From IMG/VR virus record IMGVR_UViG_3300032083_000303, positions 1-46,904 of that record: a DNA stretch of 46,904 nucleotides; one strand, written 5' to 3'. The notes under the pieces were generated by a model. The model had not been told where the DNA came from, did not search any database, and saw only the letters and a list, made by a program, of their open reading frames with translations. Positions 1-46,904 of the stretch are shown in pieces; the first letter of the stretch is position 1, and each line of letters begins with the position of its first letter. The position numbers and the translations under genes are program-made. This DNA comes from a virus.

Positions 1-360
1 TATTTTGGTTTTGTATACTGCATCACCAACACAAAAACTAAGAAGGCTTACATAGGGTGCAAGCAGTACTGGACTTATCGTAAAGGTAAAAAGAAAAAAG
101 AATCTAACTGGAAAGTCTATGTTGGTTCTAGCAAACATCTTAAAGAAGACATAGATAAATTTGGTAAGGATACTTTTAAATTTAAAATCTTAGGACAGTT
201 TAAAAACAAACGAAGCTTAAAGTATTATGAGTGTTACCACCAAGTTATACGACATGTCCTTACTGCAAAACTAGAAGGAACGGACGAGCCAGCCTATTAT
301 AACAACTGGATAGGCGGTAAGTTCTACAGACCAGTACAGGACTTTAATGAAGATGAATGA
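1..360 (+). CDS. GIY-YIG endonuclease-like protein (5' truncated by window edge)
   Basis: The reading frame is open from base 1 and ends at TGA 358-360; its start lies outside the window. The first visible residues fit a GIY-YIG core: a G-F-V-Y strand, then about 15 residues later the AYIG strand, then an 'SNWKVYVGSS' segment and a basic helix, as in Seg-type free-standing homing nucleases of phages. The C-terminal 'YYNNWIGGKFYRP' segment is also typical of this phage group. Members nick or cut double-stranded DNA and often sit beside nucleotide-metabolism genes; here nrdJ is about 600 bp downstream. The end overlaps the next gene by 14 bp. The fold assignment is fairly sure; homing activity is inferred. 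Confidence 0.75.
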   Translation, partial: YFGFVYCITNTKTKKAYIGCKQYWTYRKGKKKKESNWKVYVGSSKHLKEDIDKFGKDTFKFKILGQFKNKRSLKYYECYHQVIRHVLTAKLEGTDEPAYYNNWIGGKFYRPVQDFNEDE

Positions 361-670
361 AGAGCTTATTGAATCTTTATACGATCAAGTAAATAAGAAC
401 CCACATAAAGTTTTATATATATCTGTTATCTTACAGGCGTTGCTAGACTTGCTCAAGGTTGAACGAGAAGAAGAGGCAAGCAGTATCACTTTGGAAAGAG
501 ATCAAGCACGGGCTTGGTTCTTTGCTTCTATAGGTGTTACAGCCGATGACTTTGATGCTGTCTGTACCTATGCAGGACTTGAGCCAAGCAAGGTACGAAG
601 CTTTGCTTTAAAAGTTATGGACACAGGAGATCAAGAAAATGTCAGAAGAAGAATCAGCTTACTCCTCTAA
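347..670 (+). CDS. Conserved phage protein of unknown function
   Basis: This 107-residue, mostly helical protein has a C-terminal 'ARAWFF..IGVTADDFDAVC' stretch followed by AGLEPSKVR. The pattern (aromatic-rich helix, VC..AGL.P..VR) recurs in small phage and proteobacterial proteins and looks like a helix-turn-helix-sized unit, but no function is known to me. It overlaps the nuclease upstream and the DUF3310 gene downstream, so the three are probably translated together. A second in-frame ATG at 353 is an alternative start. No signal peptide or membrane segment is visible. Confidence 0.7.
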   Translation: MKMNEELIESLYDQVNKNPHKVLYISVILQALLDLLKVEREEEASSITLERDQARAWFFASIGVTADDFDAVCTYAGLEPSKVRSFALKVMDTGDQENVRRRISLLL

Positions 671-944
671 CGAAGGACCAGACGATTACTATCTAAGACA
701 GTTTAAAAAAGAAAGAAAAAGCAAAGAAGAAACCAACATCCTAGCCAAGCAGGTTGGGGGAAATCATTACAAAGATTGTGGCATACAGCCAGTAGAATAT
801 ATCCATGCCAATAGCCTTGACTACTTTGAGGGTAACGTGGTAAAGTATATCACTCGCCATCGTGCTAAAGGAGAGGGAGAAAAAGACATCAGAAAAGCTA
901 TACACTATGCGGAGTTAATCTTAGAATTATATTATAACAAGTAG
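639..944 (+). CDS. DUF3310 family protein
   Basis: The C-terminal half (about residues 40-100) carries the DUF3310 signature: 'NHYKDCGIQPVEYIHAN', then 'VVKYITRHRAKGE', then a DIRKAIHYAELILE helix. DUF3310 proteins are very common in phages, are sometimes labelled SaV-like or nucleotide-kinase-like, and have no established biochemical role. The N-terminal 35 residues are acidic then basic and look disordered. The start overlaps the end of the preceding gene by 32 bp. The gene sits directly before the ribonucleotide reductase, which fits a link to DNA or nucleotide metabolism, but that is context only. Confidence 0.85.
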   Translation: MSEEESAYSSNEGPDDYYLRQFKKERKSKEETNILAKQVGGNHYKDCGIQPVEYIHANSLDYFEGNVVKYITRHRAKGEGEKDIRKAIHYAELILELYYNK

Positions 945-962
945 AAGTAAAAGGGGAAGTGT

Positions 963-2645
963 ATGTCTATGTTTAAATCAAATCGAAACCCACAGTTCAG
1001 GTCTAAGTTCAGCGAGGACATTTTTAATACTAAGTACTCACACACAGGAGCGGAGACTATGCACGAACTGGCATGTACTCTGGTTGAGGATGTGTGTCAG
1101 AGCTATCTTACTCGTGATGAGAAGGACGAACTGATAGACCATATGTCTAATCTTCGCTTTCTTCCAGGTGGTAGATATCTATATTATGCTGGTAGAGAGA
1201 AAAAGTTTTTTAATAACTGCTATCTGCTACGCGCTGAAGAGGATACCAGAGAAGATTGGGCTGACTTGTCATGGAAGTCTGAGTCCTGCTTGATGACAGG
1301 TGGCGGCATTGGCATTGATTATTCTGTGTATCGTGGTGAGGGTGCGTCACTAAAAGGTACAGGCGGCACAGCCAGTGGACCTATACCCAAGATGCAAATG
1401 ATTAACGAGATCGGTCGCAGGGTTATGCAGGGTGGTAGCAGACGTAGTGCTATCTACGCATCTCTTAATCATCAGCACTCTGATATTGTGCCTTTTCTTA
1501 ATGCAAAGAACTGGGCAGACATGCCTGTTGGTAAGACAGGTCAAACTTACTTTGATGTTAAGCAAGACGACTTTGACTTTCCCTGTCCTCTTGATATGAC
1601 AAACATCAGTGTTAACTATGATACTGATTGGTTACTTAACTATTGGGAGACAGGAGATATAGGAGATGTCTTTAGGTATAATGTACGTCAGGCTCTTAGA
1701 ACTGCGGAACCAGGGTTTAGCTTCAACTTCTTCGAGAAAGAAAATGAGACGTTGCGTAATGCCTGTACGGAAGTTACGTCTGAAGATGATAGTGATGTTT
1801 GTAATCTTGGCAGTCTTAACTTTGCTAGGATTGATGACCTCGGCCAACTCAAAGATGTTGTCCAACTCGCAACCAAGTTTCTCTTGTGCGGAACCTTACG
1901 CGCACAACTACCTTATGATAAGATTAATCTTGTTAGAGAAAAGAACAGGCGGCTGGGGCTTGGACTCATGGGGCTTCACGAATGGCTTATACAAAGAGGA
2001 CACCGATATGAAACTACTCCAGAAATGCACCGCTGGCTTAAAGTTTATGAGGCAGAATCCGACAAGGTTGCAAGAGACTTTTCAAAGGTACTATCAGTTT
2101 CACGACCAGCAGCAGTTAGAGCTATCGCGCCTACTGGAACAATCGGTATTCTGGCTGGAACTTCCACAGGTGTTGAGCCTATATTTGCAGTCGCATACAA
2201 ACGCCGCTACCTCAAATCTAAAAAGTGGCACTATCAATACGTGGTAGATAGCGCAGCACAAGAGATGATTGATCTGTATGGTGCCAAGCCAGACAAGATT
2301 GAGTCTGCTATTGATCTTGCTACTGACTATGAACGGCGTCTAAGCTTTCAGGCTAACGTGCAGGAGTATGTAGATATGTCTATCTCTAGTACTATTAACC
2401 TTCCTGCATGGGGTACAGAGGACAACAACGAAGACGGTGTAGAGGATTTTGCACAGACGTTGGCTAAGTATGCTCACAGACTACGTGGTTTCACTTGCTT
2501 CCCCGATGGATGCCGTGGTGGTCAGCCTCTTACTGTTGTCCCCTATGCTGAAGCTGTAGAAAAACTAGGCGAAGAGTTTGAGGACAACGTACAGACACAT
2601 GACATCTGCGACATTAGTGGTAGTGGTGGAGTGTGCGGAGTATAA
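963..2645 (+). CDS. nrdJ: Class II (adenosylcobalamin-dependent) ribonucleotide reductase
   Basis: The 560-residue enzyme would convert ribonucleotides to deoxyribonucleotides for phage DNA synthesis. Key residues are visible: the first redox cysteine in FNNCYLL (C86), the radical-site motif NACTE (N266, C268, E270), and the partner cysteine in DVCNLGS (C280). Later come 'APTGTIGILAGTSTG', STINLP and a C-terminal tail GGVCGV whose cysteines would re-reduce the active site. The single compact chain, with no nearby small-subunit (NrdB) or NrdG activase gene, points to class II. AAGGGGAAGTGT just before ATG 963 holds the ribosome binding site. No intron or intein interrupts it. Function would depend on B12 available in the host. 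Confidence 0.92.
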   Translation: MSMFKSNRNPQFRSKFSEDIFNTKYSHTGAETMHELACTLVEDVCQSYLTRDEKDELIDHMSNLRFLPGGRYLYYAGREKKFFNNCYLLRAEEDTREDWADLSWKSESCLMTGGGIGIDYSVYRGEGASLKGTGGTASGPIPKMQMINEIGRRVMQGGSRRSAIYASLNHQHSDIVPFLNAKNWADMPVGKTGQTYFDVKQDDFDFPCPLDMTNISVNYDTDWLLNYWETGDIGDVFRYNVRQALRTAEPGFSFNFFEKENETLRNACTEVTSEDDSDVCNLGSLNFARIDDLGQLKDVVQLATKFLLCGTLRAQLPYDKINLVREKNRRLGLGLMGLHEWLIQRGHRYETTPEMHRWLKVYEAESDKVARDFSKVLSVSRPAAVRAIAPTGTIGILAGTSTGVEPIFAVAYKRRYLKSKKWHYQYVVDSAAQEMIDLYGAKPDKIESAIDLATDYERRLSFQANVQEYVDMSISSTINLPAWGTEDNNEDGVEDFAQTLAKYAHRLRGFTCFPDGCRGGQPLTVVPYAEAVEKLGEEFEDNVQTHDICDISGSGGVCGV

Positions 2646-2653
2646 AAAAAGAC

Positions 2654-2682
2654 TTGCATATTGTAAAAAAATAATATATAAT
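2654..2682 (+). promoter_or_regulatory. Sigma70-like promoter upstream of the Hsp20 gene
   Basis: TTGCAT at 2654-2659 and a perfect TATAAT at 2677-2682 are separated by exactly 17 bp in a 92-bp gap between nrdJ and the Hsp20 gene. The run of A and TA around it is typical of a host-type promoter. Transcription would start near 2690 and drive Hsp20 and perhaps the genes after it. Confidence 0.65.
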
Positions 2683-2737
2683 ATATAAGAAGCTGCCATT
2701 GTGGGGCTTCACTAACTCGCCAAAGGAGAAAAATATT

Positions 2738-3148
2738 ATGCCAAATATTACAAGAACAGTATTAAGTAACTATGCAATTGGGTTTGATTCTTTATTTCAG
2801 GAACTGGAAAATATCAAAGATCAGTTTAGTAGTAACTATCCACCACATAACATTACCAAGATTGACGACAATAATTTTAAATTAAGTCTTGCTGTAGCAG
2901 GATTTACTAAAGAAGAATTATCAATTACCTTTGAAGATGGTTTAGTTTCTATCAAAGGTAGCAGAGATACAAAAAATAAAACTGAAAACTTATACAACGG
3001 TATTGCAGAAAGAGATTTCTATAAAAGGTTTAAGATGAGTGAGCATATGGAAGTTGTTGATTCTAAACTTATGAATGGTATTTTAACTTTGTCTCTTCAA
3101 AGAGAAGTGCCAAAAGAAAAGCAACCCAAGACTATTAAAATTAACTAA
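2738..3148 (+). CDS. Small heat-shock protein, Hsp20 / alpha-crystallin family
   Basis: The 136-residue protein has the alpha-crystallin fold order: a short N-terminal arm with a FDSLFQEL helix, then 'LSLAVAGFTKEELSITFEDG', VSIKG, a RDFYKRF strand, LMNGILTLSL, and a C-terminal IKI (I-x-I) anchor motif. Such proteins hold unfolding proteins; tailed marine and T4-like phages often carry one. ATG 2738 is chosen because AAAGGAG lies just upstream; an in-frame ATG at 2699 would add 13 unlikely residues. It has its own promoter and is followed by a hairpin. With the GroES-like gene at 34813-35241 it gives the phage two chaperone-related genes. Confidence 0.88.
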   Translation: MPNITRTVLSNYAIGFDSLFQELENIKDQFSSNYPPHNITKIDDNNFKLSLAVAGFTKEELSITFEDGLVSIKGSRDTKNKTENLYNGIAERDFYKRFKMSEHMEVVDSKLMNGILTLSLQREVPKEKQPKTIKIN

Positions 3149-3156
3149 GGAAAGGA

Positions 3157-3188
3157 TGTAGAGAGGGGGTTGTAGCTTCCTCTCTACA
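3157..3188 (+). terminator. Intergenic hairpin after the Hsp20 gene (weak terminator or mRNA stabiliser)
   Basis: TGTAGAGAGG at 3157-3166 pairs perfectly with CCTCTCTACA at 3179-3188 around a 12-nt loop. It fills the gap between the Hsp20 stop and the next start. There is no clear T run after it (ACTATTTATATGG), so it may only partly terminate, or protect the Hsp20 mRNA. Confidence 0.45.
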
Positions 3189-3197
3189 ACTATTTAT

Positions 3198-3977
3198 ATG
3201 GCTAAAAAATTACCATTTACTGTATACATAGGATACGATCCACGCGAACAGACAGCTTATGATGTATGTAAGTTTTCTATAGAGCGAACAGCATCAGAGC
3301 CTATCAGAATCTTACCTATCAAGAGGCCTACAATGGAACGCATGGGTCTATACTATAGGCAGTTTGATATTGTAGACGATCAGTTTATTGACAGCAAGGA
3401 TGGGCGACCATTCTCTACAGACTTTAGCTTCACTCGGTTCTTGGTTCCAGCACTTAACATGTATGAAGGATGGGCTTTGTATATGGACAGTGATATGTAT
3501 ATGAGAACAGATATTATCGAACTGTTTGAGGACTATACAACACAAGATTATTCAGACTTCTATCCTTTGTTCTGTGTGCAGCATGACTACGCGCCTAAAG
3601 ATACACATAAGATGGATGGTAAGCTACAAGAAAATTACTTTAGAAAAAACTGGTCGAGCTTTGTGTTATGGAACTGTGGACATCCTGCACATCAGAAGCT
3701 AACAGTAAACGAAATTAATTCTAACTCAGGCTCATGGCTACATAAGTTTGGCTGGTTATCAGACAAGGCTTCAGATATTGGTAAGATTACTGAGGATTGG
3801 AATTGGCTAGACAACCACTCTCCTGAAGACCTTGAGGCACGTAACGTACACTTTACTACTGGTGGTCCTTGGTTTAAAAATTGGCAATGCCGTCGATCCA
3901 TAGATGGTCAGTACGCTGCCGAGTGGAATATGGATTACTCTTACTTACTCTTACATGGACTTACTGATGAAATATAA
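3198..3977 (+). CDS. Glycosyltransferase, GT8-like (GT-A fold)
   Basis: This 259-residue protein begins with a FTVYIGYDPRE strand typical of phage and bacterial GT8-like transferases. 'FLVPALNMYEGWALYMDSDM' carries the metal-binding D-x-D (D97, D99). Later segments WSSFVLWNCGHP and HFTTGGPWF match the acceptor/sugar region of the family. It would transfer a sugar from a nucleotide sugar; donor and acceptor are unknown. It is followed, with an 11-bp overlap, by the 794-residue multidomain protein and then a methyltransferase, so the three probably form one surface-glycan or virion-glycan unit. ATG 3198 follows the hairpin closely with no strong ribosome binding site. Confidence 0.78.
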   Translation: MAKKLPFTVYIGYDPREQTAYDVCKFSIERTASEPIRILPIKRPTMERMGLYYRQFDIVDDQFIDSKDGRPFSTDFSFTRFLVPALNMYEGWALYMDSDMYMRTDIIELFEDYTTQDYSDFYPLFCVQHDYAPKDTHKMDGKLQENYFRKNWSSFVLWNCGHPAHQKLTVNEINSNSGSWLHKFGWLSDKASDIGKITEDWNWLDNHSPEDLEARNVHFTTGGPWFKNWQCRRSIDGQYAAEWNMDYSYLLLHGLTDEI

Positions 3978-6351
3978 AATTGTAACTTGTTTTAATGAAG
4001 ACATTTTAAATCAAACAGCCAATACAGTATTAAATCAATTCAAAGAAATTTGGGAACCAAGCTTTGAATTTCATTGCTATTATTATCAGATAGATATTAG
4101 TAAGTACTCCCTGCCACAAGCACCAAACATTTTCTATCATAACCTAGAAACTCTAGAAGATTATTCAAAATTCTTAGAAGAGTATAAGGAACATGATGGC
4201 ACTGAAGGTGGACAAATTCCTTATCAGGATATCCTAAACCCACATAAGTTCTTGCCTCGCGTTCTTGCGCTAACTGAGTGTGCGTTTAATAATGCGGACG
4301 CATGGATGGTTTGGATTGATCCTGATGTTATAGCTAAGAAGAAAATTACTGCCAAGGAACTAGACAAGCTGTTCCCAGACGAAAAAAATAAGGTTGATAT
4401 GCTTTGTCTCGAAGATACAGAATATCTAATGGCCTTTAATTTATCTAGGCAGACATCAGTAGACTTGTTAGGAGATTTTAGAGGCGCGTTTATCTCAGGT
4501 GAGTTTCTAAACTACAGAGAGTGGCACGATACATTTATTCTTAATAGACTGCGTACTATTTATGTTGCACATGGTATGCGATACGAAGAACTTTCTAATG
4601 AAAAGTCTTACATCAATGCTTTGTTTGCTTGTCTTAGAGATAAAAAAAGTGCTGCTCTTAGAGACAAGGATGGTAACAGAATACTTCAGCTATCTGATAC
4701 CGAGACATCTCCAGATATTCTTCCCAACAGGTATCGACAACTTGCAGACTTAATTAGATTTTATAAGCCTTCTACTATTCTTGAAACAGGAACTTGGAAC
4801 GCTGGCCGTGCTATTGAAATGGCTCTTGCAGCGTTTGACAATACAGATACTGTGCATTATGTTGGCTTTGATTTGTTTGAAGATGCTACGTCTGAGACAG
4901 ATGAGGTAGAGTTCAATGCCAAGCCACATAATAAAATGTTGGCAGTTGAGAATAGGCTCAATGAGTTTAGAGAGCATATGCAAAAGAACGAGGGCAAAGA
5001 CTTTTCGTTTGATTTAGTTAAAGGTAATGTACGAGATACCCTACCTATGTACTTTAAAACTACATCAACTAATAAAGAAAAAATTAACTTTGCTTTGATT
5101 GGTAGCGGCAATAGCAAAGAAACAGTAGAGATTGAGTATCAGCATTTAAAAGATGTTCCAGTAGTTGTTATGGATCATTACTTTACAAAGGACGACGATG
5201 ACAAAATACCAGATGAAAAAGCGCAGGGCATTAAGAAGATTTTTGATGGCGTGGCTACTAAGAAGATGGAGAAAACTCCTGAGATTGAAGGCGGTTGGAC
5301 CACATTCGATGATCGGAGTATAGTCAGAAAGTATGTGCTTCCCTCTGGTGACAGAGTAGCTGACGGTGGGCATACGCATCTAGCAGTTATTCTTAATAAC
5401 GAAAACCTAGAAGATGTGCCAGATACTCTCAAGCGTGTTCCTATTATTGTAAACCCGCGTGACTCTGTGCCGCGAGAGTATATTAATAACAACATTCAAA
5501 CTAACATGAAGCTTATTGGCGACAACCAATGGGTTACAAAGCACCCTGCCCACAAAGAAACAGGAGTTGTTGTTTCAGCAGGGCCATACCTAGACTATCA
5601 AGCACTTAAAAGATTTTTACACGAGCATCCTGATGCTAAAGTACTAACAGTTAAACATGCCTATCCTCACCTACTTGCCAATGGTATTAAGCCGTGGGGC
5701 TGTGTAGTACTGGACCCTAGACCTATTACAGGTAAAAGTACACACAACATTATTCGACAGACCTTGTTTGAAAATCTTGATACTAGCACAAAGTTTTTTG
5801 TAGCTTCTATGACTGATCCATCTGTAACTAAGTTTCTTTTAGAAAAGAAAGCTTCTATATATGGATGGCACGCTTATACTGACTCACTTAGGCAGGAGCA
5901 TGAGCAAGGCAAAGAGATTGTCAATCAGCAAGTTAAGGTAGAAGATAGTCTTGGTATTCCGCAAGGAGCTACGCTTATTACTGGCGGTACTTGTGCAGCA
6001 ATGCGGTCTATTGGAGTGTTTCATACGATGGGCTTTAGAAATATACATCTGTGGGGCTTTGACTGTTGCAGAGAAGAGCCATCAGATGAAGAAAAAACAG
6101 AAACAACAGGTGATGTAGAGGGTGGCGAAGTACCAAAGCCTAAGTACATTGAAGTTAATGTTGAAGAAAAAACATATTGGACTACAGGTGAACTGCTGGC
6201 TATGGCTCAAGACTGTGAAAAAGTTTTTGCAGATCAGGGCATGGATGGTGTGCTAGATTTTCATGGAGAAAACACAATGGTAGCTGATCTCTGGAAAATA
6301 AATCAGAAGCGGGATGACCGCCCTAAATTTAAGGATTACTATAATGGCTGA
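3967..6351 (+). CDS. Three-part protein: glycosyltransferase-like, methyltransferase-like and DUF115/MAF-like domains
   Basis: Start ATG 3967 gives 794 residues; it overlaps the upstream stop, and ATG 3955 is an alternative. Residues 1-225 resemble a glycosyltransferase ('WMVWIDPD' near 113-120 as a D-x-D-like site). Residues about 250-400 look like a Rossmann methyltransferase: STILETGTWNAGRA (269-282) as motif I, then HYVGFDLFE and VVVMDHY. Residues about 470-790 resemble the DUF115/MAF family: GVVVSAGPYLD (533-543), WGCVVLDPRP, then 'GGTCAAMRSIGVFHTMGF' (673-690) with HLWGFDC. MAF proteins help add nonulosonic acids to flagellin. The three-part fusion is unusual. The middle domain lacks some classic motifs and could be degenerate. 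The role is inferred from domain likeness and neighbours. Confidence 0.62.
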   Translation: MKYKIVTCFNEDILNQTANTVLNQFKEIWEPSFEFHCYYYQIDISKYSLPQAPNIFYHNLETLEDYSKFLEEYKEHDGTEGGQIPYQDILNPHKFLPRVLALTECAFNNADAWMVWIDPDVIAKKKITAKELDKLFPDEKNKVDMLCLEDTEYLMAFNLSRQTSVDLLGDFRGAFISGEFLNYREWHDTFILNRLRTIYVAHGMRYEELSNEKSYINALFACLRDKKSAALRDKDGNRILQLSDTETSPDILPNRYRQLADLIRFYKPSTILETGTWNAGRAIEMALAAFDNTDTVHYVGFDLFEDATSETDEVEFNAKPHNKMLAVENRLNEFREHMQKNEGKDFSFDLVKGNVRDTLPMYFKTTSTNKEKINFALIGSGNSKETVEIEYQHLKDVPVVVMDHYFTKDDDDKIPDEKAQGIKKIFDGVATKKMEKTPEIEGGWTTFDDRSIVRKYVLPSGDRVADGGHTHLAVILNNENLEDVPDTLKRVPIIVNPRDSVPREYINNNIQTNMKLIGDNQWVTKHPAHKETGVVVSAGPYLDYQALKRFLHEHPDAKVLTVKHAYPHLLANGIKPWGCVVLDPRPITGKSTHNIIRQTLFENLDTSTKFFVASMTDPSVTKFLLEKKASIYGWHAYTDSLRQEHEQGKEIVNQQVKVEDSLGIPQGATLITGGTCAAMRSIGVFHTMGFRNIHLWGFDCCREEPSDEEKTETTGDVEGGEVPKPKYIEVNVEEKTYWTTGELLAMAQDCEKVFADQGMDGVLDFHGENTMVADLWKINQKRDDRPKFKDYYNG

Positions 6352-7096
6352 TGATAATTGGGTAGATACAAAAATTTCTCAGTGGGGCCATGTTCCCGAC
6401 CGAGAGATAGAGTATACTACTGAGTATAATAGACATAACGCATCAGAAAAATATCAAGAACTTTTGTCTGAGTATAAAGTTATGCACGAGTCTGCTGAAG
6501 GAATGTTTAATGGCAAAAGCCTTCTCAAATATGTAGATATTATTGGAAGTTACCTAGAAAAAAATGACTGCATTAATTTGCTAGACTATGGTGCAGGAAA
6601 GGGTATACTATACACAGACAAATACACAAAGCTAACAAATGAAATTGACAAGCCTCTCGGAGAGCTTTGGAATCTCGACTCTTTTCACCTTTACGATCCA
6701 GGTTACAAGCCTTATTCGGTTCTTCCTGACGAGTGGCAGAAGGGAACCTTTGATGCTGTAATATGTACTGATGTTATGGAGCATGTACCAGAAACCGACT
6801 TGTTCTGGGTGTTAGAAGAGATTCTTTCTTATGCTGGTAAGATGGTGTTCTTTAACATTGCCTGTATACCCGCACTAAAGAAGTTTGCAGATGGCACAAA
6901 TGTTCACATCTCTGTCTTTAAACCAAGGGCATGGCTAAACTTTTTTGCTGATATGTCACGTAAGTATCCTGATATAAAAATATATCTTTTCTTTGACACA
7001 CCCGATGAAGAAGATAATCTTACTACTGAAGGATACAGAATTGAAATGTACCCTCAAGTAACAAGTCTTAAAAAGAAGGATGGAACAATAGCATGA
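6344..7096 (+). CDS. SAM-dependent class I methyltransferase
   Basis: With ATG 6344 the protein is 250 residues and overlaps the previous stop by 8 bp. Motif I is LLDYGAGKG (residues 79-87); a motif III-like 'FDAVICTDVMEHVPE' (about 137-151) has the Methyltransf_11/23-type D-V-x-E-H. The rest matches no specific acceptor type. It follows two glycosyltransferase-like genes, so a methylated sugar or glycan is a reasonable guess; a DNA methyltransferase is unlikely because no target-recognition or DPPY/PCQ motif is present. The stop overlaps the holin start (ATGA), implying coupled translation. Confidence 0.78.
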   Translation: MADDNWVDTKISQWGHVPDREIEYTTEYNRHNASEKYQELLSEYKVMHESAEGMFNGKSLLKYVDIIGSYLEKNDCINLLDYGAGKGILYTDKYTKLTNEIDKPLGELWNLDSFHLYDPGYKPYSVLPDEWQKGTFDAVICTDVMEHVPETDLFWVLEEILSYAGKMVFFNIACIPALKKFADGTNVHISVFKPRAWLNFFADMSRKYPDIKIYLFFDTPDEEDNLTTEGYRIEMYPQVTSLKKKDGTIA

Positions 7097-7497
7097 TTGG
7101 AATTGTAGATTCAGTTGTCGGAGTAGCTGGCAAGGTTCTTGATAAGTTTGTTGAAGACAAAGACCTACGTGTTAAGCTAGAGTCTGAACTTAAAAGTCAG
7201 ATTATTGCGTTAGATATGGCGCAAGCACAAGCTAACATTGAACAGGCCAAGCACCCCTCTGTGTTTGTAAGCGGAGCTAGACCAGCTATCATGTGGGTAT
7301 GTTGCTTTGCACTGGCATGGCAGTTTATCTTTGCACCCATTGCAAGTTGGGGATTGGCTATCTGGTATCCAGTAGTTACTCTTCCTACTCTAGACACACA
7401 AGCTTTGATGACGCTCCTGCTCTCGCTGCTTGGCCTTGGCGGTATGCGTACAGCAGAAAAGTGGAAGGGCGTTGCTCGTAACAACATGAAGAAATAA
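7093..7497 (+). CDS. Holin, gene-transfer-agent 3-TM type
   Basis: The 134-residue protein fits the GTA_holin_3TM pattern. An N-terminal charged helical region (residues 1-50, 'VVGVAGKVLDKFVEDKD', then EQAKHP) is followed by SGARPAIMWVCCFALAWQF and further hydrophobic segments through WGLAIWYPVV and ALMTLLLSLLGLGGMRTAEK. It would form the inner-membrane lesion that lets the endolysin out. It starts inside the stop of the methyltransferase gene and is followed 3 bp later by TerS. Its likely endolysin partner is on the other strand, just across the convergent junction. The family is known from Rhodobacterales gene transfer agents and phages of alpha- and gammaproteobacteria. Confidence 0.82.
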   Translation: MIGIVDSVVGVAGKVLDKFVEDKDLRVKLESELKSQIIALDMAQAQANIEQAKHPSVFVSGARPAIMWVCCFALAWQFIFAPIASWGLAIWYPVVTLPTLDTQALMTLLLSLLGLGGMRTAEKWKGVARNNMKK

Positions 7498-7499
7498 CA

Positions 7500-7979
7500 A
7501 TGCCACTAAATGAAAAACAGGAAAAGTTTGCACAGGCATATGTGCTGCACCGCAATGCTACTGAAGCTGCAAAGGCAGCAGGGTACTCAGATAAGTCAGC
7601 ATATAACCAAGGCTATAGATTACTACAGATAGACGAAGTAGTAGAACGAGTTCACACGTTAGAGAACGAACTAGAAACTAATGTAAATGTTATTGAAGAG
7701 ATTGAAAAACAATATAGCTATGCTGCTACCAATGGACACACTAACAGTGCCATTAAAGCACTTGAATTATTGGGGCGTGTTAGGGGAGCTAATGCAGATA
7801 CGGGCGTACCTAAAGATAAAGACTCACTAGAGACTGCAATTGTAGGATGCCTTAATACATTAGGCCAAGAAAAAGTCATTGACCTACTGTCTAAAACAGA
7901 TTATGCAGATTTGTTCTTTGAAACGGAAGAAAACGCTGCCGAGGATGCGTCAGGAGAGCCGTTGGAGGCTGTTGGGTAG
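7500..7979 (+). CDS. terS: Terminase small subunit
   Basis: The N-terminus has the Terminase_2 pattern: 'LNEKQEKFAQAYVLHRNATE' followed by AAKAAGYSDKSA, a DNA-binding helix-turn-helix, then an RLLQIDEVVERV helix. The middle is coiled-coil-like (oligomerisation) and the C-terminus is acidic. TerS recognises the packaging site and recruits TerL. At 159 residues it is normal size. It lies in the late part of the + strand module beside the holin, about 33 kb from TerL in this window and on the opposite strand, although TerS and TerL are usually adjacent. Confidence 0.8.
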   Translation: MPLNEKQEKFAQAYVLHRNATEAAKAAGYSDKSAYNQGYRLLQIDEVVERVHTLENELETNVNVIEEIEKQYSYAATNGHTNSAIKALELLGRVRGANADTGVPKDKDSLETAIVGCLNTLGQEKVIDLLSKTDYADLFFETEENAAEDASGEPLEAVG

Positions 7980-7990
7980 GCAACCCTACC
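7975..7990. terminator. Small hairpin at the convergent junction (weak)
   Basis: GGTAGG at 7975-7980 pairs with CCTACC at 7985-7990 around CAAC, overlapping the terS stop. A second loose stem (CGCT with AGCG, near 8014-8037) follows in the 67-bp gap before the oppositely transcribed endolysin gene. Neither has a T run on either strand, so the junction has no convincing intrinsic terminator; read-through antisense RNA is possible. Confidence 0.3.
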
Positions 7991-8046
7991 GAAATAAACT
8001 ACATGCTCTGTACGGCGCTCCCTACCCCCATAGCGTAGATTTAACT

Positions 8047-8427
8047 TTATTTATAACTCCAGACCCACGGCCTTGGGTGTTCTCCGTTAGGCATGTCATC
8101 TAAATGGATAAATCTATTTTCAATTGGCCCTCTTTGGGATACCCCTATCCCTGTCATACCCAACTCCATAGCAATACGTATTAATCGATAGGCATCTTTA
8201 CCATGTACTGCTACATCTACAGCACGACCATACACATGTGGTGAGTTAGGTGCGCCATTGATAGCTGAGTTGTGAGCGGGATGCCTGTATCCAGAGGTGA
8301 TAATCATGGGAGTGTTAAACTTCTTACGGACTGCAATAAGCTTTTCCATAAAGACATCACTCATGTCACATAGGTCAGTGCCTTTACAGGCTAGTTCTTT
8401 AGCACTAAAAAATGGATTGTCTAGCAT
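8047..8427 (-). CDS. M15-type peptidase, endolysin
   Basis: This 126-residue enzyme has the Peptidase_M15_3 zinc motif: SGYRHPAHN (45-53), then SPH (H64), GRAVDV (D71) and RFIHLD (H108) as metal ligands, with C-terminal PRPWVWSY typical of phage M15 endolysins. It would cut peptide crosslinks in peptidoglycan at lysis. It has no signal peptide, so it depends on the holin. It is the last gene of the long leftward virion operon and overlaps the coiled-coil membrane protein upstream (TAATG). Confidence 0.85.
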   Translation of the reverse strand: MLDNPFFSAKELACKGTDLCDMSDVFMEKLIAVRKKFNTPMIITSGYRHPAHNSAINGAPNSPHVYGRAVDVAVHGKDAYRLIRIAMELGMTGIGVSQRGPIENRFIHLDDMPNGEHPRPWVWSYK

Positions 8428-8672
8428 TATTTAACCTTTAGTAAAAAAGAATCCAGCTTAGCCTCAAGCCTATCAAACCTATTCATAATTTTATTTAGGT
8501 CTTGATCTACTTCTTTCTTAGTAGCGTAGGTCTTAGCTGCTTCTTCTCGTGTGTCAGCGATACGTCGCTTGGTATCTTGTACCTGTTGGCTGATGCCACG
8601 CACCCACCATACAAATGAGCCACATGCTATACTTAGTATTGCATTCCAAATCATAGTGGGATCGTTAGGCAT
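8427..8672 (-). CDS. Membrane-anchored coiled-coil protein, probably lysis-related
   Basis: Residues 8-25 (IWNAILSIACGSFVWWVRGI) form one transmembrane helix. The remaining 55 residues are a charged coiled coil (VQDTKRRIADTREEA, then a DQDLNKIMNRFDRLEAKL heptad run). Single-helix plus coiled-coil proteins of about 80 residues next to an endolysin are often XhlA-like holin partners or inner-membrane spanins. No overlapping outer-membrane lipoprotein frame is seen, so a two-component spanin is not shown. Role inferred from position and shape. Confidence 0.65.
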   Translation of the reverse strand: MPNDPTMIWNAILSIACGSFVWWVRGISQQVQDTKRRIADTREEAAKTYATKKEVDQDLNKIMNRFDRLEAKLDSFLLKVK

Positions 8673-8677
8673 TTTAA

Positions 8678-11600
8678 TTACTCCTGATTTTCTTGAATAA
8701 AGTTAGTTATAATTTCTTCTATTTCTTGAGGGTCAGTTCCTTGAATTTCTAACCCTCTAAGTTCAGAGTCAAGTCTATTTAATTTACTCATTAATGGACC
8801 TCTAAACTCATTAGGAATTGTTTGAGTAGCGTCCATAAACATAGTTCCTTCTACTGTACCAGAGGATAAACTATCAGGCATAAATAGTCCTTCTTTAAGA
8901 AAATCTTCATAAGTATTTACGTAGTCTTTAGGTTTTAATACATTGCTACCAGTTAATCCTACTAATTCTAAATCTTCTCCTTTGCTACTTCTAAGAAGAG
9001 AATCTAAATCTTTCCAGATTCTATCACCATATTCTTGGTCCTCTCCTCTTTTATCTTCATAAGGTAAAGATTTATACTTAGCTATATTTGTACCAAGCTC
9101 TTGCAGTAGTTCAAATCTACGAACTTGCATTTTTCCATACTCTTCAAGGATTTCATTTTCTGTTTCTGGTGTGTATCTTTCTGCTGGCAAACGCCTTAAA
9201 TAATTTCTAAAGTTTTTAGCAGTCATACCAATACGATTTAAATCTTGATATGTTTTAAATGATATTTGTTTATTTATAGACATATTTTGAACACGCATAC
9301 CTGTAGTTATCCAAGTAAAAAAATCGTCCATAGATACAGGCATCCCAAAATTTTCAACTGCACGCTCATCTTTAAGTTGTTGTAGCCTTACAGGATCAGT
9401 TGCAGCTAAAGCTTCTCTTGCCCTTGTTATTGTATCTCTTACACCTGGAACCATATTGCTTTTAAGAATTGCTTCAAAGATATTATCTATATTTTCTTTG
9501 TCTGTTTTTTCATACAAAGGATCAAAGATTTTTTGACTTCCGCTGAAAATATCTAACACTGCATCTGCTACAAATTTGGGAGATAAATATGTACCTAGCA
9601 AATCTTTCATTGCCTGTTCCATTCTATCTGCATAATTATCTGCATTAATATCTTTACCAGAAATTATATTTCCAAGCAACTGCATTACTATTCTTGCTGG
9701 TTCTCTTGTAACAGAAAAAGCATCAAACTGTGGACTAACAACAAGACGCATAACAATGTCGCCATCGTCATTTTCTTTAATAGCGGGAGAGTTTTGTTGC
9801 TTATCGCTGTTTACAAAATTTGCAGCCGCTCTTACAAAACGATTAAAGTTTGTTCCTTCTTCTGTAATTTGTGGTGGCAAGGGATCAAGATAAAATCTTA
9901 GTTTATCTCTATAATAACTAGGCATTAGAACATTTATAACTTCTTCTGCTTTACCAAAAACTCCGCGTCCTTCATTATTGGATTGTACAAAAGAACTCAT
10001 TCCATAACCCATAGCAGTTAATCCTGCAACGCGCCGCAGACCCATCTGTGTTTGTGCAATACCGCCAGCCTCGCCTCTTTGCGCTCTTGAAAGACCCTGC
10101 ACAACATCTGTTGCAGCAGTCTTAATAAGATTTTTATGCACACGTATTCCTTCACTGGGAAACAATACATAGTTACCTATTACAGGAACACGAGCAATTT
10201 CTCTAGCTATAGGAGCAGCCCTGCTGTACGACCAGAAGTTATCAGTTACTCTTTTAGCAGCTAGTTTACGAAGCTCGTCTTCTGGTAAATCAGGAAAAGC
10301 TTTTTTAAGTCCATCCAACTCATTAAAAAATAAAATAGTTTTACCAAAAGCATCTGTTGCACCATACGCCTTACCTAAACCTACAATACCTTTTCTATAA
10401 GCTGCCATCCCTCCTTTTAAAATACCTTTAGGAGTTAGTAGTTGAGCAGGGCTATCCATAAATGCAACATTTCTAATGATAGGTTCTGCTACAATACCAG
10501 CTTCAACAACTCCACTTTCTCTAAGAAAATCAAAAAGCTCTAAAGCTTCACGATTATTATTTTTTACTGATCTATAAAACATTAGGGCAGTCTTACCAGT
10601 ATTTCTAAATGTTTTAACAGGCTGTAAAAATACACCGTTAATACCTAGACCTTGTAGCATACCTATTGTATTTAACATATAAGCTGAAGGAACATCAAAC
10701 AAAGTTTGACTTGCCTGACCAAAACTAGCTATGCCTTGTAAGACTCTCATTAGTTTACTTGTACTACTACGATTAAGTAAATTGATATTATTATCAATTA
10801 ATTTAAACATATTTGAACTTGTATATAAATCTTTCATTAAATCAGACTTACCAGCCCTGCCAGAACCTAGCAGTCGTTGAGCATATTCTTCTAATGCTTT
10901 AGTTCCTTCTAGTGATGGCCTCGAAGTTACAGCTATTCTTTTTTTAGGACCAAGATTAAATGGTAAAATTCCTGATATTTCAATATACCTAGAATCAGGA
11001 TCACGAGCAGCAACTTCTTTTAAATAAGAATCTAAATCACGAATATATCTAGCACGAGCTATAGTGTCGTTTTGATTTTTTAAAGTTTCTCTTAACTTTT
11101 CAAATGGATCGGTAGTTTCACCTAATAATTTTCTAAGTTTAGGATCAAGTTTTTCATTGCGCTTTCTTAAAACTTTTGATATATTATCTGTGTGTGTCGT
11201 AGCATTAAGCCAGCTTTCTATTCCAAGACCTTCTTCAGCATGAGACACATGATTGACAAAAGCTTTAAGCTGACCATCAATTTCTGCTTGCTGATTAGCA
11301 GTTAAAAATAAACTGTCGGGGTCTTTTTGAAGAGCTTGAATCTGTGCTTCATCTAAAGCATTTTCATCTGAAAGACGTAATCCTTTATTTTTACCTCCAA
11401 GACCTTCTAAAAGTTGTTGCTTATAAAAAGATCGACCAGCATCAATTGCATCAAGAACTTTTGACTTTCGCCGTTTTTCAGCACCAGTTATTGCAACAAC
11501 AGATTTACCCTTCAATGCTCTATCTATTATCTCTACAAACCTAGGATCGTAAGCTGCCTGATAACTTCTTGTATAATAAATTGTTCCCTTACCTGTTTTT

Positions 11601-13507
11601 GGATCATAAGTATATTGACTACCTAATCTAGCGTCTCCATTTAGTCCAGCAAGATTACTAAGTTCTTCTTGATTATCATAAATAGTTTTTCTATATCTAT
11701 CAATAACATCAGTAATCTCAGTATCTAGTTCAGTGCCTTTAGGATTTTTAGGTAGCTCACCTGTTTCCATATACTCAGTTATATCGTCCTCATTAACATT
11801 TTTATTTTTAACTGCTTTGTCTAGTTCTTTATTAAGCAGTCGCATTTGAGAATAAATTTTAGGTCTATTAAGTTTTCTAGCTGCTGCTGCCATACGATCA
11901 GGAAGACCTGCTGTTTCACGCAACCCTCTTCCAAGCCAGCTATTAACATTACCTAGCCCTTCAATAATAATATTTCTTTGAGGTAAATTTTTTGCACCTT
12001 TAGCCGCTACATCTTTTGGATCAGGCTCTATAATTACTTTTTCACTAGGAAGTTTAGGACCAACAAACCTAGCAGCTTCATCTTGTTGTCTAGCTAGTTT
12101 TTTTGTAGCAGCCCTAACCGTAGGTAAAGGAGCTATAGCAGCAAGCGGAGTAGCTACTAAACCAATTGCTGCTGATTTAGCAACTTGTCCTAAATTAATC
12201 TCATCTTGAAGATTTGTTTGCACTCTAAGTGTTTGGTCTAAAAGATCAAAGCCGCCAGTATAGGTTGCTGCAACCGCCGCCCCTTTTACTGGTCCTAATC
12301 TAGATACCTGATTAACAGAATTTTCTAAAACATTTTTAGAGATTGAAGGACTTGCTCCAAACTCAAGAGCTTCATCGATCTGTTCTTTTGTAAATCCTTT
12401 TTTAGTTAAGTTTTTAGTTAGTTGGTTTTTAATATAATTTAATGGTAAATTACTTATAGTTTTTGATCCAACAACTCTTGATAAAAGTTTAAATCCTCCA
12501 CTAACTATTAAACCTACCCAACTAACAGGATCAAGAGCTATAGCCTGTAAGGCATACCGAGCAGTACGTCCACTGCCACGAGTGTTCTCATACATTTGAA
12601 GAGTTTTTCCCCACAAATATAACTGATCTTCTACACTTACATTACTTTTATCAAGATCAATACCTAACATATTTCTATATAAATCAGTATCTTTATTTTT
12701 TAAAATAGTATCCCCTAGCTCAAAAAAACTATTGCCTACCTGTGAGGCACGTTTCATTAGCCAATCAGCTTTCATTTTATCTGTATAGTTATCTGGAAAA
12801 CTTTCTCCGTTGTTTGAAATTTTCCATAAATTATCAGCAAGAAATAACCACTCTTTACCAGCACTATAACCTACAAAATTACCGTCCTCATCTTGTACAT
12901 TAAAATTTTCTGGAGGACCATTAGTAGTAGTGATACTTTGATTTTGTAGTTGATTGGTAGTAAATCTTACATCAAAAGGAATGTCTTCTGCTTCTTCAGA
13001 AGTTGGGATGTCCCGCATTTGCTGCACATTTTGTCTACTTGTACCAGATTGCACCAACAAACTACCCGTACCAAATGCAGCAGGAAACTCTGTTTCTTCT
13101 ACAAGTGCAGGATCGTCTACCGCTGGATCAACATCGGGTAAAGGTGGAAGCTCTTCTTCTTCTTCTTCTGGAACAATTGGTACAGCAAGCCTACGTTCAG
13201 AGGTAGGTACTTTTTTCTGTTCAACTAAACTAGCTCTATTTCCAACCAAGCTTAATGCACCAGTTCCAAAAATATTTGGATCATCAGTAGGTGCAACAGC
13301 AGTATCAGGAACAGGTGTTCCAAATATTTCTGACATTTCTTCAGGACTAAGTTTTTCTATAGTACTACTATTACTAATAGGAGTTTCTTTTTTTTCTTCT
13401 TGAGTTTCTTGCACAGGAACTACAGGAGAAGGAGCAGCAGTATCAGGAACAGGTGTTCCAAATATTTCTGACATTTCTTCAGGACTAAGTTTTTCTATAG
13501 TAGTCAT
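8678..13507 (-). CDS. Very large virion protein, probable internal/ejection protein
   Basis: At 1609 residues this is the largest gene in the window. The N-terminus has two copies of IEKLSPEEMSEIFGTPVPDT separated by acidic linkers, then a proline- and acid-rich stretch with LPDVDPAVDDPALVEE. The body is helical and mixed, with small hydrophobic patches (for example 'GAAVAATYTGGFDLLDQTL'). The C-terminal third resembles the helical ends of podovirus internal core proteins, and the position beside another large virion protein and the lysis genes fits a T7 gp16-like ejection protein. I see no lytic transglycosylase or other catalytic motif. Codon use is AT-rich. The ejection role is inferred from size and place only. 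Confidence 0.6.
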   Translation of the reverse strand: MTTIEKLSPEEMSEIFGTPVPDTAAPSPVVPVQETQEEKKETPISNSSTIEKLSPEEMSEIFGTPVPDTAVAPTDDPNIFGTGALSLVGNRASLVEQKKVPTSERRLAVPIVPEEEEEELPPLPDVDPAVDDPALVEETEFPAAFGTGSLLVQSGTSRQNVQQMRDIPTSEEAEDIPFDVRFTTNQLQNQSITTTNGPPENFNVQDEDGNFVGYSAGKEWLFLADNLWKISNNGESFPDNYTDKMKADWLMKRASQVGNSFFELGDTILKNKDTDLYRNMLGIDLDKSNVSVEDQLYLWGKTLQMYENTRGSGRTARYALQAIALDPVSWVGLIVSGGFKLLSRVVGSKTISNLPLNYIKNQLTKNLTKKGFTKEQIDEALEFGASPSISKNVLENSVNQVSRLGPVKGAAVAATYTGGFDLLDQTLRVQTNLQDEINLGQVAKSAAIGLVATPLAAIAPLPTVRAATKKLARQQDEAARFVGPKLPSEKVIIEPDPKDVAAKGAKNLPQRNIIIEGLGNVNSWLGRGLRETAGLPDRMAAAARKLNRPKIYSQMRLLNKELDKAVKNKNVNEDDITEYMETGELPKNPKGTELDTEITDVIDRYRKTIYDNQEELSNLAGLNGDARLGSQYTYDPKTGKGTIYYTRSYQAAYDPRFVEIIDRALKGKSVVAITGAEKRRKSKVLDAIDAGRSFYKQQLLEGLGGKNKGLRLSDENALDEAQIQALQKDPDSLFLTANQQAEIDGQLKAFVNHVSHAEEGLGIESWLNATTHTDNISKVLRKRNEKLDPKLRKLLGETTDPFEKLRETLKNQNDTIARARYIRDLDSYLKEVAARDPDSRYIEISGILPFNLGPKKRIAVTSRPSLEGTKALEEYAQRLLGSGRAGKSDLMKDLYTSSNMFKLIDNNINLLNRSSTSKLMRVLQGIASFGQASQTLFDVPSAYMLNTIGMLQGLGINGVFLQPVKTFRNTGKTALMFYRSVKNNNREALELFDFLRESGVVEAGIVAEPIIRNVAFMDSPAQLLTPKGILKGGMAAYRKGIVGLGKAYGATDAFGKTILFFNELDGLKKAFPDLPEDELRKLAAKRVTDNFWSYSRAAPIAREIARVPVIGNYVLFPSEGIRVHKNLIKTAATDVVQGLSRAQRGEAGGIAQTQMGLRRVAGLTAMGYGMSSFVQSNNEGRGVFGKAEEVINVLMPSYYRDKLRFYLDPLPPQITEEGTNFNRFVRAAANFVNSDKQQNSPAIKENDDGDIVMRLVVSPQFDAFSVTREPARIVMQLLGNIISGKDINADNYADRMEQAMKDLLGTYLSPKFVADAVLDIFSGSQKIFDPLYEKTDKENIDNIFEAILKSNMVPGVRDTITRAREALAATDPVRLQQLKDERAVENFGMPVSMDDFFTWITTGMRVQNMSINKQISFKTYQDLNRIGMTAKNFRNYLRRLPAERYTPETENEILEEYGKMQVRRFELLQELGTNIAKYKSLPYEDKRGEDQEYGDRIWKDLDSLLRSSKGEDLELVGLTGSNVLKPKDYVNTYEDFLKEGLFMPDSLSSGTVEGTMFMDATQTIPNEFRGPLMSKLNRLDSELRGLEIQGTDPQEIEEIITNFIQENQE
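13297..13502 (-). repeat. 68-bp perfect direct repeat inside the large virion gene
   Basis: Bases 13297-13364 and 13435-13502 are identical and 138 bp apart. They encode the repeated IEKLSPEEMSEIFGTPVPDT peptide at the very N-terminus of the 1609-residue protein. Perfect identity at third codon positions points to a recent duplication or ongoing conversion. Confidence 0.9.
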
Positions 13508-13524
13508 TTTAAATTTTAATCTTA

Positions 13525-15870
13525 TTACTTTGTTTCACCAAATTGAAAAATATTATTAAACCATTTTTCTGCGGCTTTAATTTCAGCGCTTGAAGGCAAC
13601 TCTTTAGGTCCATACTTTGGATTATATTTTTTAAGAATACCACCAATTCTTGCTCGGCGCTCTTCTGCATTTGGTTCTTTTCTAAGGTCTACAACTATAT
13701 CATTCCAATCATTTCTAGGCACAGCTCCTAGTATTTGAAAATCTTTGCTAGTTTTAGACAAATGATATGCACGACTACTATCAAGAGCCGCCTGAACATC
13801 AAGACCAACAAAAGCTTTAAGAGCATCTTCTACATTGTCTCTTTCTTGAAGCCTCTCAAACCATTGTCTTTGTGCTGTATCAACAGCATCTATTACACTA
13901 GCTAATCTTTCACCTGTAAGTGCTTCGTTGCCGCTTTTATAAGTTTCTGAAGCCGCATCCCATCTATACTCACTAGCCAGTAAAACTTTATCTCTAATAT
14001 CATCTAAATATTTATTTAAATCTTGAGGTTTTAAACTTTTATCTTTACGAGCAGCAAGATCAGCAGCAGTTGCATCAGCAAATCGTTTAATAATTTTACT
14101 AATTTCATCAGCTTGTTTTAGAACTGCTGTTTGATATTTGCCTCTTTGCTTTCCTACATCTTCAGCAGTAACAGCTTCTTGTTTAATAATTGCTAGTTTA
14201 TCAGCAATACTTTTATCAAATGCAGCTAGGTCTTCTTTAGATCGACCTGCTCTCATAGCTCTGTTTCTAGCATTTCTAGTTTTACGTAAGTCAATAACTG
14301 CACTATTAATTTTATCTTGAGAAGCTTTGTATTTTTCTACTCCTGTAGGGTCTGCTAAAGCACTCGCAATACTTATGTTAGGGTTAGCCAGTTGACGTAT
14401 AGCATTGGTAATTAAAGATTGCCCAAGACTTCCTGAGTATCCTTTAGGACCGCGAACTAAATCTTCCATATCAGCAAACTCAGCCGCTGCTGAAGTATCT
14501 TGAAAAAGTCTTTGAGAGGCAAGCATATCTTTTCTTTCTCTCTGACCTGTTCTCATTTCATTTCTAATTTTTTGCAGCGATGCATCTCTTATTTGTTGTA
14601 GTTCTTGTGGTGTCATTTCTCCTACGTTACCTAGAACATTAGCCAAGCCTCTTACATCACTACCCATTGTAGGATTTAATTTTGAAAAAAAGCTTTGTAT
14701 TCCAGAAGGTTGATTATCTTCAGGAACTTGTGCAGGATCGTCTACCGCTGGATCAACTTCTTCTACAAGTGCAGGATCGTCAGGACTTCCCGATGGACCA
14801 CCATCATCACCTACCGCTGGATCAACATCGGGTAAAGCAGGAGGAACACCTACAGCACCAGCCGCTTGCCTATATACTATACCAGACAAACCTTCTTCAA
14901 CTTTACCGCCTTCAGCAGAGGTCTTAAATAAATTACCCATACTAAAGCCACCTGAATTAAAGCCACCGCCCATACCATAAATGTTAGCTGCTTGCAAACC
15001 AAGACCAAGTAACTGAGAACCTGTGCTAGGTGCCGCTGCTCTTTGGGTGCCAGTAGAAGTTGTTGTAGGCATACCAGTAAGCGGATTTGCAAAAACAGTT
15101 CCTGAATACTGTGCAAGAGCAGCCTGTGGTTCGCTTCGCTCTTCGAGAAATCTAAAGTATGCTTCATCCAAAGATTCTTGTGCTAAGTCTCTACGTTGTT
15201 CACCTATTTGCTGTAAGGCTCCTTGCTCTGCTATACCAGAAGCAAACATAGCTGGCCCAAGTCTTTCTAAATCTTGTGCTTGCTGACGCTCTCTAATTTT
15301 TTGTGCATTAAAATCTTGCTGTGCTTTAGTATACGCATCACGCAATCCTTTAGCCTGAATGTCTCCAAGGCGTCTTGCTTGTGATTCACCCAACAATGCA
15401 GCTTGTACTCCAGCGCGTGAGCCAAGACCGCTCATACCTCCAGCACCTACTGCCTGTGCTTCAAATGCAGGTAAAACTCTACTTTCAAAATCTTCTTGTG
15501 CCTCACGTTTTTCAATATCAATTACTGCCTGTTGATAAGGGTTCATATACTCTTGAGCCACATCGCCTGTAAAACGCTCACCACCCTGACGGGTAATTTC
15601 TAAAGCTTCTTGCTGAAGAGGAGCAGCAGTTCCAACAAGACTCCTAATTCCTTCTTGAGCAGAAAGTTCGTCGGGTGTAAACGGAGCAATAGTTGCACCT
15701 TCATAAGGAACATAACCTTCAGCTATGCGCTCATCATAAAGACGCTTTGCTTCTTTTGCAATCTCTTCAACTTGAGGAGCAATTTCAGGAGGTAGTTTGC
15801 TTGTTGTAATCTGTGTAGTAGTAGCTGGTGTGCTACTTTTACTACCAAAAAGTGAAGATAGAAAACCCAT
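13525..15870 (-). CDS. Large phage structural protein, probable DNA-transfer/internal protein
   Basis: The 781-residue protein starts MGFLSSLFGSKSS, then a helical region ('PPEIAPQVEEIAKEAKRLYD', YVPYEGATIAPFTPDELSAQ), a glycine/alanine-rich 'GAGGMSGLGSRAGVQAALLG' stretch, and a coiled coil of Q/R/E repeats. This N-terminal pattern is common in podovirus-like virion proteins annotated as DNA transfer or internal proteins. Around residues 335-385 an acidic low-complexity linker carries LPDVDPAV and DDPALVEEVDPAVDDPA, shared with the neighbouring 1609-residue protein. The C-terminal half is charged and helical. No enzyme motif seen. Confidence 0.6.
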   Translation of the reverse strand: MGFLSSLFGSKSSTPATTTQITTSKLPPEIAPQVEEIAKEAKRLYDERIAEGYVPYEGATIAPFTPDELSAQEGIRSLVGTAAPLQQEALEITRQGGERFTGDVAQEYMNPYQQAVIDIEKREAQEDFESRVLPAFEAQAVGAGGMSGLGSRAGVQAALLGESQARRLGDIQAKGLRDAYTKAQQDFNAQKIRERQQAQDLERLGPAMFASGIAEQGALQQIGEQRRDLAQESLDEAYFRFLEERSEPQAALAQYSGTVFANPLTGMPTTTSTGTQRAAAPSTGSQLLGLGLQAANIYGMGGGFNSGGFSMGNLFKTSAEGGKVEEGLSGIVYRQAAGAVGVPPALPDVDPAVGDDGGPSGSPDDPALVEEVDPAVDDPAQVPEDNQPSGIQSFFSKLNPTMGSDVRGLANVLGNVGEMTPQELQQIRDASLQKIRNEMRTGQRERKDMLASQRLFQDTSAAAEFADMEDLVRGPKGYSGSLGQSLITNAIRQLANPNISIASALADPTGVEKYKASQDKINSAVIDLRKTRNARNRAMRAGRSKEDLAAFDKSIADKLAIIKQEAVTAEDVGKQRGKYQTAVLKQADEISKIIKRFADATAADLAARKDKSLKPQDLNKYLDDIRDKVLLASEYRWDAASETYKSGNEALTGERLASVIDAVDTAQRQWFERLQERDNVEDALKAFVGLDVQAALDSSRAYHLSKTSKDFQILGAVPRNDWNDIVVDLRKEPNAEERRARIGGILKKYNPKYGPKELPSSAEIKAAEKWFNNIFQFGETK

Positions 15871-15872
15871 CG

Positions 15873-16712
15873 TTATGTCCTCTCATTTATTGAAGATGTC
15901 AAGGAAGCCAAGCCATCAATTTCATTAGGCTGTTTAGTATTTCCATAAGCATCTTCTCGAATATCTTTTACAACATTGTCCATGATATCTGCCCCCTCAT
16001 CTGCATTACCATTTCCTAATGCTGCCATTGTGTAACTATCAATTACATACTCAGACGGACTAACCGCCAATGTTCCTACTTGTTTAGGATTGTCAAGTGT
16101 ACCTACTTGCTGGCCCATAGCTCGTTCAACAATAGGCATATACACATTATCTTCCATACCCCCACCATCTCCAGGAACTCGACCAGAAAACTCTCCACCA
16201 GCTTTCAGTCCCATAATACCACCGCCATACCTAGCATTAAATTGCATAGGATCAGTATCTTCCATTGCTGCCATTTGCATAAATGGTTGTGCTGCTTCAG
16301 TGCTGGCTAAACTATATTGTGTTTCTACTGCTTCAGTAATGTCTACCCCTGCATTTTTAGTTAAAACCTCTAATGCTTTAGCAGCTAGTGAGTCTCCATC
16401 AGGAAGTGTAGCTGTAAGAATTTCATTTACCTTTTGCTTTACATCCATCTCTTTTATATTTCTACCTGACATAGGCACAGGAACAGGGATAGGAGCCTGT
16501 GTATTCATTGGTGCAGCAGCTAATCCAGACTGTTCAGGAGCTTGCTGCGGAAGCATTGGATTAGACATGCTTCTTGCAGGACTAACCATTCCTTGAGGAT
16601 TTGTAGGAATAGGCTGTGGTTTTTTCATTGCACTCATAGCATCTAAAGGCTCTTTACGTGCCATGTCTCTAAACTTCATAGCTTGGTCAGGTCTGTTTAT
16701 TGGCATATTCAT
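15873..16712 (-). CDS. Virion-associated protein with glycine-rich GRVPGDGGG and SPSEYVI motif
   Basis: The 279-residue protein has a Pro/Met-rich, probably disordered first third, a helical middle, and a C-terminal 'GLKAGGEFSGRVPGDGGGME' block followed by LAVSPSEYVIDSYTMAALGNG. The G-x-V-x-G-x-G-G-x-x-D ... S-x-x-E-Y-V-I arrangement is a widespread signature in phage structural proteins of unknown exact role. The segment KAGGEF matches the K-x-GG pattern repeated in the small basic proteins at 28-30 kb. It lies 3 bp downstream-coupled to the 781-residue virion gene. Confidence 0.6.
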   Translation of the reverse strand: MNMPINRPDQAMKFRDMARKEPLDAMSAMKKPQPIPTNPQGMVSPARSMSNPMLPQQAPEQSGLAAAPMNTQAPIPVPVPMSGRNIKEMDVKQKVNEILTATLPDGDSLAAKALEVLTKNAGVDITEAVETQYSLASTEAAQPFMQMAAMEDTDPMQFNARYGGGIMGLKAGGEFSGRVPGDGGGMEDNVYMPIVERAMGQQVGTLDNPKQVGTLAVSPSEYVIDSYTMAALGNGNADEGADIMDNVVKDIREDAYGNTKQPNEIDGLASLTSSINERT

Positions 16713-16912
16713 TTATTTTGTCCATAGTCTGATTCAGGAGAATATACATAGTCAGTACTATTATACTTTACTTTTTTCATATTCCCAAATGCTTCATGCT
16801 TTTGATTAAGATGGTGCCTAGTCGGATCAATAAATCGACCTGTGTTAAGGTTTCCAAAATACGTACTAGCATTAACTAAATTGAAATGCTTATCTAATTC
16901 AGATTTTGCCAT
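16709..16912 (-). CDS. Small hypothetical protein (67 aa)
   Basis: Not recognised. The 67-residue, histidine- and asparagine-rich, basic protein has no membrane segment. It overlaps both neighbours by 4 and 19 bp inside the tail operon, so it is likely expressed with the 91-residue protein before it. Real coding is supported by the tight overlaps and by strand. Confidence 0.6.
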   Translation of the reverse strand: MAKSELDKHFNLVNASTYFGNLNTGRFIDPTRHHLNQKHEAFGNMKKVKYNSTDYVYSPESDYGQNK

Positions 16913-17169
16913 GATGTCTCTGCTCCTAAACTAACATATCCTTTAAACTTACCAGAGCTTGCTGAATATGCTATGTCACCTTTTCTTGGTCTACCAATTT
17001 CTGTTACTGTAACAACAGTATAAATATTTGTAGATGGTTTACTATTTTCTTGTAGGTCTCTTGTATTTAACTCTTGTATTAAAACTGATCCCCATCTCTG
17101 AATACTATTGTACATTTCATTAACGTCTGTAAAAGAGCGACGTTTAAATAAAGTAGGGTATCTTGCCAT
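16894..17169 (-). CDS. Small virion-module protein (91 aa)
   Basis: Not firmly recognised. Residues 1-40 are a helical segment (FTDVNEMYNSIQRWGSVL, QELNTRDLQ). The second half, VVTVTEIGRPRKGDIAYSAS then GKFKGYVSLGAETSWQ, is beta-like; a 'GD.ay...GkfkGyv.....W' pattern is common in small phage tail or fibre proteins. It starts in the stop of the 722-residue tail protein gene, suggesting coupled translation and a role in the same substructure. Confidence 0.6.
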   Translation of the reverse strand: MARYPTLFKRRSFTDVNEMYNSIQRWGSVLIQELNTRDLQENSKPSTNIYTVVTVTEIGRPRKGDIAYSASSGKFKGYVSLGAETSWQNLN

Positions 17170-19337
17170 TATCTTCCCCCATCTCCTTGGACAGCTAGTC
17201 TAATTGATCCCCATCTCCAACTAGCATTGTTTGAATTACAAGATACCCTAACCACCCCTTGCCTTCCTCGTGATCTCAAGTCAACCTTTTCAGTTGTTTC
17301 TGTTACGTCAAATTCTTTTGTAGTTTTTTCACTACTCTCTGGAAATTGTTTGGTAATAAGTTTTAGTTTAATTTTACCACCACTTAAATCAAAGTCAGGA
17401 ATAAGTCTGCTCATATACATTAGAGCATTACCATCATCAATATCAAAATCACCTGACTCAACAAAGGATGTTAGTGTTTCACCATTTGCGGTAAAGACAT
17501 CAGTTGGTTCATTGTTGTATACCAAGTTACCACCAACCGTAGCACCAGTTGTAATTGTATTACCAAACACTTCTCTATCTGCAAAGGTAGTAAAGATCAT
17601 ATCTCCATAGACCCAGTACCCTTCATCAGGAGAAAAAATAACATAGCTATCACACTCAGTGCTATCCTTAGAAGCATATAGCCAAATAATTTCTTTAAAC
17701 TCAGAGTTAATTCCAGCAAATACTTTATCGGTGTAGCTTTGATTTAATCTATCAAAAATAAATCTTCTTACAGTACAGTCTAATGTTTCTACCTGACCAG
17801 CAAAGGAATAGAAGTTATCGCTGCCCATCCAGTATGTAACACCATTATAATCTATACACGCATGTTGTCCAACCAACCCACAATTAGAACCTACTTGCTC
17901 AAAGTTAAAAGTAAAAGGTGGACCCGCAAAGCTCATTGTCCACAATGAATTATCAGTCCAAATATTAATAGCATTTTTTGATCTTACTGCACCTACAATT
18001 TCTGTACCATCTGTTAGAACAACTTCGCCAGCAGTTGTAGTAAGAGACGGAACCCAGTTTGTTCTGTCATCTTGATCTGACCAGCGCACCAACATAGGAT
18101 CAAAGGGACCGCTAATAGTTGCAGTTGCTACATATGAGTTACATCCTAGAGCAACTAAGTGTCTATCATTAGGAGACACAATAATAGAGTTTACACTAAT
18201 AGGTGATGTTGTAACAGTTGTTGCTCGTTCAGGTGTTGTACTTGCATCACTGTCAAAATAAAAAATATTACTACCTTTTCTATTTGCAACAATATCCTCA
18301 CCCCAGTTATCAATACTCCAGTTAGCTAAAGTTAAGTTAATATCACTAGCATCAACAGAAGATGCAACATTCCAACCTCTGCCACTGCTCTGTTGATAAA
18401 TCAAAGCAGTCATATTAATATCAGTTGTTACATCTCCACTTGCACTAGCTGCTGTCTTTACACTTACAATAATCTGCGTACTTGCTACAGATACAATTGG
18501 AAACTGAGGACCGCCAACACTTACTGTAGTTCCAGCACCATTTACAATAAACGGCTTAGACAGTATTAAGTTACCTCCTACTGTAGCAGGAGTAACGCTA
18601 GTATTGGCTGGCTGAAAAACTACAAAGTCTCCAGCCGAACCGCCATGCGCTGCATCAGTTGAAACTGTAACAAGTGCATTACTACCAGTTGTTGTAATCT
18701 TACTGATTCCTACTGAAGTTGGTGCAGTTGCATTATATATAGCAGCCGAGTAACCAAGACCTTTGGTAGCCACTGAAGCACCCGTAGGAATGTAGTAGTT
18801 AAATGTTGCATCTCCAGTTGCAGCAGACGTAGCACCCGCTGCCGCTGTTACATTAAATGTATAAACATTAGCACTAGCAACAGAAGCAATTGGATAAACG
18901 TTACCTGTTAAACTAACATTGCCACCAAAAACAGAAGCAGAAGTAAAGTATACATAGTCACCTGCCGTTCTTCCATGTGCTGTGTCAGATACACATACTC
19001 TTGTTTGTCCCGCACTTGTTCCAAAAACACCAGCTAAAGTTACAGTAGAAGTAATAGGAGTAATATCATATATCTGATCTCCATTCATTTCATAAAGTTT
19101 TTCGGGTGTGCCAAAAACTGCACGAGCAATTCTATCTGAATCACGGTAAGCCCTTAAATCTCTAGCAGAACCATCAAAAGCTGTGCTTACTCTAGTCTCA
19201 TAACCTCGCATATTTTCAGGTTTACGCGCACGAAAACGTACACGGTTCCCATCAAACCATTTGTCACCTTCAGCAAACTGTGTGGTTTCTCTATGAAACC
19301 CTTGCTGAAACTCAAACTTTGCAAGTTTACTTGTCAT
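17169..19337 (-). CDS. Tail/stabilisation protein, P22 gp10-like beta-propeller type
   Basis: The 722-residue protein starts KFEFQQGFHRETTQFAEG and then KWFDGNRVRFRARKPENMRG, a pattern typical of podovirus 'stabilisation' proteins (P22 gp10-like tail hub). W-rich blades such as YWMGSDNFYSFAG and 'DEGYWVYGDM' follow, ending in a beta domain. Two inserted modules (about residues 118-180 and 228-305) share the D-x-AHG-x-x-x-GD-(Y/F)-V-x-F signature, showing an internal duplication. The start codon overlaps the stop of the upstream tail gene (TAATG). It would sit in the tail tube below the adaptors. Confidence 0.7.
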   Translation of the reverse strand: MTSKLAKFEFQQGFHRETTQFAEGDKWFDGNRVRFRARKPENMRGYETRVSTAFDGSARDLRAYRDSDRIARAVFGTPEKLYEMNGDQIYDITPITSTVTLAGVFGTSAGQTRVCVSDTAHGRTAGDYVYFTSASVFGGNVSLTGNVYPIASVASANVYTFNVTAAAGATSAATGDATFNYYIPTGASVATKGLGYSAAIYNATAPTSVGISKITTTGSNALVTVSTDAAHGGSAGDFVVFQPANTSVTPATVGGNLILSKPFIVNGAGTTVSVGGPQFPIVSVASTQIIVSVKTAASASGDVTTDINMTALIYQQSSGRGWNVASSVDASDINLTLANWSIDNWGEDIVANRKGSNIFYFDSDASTTPERATTVTTSPISVNSIIVSPNDRHLVALGCNSYVATATISGPFDPMLVRWSDQDDRTNWVPSLTTTAGEVVLTDGTEIVGAVRSKNAINIWTDNSLWTMSFAGPPFTFNFEQVGSNCGLVGQHACIDYNGVTYWMGSDNFYSFAGQVETLDCTVRRFIFDRLNQSYTDKVFAGINSEFKEIIWLYASKDSTECDSYVIFSPDEGYWVYGDMIFTTFADREVFGNTITTGATVGGNLVYNNEPTDVFTANGETLTSFVESGDFDIDDGNALMYMSRLIPDFDLSGGKIKLKLITKQFPESSEKTTKEFDVTETTEKVDLRSRGRQGVVRVSCNSNNASWRWGSIRLAVQGDGGR

Positions 19338-20266
19338 TAGCGAGTCATATTTTTAAGCATTACTGCATCAATTGTAGTAGCACTTCTTGCGGTATAAAAA
19401 AGAATATCACAAGAACCAGAAGCAGAAGTTGCAGTAGGAACGGTGCCACCAGAAAATTTAAATACAGAGTTAAAGCTAACTGTTCTACCACCAGTAGCAT
19501 CTTGAATTAAATAGTAGTGTCCTGTCTGACCAGCGCCCATGTTACTCGGAGCAGCCAAGGTTCTATTACCACCAAGAGTTACCAAGAAAATATTACCATC
19601 ATTAGCATCTGAAACAATAGACGCTGCATCAGTCAAAGTTGTAATGAAGGACTTTACAGCACTAGATACTTTAATCATTGCAGAGTCGCCATAGGCTACA
19701 GTTGCATTAAATGTTTTAGCAGCAGTAATAGTATCCGTAGCAGATACCTTTACATAACGAATATCTGCAAGAGATGTATCAGGAACATCTGTAGTACATA
19801 CACCAACATTACGTACAGCAGCAGTTCCTAGTCCTAAACCAGTAGAGTCTAGTTGAAAAACAGATGTGCCATTAGTGAAGAAATAACCATTACCACTATT
19901 AGGAACAGTTACTCCAGTATTACCAGCAACTCTTAGAATAACTGCATTGCTTGAAGCGTTAGTTGATACTGCGTTTCTAATTGCATAGGTTTTTGAATTG
20001 TTAGGAATTAAAACAAAGATAGATGTGTGAGCAGTTCCTATTGATCCAGAAAACTGTATGATCGCAGACCTAGACTGATCTCCTGTTCCTTGGTTTTCTG
20101 AGAGTGTAACGGTTGCTGCACTGCCCAAACTTACTGTCGTATAGCCAGCGATAGCATCATCAACAAGACTGATAACACCGTCATTAAGAACTTGACCCCA
20201 AGTATTAGGATTATCACCATCACCTTGTTTTGTCAGCCTAATGTTTGTTGTATAAGTTGAGGCCAT
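19337..20266 (-). CDS. Tail fibre/appendage protein
   Basis: The N-terminus 'TTNIRLTKQGDGDNPNTWGQ' then VLNDGVISLVDDAIAG matches the common phage fibre anchor pattern (T..L...GD.N..WG..LN......D.A..G). The middle is beta-rich and Ser/Thr/Ala-rich. The last 90 residues (NRTLAAPSN ... GQTGHYYLIQDATGG ... VFKFSGGTVPT) resemble the end of the 892-residue fibre encoded upstream, so both may use the same tip or trimerisation fold. It is 309 residues long. Receptor binding is possible but not shown. Confidence 0.7.
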   Translation of the reverse strand: MASTYTTNIRLTKQGDGDNPNTWGQVLNDGVISLVDDAIAGYTTVSLGSAATVTLSENQGTGDQSRSAIIQFSGSIGTAHTSIFVLIPNNSKTYAIRNAVSTNASSNAVILRVAGNTGVTVPNSGNGYFFTNGTSVFQLDSTGLGLGTAAVRNVGVCTTDVPDTSLADIRYVKVSATDTITAAKTFNATVAYGDSAMIKVSSAVKSFITTLTDAASIVSDANDGNIFLVTLGGNRTLAAPSNMGAGQTGHYYLIQDATGGRTVSFNSVFKFSGGTVPTATSASGSCDILFYTARSATTIDAVMLKNMTR

Positions 20267-20267
20267 A

Positions 20268-20564
20268 TTACGTACCTTTTCCGTTGTTAAGTTTTAATTT
20301 TGGAATTATAGTTCCTGTATGATTAGCTCCAGTACAAAGTTTTCCATCAGGGGTAAAAAAAAGAATTGTAAAAGTATCCTTACCTCTATAAATAGTAATA
20401 GGAGTTCCTGCCGTAGTTACTCCTGACATAACAAATTCTTCATTATATTCTAGTATACCTTTTTCAATATCTTGAGCATCTTCATTAAAACAAAAAAGCT
20501 GTTGTGCCGATACTGGAAATACAAGCCACAAAGTTATTAGAATATATGTTAGTATAAATTTCAT
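20268..20564 (-). CDS. Small secreted/periplasmic protein (98 aa)
   Basis: The first 20 residues (MKFILTYILITLWLVFPVSA) are a clear signal peptide with a likely cut after VSA before QQ. The mature part has two cysteines (CFNE and GKLC) and a beta-rich 'TIYRGKDTFTILFFTPDGK' core, a pattern seen in small secreted proteins of marine bacteria and phages. It sits between fibre genes. It could act in the periplasm of the infected cell, for example in superinfection exclusion, or be virion-linked. Function unknown. Confidence 0.65.
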   Translation of the reverse strand: MKFILTYILITLWLVFPVSAQQLFCFNEDAQDIEKGILEYNEEFVMSGVTTAGTPITIYRGKDTFTILFFTPDGKLCTGANHTGTIIPKLKLNNGKGT

Positions 20565-21134
20565 CTAAATACTTTCAGGCCAATCATATATTGGAGCATT
20601 ACCAGTAGGAGTTCCATTACTATCTACAGGTGTTACAAACAATGCTTGAAACTCATCCATTGTAGAACAGTTTGTAATTTTTGTTTCAATAGTTTCCGCT
20701 GCTGAACGAACGGCATTTCTATAGGTCTGTATATCAGATGGTATATCTGTACCATTATCTGCTTTACGAATATATGCCCAATCAGTTTGAAAAAGCAAAG
20801 AACCTTGTGTAGTTTTTGTTTGTGAAATATACTGTGATTTAAGACCTTTTGTTACTATTTGATTACCGTTCTTATCTAGCAAAGCAGTACCATCACTATC
20901 TACTTCGTTTACATCTTCAATAGCACGTTCAGTTGAAGTCCACGTACCGTCTTTATTAGGACCAGTTACCCAGTAAAATTTTTCATCTGGTTTTGGTTGA
21001 ACAGTTATTTCAACAAGACCTCTATCAGCTTTTTCATCTGCTGACCAAACCATCCAGTTTTTAGGATGTTGAACGCCGTTATCATCTGTCCACACCCTGT
21101 TTTCGCGGATTGTTTTATTTCCATATTTCCACAT
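20565..21134 (-). CDS. Tail-fibre-module protein, possibly fibre assembly
   Basis: The 189-residue soluble protein has RENRVWTDDNGVQHPKNW near the start and GSLLFQTDWAYIRKAD followed by IPSDIQTYRNAVRSAAET. The 'QTDWa.iRk.d....P..i..yR..vR' motif is widespread in phage tail fibre assembly or fibre-associated proteins (DUF4376-like). The end has the short APIYDWP motif. Its location between two fibre genes supports a chaperone or connector role. Confidence 0.6.
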   Translation of the reverse strand: MWKYGNKTIRENRVWTDDNGVQHPKNWMVWSADEKADRGLVEITVQPKPDEKFYWVTGPNKDGTWTSTERAIEDVNEVDSDGTALLDKNGNQIVTKGLKSQYISQTKTTQGSLLFQTDWAYIRKADNGTDIPSDIQTYRNAVRSAAETIETKITNCSTMDEFQALFVTPVDSNGTPTGNAPIYDWPESI

Positions 21135-21143
21135 AGTCTTCTC

Positions 21144-23573
21144 CTATCGGGCCGTGGCAGGGGCGACATCTTCACCGCCAAAGGGGTTCTCTGCAAAGGC
21201 CATATATACAAACGAACCGCCCGACCCATTTACTCCGCCATCGCTGGCACGAAGTTTAAATCCAGTAGCAGTAAAATCATGCGTTGTAGAAGATGTGTCA
21301 GCGGTACCTGTATCTGCAAAAAGTCTAAGGTTTGCAACATTAAACGGGTTACGCGCACTGTCAACAATTACCCAGTTATCAGTACTATCCGTCCGTTTAA
21401 CCATAACAAAAGCAGGACGAAAGCCCGTATATATAAACGGACCATTTGCATCTGCATTTCCCGTGTAGCTGCCAAAGGAGCTATAACCAGGAACTTCAGC
21501 CCACGCATAACAAACCATGCTATTACCAGATACGTTTGTGCCGAAACCACCACCGCCAAGCGTAATTAATGTGCTTGTTGGCTCGGTATCATTCCATGCA
21601 CCATCTGAATCTGCTACTCCACCTGTACCGTTTAACAAAAGATATTTAGTAGCTCCTAGCTCCGAATGGTAGACAATCCACTGCTCGGTGCTGTCTCTGT
21701 TTTTTATTATAATCCAAGAAGGTTTGACTCCAAGACCGTGACCAATAGTTTGCCCCGCTGTGCCGTTGCCTTCAAAAGTTGAAATAGAAAGTCCGTTCGT
21801 TGTATTTACAGATGTAGTGGTCGTGTTAATGCTACCGCTTTCATTGCTACTGCCAGCACCACCTACAGTCTTCCATTGCCATGCAACATACGTTCTACCT
21901 GATCCATTAAAATTTGGATCGGTGGTATCAAGATCGAAGCCATTCGTTTCAAACGTGATTTGCGCGGGGCTATCCGTGTCCTCGGCGTCGCTTGAATTAG
22001 ATTTAAGACGCTGTGTTTGACCTCTAGCAACGTCAATAAAAACATGATTGTCTCCGTTAGATCGCGGACCAATCCACCAAAGGTCTGGCTTAAAATCTCC
22101 AGCACTTGCGTCATTGGTGATAGCCAAGCCGCTGCTGCCATTTCCTGTATAAAGTTGTGGAAGGAAGGCTGATGATCCATCTGTAATTGTTGGTGTGGGG
22201 AAATCTGAAACATTTTCAAAATAAGTGTAACCCGTTGGTGTTGTACCTGAACACTCACTTTCGTTTAATAGGGTAAGAACATTCCCGCTTTTCGCAGCAG
22301 CAGCAAAAACATACTCATTGCTGCCAATCATTGCCGTAATTGTAGTAGTAGGGTTATCTCCTGTAGCGGGATTACCGTCTAATCCTGCATCTGCTGCAAC
22401 AAATTTCATTGCGGTTGCACTAGCGTCGTAAATTCCAAGAAAACATTTTCCCGTTGCCATATCGACGGCAAGCCAAAATTCATCGGATGTCGTAATTGGC
22501 AAACTAGGGTCAATACTGCCAGTAGTTATGTAGTCGTAAAGTGTTAGATCAGAAGACGAAGGCGACATTTGCACACCGTCTGACGCACCAACATCTTCAT
22601 TGCTTCCAGTAGCATCGCCAAAATTACTATTGTTTGATTTTGTTATACCAAAATTCCAACCATTATTAGTACTTACAGTATCTGATGAAAATGCAACTGC
22701 ATATTTTCCAGTTGACGGTAAGTTAGCTGTTAAAGAAATTAAAGTTCGAGTAGACGGACCTGTGTAAACTAAGTTTCCATCAGTTACAGTTCCACCGCCC
22801 CGTTGATTATTAAGACGATTAAAAGTAATTTGATTATTAGTAGGTGTGTCTGATCGTTGATCGGCTGTTGTCAGTCCTGACGAAGTAAAATCGTTACCAT
22901 TACCTGATTCGTCGTCTCCTAAATCAGAACTATCACGGCCATCAATATAAAAACCATTTGTTCCAAAACTGCCTGAGTATGCTATTGGTTTCCATACTCC
23001 ACTATCATCAAACTCTCCAAAAGCTGTAGGGGCTGCTTGTGTTCCGTCAATTAAATACATTTCAGCTATATAAGCATCAATATAATTACTACCTTCTTTA
23101 CCAATATTTTGCGCTACAGTAGCATTAACATCAAATTCAAAGTTTTCACTTGGATTACTTGAAGTAGAAAAACTGGTAACTTGTACACCATTAATGTAAA
23201 TTTTAACACGATCTGCTGCCGTAGTATCTGTAGTATCAACAGCCAAAACAATGTGCTGCCATGCTGTAGGATCACGAAAAACTTGAGTAGTTGCTCTTAA
23301 TGTACTACCATCAATAAAGTATAATTTATCATCACTATCAGACCAACCAAACTCTGTGCTACCAGCTTGCAGTATTCTGTATCCACCGCTAGTACCACTA
23401 GCAAAGGTGTTCACTTTCCACCAAAAACTAAATGTCCATGTACGGCGATTAGACGCACTGCTAGGTGTTCTAGTTAAATAGGCACTATCTCCCATTGTAA
23501 ATCTAATTGATTGACCAATGTTATAGCCAGTTGATTGTCCACTTGCACCCATCATTATGTTTTGAAAAACCAT
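21144..23573 (-). CDS. Large tail appendage with LamG/concanavalin-like lectin domain
   Basis: The 809-residue protein begins MVFQNIMMGASGQSTGY. Residues about 25-200 form a LamG-like lectin fold ('TWTFSFWWKVN', WQHIVLAVDT, KIYINGVQV, IAEMYLIDG). The C-terminal half carries repeats of the type WIIIKNRDSTEQWIVYHS ... YLLLNGTGG ... GFRPAFVMVKRTDSTDNW, well known in marine phage fibres. The probable role is host glycan or receptor binding. The gene has two compositional halves: the N-terminal part (22600-23573) is AT-rich while 21144-22500 is clearly richer in G and C, a sign of mosaic exchange. Confidence 0.72.
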   Translation of the reverse strand: MVFQNIMMGASGQSTGYNIGQSIRFTMGDSAYLTRTPSSASNRRTWTFSFWWKVNTFASGTSGGYRILQAGSTEFGWSDSDDKLYFIDGSTLRATTQVFRDPTAWQHIVLAVDTTDTTAADRVKIYINGVQVTSFSTSSNPSENFEFDVNATVAQNIGKEGSNYIDAYIAEMYLIDGTQAAPTAFGEFDDSGVWKPIAYSGSFGTNGFYIDGRDSSDLGDDESGNGNDFTSSGLTTADQRSDTPTNNQITFNRLNNQRGGGTVTDGNLVYTGPSTRTLISLTANLPSTGKYAVAFSSDTVSTNNGWNFGITKSNNSNFGDATGSNEDVGASDGVQMSPSSSDLTLYDYITTGSIDPSLPITTSDEFWLAVDMATGKCFLGIYDASATAMKFVAADAGLDGNPATGDNPTTTITAMIGSNEYVFAAAAKSGNVLTLLNESECSGTTPTGYTYFENVSDFPTPTITDGSSAFLPQLYTGNGSSGLAITNDASAGDFKPDLWWIGPRSNGDNHVFIDVARGQTQRLKSNSSDAEDTDSPAQITFETNGFDLDTTDPNFNGSGRTYVAWQWKTVGGAGSSNESGSINTTTTSVNTTNGLSISTFEGNGTAGQTIGHGLGVKPSWIIIKNRDSTEQWIVYHSELGATKYLLLNGTGGVADSDGAWNDTEPTSTLITLGGGGFGTNVSGNSMVCYAWAEVPGYSSFGSYTGNADANGPFIYTGFRPAFVMVKRTDSTDNWVIVDSARNPFNVANLRLFADTGTADTSSTTHDFTATGFKLRASDGGVNGSGGSFVYMAFAENPFGGEDVAPATAR

Positions 23574-23584
23574 TTAATAGTCCT

Positions 23585-26263
23585 TTAACTATAAGCTTGT
23601 GTCATAACAGCTTGAATATTTTCAGCAGTATTATCAGTTGATACGGACAAAACAATATAGTCTAGTCTATCTACAGCATCGTCAGTAGTTGAGAACGTAG
23701 GTGCTGTACCACCAATAAAGTTCCAACAAGCATTATACGATACTGTTCCACTACCTCCTTGCTGATGCAAGAAGATACTGCCAACTTGTCCTACTCTAGC
23801 ATTGGTAGGTCTAGCAAGAGTATGTGCAGCAGTAACAGAAGTAAAGAAATTTTGTGCAGTACCAAAGTTAAGAGATACAGAAGTAATGCCATTAATTGCC
23901 GTTGTTTCAACAGCAGCCGCTGCCGACTCTGTAAGTTGTAACTGTCCTTCAAGAGATACATTACCACTTACACGAACAGTACCAAGAAATCCTGAATTAC
24001 CTGTAATAGTTGCTGTGCTTAACAAGTTAGTTGCTCCACCTACACTAAGAGTAGATGCCAAGCTAACTGCTCCTGCAACTGTAAGAGTACCACCTACATT
24101 AGCATTACTTACTGAAGTTGCTCCGCTAACTCGTACTGTTCCAAGAAAACCAGCATTGCCAGCAACTGTAACTGTATCAAGTAAATTAGTAGCGCCACCA
24201 ACACTTAATGTAGATGCTAAACTTGTTGCCCCACCAACTGTTAGTGTGCCGCCAATATTTACATCGCCACTTACTGAAATGTCTCCATCAAATGTAATAC
24301 CGCCAGTAGCAAATATAGTTCCACCAACAGAGACATTCCCTGCTACATCTAAATTACCACTTACAGATACTGCATCTTTAAAGATGCCTACCCCTGCCAC
24401 TGTAACCGTTGAAGCAAAGTTAGCTGCACCACCTACACTTAAAGTTGAAGCTAGGCTGACGGCTCCTGCTACGGTTAGTGTGCCACCTACATTTGCATTG
24501 CTTACAGATATTGCACCACTTACGCGAACACTGCCTAAGAAACCAGCATTGCCAGCAACCGTAACTGTGCTGAGTAAATTGGTTGCTCCACCTACACTAA
24601 GTGTACTATTTAAACTTGTAGCTCCTGCTACTGTAAGTGTGCTAAGTAAGTTAGTTGCACCACCAACACTAAGTGTGCTATTAAGGCTTGTAGCTCCTGC
24701 TACTGTAAGCGTACCACCAACATTTAAATCACCACTAACAGAAATGTCACCATCAAATGTAATTCCTCCAGTAGCAAATATCGTGCCGCCAACTGATACA
24801 TTACCAGCAACATCTAGATTACCGCTTACAGATACATGGCTTTTAAATGTACCAGTTCCTACAACTGTAACCGTTGTTGCAAAGTTAGTAGCGCCCCCTA
24901 CGCTAAGTGTAGAAGCTAGGCTTACAGCCCCTGCTATAGTTACCGTGTCTGCAAAGTTAGCTACACCGCCTACACTAAGACTAGAGGCTAGGCTAACTGC
25001 ACCACCAACTGTAACAGTACCACCAAGATTAGTGTTACCACTAACTGATACATCGTCCTTAAATGTTGCCGCTCCTACAACTGTAGCTGTTGATGCAAGA
25101 TTAACTGCACCACCAACACTAAGCGTTGAAGCTAGGCTAACTGCACCAGCAATAGTAACAGTGTCTGCAAAGTTAGCTACACCGCCTACACTTAATGTAG
25201 ATGCAAGACTAACTGCTCCACCAACAGTTACTGTACCACCAAGATTAGTATTACCGCTAACTGATACGTTTGTTTTAAACGTGCTATCAGCTAAGAAAGT
25301 TGCATTGCTACCTACACTTAATGTAGATGCAAGACTAACTGCTCCTGCAACTGTAAGAGTCCCATTAATAACAGCATTAGCACTAATAGATACAGCATCA
25401 TTAACAACTAATGTGCCACCAATAGATACATTACCGCCAGCATTAATAAATCCTGATACAGAGATATTAGTTGTTACACCTAATTCTGCTTCTACATTAG
25501 TTAAGTTAGAACCGTCTCCATAAAAAGCTGCTGCCGTTACATTCCCTACAACATTAGCATTACCACTAATACTAACATTAGTTGCAAAGTTAGCAACACC
25601 TGTTACATCAAGCACTGAACCAACTGATACCGAAGAAGCAGTATCTATTCTACCACTAACTGATACATCATTACTAAATGTAGACTTACTTGTAAAAGCA
25701 GCCGTGCCAGTAACTGCAAGAGTGCCGCCAATTGATACATTTTCATTTACATCAAGCTGGCCGCTAACAGATACGTCACCTTCGATAATTGCATTACCAG
25801 CAATCGTTACATGCGTAGCAAACGTAGCCACACCTGTCTGTACTAGTGTGCCACCAATAGAAGCATTTGTTCCAATGTTTAGATCACCGCTTACAGATGT
25901 GTCACCTTTTACAACTAGGCTACCACCAACATTAGCTCCACCAGCTACCGTAATTGAACTAACACAAATATCTCCACCAACACTAGCTGTCAGTCCTGTA
26001 AGATTAGAACCGTCACCATAGTAAGCAGAGGCACATACATTGTTACCAACAATTAAATTATTTTTAACTGTTGCTGTACCATCTACAAGAAACGCAGTCT
26101 GAGCAATAACTTTATTCGTAGCAACCTTTAGCGCAGTATTAGTTCCATCACCTGTTTGAACATACACAGAAGAAGTACTAACACCATCATTTGCGGCGCT
26201 ACTATTAATAAGCAATAACTGCTTATATGTTCCTGAAATTAGTTTTCCTGTTAAGTCTGTCAT
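23585..26263 (-). CDS. Repeat-rich long tail fibre
   Basis: Start ATG 26263 gives 892 residues and overlaps the upstream stop (ATGA); a TTG at 26275 is rejected. The chain is nearly all short beta repeats of about 13-15 residues such as GGTLTVAGATSLNSTLSVGG and VSVSGNLDVAGNVSVGG, expected to form a long beta-helix shaft. The final 80 residues (AHTLARPTN, GQVGSIFLHQ, NFIGGTAPTFST) form a different tip domain related to the end of the 309-residue fibre. Long near-identical blocks are repeated at DNA level. It is probably the main receptor-reaching fibre. Confidence 0.75.
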   Translation of the reverse strand: MTDLTGKLISGTYKQLLLINSSAANDGVSTSSVYVQTGDGTNTALKVATNKVIAQTAFLVDGTATVKNNLIVGNNVCASAYYGDGSNLTGLTASVGGDICVSSITVAGGANVGGSLVVKGDTSVSGDLNIGTNASIGGTLVQTGVATFATHVTIAGNAIIEGDVSVSGQLDVNENVSIGGTLAVTGTAAFTSKSTFSNDVSVSGRIDTASSVSVGSVLDVTGVANFATNVSISGNANVVGNVTAAAFYGDGSNLTNVEAELGVTTNISVSGFINAGGNVSIGGTLVVNDAVSISANAVINGTLTVAGAVSLASTLSVGSNATFLADSTFKTNVSVSGNTNLGGTVTVGGAVSLASTLSVGGVANFADTVTIAGAVSLASTLSVGGAVNLASTATVVGAATFKDDVSVSGNTNLGGTVTVGGAVSLASSLSVGGVANFADTVTIAGAVSLASTLSVGGATNFATTVTVVGTGTFKSHVSVSGNLDVAGNVSVGGTIFATGGITFDGDISVSGDLNVGGTLTVAGATSLNSTLSVGGATNLLSTLTVAGATSLNSTLSVGGATNLLSTVTVAGNAGFLGSVRVSGAISVSNANVGGTLTVAGAVSLASTLSVGGAANFASTVTVAGVGIFKDAVSVSGNLDVAGNVSVGGTIFATGGITFDGDISVSGDVNIGGTLTVGGATSLASTLSVGGATNLLDTVTVAGNAGFLGTVRVSGATSVSNANVGGTLTVAGAVSLASTLSVGGATNLLSTATITGNSGFLGTVRVSGNVSLEGQLQLTESAAAAVETTAINGITSVSLNFGTAQNFFTSVTAAHTLARPTNARVGQVGSIFLHQQGGSGTVSYNACWNFIGGTAPTFSTTDDAVDRLDYIVLSVSTDNTAENIQAVMTQAYS
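23960..24880 (-). repeat. Tandem ~460-bp duplication inside the fibre gene
   Basis: Two adjacent blocks, about 24420-24880 and 23960-24420, encode nearly the same succession: FATTVTV or FASTVTV, then VSVSGNLDVAGNVSVGGTIF, ATGGITFDGDISVSGD, then VAGNAGFLG and VRVSG and SVSNANVGGTLT. Boundaries are approximate. Such blocks allow shaft length to change by unequal recombination. Confidence 0.7.
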
Positions 26264-26535
26264 ATTAGTTGCCAATACTCATCTGTTGAATCCCAAGTGG
26301 TTGCTACTTGATCCCATGTTAAATTTCTGCCACCTGTGTCAGGTCTAGGATTACGTATCGCAGGGTTATCCCGAACATCAGGAATGTGATTTTGTGGGTG
26401 ATTTTTCAAATCAAAGTTACCCTCAAAATCTTCTGGACAAACAATAAGTCCATAACTATTTTCTTGCATAATTCTGTGAGGATATACAAACCCACAGATG
26501 TCGCACATAGCTAGTGCGTTTTTATTACTTGCCAT
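26260..26535 (-). CDS. Small zinc-finger-like virion-module protein
   Basis: Start ATG 26535 (91 residues) is preferred to a TTG at 26556. CDICGFVYPHR and, 20 residues later, GLIVCPEDFEGNF suggest a one-and-a-half zinc-ribbon (C-x-x-C plus C). The 'NSYGLIVCPEDFEGN' pattern followed by KNHPQNH recurs in small proteins of marine phage structural modules. C-terminal WDQVATTWDSTDEYW is aromatic. It overlaps the 48-residue membrane gene at its start and the fibre gene at its end, so the three are coupled. Confidence 0.65.
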   Translation of the reverse strand: MASNKNALAMCDICGFVYPHRIMQENSYGLIVCPEDFEGNFDLKNHPQNHIPDVRDNPAIRNPRPDTGGRNLTWDQVATTWDSTDEYWQLI

Positions 26536-26671
26536 TACTTTTATTCCAAAGATCAAACAAGGTCTTTACTTTTTCTTTTATAATTTCTATATCACCATGC
26601 ATTTTAGCTAGTATAATAATTAAAGTAATTATTCCTAAAAATACAGGCCATGCTTGTATTATATGTTCCAT
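26525..26671 (-). CDS. 48-residue single-helix membrane protein
   Basis: Read directly: ATG at 26671-26669, stop TAA at 26527-26525. MEHIIQAWPVFLGIITLIII gives one transmembrane helix, followed by an amphipathic, charged DIEIIKEKVKTLFDLWNK tail. It fits between the adaptor gene (3 bp away) and the zinc-ribbon gene (11-bp overlap). The shape resembles very small phage membrane proteins with a TM helix plus a short coil, sometimes holin-associated. Coding is supported by snug spacing and by the hydrophobic/charged layout; function is unknown. Confidence 0.6.
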   Translation of the reverse strand: MEHIIQAWPVFLGIITLIIILAKMHGDIEIIKEKVKTLFDLWNKSNGK

Positions 26672-26673
26672 AA

Positions 26674-27348
26674 TTAAACATAACCAAGTTTGGGTCGAAC
26701 AAACATACTAGATCGTTCGCGGTCCTCTCGCATAGCTCTAGCTAATGTTTCTTCATAATTAACCTTTAACATATTAATACGTTCAGAAGGAACTAAAGGT
26801 CGCTTCATGGACATATAGTAAGATAGCCCTGCTGTGAGGCAAGGAAAAAATCTTTTAGGTAAATCAGCGTTTTGCTCTGCTGACTTATTAACGTCTTGCA
26901 GTTCGCTAATTGTTTCTATTTTAAGAATGTCTGTAGAATTATCTGGAATAGGCCAAAGAGATAATGTAGGATTATCACGACCTCTACGAATAGAATACTG
27001 TGATGGTCGGCCTGTCTGTGTTTTATTGGGTATTAGTAAATACTCTTCAGGAGAAACGCGCTGTAACTGTAAGTCTGTACTATCTCTATTTAACACTACT
27101 TCAAGAGCATCAATAGTTGTAGAAGAAAGATCATAAGCAGTAGTAGAAGCCGTTACAGTTAAAGAAGATACACCAGTACTCCATAATAGTATACCACGGT
27201 TTTGCCAATCCTTCAACATAATATTTATAGAACGACGCGCAGATGCTGGCTCGTGACCGAGAGTATCTTCACCCCCAATCATTTCCATTGCTTCCTGAAT
27301 AACCTCGTCAATATCAAGATTAAAATTATATGTACCCGATACAGCCAT
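26674..27348 (-). CDS. Head-to-tail adaptor/tail accessory protein, P22 gp4-like
   Basis: The 224-residue protein has the gp4-type N-terminus: DIDEVIQEAMEMIGGE, 'ARRSINIMLKDWQNRGILLW', then a beta domain (SLTVTASTTAYDLSS, LEVVLNRDSTDLQLQRVSPE, SLWPIPDNS) and a helical end (LTAGLSYYMSMKRP). These match podovirus connector proteins that bind beneath the portal. It is the second adaptor-like protein in the virion operon (the other is at 30553-31248). Assignment is by motif pattern. Confidence 0.72.
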   Translation of the reverse strand: MAVSGTYNFNLDIDEVIQEAMEMIGGEDTLGHEPASARRSINIMLKDWQNRGILLWSTGVSSLTVTASTTAYDLSSTTIDALEVVLNRDSTDLQLQRVSPEEYLLIPNKTQTGRPSQYSIRRGRDNPTLSLWPIPDNSTDILKIETISELQDVNKSAEQNADLPKRFFPCLTAGLSYYMSMKRPLVPSERINMLKVNYEETLARAMREDRERSSMFVRPKLGYV

Positions 27349-27749
27349 TATGTTTTCCTATATCTTTTAACCTTACGCGCAATACGCTTCGGTTGTTTTG
27401 AGTATTGCTTCCCCGCAGCAGTTGCTTTTCTCTTTGCTCTCGTGGTCGCAGCATATTCTTTTGACGACAGAGCCTTGATTGCTTTCTCTGGAAGATATCT
27501 TTCTCCCGTCTTCTTGCTTGGTTTCCCTGATTTCGTGCGCCATTTTTGCTTACTCCACTTTGAAAGTTTATTGCTTTTTTTCTTTTTACCTTTGTAACTG
27601 CCACCAGAATCTTTATAGTATTTAACAGCAAGCTGCATAGCTCTAGCAGAGTGTTTACCACCCATCTTGGCTTTAGCCCTAGCCTTTGCTCTAGCCCACT
27701 TAGCAGGGTCACGCTTGGTAGCTGTACCGCCTTTACGTTTTACTGCCAT
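27348..27749 (-). CDS. Very basic protein, DUF5872-like
   Basis: 133 residues, rich in Lys/Arg. The first half has RDPAKWARAKARAKAKMGGK then SARAMQLAVKYYKDSGGSY. The second half has KWSKQKWRTKSGKPS, RYLP and ALSSKEYAATTRAKRKAT then GKQYSKQP, which fits the DUF5872 pattern of phages and giant viruses as I remember it. Likely a DNA- or RNA-binding virion component. It is the first of a run of small basic genes. Function not known. Confidence 0.65.
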   Translation of the reverse strand: MAVKRKGGTATKRDPAKWARAKARAKAKMGGKHSARAMQLAVKYYKDSGGSYKGKKKKSNKLSKWSKQKWRTKSGKPSKKTGERYLPEKAIKALSSKEYAATTRAKRKATAAGKQYSKQPKRIARKVKRYRKT

Positions 27750-27757
27750 CAGTAACT

Positions 27758-27910
27758 CTAAGCTTTATGTACTTTTTGAACTTCAAAGCTTGCTTTTTTG
27801 GAAGCACCTTTATGAGGAGCGTATCCACCACGAGGATTTTTCATAAGCTTAAAACCTTTACCAGACTTCATCCAGTGAAAACCTTTAGGAGCATCTACTG
27901 CCTTTTTCAT
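27758..27910 (-). CDS. 50-residue basic protein (MKKA...HWMKSGKGFKLMKN)
   Basis: Read directly: ATG at 27910-27908, stop TAG at 27760-27758. The sequence begins MKKAVDAPKGFHWMKSGKGF, continues KLMKNPRGGYAPHKGASKKA, and ends FEVQKVHKA. Small proteins with HWMKSG and PHKGAS are frequent in marine phage structural modules. It lies 1 bp after DUF6321-like gene 27912-28253 in transcription order. Role unknown; possibly minor virion. Confidence 0.62.
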   Translation of the reverse strand: MKKAVDAPKGFHWMKSGKGFKLMKNPRGGYAPHKGASKKASFEVQKVHKA

Positions 27911-27911
27911 A

Positions 27912-28253
27912 TCAACCTCTTTTCTTTATACCACGAACATACTTCTGAGACTTAGGTGGTCTTTTTTTAGAACCGCTAGGACCAGCCCAAAAAACTTTAT
28001 TAGCCCAAAAAGCTGCACTTGTTTTTCCCTTGGCAATGTTCTTACCATGTCTAGCCTTAAAAGACTTACGTGCTTCGGGAGAATAATTATGTCCCATTTT
28101 CTGATCGCCAAAACGAATAATTTTAATACGACCTTTATCACGCACAGCAACCACAGCTTTTTTAGTAGGATGTTGCGGTGTGCGCTTTGGTTTATTTAAG
28201 CCACTTAACTTATAGCGTTTCAGTTTATTTTTTTCTGAATCAGTTAAAGACAT
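27912..28253 (-). CDS. DUF6321-like small basic protein
   Basis: The 113-residue protein has 'GLNKPKRTPQHPTKKAVVAV', IKIIRFGDQKMGHN, then SFKARHGKNIAKGKTSAAFW and ANKVFWAGPSG. This order (NKPKRTP.HPTK, IRFGDQ, SFKARH.KNI.KGK.SAA.WA) is a conserved family, which I recall as DUF6321, found in phages and some bacteria, possibly nucleic-acid binding. The start overlaps the stop of the 48-residue gene upstream (TAATG). Confidence 0.68.
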   Translation of the reverse strand: MSLTDSEKNKLKRYKLSGLNKPKRTPQHPTKKAVVAVRDKGRIKIIRFGDQKMGHNYSPEARKSFKARHGKNIAKGKTSAAFWANKVFWAGPSGSKKRPPKSQKYVRGIKKRG

Positions 28254-28399
28254 TATTTTTTCCTACAATAAGTGTTCTTATATTTTTCTAGCAAATAATT
28301 ACAAAGTGCTAACCAGTACTCGTCCCAATTTTTATAGTCAGTTTTTACTGGACGTTTTATATCCCAGTTTATTTCTACTTCGTAAGAAACATTATCCAC
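28253..28399 (-). CDS. 48-residue protein with GTG start
   Basis: Read directly: GTG at 28399-28397 inside the last codons of the upstream gene, stop TAA at 28255-28253 overlapping the next ATG. It encodes VDNVSYEVEINWDIKRPVKT, then DYKNWDEYWLALCNYLLEK and a basic tail. An AAAGG box just before GTG could bind ribosomes. It is acidic-aromatic, unlike its basic neighbours. The overlap at both ends is strong evidence for translation. Function unknown. Confidence 0.55.
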   Translation of the reverse strand: MDNVSYEVEINWDIKRPVKTDYKNWDEYWLALCNYLLEKYKNTYCRKK

Positions 28400-28769
28400 C
28401 TTTAAGTTCTGCACGATGTCCTCTTAAAGCTGCACGTTTACGACCTTTAGTTTTTTTAACTTTTAATCTTCCACCTTTTTTCATCATAACCCCTGGAAGC
28501 TTAGTATAAGAAGAAGCTAGGTTGTAAGGATTAGCTGTTGATTTTTTAGGCGGCGTTCTTACTTTACCACCTAAAAGACTTTTTGTACCTAAATCTGCTA
28601 ACGATGTTTTTAACTTACTTGTAGTTGGTTTTGCATATTGTAAAGGATCATCATCAGCTTTTTCTAATGCTCGTCTTAACTCTGCCATTCTAGGACTGCT
28701 TGTTTCAGTTAGTCCTGACATCCGTAACTTTCTTAATTCAGTAATAAGTTTTTTTCTATCGATAGCCAT
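28392..28769 (-). CDS. Small basic protein with RKRAALRG C-terminus
   Basis: 125 residues. The N-terminal helix (ITELRKLRMSG, MAELRRALEKADDD) is followed by a disordered middle and MKKGGRLKVKKTKGRKRAAL then RGHRAELKGG at the end. The K-x-GG-R-L unit matches the recurring motif of the neighbouring basic proteins. Likely a virion or DNA-binding accessory protein; not assigned to a known family. Confidence 0.6.
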   Translation of the reverse strand: MAIDRKKLITELRKLRMSGLTETSSPRMAELRRALEKADDDPLQYAKPTTSKLKTSLADLGTKSLLGGKVRTPPKKSTANPYNLASSYTKLPGVMMKKGGRLKVKKTKGRKRAALRGHRAELKGG

Positions 28770-28774
28770 TATAT

Positions 28775-29524
28775 TTAACCTTTACGAACAGCGCCATAAC
28801 CACGAAGAGCCTTACCTACTCCAACTGCTCTAGTTTTTTTCTTTTTCTTCTTTTTCTTTTTTACAGAACCACCAGCTTTACGAATTTCAAAACCACCCAT
28901 TTCCATAATTTCAGATTCGGTCGGCGCAACTTCGTCAGTGCCTCGCATCATTCGTCCTGTTACATCTGCTCCTGAAGCATACTTTCCTGTTGATTTTACT
29001 GCACCATTTTTATCAATGTATAACATTCCTGTTTCAATACCTCTTTTTAATGCTTCAGGAGAAATGTTAGTAGGAGGCAGTTCTTTAGAAAGAAGAAAAG
29101 TATTAACTCCACCTTCAACTTCTCTACCTTTTTCGACAAGAGGATTACCAGTAGTTGTAGTTGTTCGTCTAGCATCAGGAACTTTACGACCTTCTATCTT
29201 CATTTCTCTAGCTTGTGCAGCCATTAATCTTTTAAGTTCAGCTTTTTGCGCTCTAGTTAAAGGTGGAGCATCTGAACCACGAGGGGTATCGCTTGATTTC
29301 TTTTTAGGAATAGATGGCTTACCTGCTTCTTTCCATGCTTTAAGAGTTAGTCCATGATATTTTGCAGCGGCTTTATCCGCAGCAGAAGCTTTAGGACGAC
29401 CTCTTCGACTTTTACCTACAAAACGACTTCCTTTAGGAGGCTTAATACCTCCACCACCAGTTACATTAGGATCACCTATAACAGTACCTTTAGGACGAGG
29501 AGATCTTTTAGGAAGTTTAGCCAT
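28775..29524 (-). CDS. Basic low-complexity virion-module protein
   Basis: 249 residues: a basic N-terminus ('AKLPKRSPRPKGTVIGDP', GSRFVGKSRRGRPKASAADK), a helix QKAELKRLMAAQAREMK, a mixed centre, and a C-terminus with KAGG-S-VKK, a nine-lysine run and RGYGAVRKG. Its centre (ALKRGIETGMLYIDKNG, ASGADVTGRMMRGT) may be a small folded domain. No enzyme motif. Part of the basic cluster 27-30.5 kb; likely packaged with or near DNA, inferred from charge. Confidence 0.58.
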   Translation of the reverse strand: MAKLPKRSPRPKGTVIGDPNVTGGGGIKPPKGSRFVGKSRRGRPKASAADKAAAKYHGLTLKAWKEAGKPSIPKKKSSDTPRGSDAPPLTRAQKAELKRLMAAQAREMKIEGRKVPDARRTTTTTGNPLVEKGREVEGGVNTFLLSKELPPTNISPEALKRGIETGMLYIDKNGAVKSTGKYASGADVTGRMMRGTDEVAPTESEIMEMGGFEIRKAGGSVKKKKKKKKKTRAVGVGKALRGYGAVRKG

Positions 29525-29526
29525 AC

Positions 29527-29724
29527 CTACTCTCCAGCTTTTTCCGTATAAACAACTTGTTCATCTACAGAATAATCAACTGTAACGTCCTGTGGCGGAC
29601 CTTTAACATCTGGACCCTTACGTGCTGCACCATAACCCTGACCAGTAGGCTTACCATTAATTGCATCAAGGTCAGGAGGATACTTCAACAGAGTATGCGG
29701 TCCTCTTAGATAATTATTTCTCAT
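29527..29724 (-). CDS. Small protein with GQGYGAARKG motif
   Basis: 65 residues, start MRNNYLRGPHTLLKYPP, middle GQGYGAARKGPDVKGPPQD, acidic end. The G-Y-G-A-x-RKG block recalls the end of the 249-residue neighbour (RGYGAVRKG), so the two may share a binding motif or ancestry. It is overlapped by the upstream gene by 4 bp and sits 3 bp from the downstream gene. Function unknown. Confidence 0.58.
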   Translation of the reverse strand: MRNNYLRGPHTLLKYPPDLDAINGKPTGQGYGAARKGPDVKGPPQDVTVDYSVDEQVVYTEKAGE

Positions 29725-29951
29725 GCTTTTCTCCTTCTTCCTTTTGCAGCCATTGCAGAAAATTTTTTAGCACCGTACTTTTTTCTTCCAATGTATGCTG
29801 CTAAAGCTTTAGGGTTCTTAGCCCCACGTTTTTTTAATTTAGAAACTGTTTGTTTAAATCGTTTACCAGAACCAAGCGGCGGTTTCTTTTTCTTTTTCTT
29901 TCGATCACCTTTAGTAACTTGCTGTCTAATACTAGAACGACTTGTAGCCAT
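29721..29951 (-). CDS. 76-residue basic protein with IGRKKYGAKKF motif
   Basis: Nearly one third of the residues are Lys/Arg. The pattern GSGKRFKQTVSKLKKRGAKN followed by PKALAAYIGRKKYG and a short AAKGRRR end is a recurrent small protein in marine phage structural modules. The helix KNPKALAAYIGRKKYG resembles a nucleic-acid-binding unit. It overlaps both neighbours by 1-4 bp. Function unknown. Confidence 0.62.
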   Translation of the reverse strand: MATSRSSIRQQVTKGDRKKKKKKPPLGSGKRFKQTVSKLKKRGAKNPKALAAYIGRKKYGAKKFSAMAAKGRRRKA

Positions 29952-30553
29952 CAGTCATAACATGAAGATACAAGATCATCACCATCTTTAGAAGCTTTTA
30001 CAACGCCACCATTTTTCATATAAACCATGCCGCCTTTTTTATACTTCATTACTTTACCGCCACCCATTTTTTTAACAGGCACCATTGGCGCACCTGATCC
30101 GCGAGTAGCACCTGTTTTAGGATTAGTAGAATCAGTAACAGGCGGTTTAGACTTTGGCTTTGCATTTTTAGTATCGCTTATTCTACCACCGTCTTTAGCA
30201 TATCCCATATTATTCCGTACTTTTGTAGGAAGTTTAGCAAGACCTTTGTTATCAGCAGAAACATTTTTAAGACGGCCACCTGCCTTACGATTCATTACCT
30301 TACCGCCGCGTTTCTGCTGACGCAAAACACCTTCTGCGTCTCTTGTCGGCGCACCAATAATCTGTTTATATTCAGTTTCGCTTATATCTTTTGCCCAAAT
30401 AGGACGACTTTCATAATCATCTGCATTTTTTAGTTGTTCTAATTTTTTATCTGTCATTTTTCCTGTAAGTGGTTTACCTCCACCACCAGCTACAGCGGCA
30501 CTTCCTTTGGAACCACCCATTCTAGATACTTTTTTTCCTACTGATTTAACCAT
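29951..30553 (-). CDS. Basic glycine-rich protein with repeated K-x-GG motif
   Basis: 200 residues, mostly disordered. It carries six K-x-GG units followed by a hydrophobic residue: KRGGKV, KAGGRL, KDGGRI, KMGGGKV, KKGGMV and KNGGVV. 'YESRPIWAKDISETEYKQI' is a small helical part. Such KGG-type repeats occur in many marine phage virion-module proteins but have no known role. It lies just after the adaptor in the operon, suggesting a portal/core-associated role. Confidence 0.58.
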   Translation of the reverse strand: MVKSVGKKVSRMGGSKGSAAVAGGGGKPLTGKMTDKKLEQLKNADDYESRPIWAKDISETEYKQIIGAPTRDAEGVLRQQKRGGKVMNRKAGGRLKNVSADNKGLAKLPTKVRNNMGYAKDGGRISDTKNAKPKSKPPVTDSTNPKTGATRGSGAPMVPVKKMGGGKVMKYKKGGMVYMKNGGVVKASKDGDDLVSSCYD

Positions 30554-31248
30554 TAACTTGCTCCTTGTATAATTGTATTAGGCCCACCAGCAGGACTGCC
30601 AGCAACTTCCATATCATCTTGACGAGTTCTACGAGCCTGATTTCTAAGTGTTGTGATTGCGCTTTCATACTGCTGTTGCCAAACTGGAAGTGTATTCCAA
30701 TCTTTCATATACATAGTTGCCTCTAAAAGACAACCATAAAATAAAGCATCGTAGCAATACTCACTATAATAATTTGAAGTTGTCACACTTGTACCTGTTG
30801 CAGAAGCAAGAGCTAGTGGTCGTGACGCTGTTTGTACTATACCTGACAAAGTAGATGTAGGTGTAGGTACTACAAAAATAGAACCATTTGTTTTACGTGA
30901 ATAGTATCGGGGAGTTCCCGTAGATGTAGCAATAGGCCAATAGTCTGTAGCATATTCATAAGTTCTTTGAAGTAGATTTACTTTTGAGGCAGCGGGTGTA
31001 GCAGTTACACTGACACTTGTTGTATAGTTTACATTACGAACAATACGAACCCTGTCATTAAGTGCAACACTAGCATTAGCTGCTGTAAATGTAATAGAAG
31101 TATACTCATCTAAACCAACATCGTCTAAATCTTTGGTAAGACGTAGTTCTGTTTTTTCAATCAACTTAGAAATTTGATCCGCAAACTCTGTCGAATCATT
31201 TTCAGTTGTATTAATAATGTCGGTTTTTAGATAAGCGTAAGAAGGCAT
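30553..31248 (-). CDS. Head-to-tail adaptor, SU10-adaptor-like
   Basis: The 231-residue protein starts YAYLKTDIINTTENDSTEF then 'ISKLIEKTELRLTKDLDDVG', the long helix with a basic E-x-R-L of SU10-type adaptors. A central beta domain follows (SVALNDRVRIVRNVNY, LLQRTYEYATDYWP, 'PRYYSRKTNGSIFVVP') and a C-terminal helix 'YDALFYGCLLEATMYMKDW'. It would form the ring under the portal. The assignment rests on order and motif shape. Confidence 0.72.
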   Translation of the reverse strand: MPSYAYLKTDIINTTENDSTEFADQISKLIEKTELRLTKDLDDVGLDEYTSITFTAANASVALNDRVRIVRNVNYTTSVSVTATPAASKVNLLQRTYEYATDYWPIATSTGTPRYYSRKTNGSIFVVPTPTSTLSGIVQTASRPLALASATGTSVTTSNYYSEYCYDALFYGCLLEATMYMKDWNTLPVWQQQYESAITTLRNQARRTRQDDMEVAGSPAGGPNTIIQGAS

Positions 31249-31249
31249 G

Positions 31250-31609
31250 TTAGCCTACATATAGAGTAATCGTAGGAGTCATGGTGCCAGTGCCTGAGTT
31301 GGCAACACTAAGTACGCCATAAACCGCTACGCCCATATCTCCAATATACTGGTCATTTGAATCCGTTGCACCCACTCTGTAGCGGATGGCTGTACCCTTT
31401 GCAGTCTTGTTAGTAATTTGATTAGAACCAGTAATAACAATTTCACCAGCAAGAGTAGCATATGTATGGATAGCCATAACACGGGTTGTCTGAGGAATAG
31501 GACCACCACCGTTTGCTCCAACAGTAAGGTTGCTGTCTACGTACCTAAACCCTGTAATAATGGCACCATCACTGCTTACGTTCTGGGCAACTTTAATATT
31601 TGTAGCCAT
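31250..31609 (-). CDS. Small beta-rich structural protein, possible capsid decoration
   Basis: 119 residues with alternating hydrophobic strands ('VMAIHTYATLAGEIVITGSN', AIRYRVGATDSNDQ, GVLSVANSGTGTMTPTITLYVG), no Lys-rich or helical part. It is the first gene after the capsid gene and its terminator-like hairpin, a position often used by decoration or head completion proteins. No family recognised. Confidence 0.5.
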   Translation of the reverse strand: MATNIKVAQNVSSDGAIITGFRYVDSNLTVGANGGGPIPQTTRVMAIHTYATLAGEIVITGSNQITNKTAKGTAIRYRVGATDSNDQYIGDMGVAVYGVLSVANSGTGTMTPTITLYVG

Positions 31610-31627
31610 ATTTATTTCCTTTATTAG

Positions 31628-31671
31628 AAAAAAGTAGAAAGAGAGAGCAGCATTAAGCTACTCTCCCCTTC
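31628..31671 (-). terminator. Terminator-like hairpin right after the capsid gene
   Basis: On the - strand GAAGGGGAGAGTAGC (31671-31657) pairs over 15 positions, including three G-T wobbles, with GCTGCTCTCTCTTTC (31651-31637) around TTAAT. TAC and six T follow at 31633-31628. This is the clearest intrinsic terminator seen. It would let capsid mRNA exceed that of downstream tail genes if termination is partial. Confidence 0.7.
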
Positions 31672-31679
31672 TAGCTTAA

Positions 31680-32597
31680 TTAACCAGCACTACCGAACCA
31701 GCCACGCCAATCCGAAACACCGAAGCTATAACGCTCACGGGCTTTGAATCGAATGTTGCCAGTGTCGAAGTCAGGTTCCATCTTCGTCTGAAGCGGAGAA
31801 CGAACAAACATCTTCGTGCCGTTCGGTGCATCCGTCTTGACAAACCACGCATCAGTGTCGGTAAACCGACGATTGATGTAGTAGCCTTCAGGAACCATAC
31901 CCAAATGACGGGTCGCGTTAATCGCGTTCGTATTCGGGTTGGCATCTGCCGCACTCGTCTGCGTATTTCCAGGAGAGCTGAGAACACGATCTGCAATGGC
32001 CCACGAATCAACGGGAACATGCAGCGAGATCGCACTCGCACCAATCAGAATACCGCGATCATCCTTGATCTTCTGAATAGCGGTCAGAGCAGTCTCAAGA
32101 GTGGCTTCCGAAAGATCGGCAGCACCCAGAAGATTGGACTGATTACCATCAGAAATGGTAGGATGAGAAGCAGAGAAGAACGCAGCGCCGTCACCAATGG
32201 TATCAGTGAAACCATTGTTGTAAAGCGCAGCCGCCTTGACCTGCTTGGTATTTGCCATCGCACGAGCGAGACCGCGCGCACGAAGCTTGGCAAACGTGTC
32301 ATACAGGTTGTCTTCCATTGCTTCTTCCGTAACTGCGAAAGCAAGAGCAACAGTTTCAGCCGTATAACGGGCAGTGTAACTTTCCTGTGCATCGTCATAG
32401 GAAACAGCAGCACCCTCACCCTTGGTTGGCGCAGAGCCAAACCCAGTGAATAGTACTTCTTCCTCAAACGCACGGTCAGAGTTTTCAATTTCATAAAGAG
32501 GTTCGTGTTCGTTATTAACCTCTCCATACTCCATTCCAAAAACGGCGTTCAAACCTGGAAGGAGTTCTTTTGCAATACTAGCTCTATTAATAGCCAT
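31680..32597 (-). CDS. Major capsid protein
   Basis: At 305 residues it has the pattern of Mu gpT-like/HK97-fold capsid proteins: AINRASIAKELLPGLNAVFG, EVLFTGFGSAPTKGEGAAVS, 'ALAFAVTEEAMEDNLYDT', LARAMANTKQVKAAALYNNG, FFSASHPT, and the C-terminal KARERYSFGVSDWRGWFGS. It would form the shell. The gene is richer in G+C and uses preferred codons (CGC, GAC, AAC) more than neighbours, as expected for the most abundant protein. A strong AGGGAGGA box precedes ATG 32597, and a terminator follows the stop. Confidence 0.9.
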   Translation of the reverse strand: MAINRASIAKELLPGLNAVFGMEYGEVNNEHEPLYEIENSDRAFEEEVLFTGFGSAPTKGEGAAVSYDDAQESYTARYTAETVALAFAVTEEAMEDNLYDTFAKLRARGLARAMANTKQVKAAALYNNGFTDTIGDGAAFFSASHPTISDGNQSNLLGAADLSEATLETALTAIQKIKDDRGILIGASAISLHVPVDSWAIADRVLSSPGNTQTSAADANPNTNAINATRHLGMVPEGYYINRRFTDTDAWFVKTDAPNGTKMFVRSPLQTKMEPDFDTGNIRFKARERYSFGVSDWRGWFGSAG

Positions 32598-32614
32598 AAT
32601 TTAGTCCTCCCTAA

Positions 32615-33229
32615 TTAAGCCGTTGAAGCCGTAGCAGTGACATAACGATCCCGATGGGTGTTAAGCCAAACTTCGACAATTGGATAGGCATCATTGTTAC
32701 CTTCGTCAGGATACTGAGCGCGACCGACAACACGAGCAGCAAGCTCGGTTTCAGCACCAGTAGCCGCAAGCAAGTAGTAGCTGGACTGACCAGTTACCGT
32801 GCTGCCTGAACTAGCAGTAGAACTGACCGTCACATTGTAGTTCCTGACAATAGCTGCTTCAGCAGCAGAAAGCGTCAAAGAACACTGAATGTAATAGGTC
32901 TGATCTGGATCAGTAATGACAAAGAATTTAATATCCGTAGCAGAAATCCCGCCATTCCAGTAACGAGCAAACTTTTGTTCGCCATTTTCAACATACTGGC
33001 AACCCATGAAAACGCCCGAAGGCTTCAAGGTAGCAGCAATAAAGGGCGAGATCGTCGCAAAGTTCGCACCTGGAAGTACGACGGGATCGCCTGTGAAAAT
33101 GTTGTTACTAGGTGATTGCGCCTGACCTGTAGAGGTAAGCGTAATCATATCAGTGACGGCCTCATTATTGTAAGAGCCGCCCTTCTTACGAGCAGGGATA
33201 AAACCACGAAATGCTTTAGTAGTAGACAT
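32615..33229 (-). CDS. Virion protein adjacent to the capsid gene
   Basis: 204 residues with beta-rich sequence: 'DPVVLPGANFATISPFIAA', GVFMGCQYVENGEQKFARYW, DPDQTYYIQCSLTL. Proteins of this type (F.GDPV......) lie between scaffold and capsid genes in several marine phages and are thought to be capsid-associated, but I cannot name a fold. Like the capsid gene it is compositionally richer in G+C with strong ribosome binding site (AAGGAGAT). It is likely highly expressed. Confidence 0.62.
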   Translation of the reverse strand: MSTTKAFRGFIPARKKGGSYNNEAVTDMITLTSTGQAQSPSNNIFTGDPVVLPGANFATISPFIAATLKPSGVFMGCQYVENGEQKFARYWNGGISATDIKFFVITDPDQTYYIQCSLTLSAAEAAIVRNYNVTVSSTASSGSTVTGQSSYYLLAATGAETELAARVVGRAQYPDEGNNDAYPIVEVWLNTHRDRYVTATASTA

Positions 33230-33255
33230 GTTTCATCTCCTTGGTTATAAAAACG

Positions 33256-33747
33256 TCAACCCTGAAAATTGGGCCTACGTCCTTTTGTTACTGTAGTTTT
33301 ACTATTGTTGGAAATTGGCATACGAGAATCTGAGCTATTCATTAGCTGTGCATTTACTGCATCCATCATATCATTAGCTTTATTTCGATAGAATTTCCGT
33401 TTAGCCGCTACCTTTCCTGCTGGCATCTTTGCCAACGCTAAATCCCCACGACAGACTGTGCCTTGGTAACGACCATCTTCCCTTACGAAGGATGTAATCG
33501 ACATTTCAGGAACTTCATCAGGAGTTACGAAAACCCATCCCTCTTGTAGTTTCTTACCTACATTTGAGATGTCATCTGTGCCTTTGATGGAGATTCGTAT
33601 CCAACGTAAAGCCATTCCTTCAGCATCAAATCGTGCTTGCACATGATCTGGAATATCTAAAGCATTTGGCTCTTCAAAGGTGTATTCTTCTTCCTGAGTA
33701 TTGTTCTCTCTAAGTTGACTACTACGTGTTTCATTTCGTGTGTTCAT
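33256..33747 (-). CDS. Conserved head-module protein with MALRWIRI motif
   Basis: 163 residues; 'VQARFDAEGMALRWIRISI' then GTDDISNVGKKLQEGWVFVT and RGDLALAKMPAGKVAAKR. The pattern 'R(F)D..GM.LRWIRI..kG..D..N...k..eGW..V' is a widespread small protein beside scaffold genes in marine phages. The N-terminus is acidic and the C-terminus basic. It may help assemble the procapsid, but its role is unproven. Confidence 0.65.
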   Translation of the reverse strand: MNTRNETRSSQLRENNTQEEEYTFEEPNALDIPDHVQARFDAEGMALRWIRISIKGTDDISNVGKKLQEGWVFVTPDEVPEMSITSFVREDGRYQGTVCRGDLALAKMPAGKVAAKRKFYRNKANDMMDAVNAQLMNSSDSRMPISNNSKTTVTKGRRPNFQG

Positions 33748-33764
33748 AATATATCTCCGCGCTA

Positions 33765-34727
33765 CTATTTAATGGTAGTATAATCACCGTCAGCCCCATT
33801 TACTTTGAGCTTTTCGGCAGCATACTTTTCAAGTGGAATATTCCATTTCTGGGCTAGGCGAATATCTTCTTGAGATAGCTTAACCTTTTTAGAACTGGAT
33901 GAGGGTGAACGCGATCCCCCCGAAACCACTTGAGCAGGATTTGACGAAGTTTCCTGCTTACGTTGCACATCTTCCCCAAACTGTTGAGGAAAGGACTGTT
34001 TCATGCGGTTACTGATTTCCTGATAAAACTCGTTATCATTAGGATCGTAACCTTCATTTTTTAGTTCAGCATCGATAGCAAGTGCGGCAGCGGTCATAAC
34101 ATTGTTATTTCCAAACCATTCGTTTTCTGACGCCCACTGTTCTGCTTTAGGATCAGTAGCGGCTGGTCTTGGTGCAACTTGCTGTTGCTGTACGGGCTGC
34201 TTTACAGAAGCTGCCTCGTAATTACTTTTAGCACTAGAAATATTTTTTAGATCACCTTGTGCATCGTTAAGCATAATCTGAGCTTGAAGGAGCTTTTCCT
34301 TTTCACCGTTTTCAAATGCTTCCATGTATGCAGCTTGTGCTAGTTCTAGTTTATCTTTCAACTGCTTTTCAGAAGCATCAAGACTTAGTTTATTAATCTC
34401 TTGTACTTCTGAACTTTTTGTTCTGAGGTTAGTTTCTAGTTCCTCATTTTTTTGGATGAGAGACTGAATCTGTTCGTCACGCTCTTTACGTTGACGAATC
34501 AACTGGCGAATACGTTTCTGAGCGCCAGAGGTTTCTACGCCCTCTAATTCTTTTGGCGCTTCGCCTTCTTTTGCTTTTTGGCTGGCTTCTTCTTTTCCTT
34601 CTTTTTGAGACGGAGCAGAGTTAGCAGCTTGTTCCATAGTTTCTTCAGTTTCGATTTCATATTCAACCTTACTTTCTGTCTCGACATTCGGAACTTCTAC
34701 ATCGTTCCATACTTCTTTATCTTCCAT
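33765..34727 (-). CDS. Scaffold-like head assembly protein
   Basis: 320 residues. Residues 1-75 are strongly acidic; 75-160 form a coiled coil (QKRIRQLIRQRKERDEQIQS, then EELETNLRTKSSEVQEINK); a Q/P-rich linker leads to 'AEQWASENEWFGNNNVMTAA' and a helical 'NEFYQEISNRMKQSFPQQFG', ending in a Lys-rich tail. Acid + coiled coil + basic C-terminus is the usual scaffold layout, and position before the capsid genes supports it. It is the first gene after an extended -10 promoter and two small palindromes. Confidence 0.75.
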   Translation of the reverse strand: MEDKEVWNDVEVPNVETESKVEYEIETEETMEQAANSAPSQKEGKEEASQKAKEGEAPKELEGVETSGAQKRIRQLIRQRKERDEQIQSLIQKNEELETNLRTKSSEVQEINKLSLDASEKQLKDKLELAQAAYMEAFENGEKEKLLQAQIMLNDAQGDLKNISSAKSNYEAASVKQPVQQQQVAPRPAATDPKAEQWASENEWFGNNNVMTAAALAIDAELKNEGYDPNDNEFYQEISNRMKQSFPQQFGEDVQRKQETSSNPAQVVSGGSRSPSSSSKKVKLSQEDIRLAQKWNIPLEKYAAEKLKVNGADGDYTTIK

Positions 34728-34743
34728 TACATTCTCTTTCCCG

Positions 34744-34776
34744 TTGTTTACGAAACAAACGATTTAACGATTAAAT
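34744..34776. promoter_or_regulatory. Two tandem 15-bp inverted repeats (possible operator pair)
   Basis: TTGTTT-ACG-AAACAA (34744-34758) and ATTTAA-CGA-TTAAAT (34762-34776) are perfect 6+3+6 palindromes with centres 18 bp apart. They lie between the promoter -10 box (34783-34788) and the scaffold start, so they would be transcribed. They may bind a dimeric regulator or fold in the mRNA leader. Confidence 0.45.
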
Positions 34777-34782
34777 AAATAT

Positions 34783-34811
34783 ATTATACCATAGTATTGT
34801 TATATCTACAA
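34783..34811 (-). promoter_or_regulatory. Extended -10 promoter for the scaffold-capsid operon
   Basis: On the - strand TGG followed by TATAAT (34788-34783) forms an extended -10 box. TTGTAG (34811-34806) lies 17 bp upstream. The site falls in the 85-bp gap between the GroES-like gene and the scaffold gene, with the start expected near 34776. Confidence 0.62.
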
Positions 34812-34812
34812 A

Positions 34813-35241
34813 TTAAGCTGATGCTGTCCCTAGATTAAATGTAGGATCAAGATCAGTTGGGTCTTCTACACGAAGCATAATTTGGTCATCAAACAAAAGA
34901 ATAAGCCTTACACCTTTGTAAAATAACTTAGTTCCTGCATGTTTACCGTAGCAAACATAGTCTCCTACATTACACCATGCACCTGTTGAAAACTTTTCTT
35001 CATCTGCATAGGCAAGATCGCCAAGACTTAAAACCTTACCAATTGTTGTTAGATAGGACATGTCGTCCTTGGTAGAGTCTGGAATAATAATACCGCCTTT
35101 TGTCAATGACTTAACTGACACAGGGCGAATTAAAACATGAAAACCTGGAAGTGCTGGCAGCACATCTGGATCAGGTTGTTCAATGGGGTCTGTAATCCAC
35201 ATATCATTTTTAATGGCATTGCCTAAATTTACCTGTTGCAT
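34813..35241 (-). CDS. GroES-like (Cpn10) co-chaperonin
   Basis: 142 residues. After an N-terminal extension of about 30 residues, 'LPGFHVLIRPVSVKSLTKGG' then IIIPDSTKD matches the GroES start and the region before the mobile loop; TTIGKVLSLG, GAWCNVGDYVCYGKHAGTKL and RLILLFDDQIMLRVEDP follow the beta-barrel order. Like T4 gp31 it may cap host GroEL to fold the capsid protein; the mobile-loop part (KDDMSYLT) differs from bacterial GroES. It sits two genes after the portal and directly before the scaffold promoter, a placement that fits head assembly. Confidence 0.72.
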   Translation of the reverse strand: MQQVNLGNAIKNDMWITDPIEQPDPDVLPALPGFHVLIRPVSVKSLTKGGIIIPDSTKDDMSYLTTIGKVLSLGDLAYADEEKFSTGAWCNVGDYVCYGKHAGTKLFYKGVRLILLFDDQIMLRVEDPTDLDPTFNLGTASA

Positions 35242-35242
35242 T

Positions 35243-35437
35243 TTACTCCTCGTCTTCGTCGTATATACGTTTCTTTACGATATCGGTTAAATTATCTCTT
35301 GCCCATTCAAGTCCAGATAGGTTGCCTACCATCTGTGTATATTCAGCATAACTACCTGCACTGCCATGACCAAGTGCTACTCTTAACTTATTAATTTCTT
35401 CGTTGAGTGTTTGAATAAACTCGTCCCAGATATTCAT
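35243..35437 (-). CDS. Small conserved head-module protein (64 aa)
   Basis: A helical, acidic 64-residue protein: IWDEFIQTLNEEINKLRVAL, 'YAEYTQMVGNLSGLEWARDN', acidic end. The 'W..F........L....L..G....Y..Y...VG...GLE.A...L' spacing recurs in small proteins between portal and scaffold genes of marine phages. It is 1 bp from the GroES-like gene and overlaps the 70-residue gene by 1 bp. Function unknown. Confidence 0.6.
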   Translation of the reverse strand: MNIWDEFIQTLNEEINKLRVALGHGSAGSYAEYTQMVGNLSGLEWARDNLTDIVKKRIYDEDEE

Positions 35438-35649
35438 TACTTTAGTTTAGCTGGTCCTGGAACTTTGTATGAAAAATCATCGAACTTACCTAGAACACTA
35501 CGATTGGTTCGACTACCAAACGATTCCTCGTCTACCATATTACCAAACGTCTCAGGATTGGAATTTGGTACATGTGTAGGATAACCGCCTGTCACGCTCT
35601 TAACATCAGACTTTACGTGTTCAGGATATCCTTTTCCTTTTGTCATCAT
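35437..35649 (-). CDS. Small hypothetical protein (70 aa)
   Basis: Not recognised. Gly/Pro/Tyr-rich with two 'GYP.HV' units (KGYPEHVKS and GGYPTHVPN) and a C-terminal FSYKVPGPAK. No membrane or enzyme feature. It overlaps the portal stop by 4 bp (start ATG 35649), so translation is coupled; possibly a minor virion peptide. Confidence 0.55.
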   Translation of the reverse strand: MMTKGKGYPEHVKSDVKSVTGGYPTHVPNSNPETFGNMVDEESFGSRTNRSVLGKFDDFSYKVPGPAKLK

Positions 35650-38117
35650 TGTTTGTCTCCTTGAAACTGTTTAAGAAAATCAAAGATTTCCTTTACTGTA
35701 TTTTCTTTTTCTTTACCTTGCTGCTTTTCACCCTCAATAGCTAACTGCGTGAGGGCTTCAAGAGCTTTGATATCTTGTTTACTGTTACGATCTAGTTCAG
35801 CTTTTTCTCTCTTGAAGTTATCAGTAGCATTTGTTTTCAACATGCTAATGATCTGATCGTTTTCTTCAAGCTCAAGTTTCTTATTTTTAAGTTCCATATC
35901 AGCCGCTGAAATAGCTGTATCCTTATCAATCTTTTGTTTCTCAAGTTCAACCTTGGCTTGCTCAAGCGCAACCAACTGTTGCTCTGGAGACTGTGCCATG
36001 CCCATAGCCTGATTAGCATTAAGAACTTGCTGTGCAGCTTGCGCGGTAATCATTTCAATTACCTGTGGGTTCTGTGCTGCCTCTGGTCCTGCCTGTTGCA
36101 TTAGCTGTTGCGTTACACCAGAAACCTGTTCCTGATACTTCATTACAGAATGTTCCTGAATGTTAGCTTCTAATACAGGCCGTAGTCTAGCCATAACAGG
36201 ATTAGCACCATTCATAGGGTCTTGTAGATATGCCATCTTGGTTTGAATATGTGCATCATGGTTCTGTCCTGCAAACGCTGCAATAGGGATACCTTTAGTT
36301 GCAGCCATAATATCAGACACAGGGTCCATAGGTTGAGGCTCAATTTTTGGCGGCAGTATCTGTTCTAGGTTAGGCATGTTAGCCGCATGTAGAATAGTTC
36401 TGTTAAGTGCCTCTAGGTTAAACATTCCAGGTGGCGACTGCTGCGCCATTTGCAGTGCCATGTTTGCCAGCATCATACGATGGGCATTAGATGGAATGTT
36501 AGGATCAGATACTGGAATAATATCTACGCGACCATCAAAGTCTGCACGGAAAATACTGCGTGACTCAAACGGTACGTCATATGGATATTCGTTTGGCAAG
36601 TAATCATAGTTAATACTTGCCAGTATCCGTAGCTCATCCTTCTGTGATTTATGTACGCGCTTATGAATAGCAGAGAAAAACTTGCTGCTTGCTTCAAGTA
36701 ACGCCATAGTAGTACCAACGGGTCCATAAGAGGCAGCATCAGAAATTACTTGCTCTGTGCTATCTGCAAACTTTTGTCCTGTCAAAGCTACAAACTGTAG
36801 CATCTGATATAGAGTTGAGGAAGGCTCTTTGTAGGGGAGGGGAACTATAGCCTTTGATAAATCTATACCTGTTGCTTCAACCTCTTTGAACTCTCCAGGG
36901 CTAATCGGATCATTGTCTCCGACCATCCTGACACCCTTGGCTTTAAACCCACCTGGAAGATTGGCAAACTGACCCGCATCTATAAGGGACCGCATTGCAG
37001 CCGTTGCGCTCATTGTCAGATTACCAAGAAAGTGGATTAAACCAAGACCGTAGAAACCAAATCCTGGAACGAACCTGTAATGAACAAAGTGACTCCGCTT
37101 CTGGCGGTTAGGATCGTTTTGTTCATAGTTTCTACGAATACTAAGTACCTGTCGAGAATCTTGCTCAACAGTTACAATATATGGAAGGGCTTCACCTTCG
37201 TCCTCAATGTCTAGAAAGCAATGCTGCTCCAGTAGAACATACTGAGGATCATTATCATAATCAGGATTAAAACCAAGAATAGTATCAATCTTCTCGGCAA
37301 ACGAAGTAATGCCAGACTGAGAAGGAGTAGGAAGATCGACATCTTGGTAAACTCCTGCATTAATATCTTTTTGAATATCTACGGGGCTGCGATAGATTAC
37401 ATGTGTGTATCTATCAGCATTACGAAGATCAGTTGCATAGTAAGACACATAGAACTGGTCAATCGGAATAAACTCCGAGACAGGCCGCTTGAGTGTAGAA
37501 CTATAATAAATCTTTTTAAATGCAGAACCAATTAACGGTAGATGAAAAAGCATCCGTTCAAACTCTTCAAAATATTCAGGCATCTGTTCAGTAACCTGAT
37601 AGTTCATAAAGTTTTCAACACGATTAGCTTGCATCTGCTTTTCAGGAGTAGCAGTACCTAAAATGTTTGCTTTTACTGGGCCATTTGCAGGAAAAAGTTC
37701 CTGTGAAGCCTTCGACTGAAATTTAACAGCCGACTCAATTAATAGTGGGTGAACTGCTGTACATGCGCCCTCAAAAGGTTCTGAACCTTGCTCTAGCTTT
37801 AAGCCTAGCAAATCAAACCCACGTTCAAACATAGACTCCCATTCTGCACGGGACTCCTTATCTGCTTGAAAATTATCTATAACCTGATTACCAATTTGAA
37901 GAAGTTCTTCGTCTTCAAGTGTTTCTGTTAAATCACCATACCATTCAGCAACTTCTTCTGTTGCTTCCATTTCTGTAACCTCAGAAAAATCTACAATAAC
38001 TCCGTCACCTTCGGGATCAATTTTGATACTGGCTCCAGCCTCGCCTTGCTCTACCAAAGGAACAACATTAGTTTCCTCTTCAGGAATCATATCAAAAGGA
38101 TTACGTTCAGTTGCCAT
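35646..38117 (-). CDS. Portal protein
   Basis: 823 residues. After an acidic N-terminus, 'ADKESRAEWESMFERGFDLL', PFEGACTAVHPLLIESAVKF and ASQELFPANGPVK form the typical start of large podovirus portal proteins. The core has a wing/stem with EFIPIDQFYVSYYATDLRNAD, HYRFVPGFGFYGLGLIHFLG and 'SATAAMRSLIDAGQFANLP'. The C-terminal 200 residues are a Q/A-rich coiled coil (barrel-like, QAAQQVLNANQAMGMAQSPE), as in P22-like portals. It would form the 12-fold entrance ring bound by TerL and by the adaptors. Overlaps both neighbours by 1-4 bp. Confidence 0.85.
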   Translation of the reverse strand: MATERNPFDMIPEEETNVVPLVEQGEAGASIKIDPEGDGVIVDFSEVTEMEATEEVAEWYGDLTETLEDEELLQIGNQVIDNFQADKESRAEWESMFERGFDLLGLKLEQGSEPFEGACTAVHPLLIESAVKFQSKASQELFPANGPVKANILGTATPEKQMQANRVENFMNYQVTEQMPEYFEEFERMLFHLPLIGSAFKKIYYSSTLKRPVSEFIPIDQFYVSYYATDLRNADRYTHVIYRSPVDIQKDINAGVYQDVDLPTPSQSGITSFAEKIDTILGFNPDYDNDPQYVLLEQHCFLDIEDEGEALPYIVTVEQDSRQVLSIRRNYEQNDPNRQKRSHFVHYRFVPGFGFYGLGLIHFLGNLTMSATAAMRSLIDAGQFANLPGGFKAKGVRMVGDNDPISPGEFKEVEATGIDLSKAIVPLPYKEPSSTLYQMLQFVALTGQKFADSTEQVISDAASYGPVGTTMALLEASSKFFSAIHKRVHKSQKDELRILASINYDYLPNEYPYDVPFESRSIFRADFDGRVDIIPVSDPNIPSNAHRMMLANMALQMAQQSPPGMFNLEALNRTILHAANMPNLEQILPPKIEPQPMDPVSDIMAATKGIPIAAFAGQNHDAHIQTKMAYLQDPMNGANPVMARLRPVLEANIQEHSVMKYQEQVSGVTQQLMQQAGPEAAQNPQVIEMITAQAAQQVLNANQAMGMAQSPEQQLVALEQAKVELEKQKIDKDTAISAADMELKNKKLELEENDQIISMLKTNATDNFKREKAELDRNSKQDIKALEALTQLAIEGEKQQGKEKENTVKEIFDFLKQFQGDKQ

Positions 38118-39631
38118 TATGCTGTTCCTGTATTATTTAATAAGTTAGAGTTACCGTATACTTGAGTTAGAATAGATTTCATATTTAATTCTGACTTATA
38201 CTTTTGAATATCTTCTGGGGTAGGAAAAGGATTTCCTTCTTTTTTCAAAAGGTTTATAATTTCTTCATCTGTTTCAAAATCTTCTTCTGAGTCTTTTTCT
38301 TCTTTTGCTGCTAAACCACCCAACATACTTGCAATTGCTGATTTAGATAAATTAGGATAAGTAGCTTGAAGAATATCTGCTAAATTTGTATTTACAGTTC
38401 TAGGTTGTTTTGGTGGTTCAGGTTCTTCAACTTTAGGAATAATAACTTCTGGCTCTTTAGGAGCAACAACTGGTTCAGGTTCAGGTGGAATATCATCGCC
38501 ACCAACCTGTCCCATTGCTGCGTCTTGTGCGGCATTGGCAGCATCGGCAGCAGCACTAGCATTTGCTGCATCCGTTCCAGCCGCATTACCAGAATTGTCT
38601 CCTGACATCATATAAGCTGGAATACCATTAATTTTTTCACCACTACCTCCAATCTGTCGTAACAAATTTTCTTCACTTGGATTAATGTAAGATAGTTGAT
38701 GTGGCTGACCATCAATATTTATATTTTTTTGTAGACTTGCTATGCCGCCACCAGACTGTGCTAAAGACAAAAGATCACTGCCTTGGCCGCTACCATAAAT
38801 TTGATCTAGTATATCTTCAAGTCGTGTACCAGCTACTCGCTGTGCAGCTGTTAGTCTTTTAGCTCTTTCAACTTCTTCTACTGTTACTTCTTCAACAGGA
38901 ACCTTTTTAACTGCTGCAATTTTTTCTTTAATAACTTCGTCTCCAGCAGTATCAGCTTGGTCAAACCCTTGATCGTCTTCTTCCGTTGGACCATATAAAC
39001 TTTGTTCTATATCAATAGGTCCAATTTGAGGATTAACGTCTATTGCTCTGCCAAGAAGACCAGCAAAACCTGGAAGACCAAATGATGTTGCTGTTGTAAC
39101 AGTACCCTTTGTTAAATCTATTGTTTCTTTTTCAGGGGTTATATTAAAAAATGATTGAATCATATTTGGTTCTGGTTCATATGAATATGGTGTGGGTCCT
39201 TTAATATCTAGAGTTGGATCAAGATTAGTATCAGGATTGCCTGATCCTAGACCACCAACTGTTGTCATACCTTCTTCATTTGTATCCGTAGTAATACCTG
39301 GGGGATCGCCTGATCCGTCATCTATACTATCGTTATCATCAGGTGCGTCTTGATCTGAGCCACCATCTACACTATCGTCGTAAGCTGGGATACCATCAAT
39401 CTTTCTACCACTACCTCCAAGTTGTTGTAACAAATTTTTTTCACTAGGATTGATATAGGCCAGTCTGTGTGGCTGACCATTAATGTTCAAACTATTCTGA
39501 ACAGTAGATAGACCACCTCCTTGTGCCATAGGCATAACAGGTTCCATTCCCATGCTAATAGTAAGCATAGGTGATTTATTTTTTTCTAATTTATCGGATA
39601 CTATTTTTTGTGCATAATCAAATAAAGACAT
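38117..39631 (-). CDS. Virion-module protein with duplicated GQPH-GIPAY domain
   Basis: 504 residues. Two copies of one unit, at residues about 38-84 and 298-344, read GGG-L/I..(V/L)Q..(L)NI(N/D)GQPH(R/Q)L, then YINPSE.NLL, then GGSG.KI(D/N)GIPAY. Between them lie acidic linkers (DDS, DDDNDS) and a helical region. The unit is common in marine phage structural proteins but its role is unknown. It lies between TerL and portal. A promoter is predicted just upstream (39657-39684). Confidence 0.6.
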   Translation of the reverse strand: MSLFDYAQKIVSDKLEKNKSPMLTISMGMEPVMPMAQGGGLSTVQNSLNINGQPHRLAYINPSEKNLLQQLGGSGRKIDGIPAYDDSVDGGSDQDAPDDNDSIDDGSGDPPGITTDTNEEGMTTVGGLGSGNPDTNLDPTLDIKGPTPYSYEPEPNMIQSFFNITPEKETIDLTKGTVTTATSFGLPGFAGLLGRAIDVNPQIGPIDIEQSLYGPTEEDDQGFDQADTAGDEVIKEKIAAVKKVPVEEVTVEEVERAKRLTAAQRVAGTRLEDILDQIYGSGQGSDLLSLAQSGGGIASLQKNINIDGQPHQLSYINPSEENLLRQIGGSGEKINGIPAYMMSGDNSGNAAGTDAANASAAADAANAAQDAAMGQVGGDDIPPEPEPVVAPKEPEVIIPKVEEPEPPKQPRTVNTNLADILQATYPNLSKSAIASMLGGLAAKEEKDSEEDFETDEEIINLLKKEGNPFPTPEDIQKYKSELNMKSILTQVYGNSNLLNNTGTA

Positions 39632-39656
39632 TGAGTTCCCTTTCCTCGCCCACTCT

Positions 39657-39684
39657 ATTATATCACATTAACTTAGAATGTCCA
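39657..39684 (-). promoter_or_regulatory. Sigma70-like promoter for the portal operon
   Basis: On the - strand TGGACA (39684-39679) and TATAAT (39662-39657) are 16 bp apart. The promoter straddles the end of terL (stop at 39675-39673) and precedes the 504-residue protein gene; an AGGAAAGGGAA ribosome binding site follows. Confidence 0.6.
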
Positions 39685-41211
39685 ATAGGTTGATTTCTTT
39701 TCTCTAACTGGCTCATCCCAGTTTGGGTCGTCAGGATGTGCAAGGTTCCACGAGTCCCGCATATAATGCACTGCCATAGTTAGCGCATCTACTTGGTCAT
39801 CATGGGCTGAGTTGGGAAAACGTATTAACTCTTCCACTAGATCATCTGCCCATTTCTTAGAGCTAGGTAGCCATAGCCGCCCTGCTTCCATAATGGGTGT
39901 AGCTGAGTAAACTCTGGATACCTTATCGCGATCTGGCAAATACTCTAGAATAGGTAGTCCTGATCTTCGTAAGTCCTGAATCAAAGACTGACCACTGGCT
40001 TTCTTTTCAATCATGCAGACATCAGGTCTGTATTCATTGTACAGTTTCTGTGCAATCCTTCGTAGCTCTGGGTATTCATACCTACCCTTTACATTACCAA
40101 GTAAGATTAAGTTAGAAGCATAGTTCTCTATTCCATCTTCATCTTGGTCATACATGTAGAATATGCCCCATGTCTGAATAACACTGTAGTCAGCCGTATT
40201 GCGTGTAGAAAAAGCTGTATCCATTGTTTGAATAACAAACTCACAAGTAGGAGGCTCATCGTACTCCCATTCTTGTATCCATTTTTTCTTTATCAGACCA
40301 CCTTCTTCTGGAGTAGGGTCTTGCATGTACAGTGCATTCCAGTATCGGCTACCATTACTAGCCTTGATCTCATTCTCATCAATACGTAACAAGTCGTCGG
40401 ACTTCCATTCTGGAAAATAGCTACCACCCTTGGGCATATCTAACAATTCTGCTGCTTCTTCGTCCAGCCATGCAGGAATCCTAATCACTTCCCACGGAAT
40501 AGTCTCGTAGTCACCCATGTCTTCCTGCTGTCGTAGCAGCCATCCACAAAGATCATCATAATGGTAGCGCGTATTGATAATAACAATCGCACCATTGGGC
40601 ATAATACGGGTACGTAGGCCAGCAGGATACCACTCTTTGATATATCTTCTACCAGCATCCGAGTATGAGTCCTCTTCAGACATCACATCGTCCAGAATTG
40701 CTATGTGTGCGCCTCGTCCTGCAATTTGTGACCGCACACCCGCCGCATAATACGTACCATTCTGCGTAGTTTTCCATTTACCCGCTGCACGAACGTCACT
40801 TCGTAGCGCAACTCCTGGAAATATTTTAGAAAACTCTTCAGTATTGACTACATCTCGCACAGATCGCCCGAAATCGCTAGATAGCTGGTCACTATGGGAG
40901 ACAGTCAGTATCTCATGCTCTGGATTCCTACCAATATACCATGCTGGAAACAACTTTGAGCAAATAACAGACTTAGATGAACGTGGAGGAAGGAAGACCA
41001 TTAGTCTTTTTATCTTTCCTTCTTCTAAATCCTTTAGTTTATTGGATATCAACTCAATATGTCTACCCATTTTCCAACCAGACACAAGGCTTGGAGCTAC
41101 AAGACGTACAAATGTAAGGAAATCTGTGTGAGCAGAAAGGTTTACATGCTCAGACAACAAGGTTTGGAGATTAATGTAGGAGTCTAGAAAATTTTCTTCA
41201 ATGTTTAACAT
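39673..41211 (-). CDS. terL: Terminase large subunit
   Basis: 512 residues. The ATPase has a Walker A variant PPRSSKS (75-81), an adenine/coupling region HEILTVSHSDQLSSDFGRSV, and Walker B HIAILDDVMSEED with D174/D175. The RNase H-like nuclease has MDTAFSTRNTADYS (D331), 'VCMIEKKASGQSLIQDL', and the conserved C-terminal AHDDQVDALTMAVHYM. It translocates DNA into the procapsid through the portal and cuts the concatemer. It is the first gene of the leftward virion operon and faces the noncoding junction region. A promoter-like TATAAT is only 7 bp before the ATG. Confidence 0.92.
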   Translation of the reverse strand: MLNIEENFLDSYINLQTLLSEHVNLSAHTDFLTFVRLVAPSLVSGWKMGRHIELISNKLKDLEEGKIKRLMVFLPPRSSKSVICSKLFPAWYIGRNPEHEILTVSHSDQLSSDFGRSVRDVVNTEEFSKIFPGVALRSDVRAAGKWKTTQNGTYYAAGVRSQIAGRGAHIAILDDVMSEEDSYSDAGRRYIKEWYPAGLRTRIMPNGAIVIINTRYHYDDLCGWLLRQQEDMGDYETIPWEVIRIPAWLDEEAAELLDMPKGGSYFPEWKSDDLLRIDENEIKASNGSRYWNALYMQDPTPEEGGLIKKKWIQEWEYDEPPTCEFVIQTMDTAFSTRNTADYSVIQTWGIFYMYDQDEDGIENYASNLILLGNVKGRYEYPELRRIAQKLYNEYRPDVCMIEKKASGQSLIQDLRRSGLPILEYLPDRDKVSRVYSATPIMEAGRLWLPSSKKWADDLVEELIRFPNSAHDDQVDALTMAVHYMRDSWNLAHPDDPNWDEPVREKKSTYWTF

Positions 41212-41217
41212 AACATT

Positions 41218-41246
41218 ATTATAACATATAGATTAATGTTAGCCAA
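41218..41246 (-). promoter_or_regulatory. Extended -10 promoter directly before terL
   Basis: On the - strand TTGGCT (41246-41241), 17 bp, then TGT-TATAAT (41223-41218) form an extended -10 promoter. The expected start falls on or next to ATG 41211, which would give a leaderless terL mRNA. The region is AT-rich, so a chance match is possible. Confidence 0.45.
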
Positions 41247-41374
41247 ATGTTAATATAGAGAGTTATTAGAGTTAGTAGTATTATTGTTATATTAATATTT
41301 ATATTAAGTGCGCGCTAAAAATACTAAATTTTCCTGCCCCATAGATTTTGGGTACCCTTTTCCCTATGTTGTTT

Positions 41375-41399
41375 TATATATATACACATGCGCGCGCGT
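41375..41399. other. 25-bp strictly alternating pyrimidine-purine tract
   Basis: The tract begins TATATATATACACATG and ends in four CG steps and T. All 25 bases alternate, a pattern prone to Z-DNA or cruciform unwinding. It is followed by TTTTTGCGCG, which can pair back with the CG part. Confidence 0.7.
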
Positions 41400-41509
41400 T
41401 TTTGCGCGTACCCCTGCGATAAAATCTTTTCAAGATTTACAAAAGCGATCTAACAGATACCTTTTTTGCAGCAATTTTTCGACTTTAGTCTACAAGTGTA
41501 GACTACTTT

Positions 41510-41558
41510 GAATACCCTCTACTACTTAGCTTCCTTTGGAAGCAGTAGAGGGTAATTC
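41510..41558 (+). repeat. Structured repeat R1 (divergent copy)
   Basis: TACCCTCTACT (41513-41523) pairs with AGTAGAGGGTA (41544-41554); ACTTA (41524-41528) is the unpaired bulge; GCTTCC-TTT-GGAAGC (41529-41543) is the inner hairpin. A one-base bulge (A 41555) then GAA with TTC extend the foot. The stems differ from R2-R6 in several positions, always on both sides. Confidence 0.85.
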
Positions 41559-41599
41559 ATAACTAGCTGCTGCCGAAATCGACCCAACCCTTTCCAAAT

Positions 41600-41743
41600 C
41601 ATCCGAAGGATGGGTAAGGTGGCATAATCTGCTACTCTGTAGCAAGTCTAGGCTTTAGCCTAAAGCTTTGAAAACTCTTAGAGTTTTACAGGTTATGCAC
41701 AACAAAGCGTTGCTTTGTCAGACGATGAACCAAGCGTAGCTTG
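41600..41743 (+). other. Chain of six small hairpins, mostly triloops
   Basis: CATCC-GAA-GGATG (41600-41612), TGCTAC-TCT-GTAGCA (41630-41644), TAGGC-TTTA-GCCTA (41649-41662), AAAACTC-TTA-GAGTTTT (41671-41687), ACAAAGC-GTT-GCTTTGT (41702-41718) and CAAGC-GTA-GCTTG (41731-41743) follow each other in 144 bp, five with 3-nt loops. No gene overlaps them. They could be an RNA leader, a small RNA, or protein sites on DNA. Confidence 0.7.
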
Positions 41744-41775
41744 ATAAGCCGTTTGATGAGTGGCAGGATGAAGGC

Positions 41776-41826
41776 TAATTACCAACTACTACTTAGCTTA
41801 CTACGTAAGCAGTAGTTGGTTAATTA
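41776..41826 (+). repeat. Structured repeat R2
   Basis: Foot TAATT with AATTA (one-base T bulge at 41821), middle stem ACCAACTACT (41781-41790) with AGTAGTTGGT (41811-41820), ACTTA bulge (41791-41795), inner GCTTAC-TAC-GTAAGC (41796-41810). It lies 46 bp before the first small gene and after the triloop chain. Confidence 0.92.
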
Positions 41827-41871
41827 AGTACCACAAACCGAGGCCAAGCCTCACAACTAGGAGTACAGACT

Positions 41872-42147
41872 ATGACTAAGACATTCAAAGCTTTTGCAGG
41901 TAAAAACTGGGTAGCCCTGACAAGCCGAGAGGCTTTCAAGGAAGCTGACAAGGCTGGTAAGCCTATCCGAGTTGAGTTTGCCAATGGCTCTTTCAGAGTC
42001 ATTAAGAACGCTGATAAGTTGCCAGAAGGAAAGCCAGTTGGCTTTAGCAAGGCAGCAGCAGATCGGGAAGCTGCGAAGAAAAAGAAAGAAGTGAAGCCAG
42101 AAGTTGTAGCAACTACTACAAAGCTGTTGCAGTGGCCTTCACACTAA
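41872..42147 (+). CDS. Small hypothetical protein (91 aa)
   Basis: Not recognised. A Lys/Ala-rich, soluble protein: 'FKAFAGKNWVALTSREAFKE' then GKPIRVEFANGSFRVIKNAD, ending in a charged coil KAAADREAAKKKKEVK. The middle looks like a small beta unit. AGGAG 10-14 bp before ATG 41872 is a good ribosome binding site. Its stop codon TAA (42145-42147) is part of the 63-nt hairpin element A. It opens the rightward small-gene region; a role in host takeover or regulation is only a guess. Confidence 0.6.
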   Translation: MTKTFKAFAGKNWVALTSREAFKEADKAGKPIRVEFANGSFRVIKNADKLPEGKPVGFSKAAADREAAKKKKEVKPEVVATTTKLLQWPSH

Positions 42148-42208
42148 ATACTTTGTGCAAGGCATAGCTAGTTGCTATGTCTTGTGCTGAGTATTTATAT
42201 CTTTAACA
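42146..42208 (+). repeat. 63-nt hairpin element, copy A
   Basis: Identical to 43144-43206. Outer stem AAATACT (42146-42152) with AGTATTT (42190-42196); a 6+6 internal loop TTGTGC / GTGCTG; inner 10-bp stem AAGGCATAGC with GCTATGTCTT (one G-T) around TAGTT. The first bases are those of the upstream stop codon. Confidence 0.9.
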
Positions 42209-42226
42209 GTCAATCGGAGATTGAAA

Positions 42227-42424
42227 ATGGAAAACGGAATTTTACTTGCCTTTGGCATTGTTGGTGTACTAACCCTAGCCGCTATGGTTTGCTTTAGCAT
42301 TAGTATTACGAGCGAACTAATGAAAAACAAAAACAACACTCGAAGCATCAATCTAAAGATTGAACGGAAAGCTAGAGAGCAACGTCGCCATGCTAGAGCG
42401 ATGAAGCGAATTGCCAACAGCTAA
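42227..42424 (+). CDS. Small single-pass membrane protein (65 aa)
   Basis: Start ATG 42227 (after CGGAGA) is preferred to a TTG at 42221. MENGILLAFGIVGVLTLAAM then VCFSISITS make one transmembrane helix; the rest is strongly basic and cytoplasmic (RKAREQRRHARAMKRIA). It could bind DNA or a membrane complex. The stop TAA (42422-42424) forms the foot of repeat R3. Function unknown. Confidence 0.62.
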   Translation: MENGILLAFGIVGVLTLAAMVCFSISITSELMKNKNNTRSINLKIERKAREQRRHARAMKRIANS

Positions 42425-42472
42425 TTACCAACTACTACTTAGCTTACTACGTAAGCAGTAGTTGGTTAATTA
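42422..42472 (+). repeat. Structured repeat R3
   Basis: Same sequence as R2 and R5 over the whole fold: ACCAACTACT (42427-42436), ACTTA, GCTTAC-TAC-GTAAGC, AGTAGTTGGT (42457-42466), foot TAATT/AATTA. It begins at the stop codon of the membrane protein gene. The identity with R5 extends through the next ribosome binding site and ATG (74 nt in total). Confidence 0.92.
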
Positions 42473-42491
42473 AACAACTTGGAGACTGAAA

Positions 42492-42626
42492 ATGGATCAG
42501 CACGTTATTGATTATCTGAATAACAAAAAAGAATGGGAAGCTTTTCTGGCTAAACTCAACGAGTTTAGTATTTCTGAAGCAAAGCTTGAAAAGCTGGCTG
42601 ACGAAGGATGCAAAACTAATTACTAA
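42492..42626 (+). CDS. 44-residue hypothetical protein
   Basis: Read directly: ATG 42492, stop TAA 42624-42626, ribosome binding site TTGGAG 10 bp upstream. It encodes MDQHVIDYLNNKKEWEAFLA and KLNEFSISEAKLEKLADEGC, ending KTNY; a short helical acidic/basic peptide. The stop lies inside the stem of repeat R4. The leader is identical to that of the 63-residue gene at 42954. Coding is plausible because of the good leader; function unknown. Confidence 0.55.
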   Translation: MDQHVIDYLNNKKEWEAFLAKLNEFSISEAKLEKLADEGCKTNY

Positions 42627-42667
42627 CTACTACTTAGCTTACTACGTAAGCAGTAGTTAGTTAATTA
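42617..42667 (+). repeat. Structured repeat R4
   Basis: ACTAACTACT (42622-42631) with AGTAGTTAGT (42652-42661): compared with R3 a C-G pair has become T-A on both arms. ACTTA bulge (42632-42636), GCTTAC-TAC-GTAAGC (42637-42651), T bulge 42662 and TAATT/AATTA foot are kept. The stop of the 44-residue gene falls in the left arm. Confidence 0.92.
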
Positions 42668-42688
42668 AGTAAACAGAAGGAGGTTGTT

Positions 42689-42886
42689 GTGATTCACTTT
42701 GTGGGATTTCGAGGAGATGAATACATCTCTGCTGTAAAAGTCTTTGGTAAACCTGACTATTATCATAGAGTTTTTGATGGTAGAAGTCGGGAAGATTTCG
42801 ATCCAGAAATCGACACTTTGGTTTTTGCTAGAGGTTCTGAAGATAAATTCACTGAATTTACTTTTGACGATAGCAGAATTTTCTAA
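42689..42886 (+). CDS. Small hypothetical protein (65 aa, GTG start)
   Basis: GTG 42689 follows AGAAGGAGG, one of the best ribosome binding sites in the window. Sequence: IHFVGFRGDEYISAVKVFGK, then DYYHRVFDGRSREDF and an acidic end (FTEFTFDDSRIF). Compact, acidic, aromatic-rich, no membrane part. Stop TAA 42884-42886 is the foot of repeat R5. Not recognised; small acidic phage proteins of this kind can be inhibitors of host enzymes but nothing shows this. Confidence 0.62.
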   Translation: MIHFVGFRGDEYISAVKVFGKPDYYHRVFDGRSREDFDPEIDTLVFARGSEDKFTEFTFDDSRIF

Positions 42887-42934
42887 TTACCAACTACTAC
42901 TTAGCTTACTACGTAAGCAGTAGTTGGTTAATTA
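42884..42934 (+). repeat. Structured repeat R5
   Basis: Identical to R3 in the fold: ACCAACTACT (42889-42898), ACTTA, GCTTAC-TAC-GTAAGC (42904-42918), AGTAGTTGGT (42919-42928), T bulge, AATTA. Begins at the upstream stop codon. Confidence 0.92.
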
Positions 42935-42953
42935 AACAACTTGGAGACTGAAA

Positions 42954-43145
42954 ATGAACATAGTTCAGCAACTAACTAGAGACATCGAATGTGCCACAGA
43001 TTTTCAAGCGTTTGTCAGCATAGCTGGTCCATTCAAGGGCTTTATCGATATTCACTCTCCAAATGGAGAGTTTGTAACTTGTATCCACTTTGAAGAAGTG
43101 GACAGGTTTATACAGCAAAATGCTGGAAATTGGGTAGACCTATAA
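42954..43145 (+). CDS. Small hypothetical protein (63 aa)
   Basis: Not recognised. 'MNIVQQLTRDIECATDFQAF' starts with a helix; a strand-like 'GFIDIHSPNGEFVTCIHFEE' follows, then a helix VDRFIQQNAGNWVDL. The layout suggests a small alpha-beta fold. Leader CAACTTGGAGACTGAAA is the same as that of the 44-residue gene. Stop TAA 43143-43145 overlaps element B. Function unknown. Confidence 0.6.
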   Translation: MNIVQQLTRDIECATDFQAFVSIAGPFKGFIDIHSPNGEFVTCIHFEEVDRFIQQNAGNWVDL

Positions 43146-43206
43146 ATACTTTGTGCAAGGCATAGCTAGTTGCTATGTCTTGTGCTGAGTATTTATATCT
43201 TTAACA
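43144..43206 (+). repeat. 63-nt hairpin element, copy B
   Basis: Identical to copy A (42146-42208). Here the outer stem is one pair longer because the flanking A (43142) matches T (43196). It again begins at a stop codon and ends just before an AAGGAAAA ribosome binding site. Confidence 0.9.
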
Positions 43207-43219
43207 AAAGGAAAAGCTA

Positions 43220-43387
43220 ATGTATAATTCCAGACTTCCAAAGTGTGAACAGTGTGGTGATGCTGCACATGTAGAAGATAGTGGCTTGCTATTGTGTGCA
43301 CCATGCTATATGAAAGATGCGAAGCGATCAGCCAGAACGAAGTCTGAGTACGTAGCTTCCATCGTAATTGAAACAAGGAAAAGCTAA
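43220..43387 (+). CDS. 55-residue zinc-ribbon protein
   Basis: Read directly: ATG 43220, stop TAA 43385-43387 overlapping the next ATG. MYNSRLPKCEQCGDAAHVED then LLLCAPCYMKDAKRSA: two C-x-x-C pairs 16 residues apart form a zinc ribbon, followed by a basic helix. Probably binds nucleic acid or a host RNA polymerase part, as many small phage zinc proteins do, but not shown. The leader AAGGAAAAGCT is shared with the next gene. Confidence 0.6.
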   Translation: MYNSRLPKCEQCGDAAHVEDSGLLLCAPCYMKDAKRSARTKSEYVASIVIETRKS

Positions 43388-44004
43388 TGTATAACCGCGA
43401 CAATAAAATGATTAGGAAGTTTGCCGATCTTGGCACAACCCCAACCTCTGATACAGCCCTATTTGTTATTGCAAGCATACGGACTTTTACTTGGCTGTTG
43501 CCAGATATGATGGACAACTATCGTGACAAAGGTATGAAATCATTTAATAATTTAATGCCTAAACAAAAGGAAGGTATTAAATATGTAATAAAAAATAAAG
43601 AATGGCTCTACAATTTGGTGCAGAGTTACAAGGCTGGAGATATTTATCCAGAAGAGTTGCTGCTATCTTTGCAGCGTATCCCTTGCATTGGCTTAGTAAA
43701 GGCAGGATTTATTATGCAACTCACTACTGGTGAGGCAGGATGCCTTGACTGCCACAATCTAAAGATGTATGGTGTAAATGAGAACACATTCAAAATGAAT
43801 GGAGAATTTTCTATTCCTAACTTTAACAAAGCACGAAAGTATTTAGCATTGTGTAACGAAATTGGTGGTAGTGAATTGTTGTGGAATAACTGGTGCAATT
43901 TAGTTGCGGATAAGTATCCGAAGCACTTTAAATCTGGTGATGATGTATCTTGGTTGCATAGCAATGCTATCATGGGAATCCAACAGACAATCGAAAGGGG
44001 ATAA
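43387..44004 (+). CDS. HhH-type DNA glycosylase/endonuclease III-like protein
   Basis: 205 residues. A helix-hairpin-helix near residues 94-108 (LSLQRIPCIGLVKAGFIM) is followed by GCLDCHNLKMYG, where D121 matches the catalytic Asp of the HhH-GPD pattern (LPGVGRKTA...VDTHV.R). The usual Lys of bifunctional enzymes is displaced (K105). No iron-sulphur cysteine set is seen at the end. It may excise damaged or modified bases, or bind DNA only. ATG overlaps the upstream stop. A full catalytic role is uncertain. Confidence 0.55.
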   Translation: MYNRDNKMIRKFADLGTTPTSDTALFVIASIRTFTWLLPDMMDNYRDKGMKSFNNLMPKQKEGIKYVIKNKEWLYNLVQSYKAGDIYPEELLLSLQRIPCIGLVKAGFIMQLTTGEAGCLDCHNLKMYGVNENTFKMNGEFSIPNFNKARKYLALCNEIGGSELLWNNWCNLVADKYPKHFKSGDDVSWLHSNAIMGIQQTIERG

Positions 44005-44007
44005 GTT

Positions 44008-44211
44008 ATGTGGACATACAACATTCAAGGTTATATAAAGCAAGCGAGTGGTTTTTATAAACACTTTGCTGTAACTTGTTGTTATGACGTTGAGGGTGTT
44101 AATGGCTCAAAAGCAACTATGGAAGTAATTGTGGAAAGTTATGAAAAGGCAGTGCAGTTTGTACTGTCTCACCAAGAATCTGCTAATCACGGAGTGATCT
44201 ACGATGAGTGA
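44008..44211 (+). CDS. Small hypothetical protein (67 aa)
   Basis: Not recognised. Beta-rich start 'MWTYNIQGYIKQASGFYKHF', AVTCCYDVEG, then a helix EKAVQFVLSHQESA. The pattern (strand, strand, helix) is a small alpha-beta protein. AAGGGG before ATG is a fair ribosome binding site. The stop overlaps the next start by 8 bp. Function unknown. Confidence 0.6.
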   Translation: MWTYNIQGYIKQASGFYKHFAVTCCYDVEGVNGSKATMEVIVESYEKAVQFVLSHQESANHGVIYDE

Positions 44212-44479
44212 CTACTACTGGGAAATTACCTATGGAAACAAAGACATAGGTCTTGATAATGACGTAGGAACAACTAGCATGTCGTCGCGAGATTGGAAGG
44301 AAAGGGCAAACAACCCTAACGAATTTAAGATGTATGATGACGATGGGATTTTATATTACAAAGGAAATATCTATGGTGCCTACTATGGCTTTGAACCACT
44401 AGATGACTTTGGTATGCCTAATGCAGGATGTGTAGACATAAAATATAAATCTAACAACGGTGAGTGGGAATCTCTATGA
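44204..44479 (+). CDS. Small hypothetical protein (91 aa)
   Basis: Not recognised. Acidic, Tyr/Gly-rich: 'DYYWEITYGNKDIGLDNDVG', YDDDGILYYKGNIYGAYYG, EPLDDFGMPNAGCVDIKY. 'D..G.LYYKG..YG' is reminiscent of small phage proteins linked to nucleotide or stress modules but no name applies. Its stop overlaps the next ATG (ATGA), so they are coupled. Confidence 0.6.
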   Translation: MSDYYWEITYGNKDIGLDNDVGTTSMSSRDWKERANNPNEFKMYDDDGILYYKGNIYGAYYGFEPLDDFGMPNAGCVDIKYKSNNGEWESL

Positions 44480-44649
44480 CAAACGAACCTTGTAAAGTTT
44501 GTAAAGGCACGATACATCAAATGGAATATATCTATTCTATAGATAGGATTGATGTATACTACTGTGATGCTTGTAAAACTGAAGCCAGTGCAAAGCCTGT
44601 GGAGTATGTTACTCCAGAGGTGGCGCTTGGCGAACTCTATGGAGAATAG
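44476..44649 (+). CDS. Small zinc-binding protein (57 aa)
   Basis: Start ATG 44476 overlaps the upstream stop and is preferred to a GTG at 44464. MTNEPCKVCKGTIHQMEYIY ... DVYYCDACKTEAS shows two C-x-x-C pairs 25 residues apart, a zinc ribbon. The rest is acidic and helical. It could bind DNA, RNA or a host protein. Second of two small zinc-ribbon genes in this region. Confidence 0.62.
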   Translation: MTNEPCKVCKGTIHQMEYIYSIDRIDVYYCDACKTEASAKPVEYVTPEVALGELYGE

Positions 44650-44651
44650 TT

Positions 44652-44861
44652 ATGATGATTTTGCACTATAAAAGTAAGAAAGAACTCAAAGAAAATGTAG
44701 GTAAGCCTTTGATGTATGAGGAAACTTCCATGTTTGGACCTGAGTATCAGAGTGATGGGACATTCTGTGGAAGTAATCGACCATCAATTACTGGTATCAA
44801 AGGCCGAGAGTTCTTCGCAGAAGTAACCATGAAAGATAATCTAATTGCAAAGGTGATGTAA
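44652..44861 (+). CDS. Conserved small phage protein (SKKELK...ETSMFG)
   Basis: 69 residues: ILHYKSKKELKENVGKPLMY, EETSMFGPEYQSDGTFCGSN, FFAEVTMKDNLIAKV. The order 'K..SKKELK..VGK.L.Y.ETSMFG.EY...G......RP.ITG....FFA.V.M....I..V' is a recurring phage family of unknown role. Start 44652 or 44655 (two ATGs). Stop overlaps next ATG (TAATG). Confidence 0.65.
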   Translation: MMILHYKSKKELKENVGKPLMYEETSMFGPEYQSDGTFCGSNRPSITGIKGREFFAEVTMKDNLIAKVM

Positions 44862-45196
44862 TGAAAATACTAACAAAACAAAACGAAAAAGACATAGGCA
44901 AAAAAGTAATTAAATTCTTTACGCCTTGGTCAAACTGGTCTTGGTATGTCACCGAAGGTGAGAAGACTAAGGATGGTGATTGGTTATTCTTTGGCTTTGT
45001 AGAGGGATTTGAAAAGGAATGGGGTAGCTTCATGCTATCAGACTTGACCAGTGTCACTGGTCCTATGGGCCTAAAGATTGAGAGAGACAAGTGGTATAGT
45101 GAGCCTGTTGATAAATTCAAAGAGGATGTATTTGTAAAAAAACTAGATGAAGCAGTTGAGGATTTAAGAGTTACTTGGAGTGAAGATAAGAAATGA
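44861..45196 (+). CDS. DUF2958-like protein
   Basis: 111 residues. KVIKFFTPWSNWSWYVTEGE, WLFFGFVEGFEKEWGSFML, GPMGLKIERDKWYSEP match the DUF2958 pattern (W.WY..E.......FG.V.G.E.E.G.F.L.EL......GL.IERD). DUF2958 proteins are found on plasmids and phages; function unknown. Acidic C-terminal helix. Coupled with both neighbours by overlaps. Confidence 0.6.
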   Translation: MKILTKQNEKDIGKKVIKFFTPWSNWSWYVTEGEKTKDGDWLFFGFVEGFEKEWGSFMLSDLTSVTGPMGLKIERDKWYSEPVDKFKEDVFVKKLDEAVEDLRVTWSEDKK

Positions 45197-45675
45197 ATAT
45201 ATTTATGCTTGATAAAAATCCTGCTGTGGCGGCTCAGTATCATTGCGACAAGCATGTAGTCAAAATGATATTGGAAACAGGTCAGTTGCTATCAACTGCT
45301 TGGCGCGTCACAGCAGGAGATGAGTACCCAGATGAGCGTGGCATGTACAAAGCAACGCATAAGAACCACCCATCTAATGTCTGGGCCAGACAATCTAACA
45401 ACAACTATCACTGGTTGTATGAATTGTTTTTAGAACTTGGAAAGGAGTATAAGCATAGATATAACAAAGAGCATTTAACTATAAAGAAGTTAAGAGGTCC
45501 GCTTGATATGCCGCCATTCGGTATTGAGCAGAAGTTTATGACTAAAATGCCACAGTGTATGCCCGACGATGCAAAGCGCGCCGATCCTGTTGATGGCTAT
45601 CGTAATTATTATAAGCTTTACAAGTCACATATTTTGAAGTACACTAATAGACCTGTTCCCGAATGGCTAAAATAA
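45193..45675 (+). CDS. Conserved phage protein with CDKHVVKM motif
   Basis: 160 residues. 'AAQYHCDKHVVKMILETGQL', LSTAWRV, ATHKNHPSNVWARQSNNNYH then WLYELFLELGKEYKHRY and the end YRNYYKLYKSHILKYTNRPV are characteristic of a widespread phage family. It has been labelled as pyrimidine-dimer glycosylase-like in some genomes, but I do not see proof of that activity. Conserved H and K residues around CDKHVVK may be functional. ATG overlaps the upstream stop. Confidence 0.65.
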   Translation: MNIFMLDKNPAVAAQYHCDKHVVKMILETGQLLSTAWRVTAGDEYPDERGMYKATHKNHPSNVWARQSNNNYHWLYELFLELGKEYKHRYNKEHLTIKKLRGPLDMPPFGIEQKFMTKMPQCMPDDAKRADPVDGYRNYYKLYKSHILKYTNRPVPEWLK

Positions 45676-45706
45676 AATTAATATGAAACTGAAAAAGGAA
45701 AAACAA

Positions 45707-45946
45707 ATGTCTAAGACTGTGAAACTTACTGCTCGTGTCAACGCCAAGTCACCCAAGTATGGCTATGGTTTTCATTCAATTAATAATGGGTGGCGTGTGG
45801 ATGTCCCTTACCATAGCATTACGGTGTTTGGTAAGTCATCTGTGAAGCCTACCGTTCGATCAAAGCATAGCGGTCTTCGCTGGATTGTGGAGAACAATCG
45901 CTCCCGCCTTGTTCGTGTGTCTCACAATGTAGCACAAGGAAACTAA
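45707..45946 (+). CDS. Small basic hypothetical protein (79 aa)
   Basis: Start ATG 45707 follows AAAAAGGAAAAACAA; an in-frame ATG at 45683 lacks a ribosome binding site. 'MSKTVKLTARVNAKSPKYGY' then GFHSINNGWRVDVPYHSITV and VKPTVRSKHSGLRWIVENNR. Basic, beta-rich; may bind nucleic acid. It is the last gene before the tRNA-Leu. Not recognised. Confidence 0.6.
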   Translation: MSKTVKLTARVNAKSPKYGYGFHSINNGWRVDVPYHSITVFGKSSVKPTVRSKHSGLRWIVENNRSRLVRVSHNVAQGN

Positions 45947-45955
45947 TATAAACAA

Positions 45956-46042
45956 GTGAGCGTGGTGAAATTGGTAAACACAACAGACTTAAAATCTGTC
46001 GCCAGCTATGGCTTGCGGGTTCAAGTCCCGCCGCTCACACCA
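45956..46042 (+). tRNA. tRNA-Leu (anticodon UAA)
   Basis: 87 nt including an encoded CCA (46040-46042). Acceptor GTGAGCG pairs with CGCTCAC; the anticodon stem ACAGA/TCTGT holds loop CTTAAAA with TAA; a long variable arm CGCCAGCTATGGCTT marks a class II tRNA; T arm GCGGGTTCAAGTCCCGC. It reads UUA (and UUG), an AT-rich Leu codon. Confidence 0.95.
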
Positions 46043-46055
46043 AAGGAGTATCTTA

Positions 46056-46199
46056 ATGGCTAAGAATAAAACAAATATAGTTATAGAACCGACCAAGAAA
46101 AAGACAAGTATTGGTGGTAATCATGCGATGCTATCAACTAAAACTATGAACAAGAATAAACGTGCCAGCTACAAAAAATATCGTGGGCAAGGCCGATGA
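46056..46199 (+). CDS. 47-residue basic protein
   Basis: Start ATG 46056 follows AAAGGAG (46043-46049), which begins right after the tRNA CCA. 'MAKNKTNIVIEPTKKKTSIG' then GNHAMLSTKTMNKNKRASYK and KYRGQGR; the 'mNKnKR.s.KkYRGQG' end is a recurring small phage protein of unknown role. The stop overlaps the next start (ATGA). A longer frame from 46008 would read through the tRNA and is rejected. Confidence 0.62.
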   Translation: MAKNKTNIVIEPTKKKTSIGGNHAMLSTKTMNKNKRASYKKYRGQGR

Positions 46200-46303
46200 T
46201 AGATATCCTAACCCTAATTGTAGAGGGTGCTGTATTGTTGGGCGTGTGGCTCAACACTATTATCAACTTAATTTTATACCGTAAAAGGAAAAATCGTGGC
46301 TGA
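46196..46303 (+). CDS. 35-residue single-helix membrane protein
   Basis: Read directly: ATG 46196, stop TGA 46301-46303. MIDILTLIVEGAVLLGVWLN and TIINLILYRKRKNRG: one hydrophobic helix followed by a positively charged end. Overlaps the preceding stop (ATGA) and the next GTG start by 8 bp. Could be a small membrane peptide such as an antiholin; no proof. Confidence 0.5.
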   Translation: MIDILTLIVEGAVLLGVWLNTIINLILYRKRKNRG

Positions 46304-46532
46304 CTTTAAAGGATGGGTCTATCTTGAGGATGAAATGCCTCGCATAGGATCAGGCGCACGGCTGGTAACAGCCAAGGTAGGTTGGAAGTGGGTCAGAGCA
46401 AAGTCTGTAACGTACCCTGTACCACAAACCTATACACGTATTCATTTATCTAAATGGAAAAATGTTTTACGCCGCACTGAAAAGCGTGGCATACCTTGGG
46501 GTACAACATGGGAGACAGTAAATGGAAAATGA
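46296..46532 (+). CDS. Small basic hypothetical protein (78 aa, GTG start)
   Basis: GTG 46296 follows AAAAGGAAAAATC. 'ADFKGWVYLEDEMPRIGSGA' then RLVTAKVGWKWVRAKSVTYP and WKNVLRRTEKRGIPW: a basic, Trp-rich protein with a beta-like first half. Its end overlaps the next gene by 11 bp. Similar short phage proteins exist but I cannot name a family. Confidence 0.58.
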   Translation: MADFKGWVYLEDEMPRIGSGARLVTAKVGWKWVRAKSVTYPVPQTYTRIHLSKWKNVLRRTEKRGIPWGTTWETVNGK

Positions 46533-46764
46533 TACATGGGAAAGAAGAAGTAAAGATATAGATTCTTTTTATCAATTATTTGGTGCTGAAATAGAATATA
46601 ATATGGAGACAGAGAATAAAAATCCTTTGGTTGTAGTGTATGGTGCGCTTGCTGCTGCTGTTGATGCGGCTTTTCTACATGCTCCATCAAACACTGACGC
46701 CATGTACGTAATCCACAATCTGTTAAATAAAAAGCTAACAGACTTGCTAGATTACAACGAGTAG
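46522..46764 (+). CDS. Small acidic hypothetical protein (80 aa)
   Basis: Not recognised. Helical, acidic: ENDTWERRSKDIDSFYQLFG, then NPLVVVYGALAAAVDAAFLH (a hydrophobic helix, too polar at the edges to be sure of membrane insertion), and MYVIHNLLNKKLTDLL. It ends 6 bp before the tRNA-Arg. It may be a small oligomer. Confidence 0.58.
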   Translation: MENDTWERRSKDIDSFYQLFGAEIEYNMETENKNPLVVVYGALAAAVDAAFLHAPSNTDAMYVIHNLLNKKLTDLLDYNE

Positions 46765-46770
46765 TGTATA

Positions 46771-46847
46771 CTCCACATAGCTCAACTGGATAGAGCGACA
46801 GCCTTCTAAGCTGTAGGTTGTAGGTTCGAGTCCTACTGTGGAGGCCA
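46771..46847 (+). tRNA. tRNA-Arg (anticodon UCU)
   Basis: 77 nt with an encoded CCA (46845-46847). Acceptor CTCCACA pairs with TGTGGAG; D arm GCTCAACTGGATAGAGC; anticodon stem ACAGC/GCTGT with loop CTTCTAA, anticodon TCT; T arm GTAGGTTCGAGTCCTAC. It reads AGA/AGG. Confidence 0.95.
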
Positions 46848-46850
46848 ACT

Positions 46851-46901
46851 TTATTACTAACTACTACTTAGCTTACTACGTAAGCAGTAGTTAGTTAATA
46901 A
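46851..46901 (+). repeat. Structured repeat R6 (at window end)
   Basis: ACTAACTACT (46856-46865) with AGTAGTTAGT (46886-46895), ACTTA bulge, GCTTAC-TAC-GTAAGC (46871-46885). The foot is TTATT with AATAA instead of TAATT with AATTA: both sides changed together. It starts 4 bp after the tRNA-Arg CCA, so it can also follow an RNA gene. Confidence 0.9.
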
Positions 46902-46904
46902 CTA

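Follow-up and report, generated by a model that had tools for sequence, protein, structure and literature searches.

Genomic context and positions of the hairpins

The window analysed here is a 46.9-kb IMG/VR virus record of a tailed phage. The structural block of this phage, comprising the terminase gene (39673-41211) as well as portal and capsid genes, runs leftward, while a block of small genes runs rightward from 41.2 kb onward. The closest named relatives by terminase, about 40% identical, are the pelagiphages HTVC023P and HTVC027P, and the phage is a member of an uncultivated clade in which the terminases are 72-99% identical. The contigs used for comparison likewise stem from uncultivated phages and are often fragments.

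Six near-identical hairpins of 53 nt each, R1 to R6, are located on the plus strand in and ahead of the rightward block. R1 (41508-41560, with an unpaired ACTTA at 41524-41528) belongs to the non-coding leader that precedes the rightward genes and R2 (41775-41827) is found between a non-coding segment and the gene at 41872-42147. The foot of R3 (42421-42473) contains the stop codon of the ORF at 42221-42424, R4 (42616-42668) follows an ORF of 44 aa and precedes the ORF at 42689-42886, and the foot of R5 (42883-42935) contains the stop codon of the latter ORF. R6 (46850-46902) is located directly 3′ of a tRNA-Arg(TCT) gene (46771-46847, plus strand). A preliminary description of this DNA had reported all six copies at these positions, which was confirmed, and had placed them at gene ends; this holds exactly for R3 to R5 but not for R1 in the non-coding leader, R2 at the close of the non-coding segment or R6 behind the tRNA.

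The segment bracketed by R1 and R2 (41561-41774, plus strand, 214 nt) contains no gene and is a candidate structured non-coding RNA. It is kept in the related contigs L009, L021, L022 and L024, where changes in its several small stems occur in pairs, and it folds moderately better than shuffled sequences (z = -2.64). Homologues of R6 likewise come after a tRNA-Arg gene. Furthermore, a different and longer covarying hairpin, D5, is present on the plus strand at 42145-42208 and again, as an exact repeat of 64 nt, at 43143-43206.

Class I hairpins and their covariation

In the fold shared by R1 to R6, here termed class I, an outer part of about 15 bp consisting of foot and middle helix, mostly with one extra base on the 3′ side, is followed by five unpaired bases, ACTTA, which occur on the 5′ side alone, and then by an inner stem of 6 bp with a loop of 3 nt. 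The core pattern matched the window six times in forward orientation, while the reversed-pattern control gave no match. Folded as RNA, R3 adopted the structure previously described with a predicted energy of -20.6 kcal/mol (z = -5.4), which was equalled by none of 200 shuffles; folded as DNA it was also stable (-13.3, z = -6.2). The CTT of ACTTA could also slip into pairing with AAG, at the cost of a G-C pair; the predicted minimum retains the bulge.

Pattern scans of IMG/VR in which the middle helix was left free yielded 42 distinct class I elements, each forming at least seven of the eight flanking pairs. The scans split cleanly, since the remaining matches mostly formed four or fewer of these pairs. 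Middle helices such as CTACT/AGTAG, CTCTCT/AGAGAG, ATACT/AGTAT and TTAAT/ATTAA occur among the relatives, so that the differences on both arms noticed earlier among the six copies are real and extend over all 42 elements. For the analysis of covariation the 36 elements whose inner stem has 6 bp and whose loop has 3 nt were aligned. In this larger alignment the paired positions covary, with two-sided changes at 16 of the 21 pairs, 116 cells with two-sided changes versus 35.8 in shuffles, and a covariation score of 0.416 versus 0.118 for shuffled alignments. The elements share descent and records, and the counts are thus not numbers of independent events. Controls in which the pairing partners were slid retain the relatedness and do not reproduce this signal, scoring only 0.07-0.11.

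What stays constant is the apical part. A scan with free bulge length and sequence returned 120 matches, of which 116 carried ACTTA, two TCTTA and one ACTTAA, while one further match was due to chance; the claim of a constant ACTTA bulge is therefore very nearly, though not absolutely, correct. GCTT/AAGC is constant in the inner stems, a constancy that is partly imposed by the scan pattern. When the inner stem was left free no other class I inner stem appeared, and only a sister form, ACTACT-ACTT-ACTTC, was recovered.

A second class of bulged hairpins

A second kind of hairpin was identified in the same genomes by a model search, whose E-values are rough, and by a blind scan for perfect hairpins bulged on one side. 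In the blind scan, performed on the window and the contigs G001, G005 and G006, the bulge lay 5′ on the coding strand in nearly all matches, and shuffled sequences gave 0 or 1 match. These class II hairpins carry the bulge GTAA or GTGA (GTRA) below the constant apex GTTC-TTAC-GAAC; an alternative form combines GTAGA with GTATC-TTAC-GATAC. At least 120 stretches matched GTRAGTTCTTACGAAC in a scan blind to pairing. Among 113 distinct class II-like sequences, 90 formed at least seven of nine Watson-Crick outer pairs, five formed six and 18 formed five or fewer, giving at least 90 distinct copies of class II. With open bulge length (N0-7), the bulge was exactly 4 nt long and read GTAA or GTGA in 68 of 68 cases. 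The folding program prefers an alternative drawing in which GT/AC pairs are combined with a tandem RA/GA mismatch; the drawing with a bulge is favoured by two variants whose bulge reads GG...

The covariation score of class II, based on 42 sequences, was 0.762 versus 0.164 for shuffles, with 240 two-sided cells. These sequences had been picked by their nine inner pairs, and the five outermost pairs therefore form an unbiased set; they covary as well. Taken with the class I score, this strongly supports the earlier proposal of selection acting on a folded nucleic acid. Carriers of class II comprise the clade of the window phage, a sister clade whose proteins are about 47% identical, the HMO-2011-type phage L334 (terminase 73% identical to that of CRP-1), L354 and other HTVC115P-type phages (66%), and contigs without clear kin.

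G-U pairs are scarce in these hairpins. None was found among approximately 714 pairs at the seven positions adjacent to the bulge, and the mismatches among 553 such pairs of class II were 0 G-U, 4 A-C and 27 other. RNA elements usually tolerate G-U better than A-C. Phage tRNAs on the same contigs contained 9 G-U among 277 pairs (Fisher p ~1e-5, with only 13 tRNAs). The scarcity may reflect pairing as DNA, the requirement of a reader for a helix of regular shape, or the efficiency of selection where populations are very large, and it lends some probability to a role as folded DNA.

Placement, orientation and helix length

Both classes lie between genes in sense orientation; only 4 copies among 66 of class I and 129 of class II are located inside an ORF of at least 120 aa. 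For 39 of the class I and 90 of the class II copies, a start codon with a Shine-Dalgarno sequence lies no more than about 55 nt beyond the 3′ foot, with a median gap of 20-21 nt, and the foot often holds the stop codon of the upstream gene (CTAATTA). A gap of about 20 nt is too short to hold a promoter. The promoter scan detected none that would plausibly serve the next gene in the hairpin-to-gene gaps, and the copies have no visible promoter, as had been noted before. The sole match that strongly resembles a promoter, at 43201-43228, coincides in part with a ribosome binding site and start codon instead of lying ahead of a gene. TTGACA comes after one class I copy (L001:7048, and seven like it); a reading as promoter was considered, and the arrangement is not general. 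The terminator scan was negative at R1 to R6, where no U-tract is present, in agreement with the earlier remark that the copies have no T run.

Helix length appears to be governed by a rule. The sum of outer and inner pairs has a median of 21 for class I with 6-bp inner stems, 20.5 for class I with 5-bp inner stems (n = 4), and 21 for class II with either 4-bp or 5-bp inner stems. The shorter the inner stem, the longer is the outer helix, and the total remains constant at about 21 bp. This length equals two turns of an A-form helix, as in a good RNase III substrate, and a double-strand RNase would measure out just such a distance of about two turns.

Cassette order in related phages

Named by the first residues of each small protein, the cassettes of the window follow the order [R2] TKT-D5-ENG [R3] DQH [R4] IHF [R5] NIV-D5. 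In L009 and L030 the order is NIV-D5-ENG and then TKT-D5, so that TKT and NIV are swapped relative to the window, and L021, L022 and L024 show other orders and contents. The breakpoints between relatives coincide with R hairpins or with D5, which thus also serves as a cassette boundary. As the repeats are 40-64 bp long, ordinary homologous recombination is enough to explain this shuffling.

Searches for known families and reader proteins

In order to relate the hairpins to known elements, Rfam release 15 was searched at gathering and relaxed thresholds. Above the gathering threshold only two tRNAs were found, and the hairpins gave chance-level hits, which bears out the earlier statement that they match no known element as far as Rfam families are concerned. 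Searches by blastn with a class I element and concatenated class II elements against 50,697 phage records returned chance-level matches only, and two patterns had no match in 84,980 prokaryote genomes. The examined parts of the isolates HTVC023P, HMO-2011, CRP-1 and HTVC115P contained no such hairpins. The family of bulged hairpins is apparently undescribed and uncatalogued.

Regarding proteins that might act on the hairpins, neither a phage-encoded RNase III nor a tyrosine recombinase was detected in the clade of the window phage, the only match to PF00589 being in the HMO-type record G021, and no Y1 transposase (TnpA-REP/RAYT) was present in 13 records. A search for a reader protein family shared across all carrier clades gave no convincing candidate; an HhH-like gene lies beside class II copies only in some of them.

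Comparison with known systems and interpretation

The classic case of operon punctuation by RNA hairpins is bacteriophage T7. Its RNase III sites (R0.3, R0.5, R1, R1.1 and R1.3) are interrupted hairpins of about 20 bp between early genes on a polycistronic transcript, with the next ribosome binding site just downstream and similar members repeated in one genome. The marine hairpins share with them the intergenic position, the common strand and the promoterless gap, co-transcription being deduced here from gene spacing, as well as the helix length of about two turns (median 20.5-21 bp). They differ in detail. When folded here at what we take to be their positions, which the T7 record does not annotate, the T7 sites showed an internal loop that opens both sides close to the base, and 22 of 110 pairs were G-U. 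In the marine hairpins, by contrast, only the 5′ side is bulged, close to the apex, the fixed sequence is another one, and G-U is almost absent. The marine hairpins are hence not members of the T7 sequence family.

The preliminary description had also drawn a parallel to the PeSLs of T4-type phages, which are summarised in PMC4503421 (citing Arbiol 2010 and Comeau 2014) as composite promoter-terminator motifs mediating modular shuffling. As far as that summary goes, both are repeated intergenic stem-loops bounding small exchangeable gene modules, and the parallel holds insofar as cassette order differs with breakpoints at the hairpins. It fails in that the promoter and terminator which define PeSLs are absent from the marine hairpins, which in addition possess a fixed asymmetric bulge. 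RNase III-type processing sites fit the context of the hairpins better.

We consider it about an even chance that the hairpins are RNA-level punctuation of early operons, that is, processing or stabilising signals functionally like the T7 RNase III sites. A double-strand RNase (the host RNase III, as at the T7 sites) or a protein reading the bulge would cut or cap the polycistronic RNA at the hairpin. Such a cut would separate adjacent messages and free the tRNA and the non-coding RNA, and the remaining hairpin would resist 3′ exonucleases. Since every module ends in the same hairpin, recombination inside the repeats could exchange modules without loss of function. The near-absence of G-U speaks against processing, as it is unusual for an RNA and the T7 sites tolerate G-U. 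Moreover, host RNase III is not known to need a fixed bulge sequence, so the fixed apex points to a more specific reader, and no specific reader of the apex was found.

Alternatively, the hairpins would be operators at which a phage or host protein binds bulge and apex and represses or coordinates translation of the next gene, as the coat protein does on the MS2 hairpin and IRP on the iron-responsive element. Fixed bulge and apex on freely covarying stems, a start codon about 20 nt downstream and many copies per genome, which would make a regulon, all suit this explanation. We nevertheless regard it as rather unlikely: translation is not always at stake, given that R1 precedes the non-coding segment and R6 follows a tRNA, no suitable protein family is common to all carrier clades, and a protein binding the apex does not need the length rule. 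Passive stabilisation, in which the stem is simply an obstacle to 3′ exonucleases and neither specific cleavage nor a reader is involved, is known from the REP hairpins between genes of Escherichia coli and would agree with long, nearly perfect intergenic stems in a polycistronic block. A simple block would not require an invariant bulge, a fixed length or a fixed apex, however, and no RAYT transposase was found; we find this explanation very doubtful. REP/BIME elements are likewise repeated intergenic hairpins, from which the marine ones differ in lacking the RAYT transposase and any match of the two patterns among the prokaryote genomes searched. That the stem-loops are transcription terminators or attenuators is suggested by their location between genes and seems extremely improbable, as no U-tract is present and termination would silence the genes downstream, which lack promoters of their own.

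A function at the level of DNA is suggested by the swap of TKT and NIV between the window and L009/L030 and the other orders in L021, L022 and L024, by the stable DNA fold, and by the near-absence of G-U, which suits DNA pairing. The folded single strand or cruciform would then be a recombination substrate that shuffles cassettes, like integron attC or PeSLs. With attC the hairpins have in common that the strand folds with extrahelical bases, that the paired arms vary, and that both stand at the cassette end in gene orientation; attC, however, conserves the base of the stem, whereas the marine hairpins keep the apex, and the clade of the window phage has no integrase. Since the tyrosine recombinase and the Y1 transposase are missing from the respective records, plain homologous recombination between repeats of 40-60 bp would do, and the strict sense orientation, tight spacing to the ribosome binding site and neighbouring tRNA indicate RNA, we consider this explanation unlikely. 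A broader version, which to us appears quite unlikely, is a hairpin-delimited cassette system of lytic marine phages, in which a recombination or replication factor reads the folded DNA and moves cassettes between the genomes of several phage families while the same hairpins separate messages in the transcript; reading as folded DNA would account for there being almost no G-U pairs.

Returning to punctuation of operons, R1 to R6 may well represent class I of a family of apically bulged hairpins of about 21 bp that act in the transcript as punctuation of the rightward, non-structural operons in tailed marine phages. The family is marked by sequence, follows a length rule and extends across several clades of marine phages, including relatives of SAR116, Roseobacter and SAR11 phages, and it covaries strongly enough for new RNA-family models to be built from it. 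The family also permits a direct test of whether modules with hairpins at their ends drive gene shuffling. If the hairpins are a processing signal, the transcript units of uncultivated phages become predictable, and a reader of the 5′ ACUUA or GURA bulge would be indicated.

Class II hairpins, D5 and cassette borders

Class II hairpins, a sister class with a GTRA bulge and a GTTC-TTAC-GAAC apex, were found on IMG/VR contigs, for example at L163:6331, L174:1725, L012:739, L334:8911-11954 and L343:1103, and in about 90 further distinct copies, with a distribution far wider than that of class I; none lies within the window itself. Within one genome, the 6-8 bp adjoining the bulge vary between copies in an address-like manner. 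A gene with the HhH-like motif G.vKAGF...GC.D.HN (window 43387-44004; L343:1125-1763; also L301), for which Pfam and PHROG gave no match, adjoins such hairpins in phages of other clades, where a cassette of about 1.4 kb with hairpin borders recurs.

The second hairpin family, D5, is present in the window as a 64-nt exact repeat (42145-42208 and 43143-43206). Its inner stem covaries across the variants on L009, L021, L022 and L024 (GGCATAGC/GCTATGTC, AGTATAGC/GGCTATACT and GGTATAGC/GCTATATC), and a cassette breakpoint also falls at D5. The small-gene block of the window includes a gene of the pyrimidine dimer DNA glycosylase family (PF03013; 45193-45675).

Non-coding segment and further hairpin forms

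Between the class I hairpins R1 and R2 lies a conserved, structured non-coding segment (41561-41774), a candidate phage small RNA, in which several short stems carry paired changes among the five phages compared. Upstream of R1, an alternating GCGCGCGCG tract (41380-41410) occupies the non-coding gap separating divergent gene blocks.

Among the class I copies, a promoter-like box (TTGACA) directly downstream was found only for one variant, located 3′ of a 543-aa ORF at L001:7048 and on 7 similar contigs. Sister forms with a 3-4-nt 5′ bulge were seen on L053, L073, L082, L084, L099 and L245 (1730-2139), including ACTACT-ACTT-ACTTC..GAAGT-AGTAGT and TTAC-loop forms, and suggest that additional hairpin classes exist.
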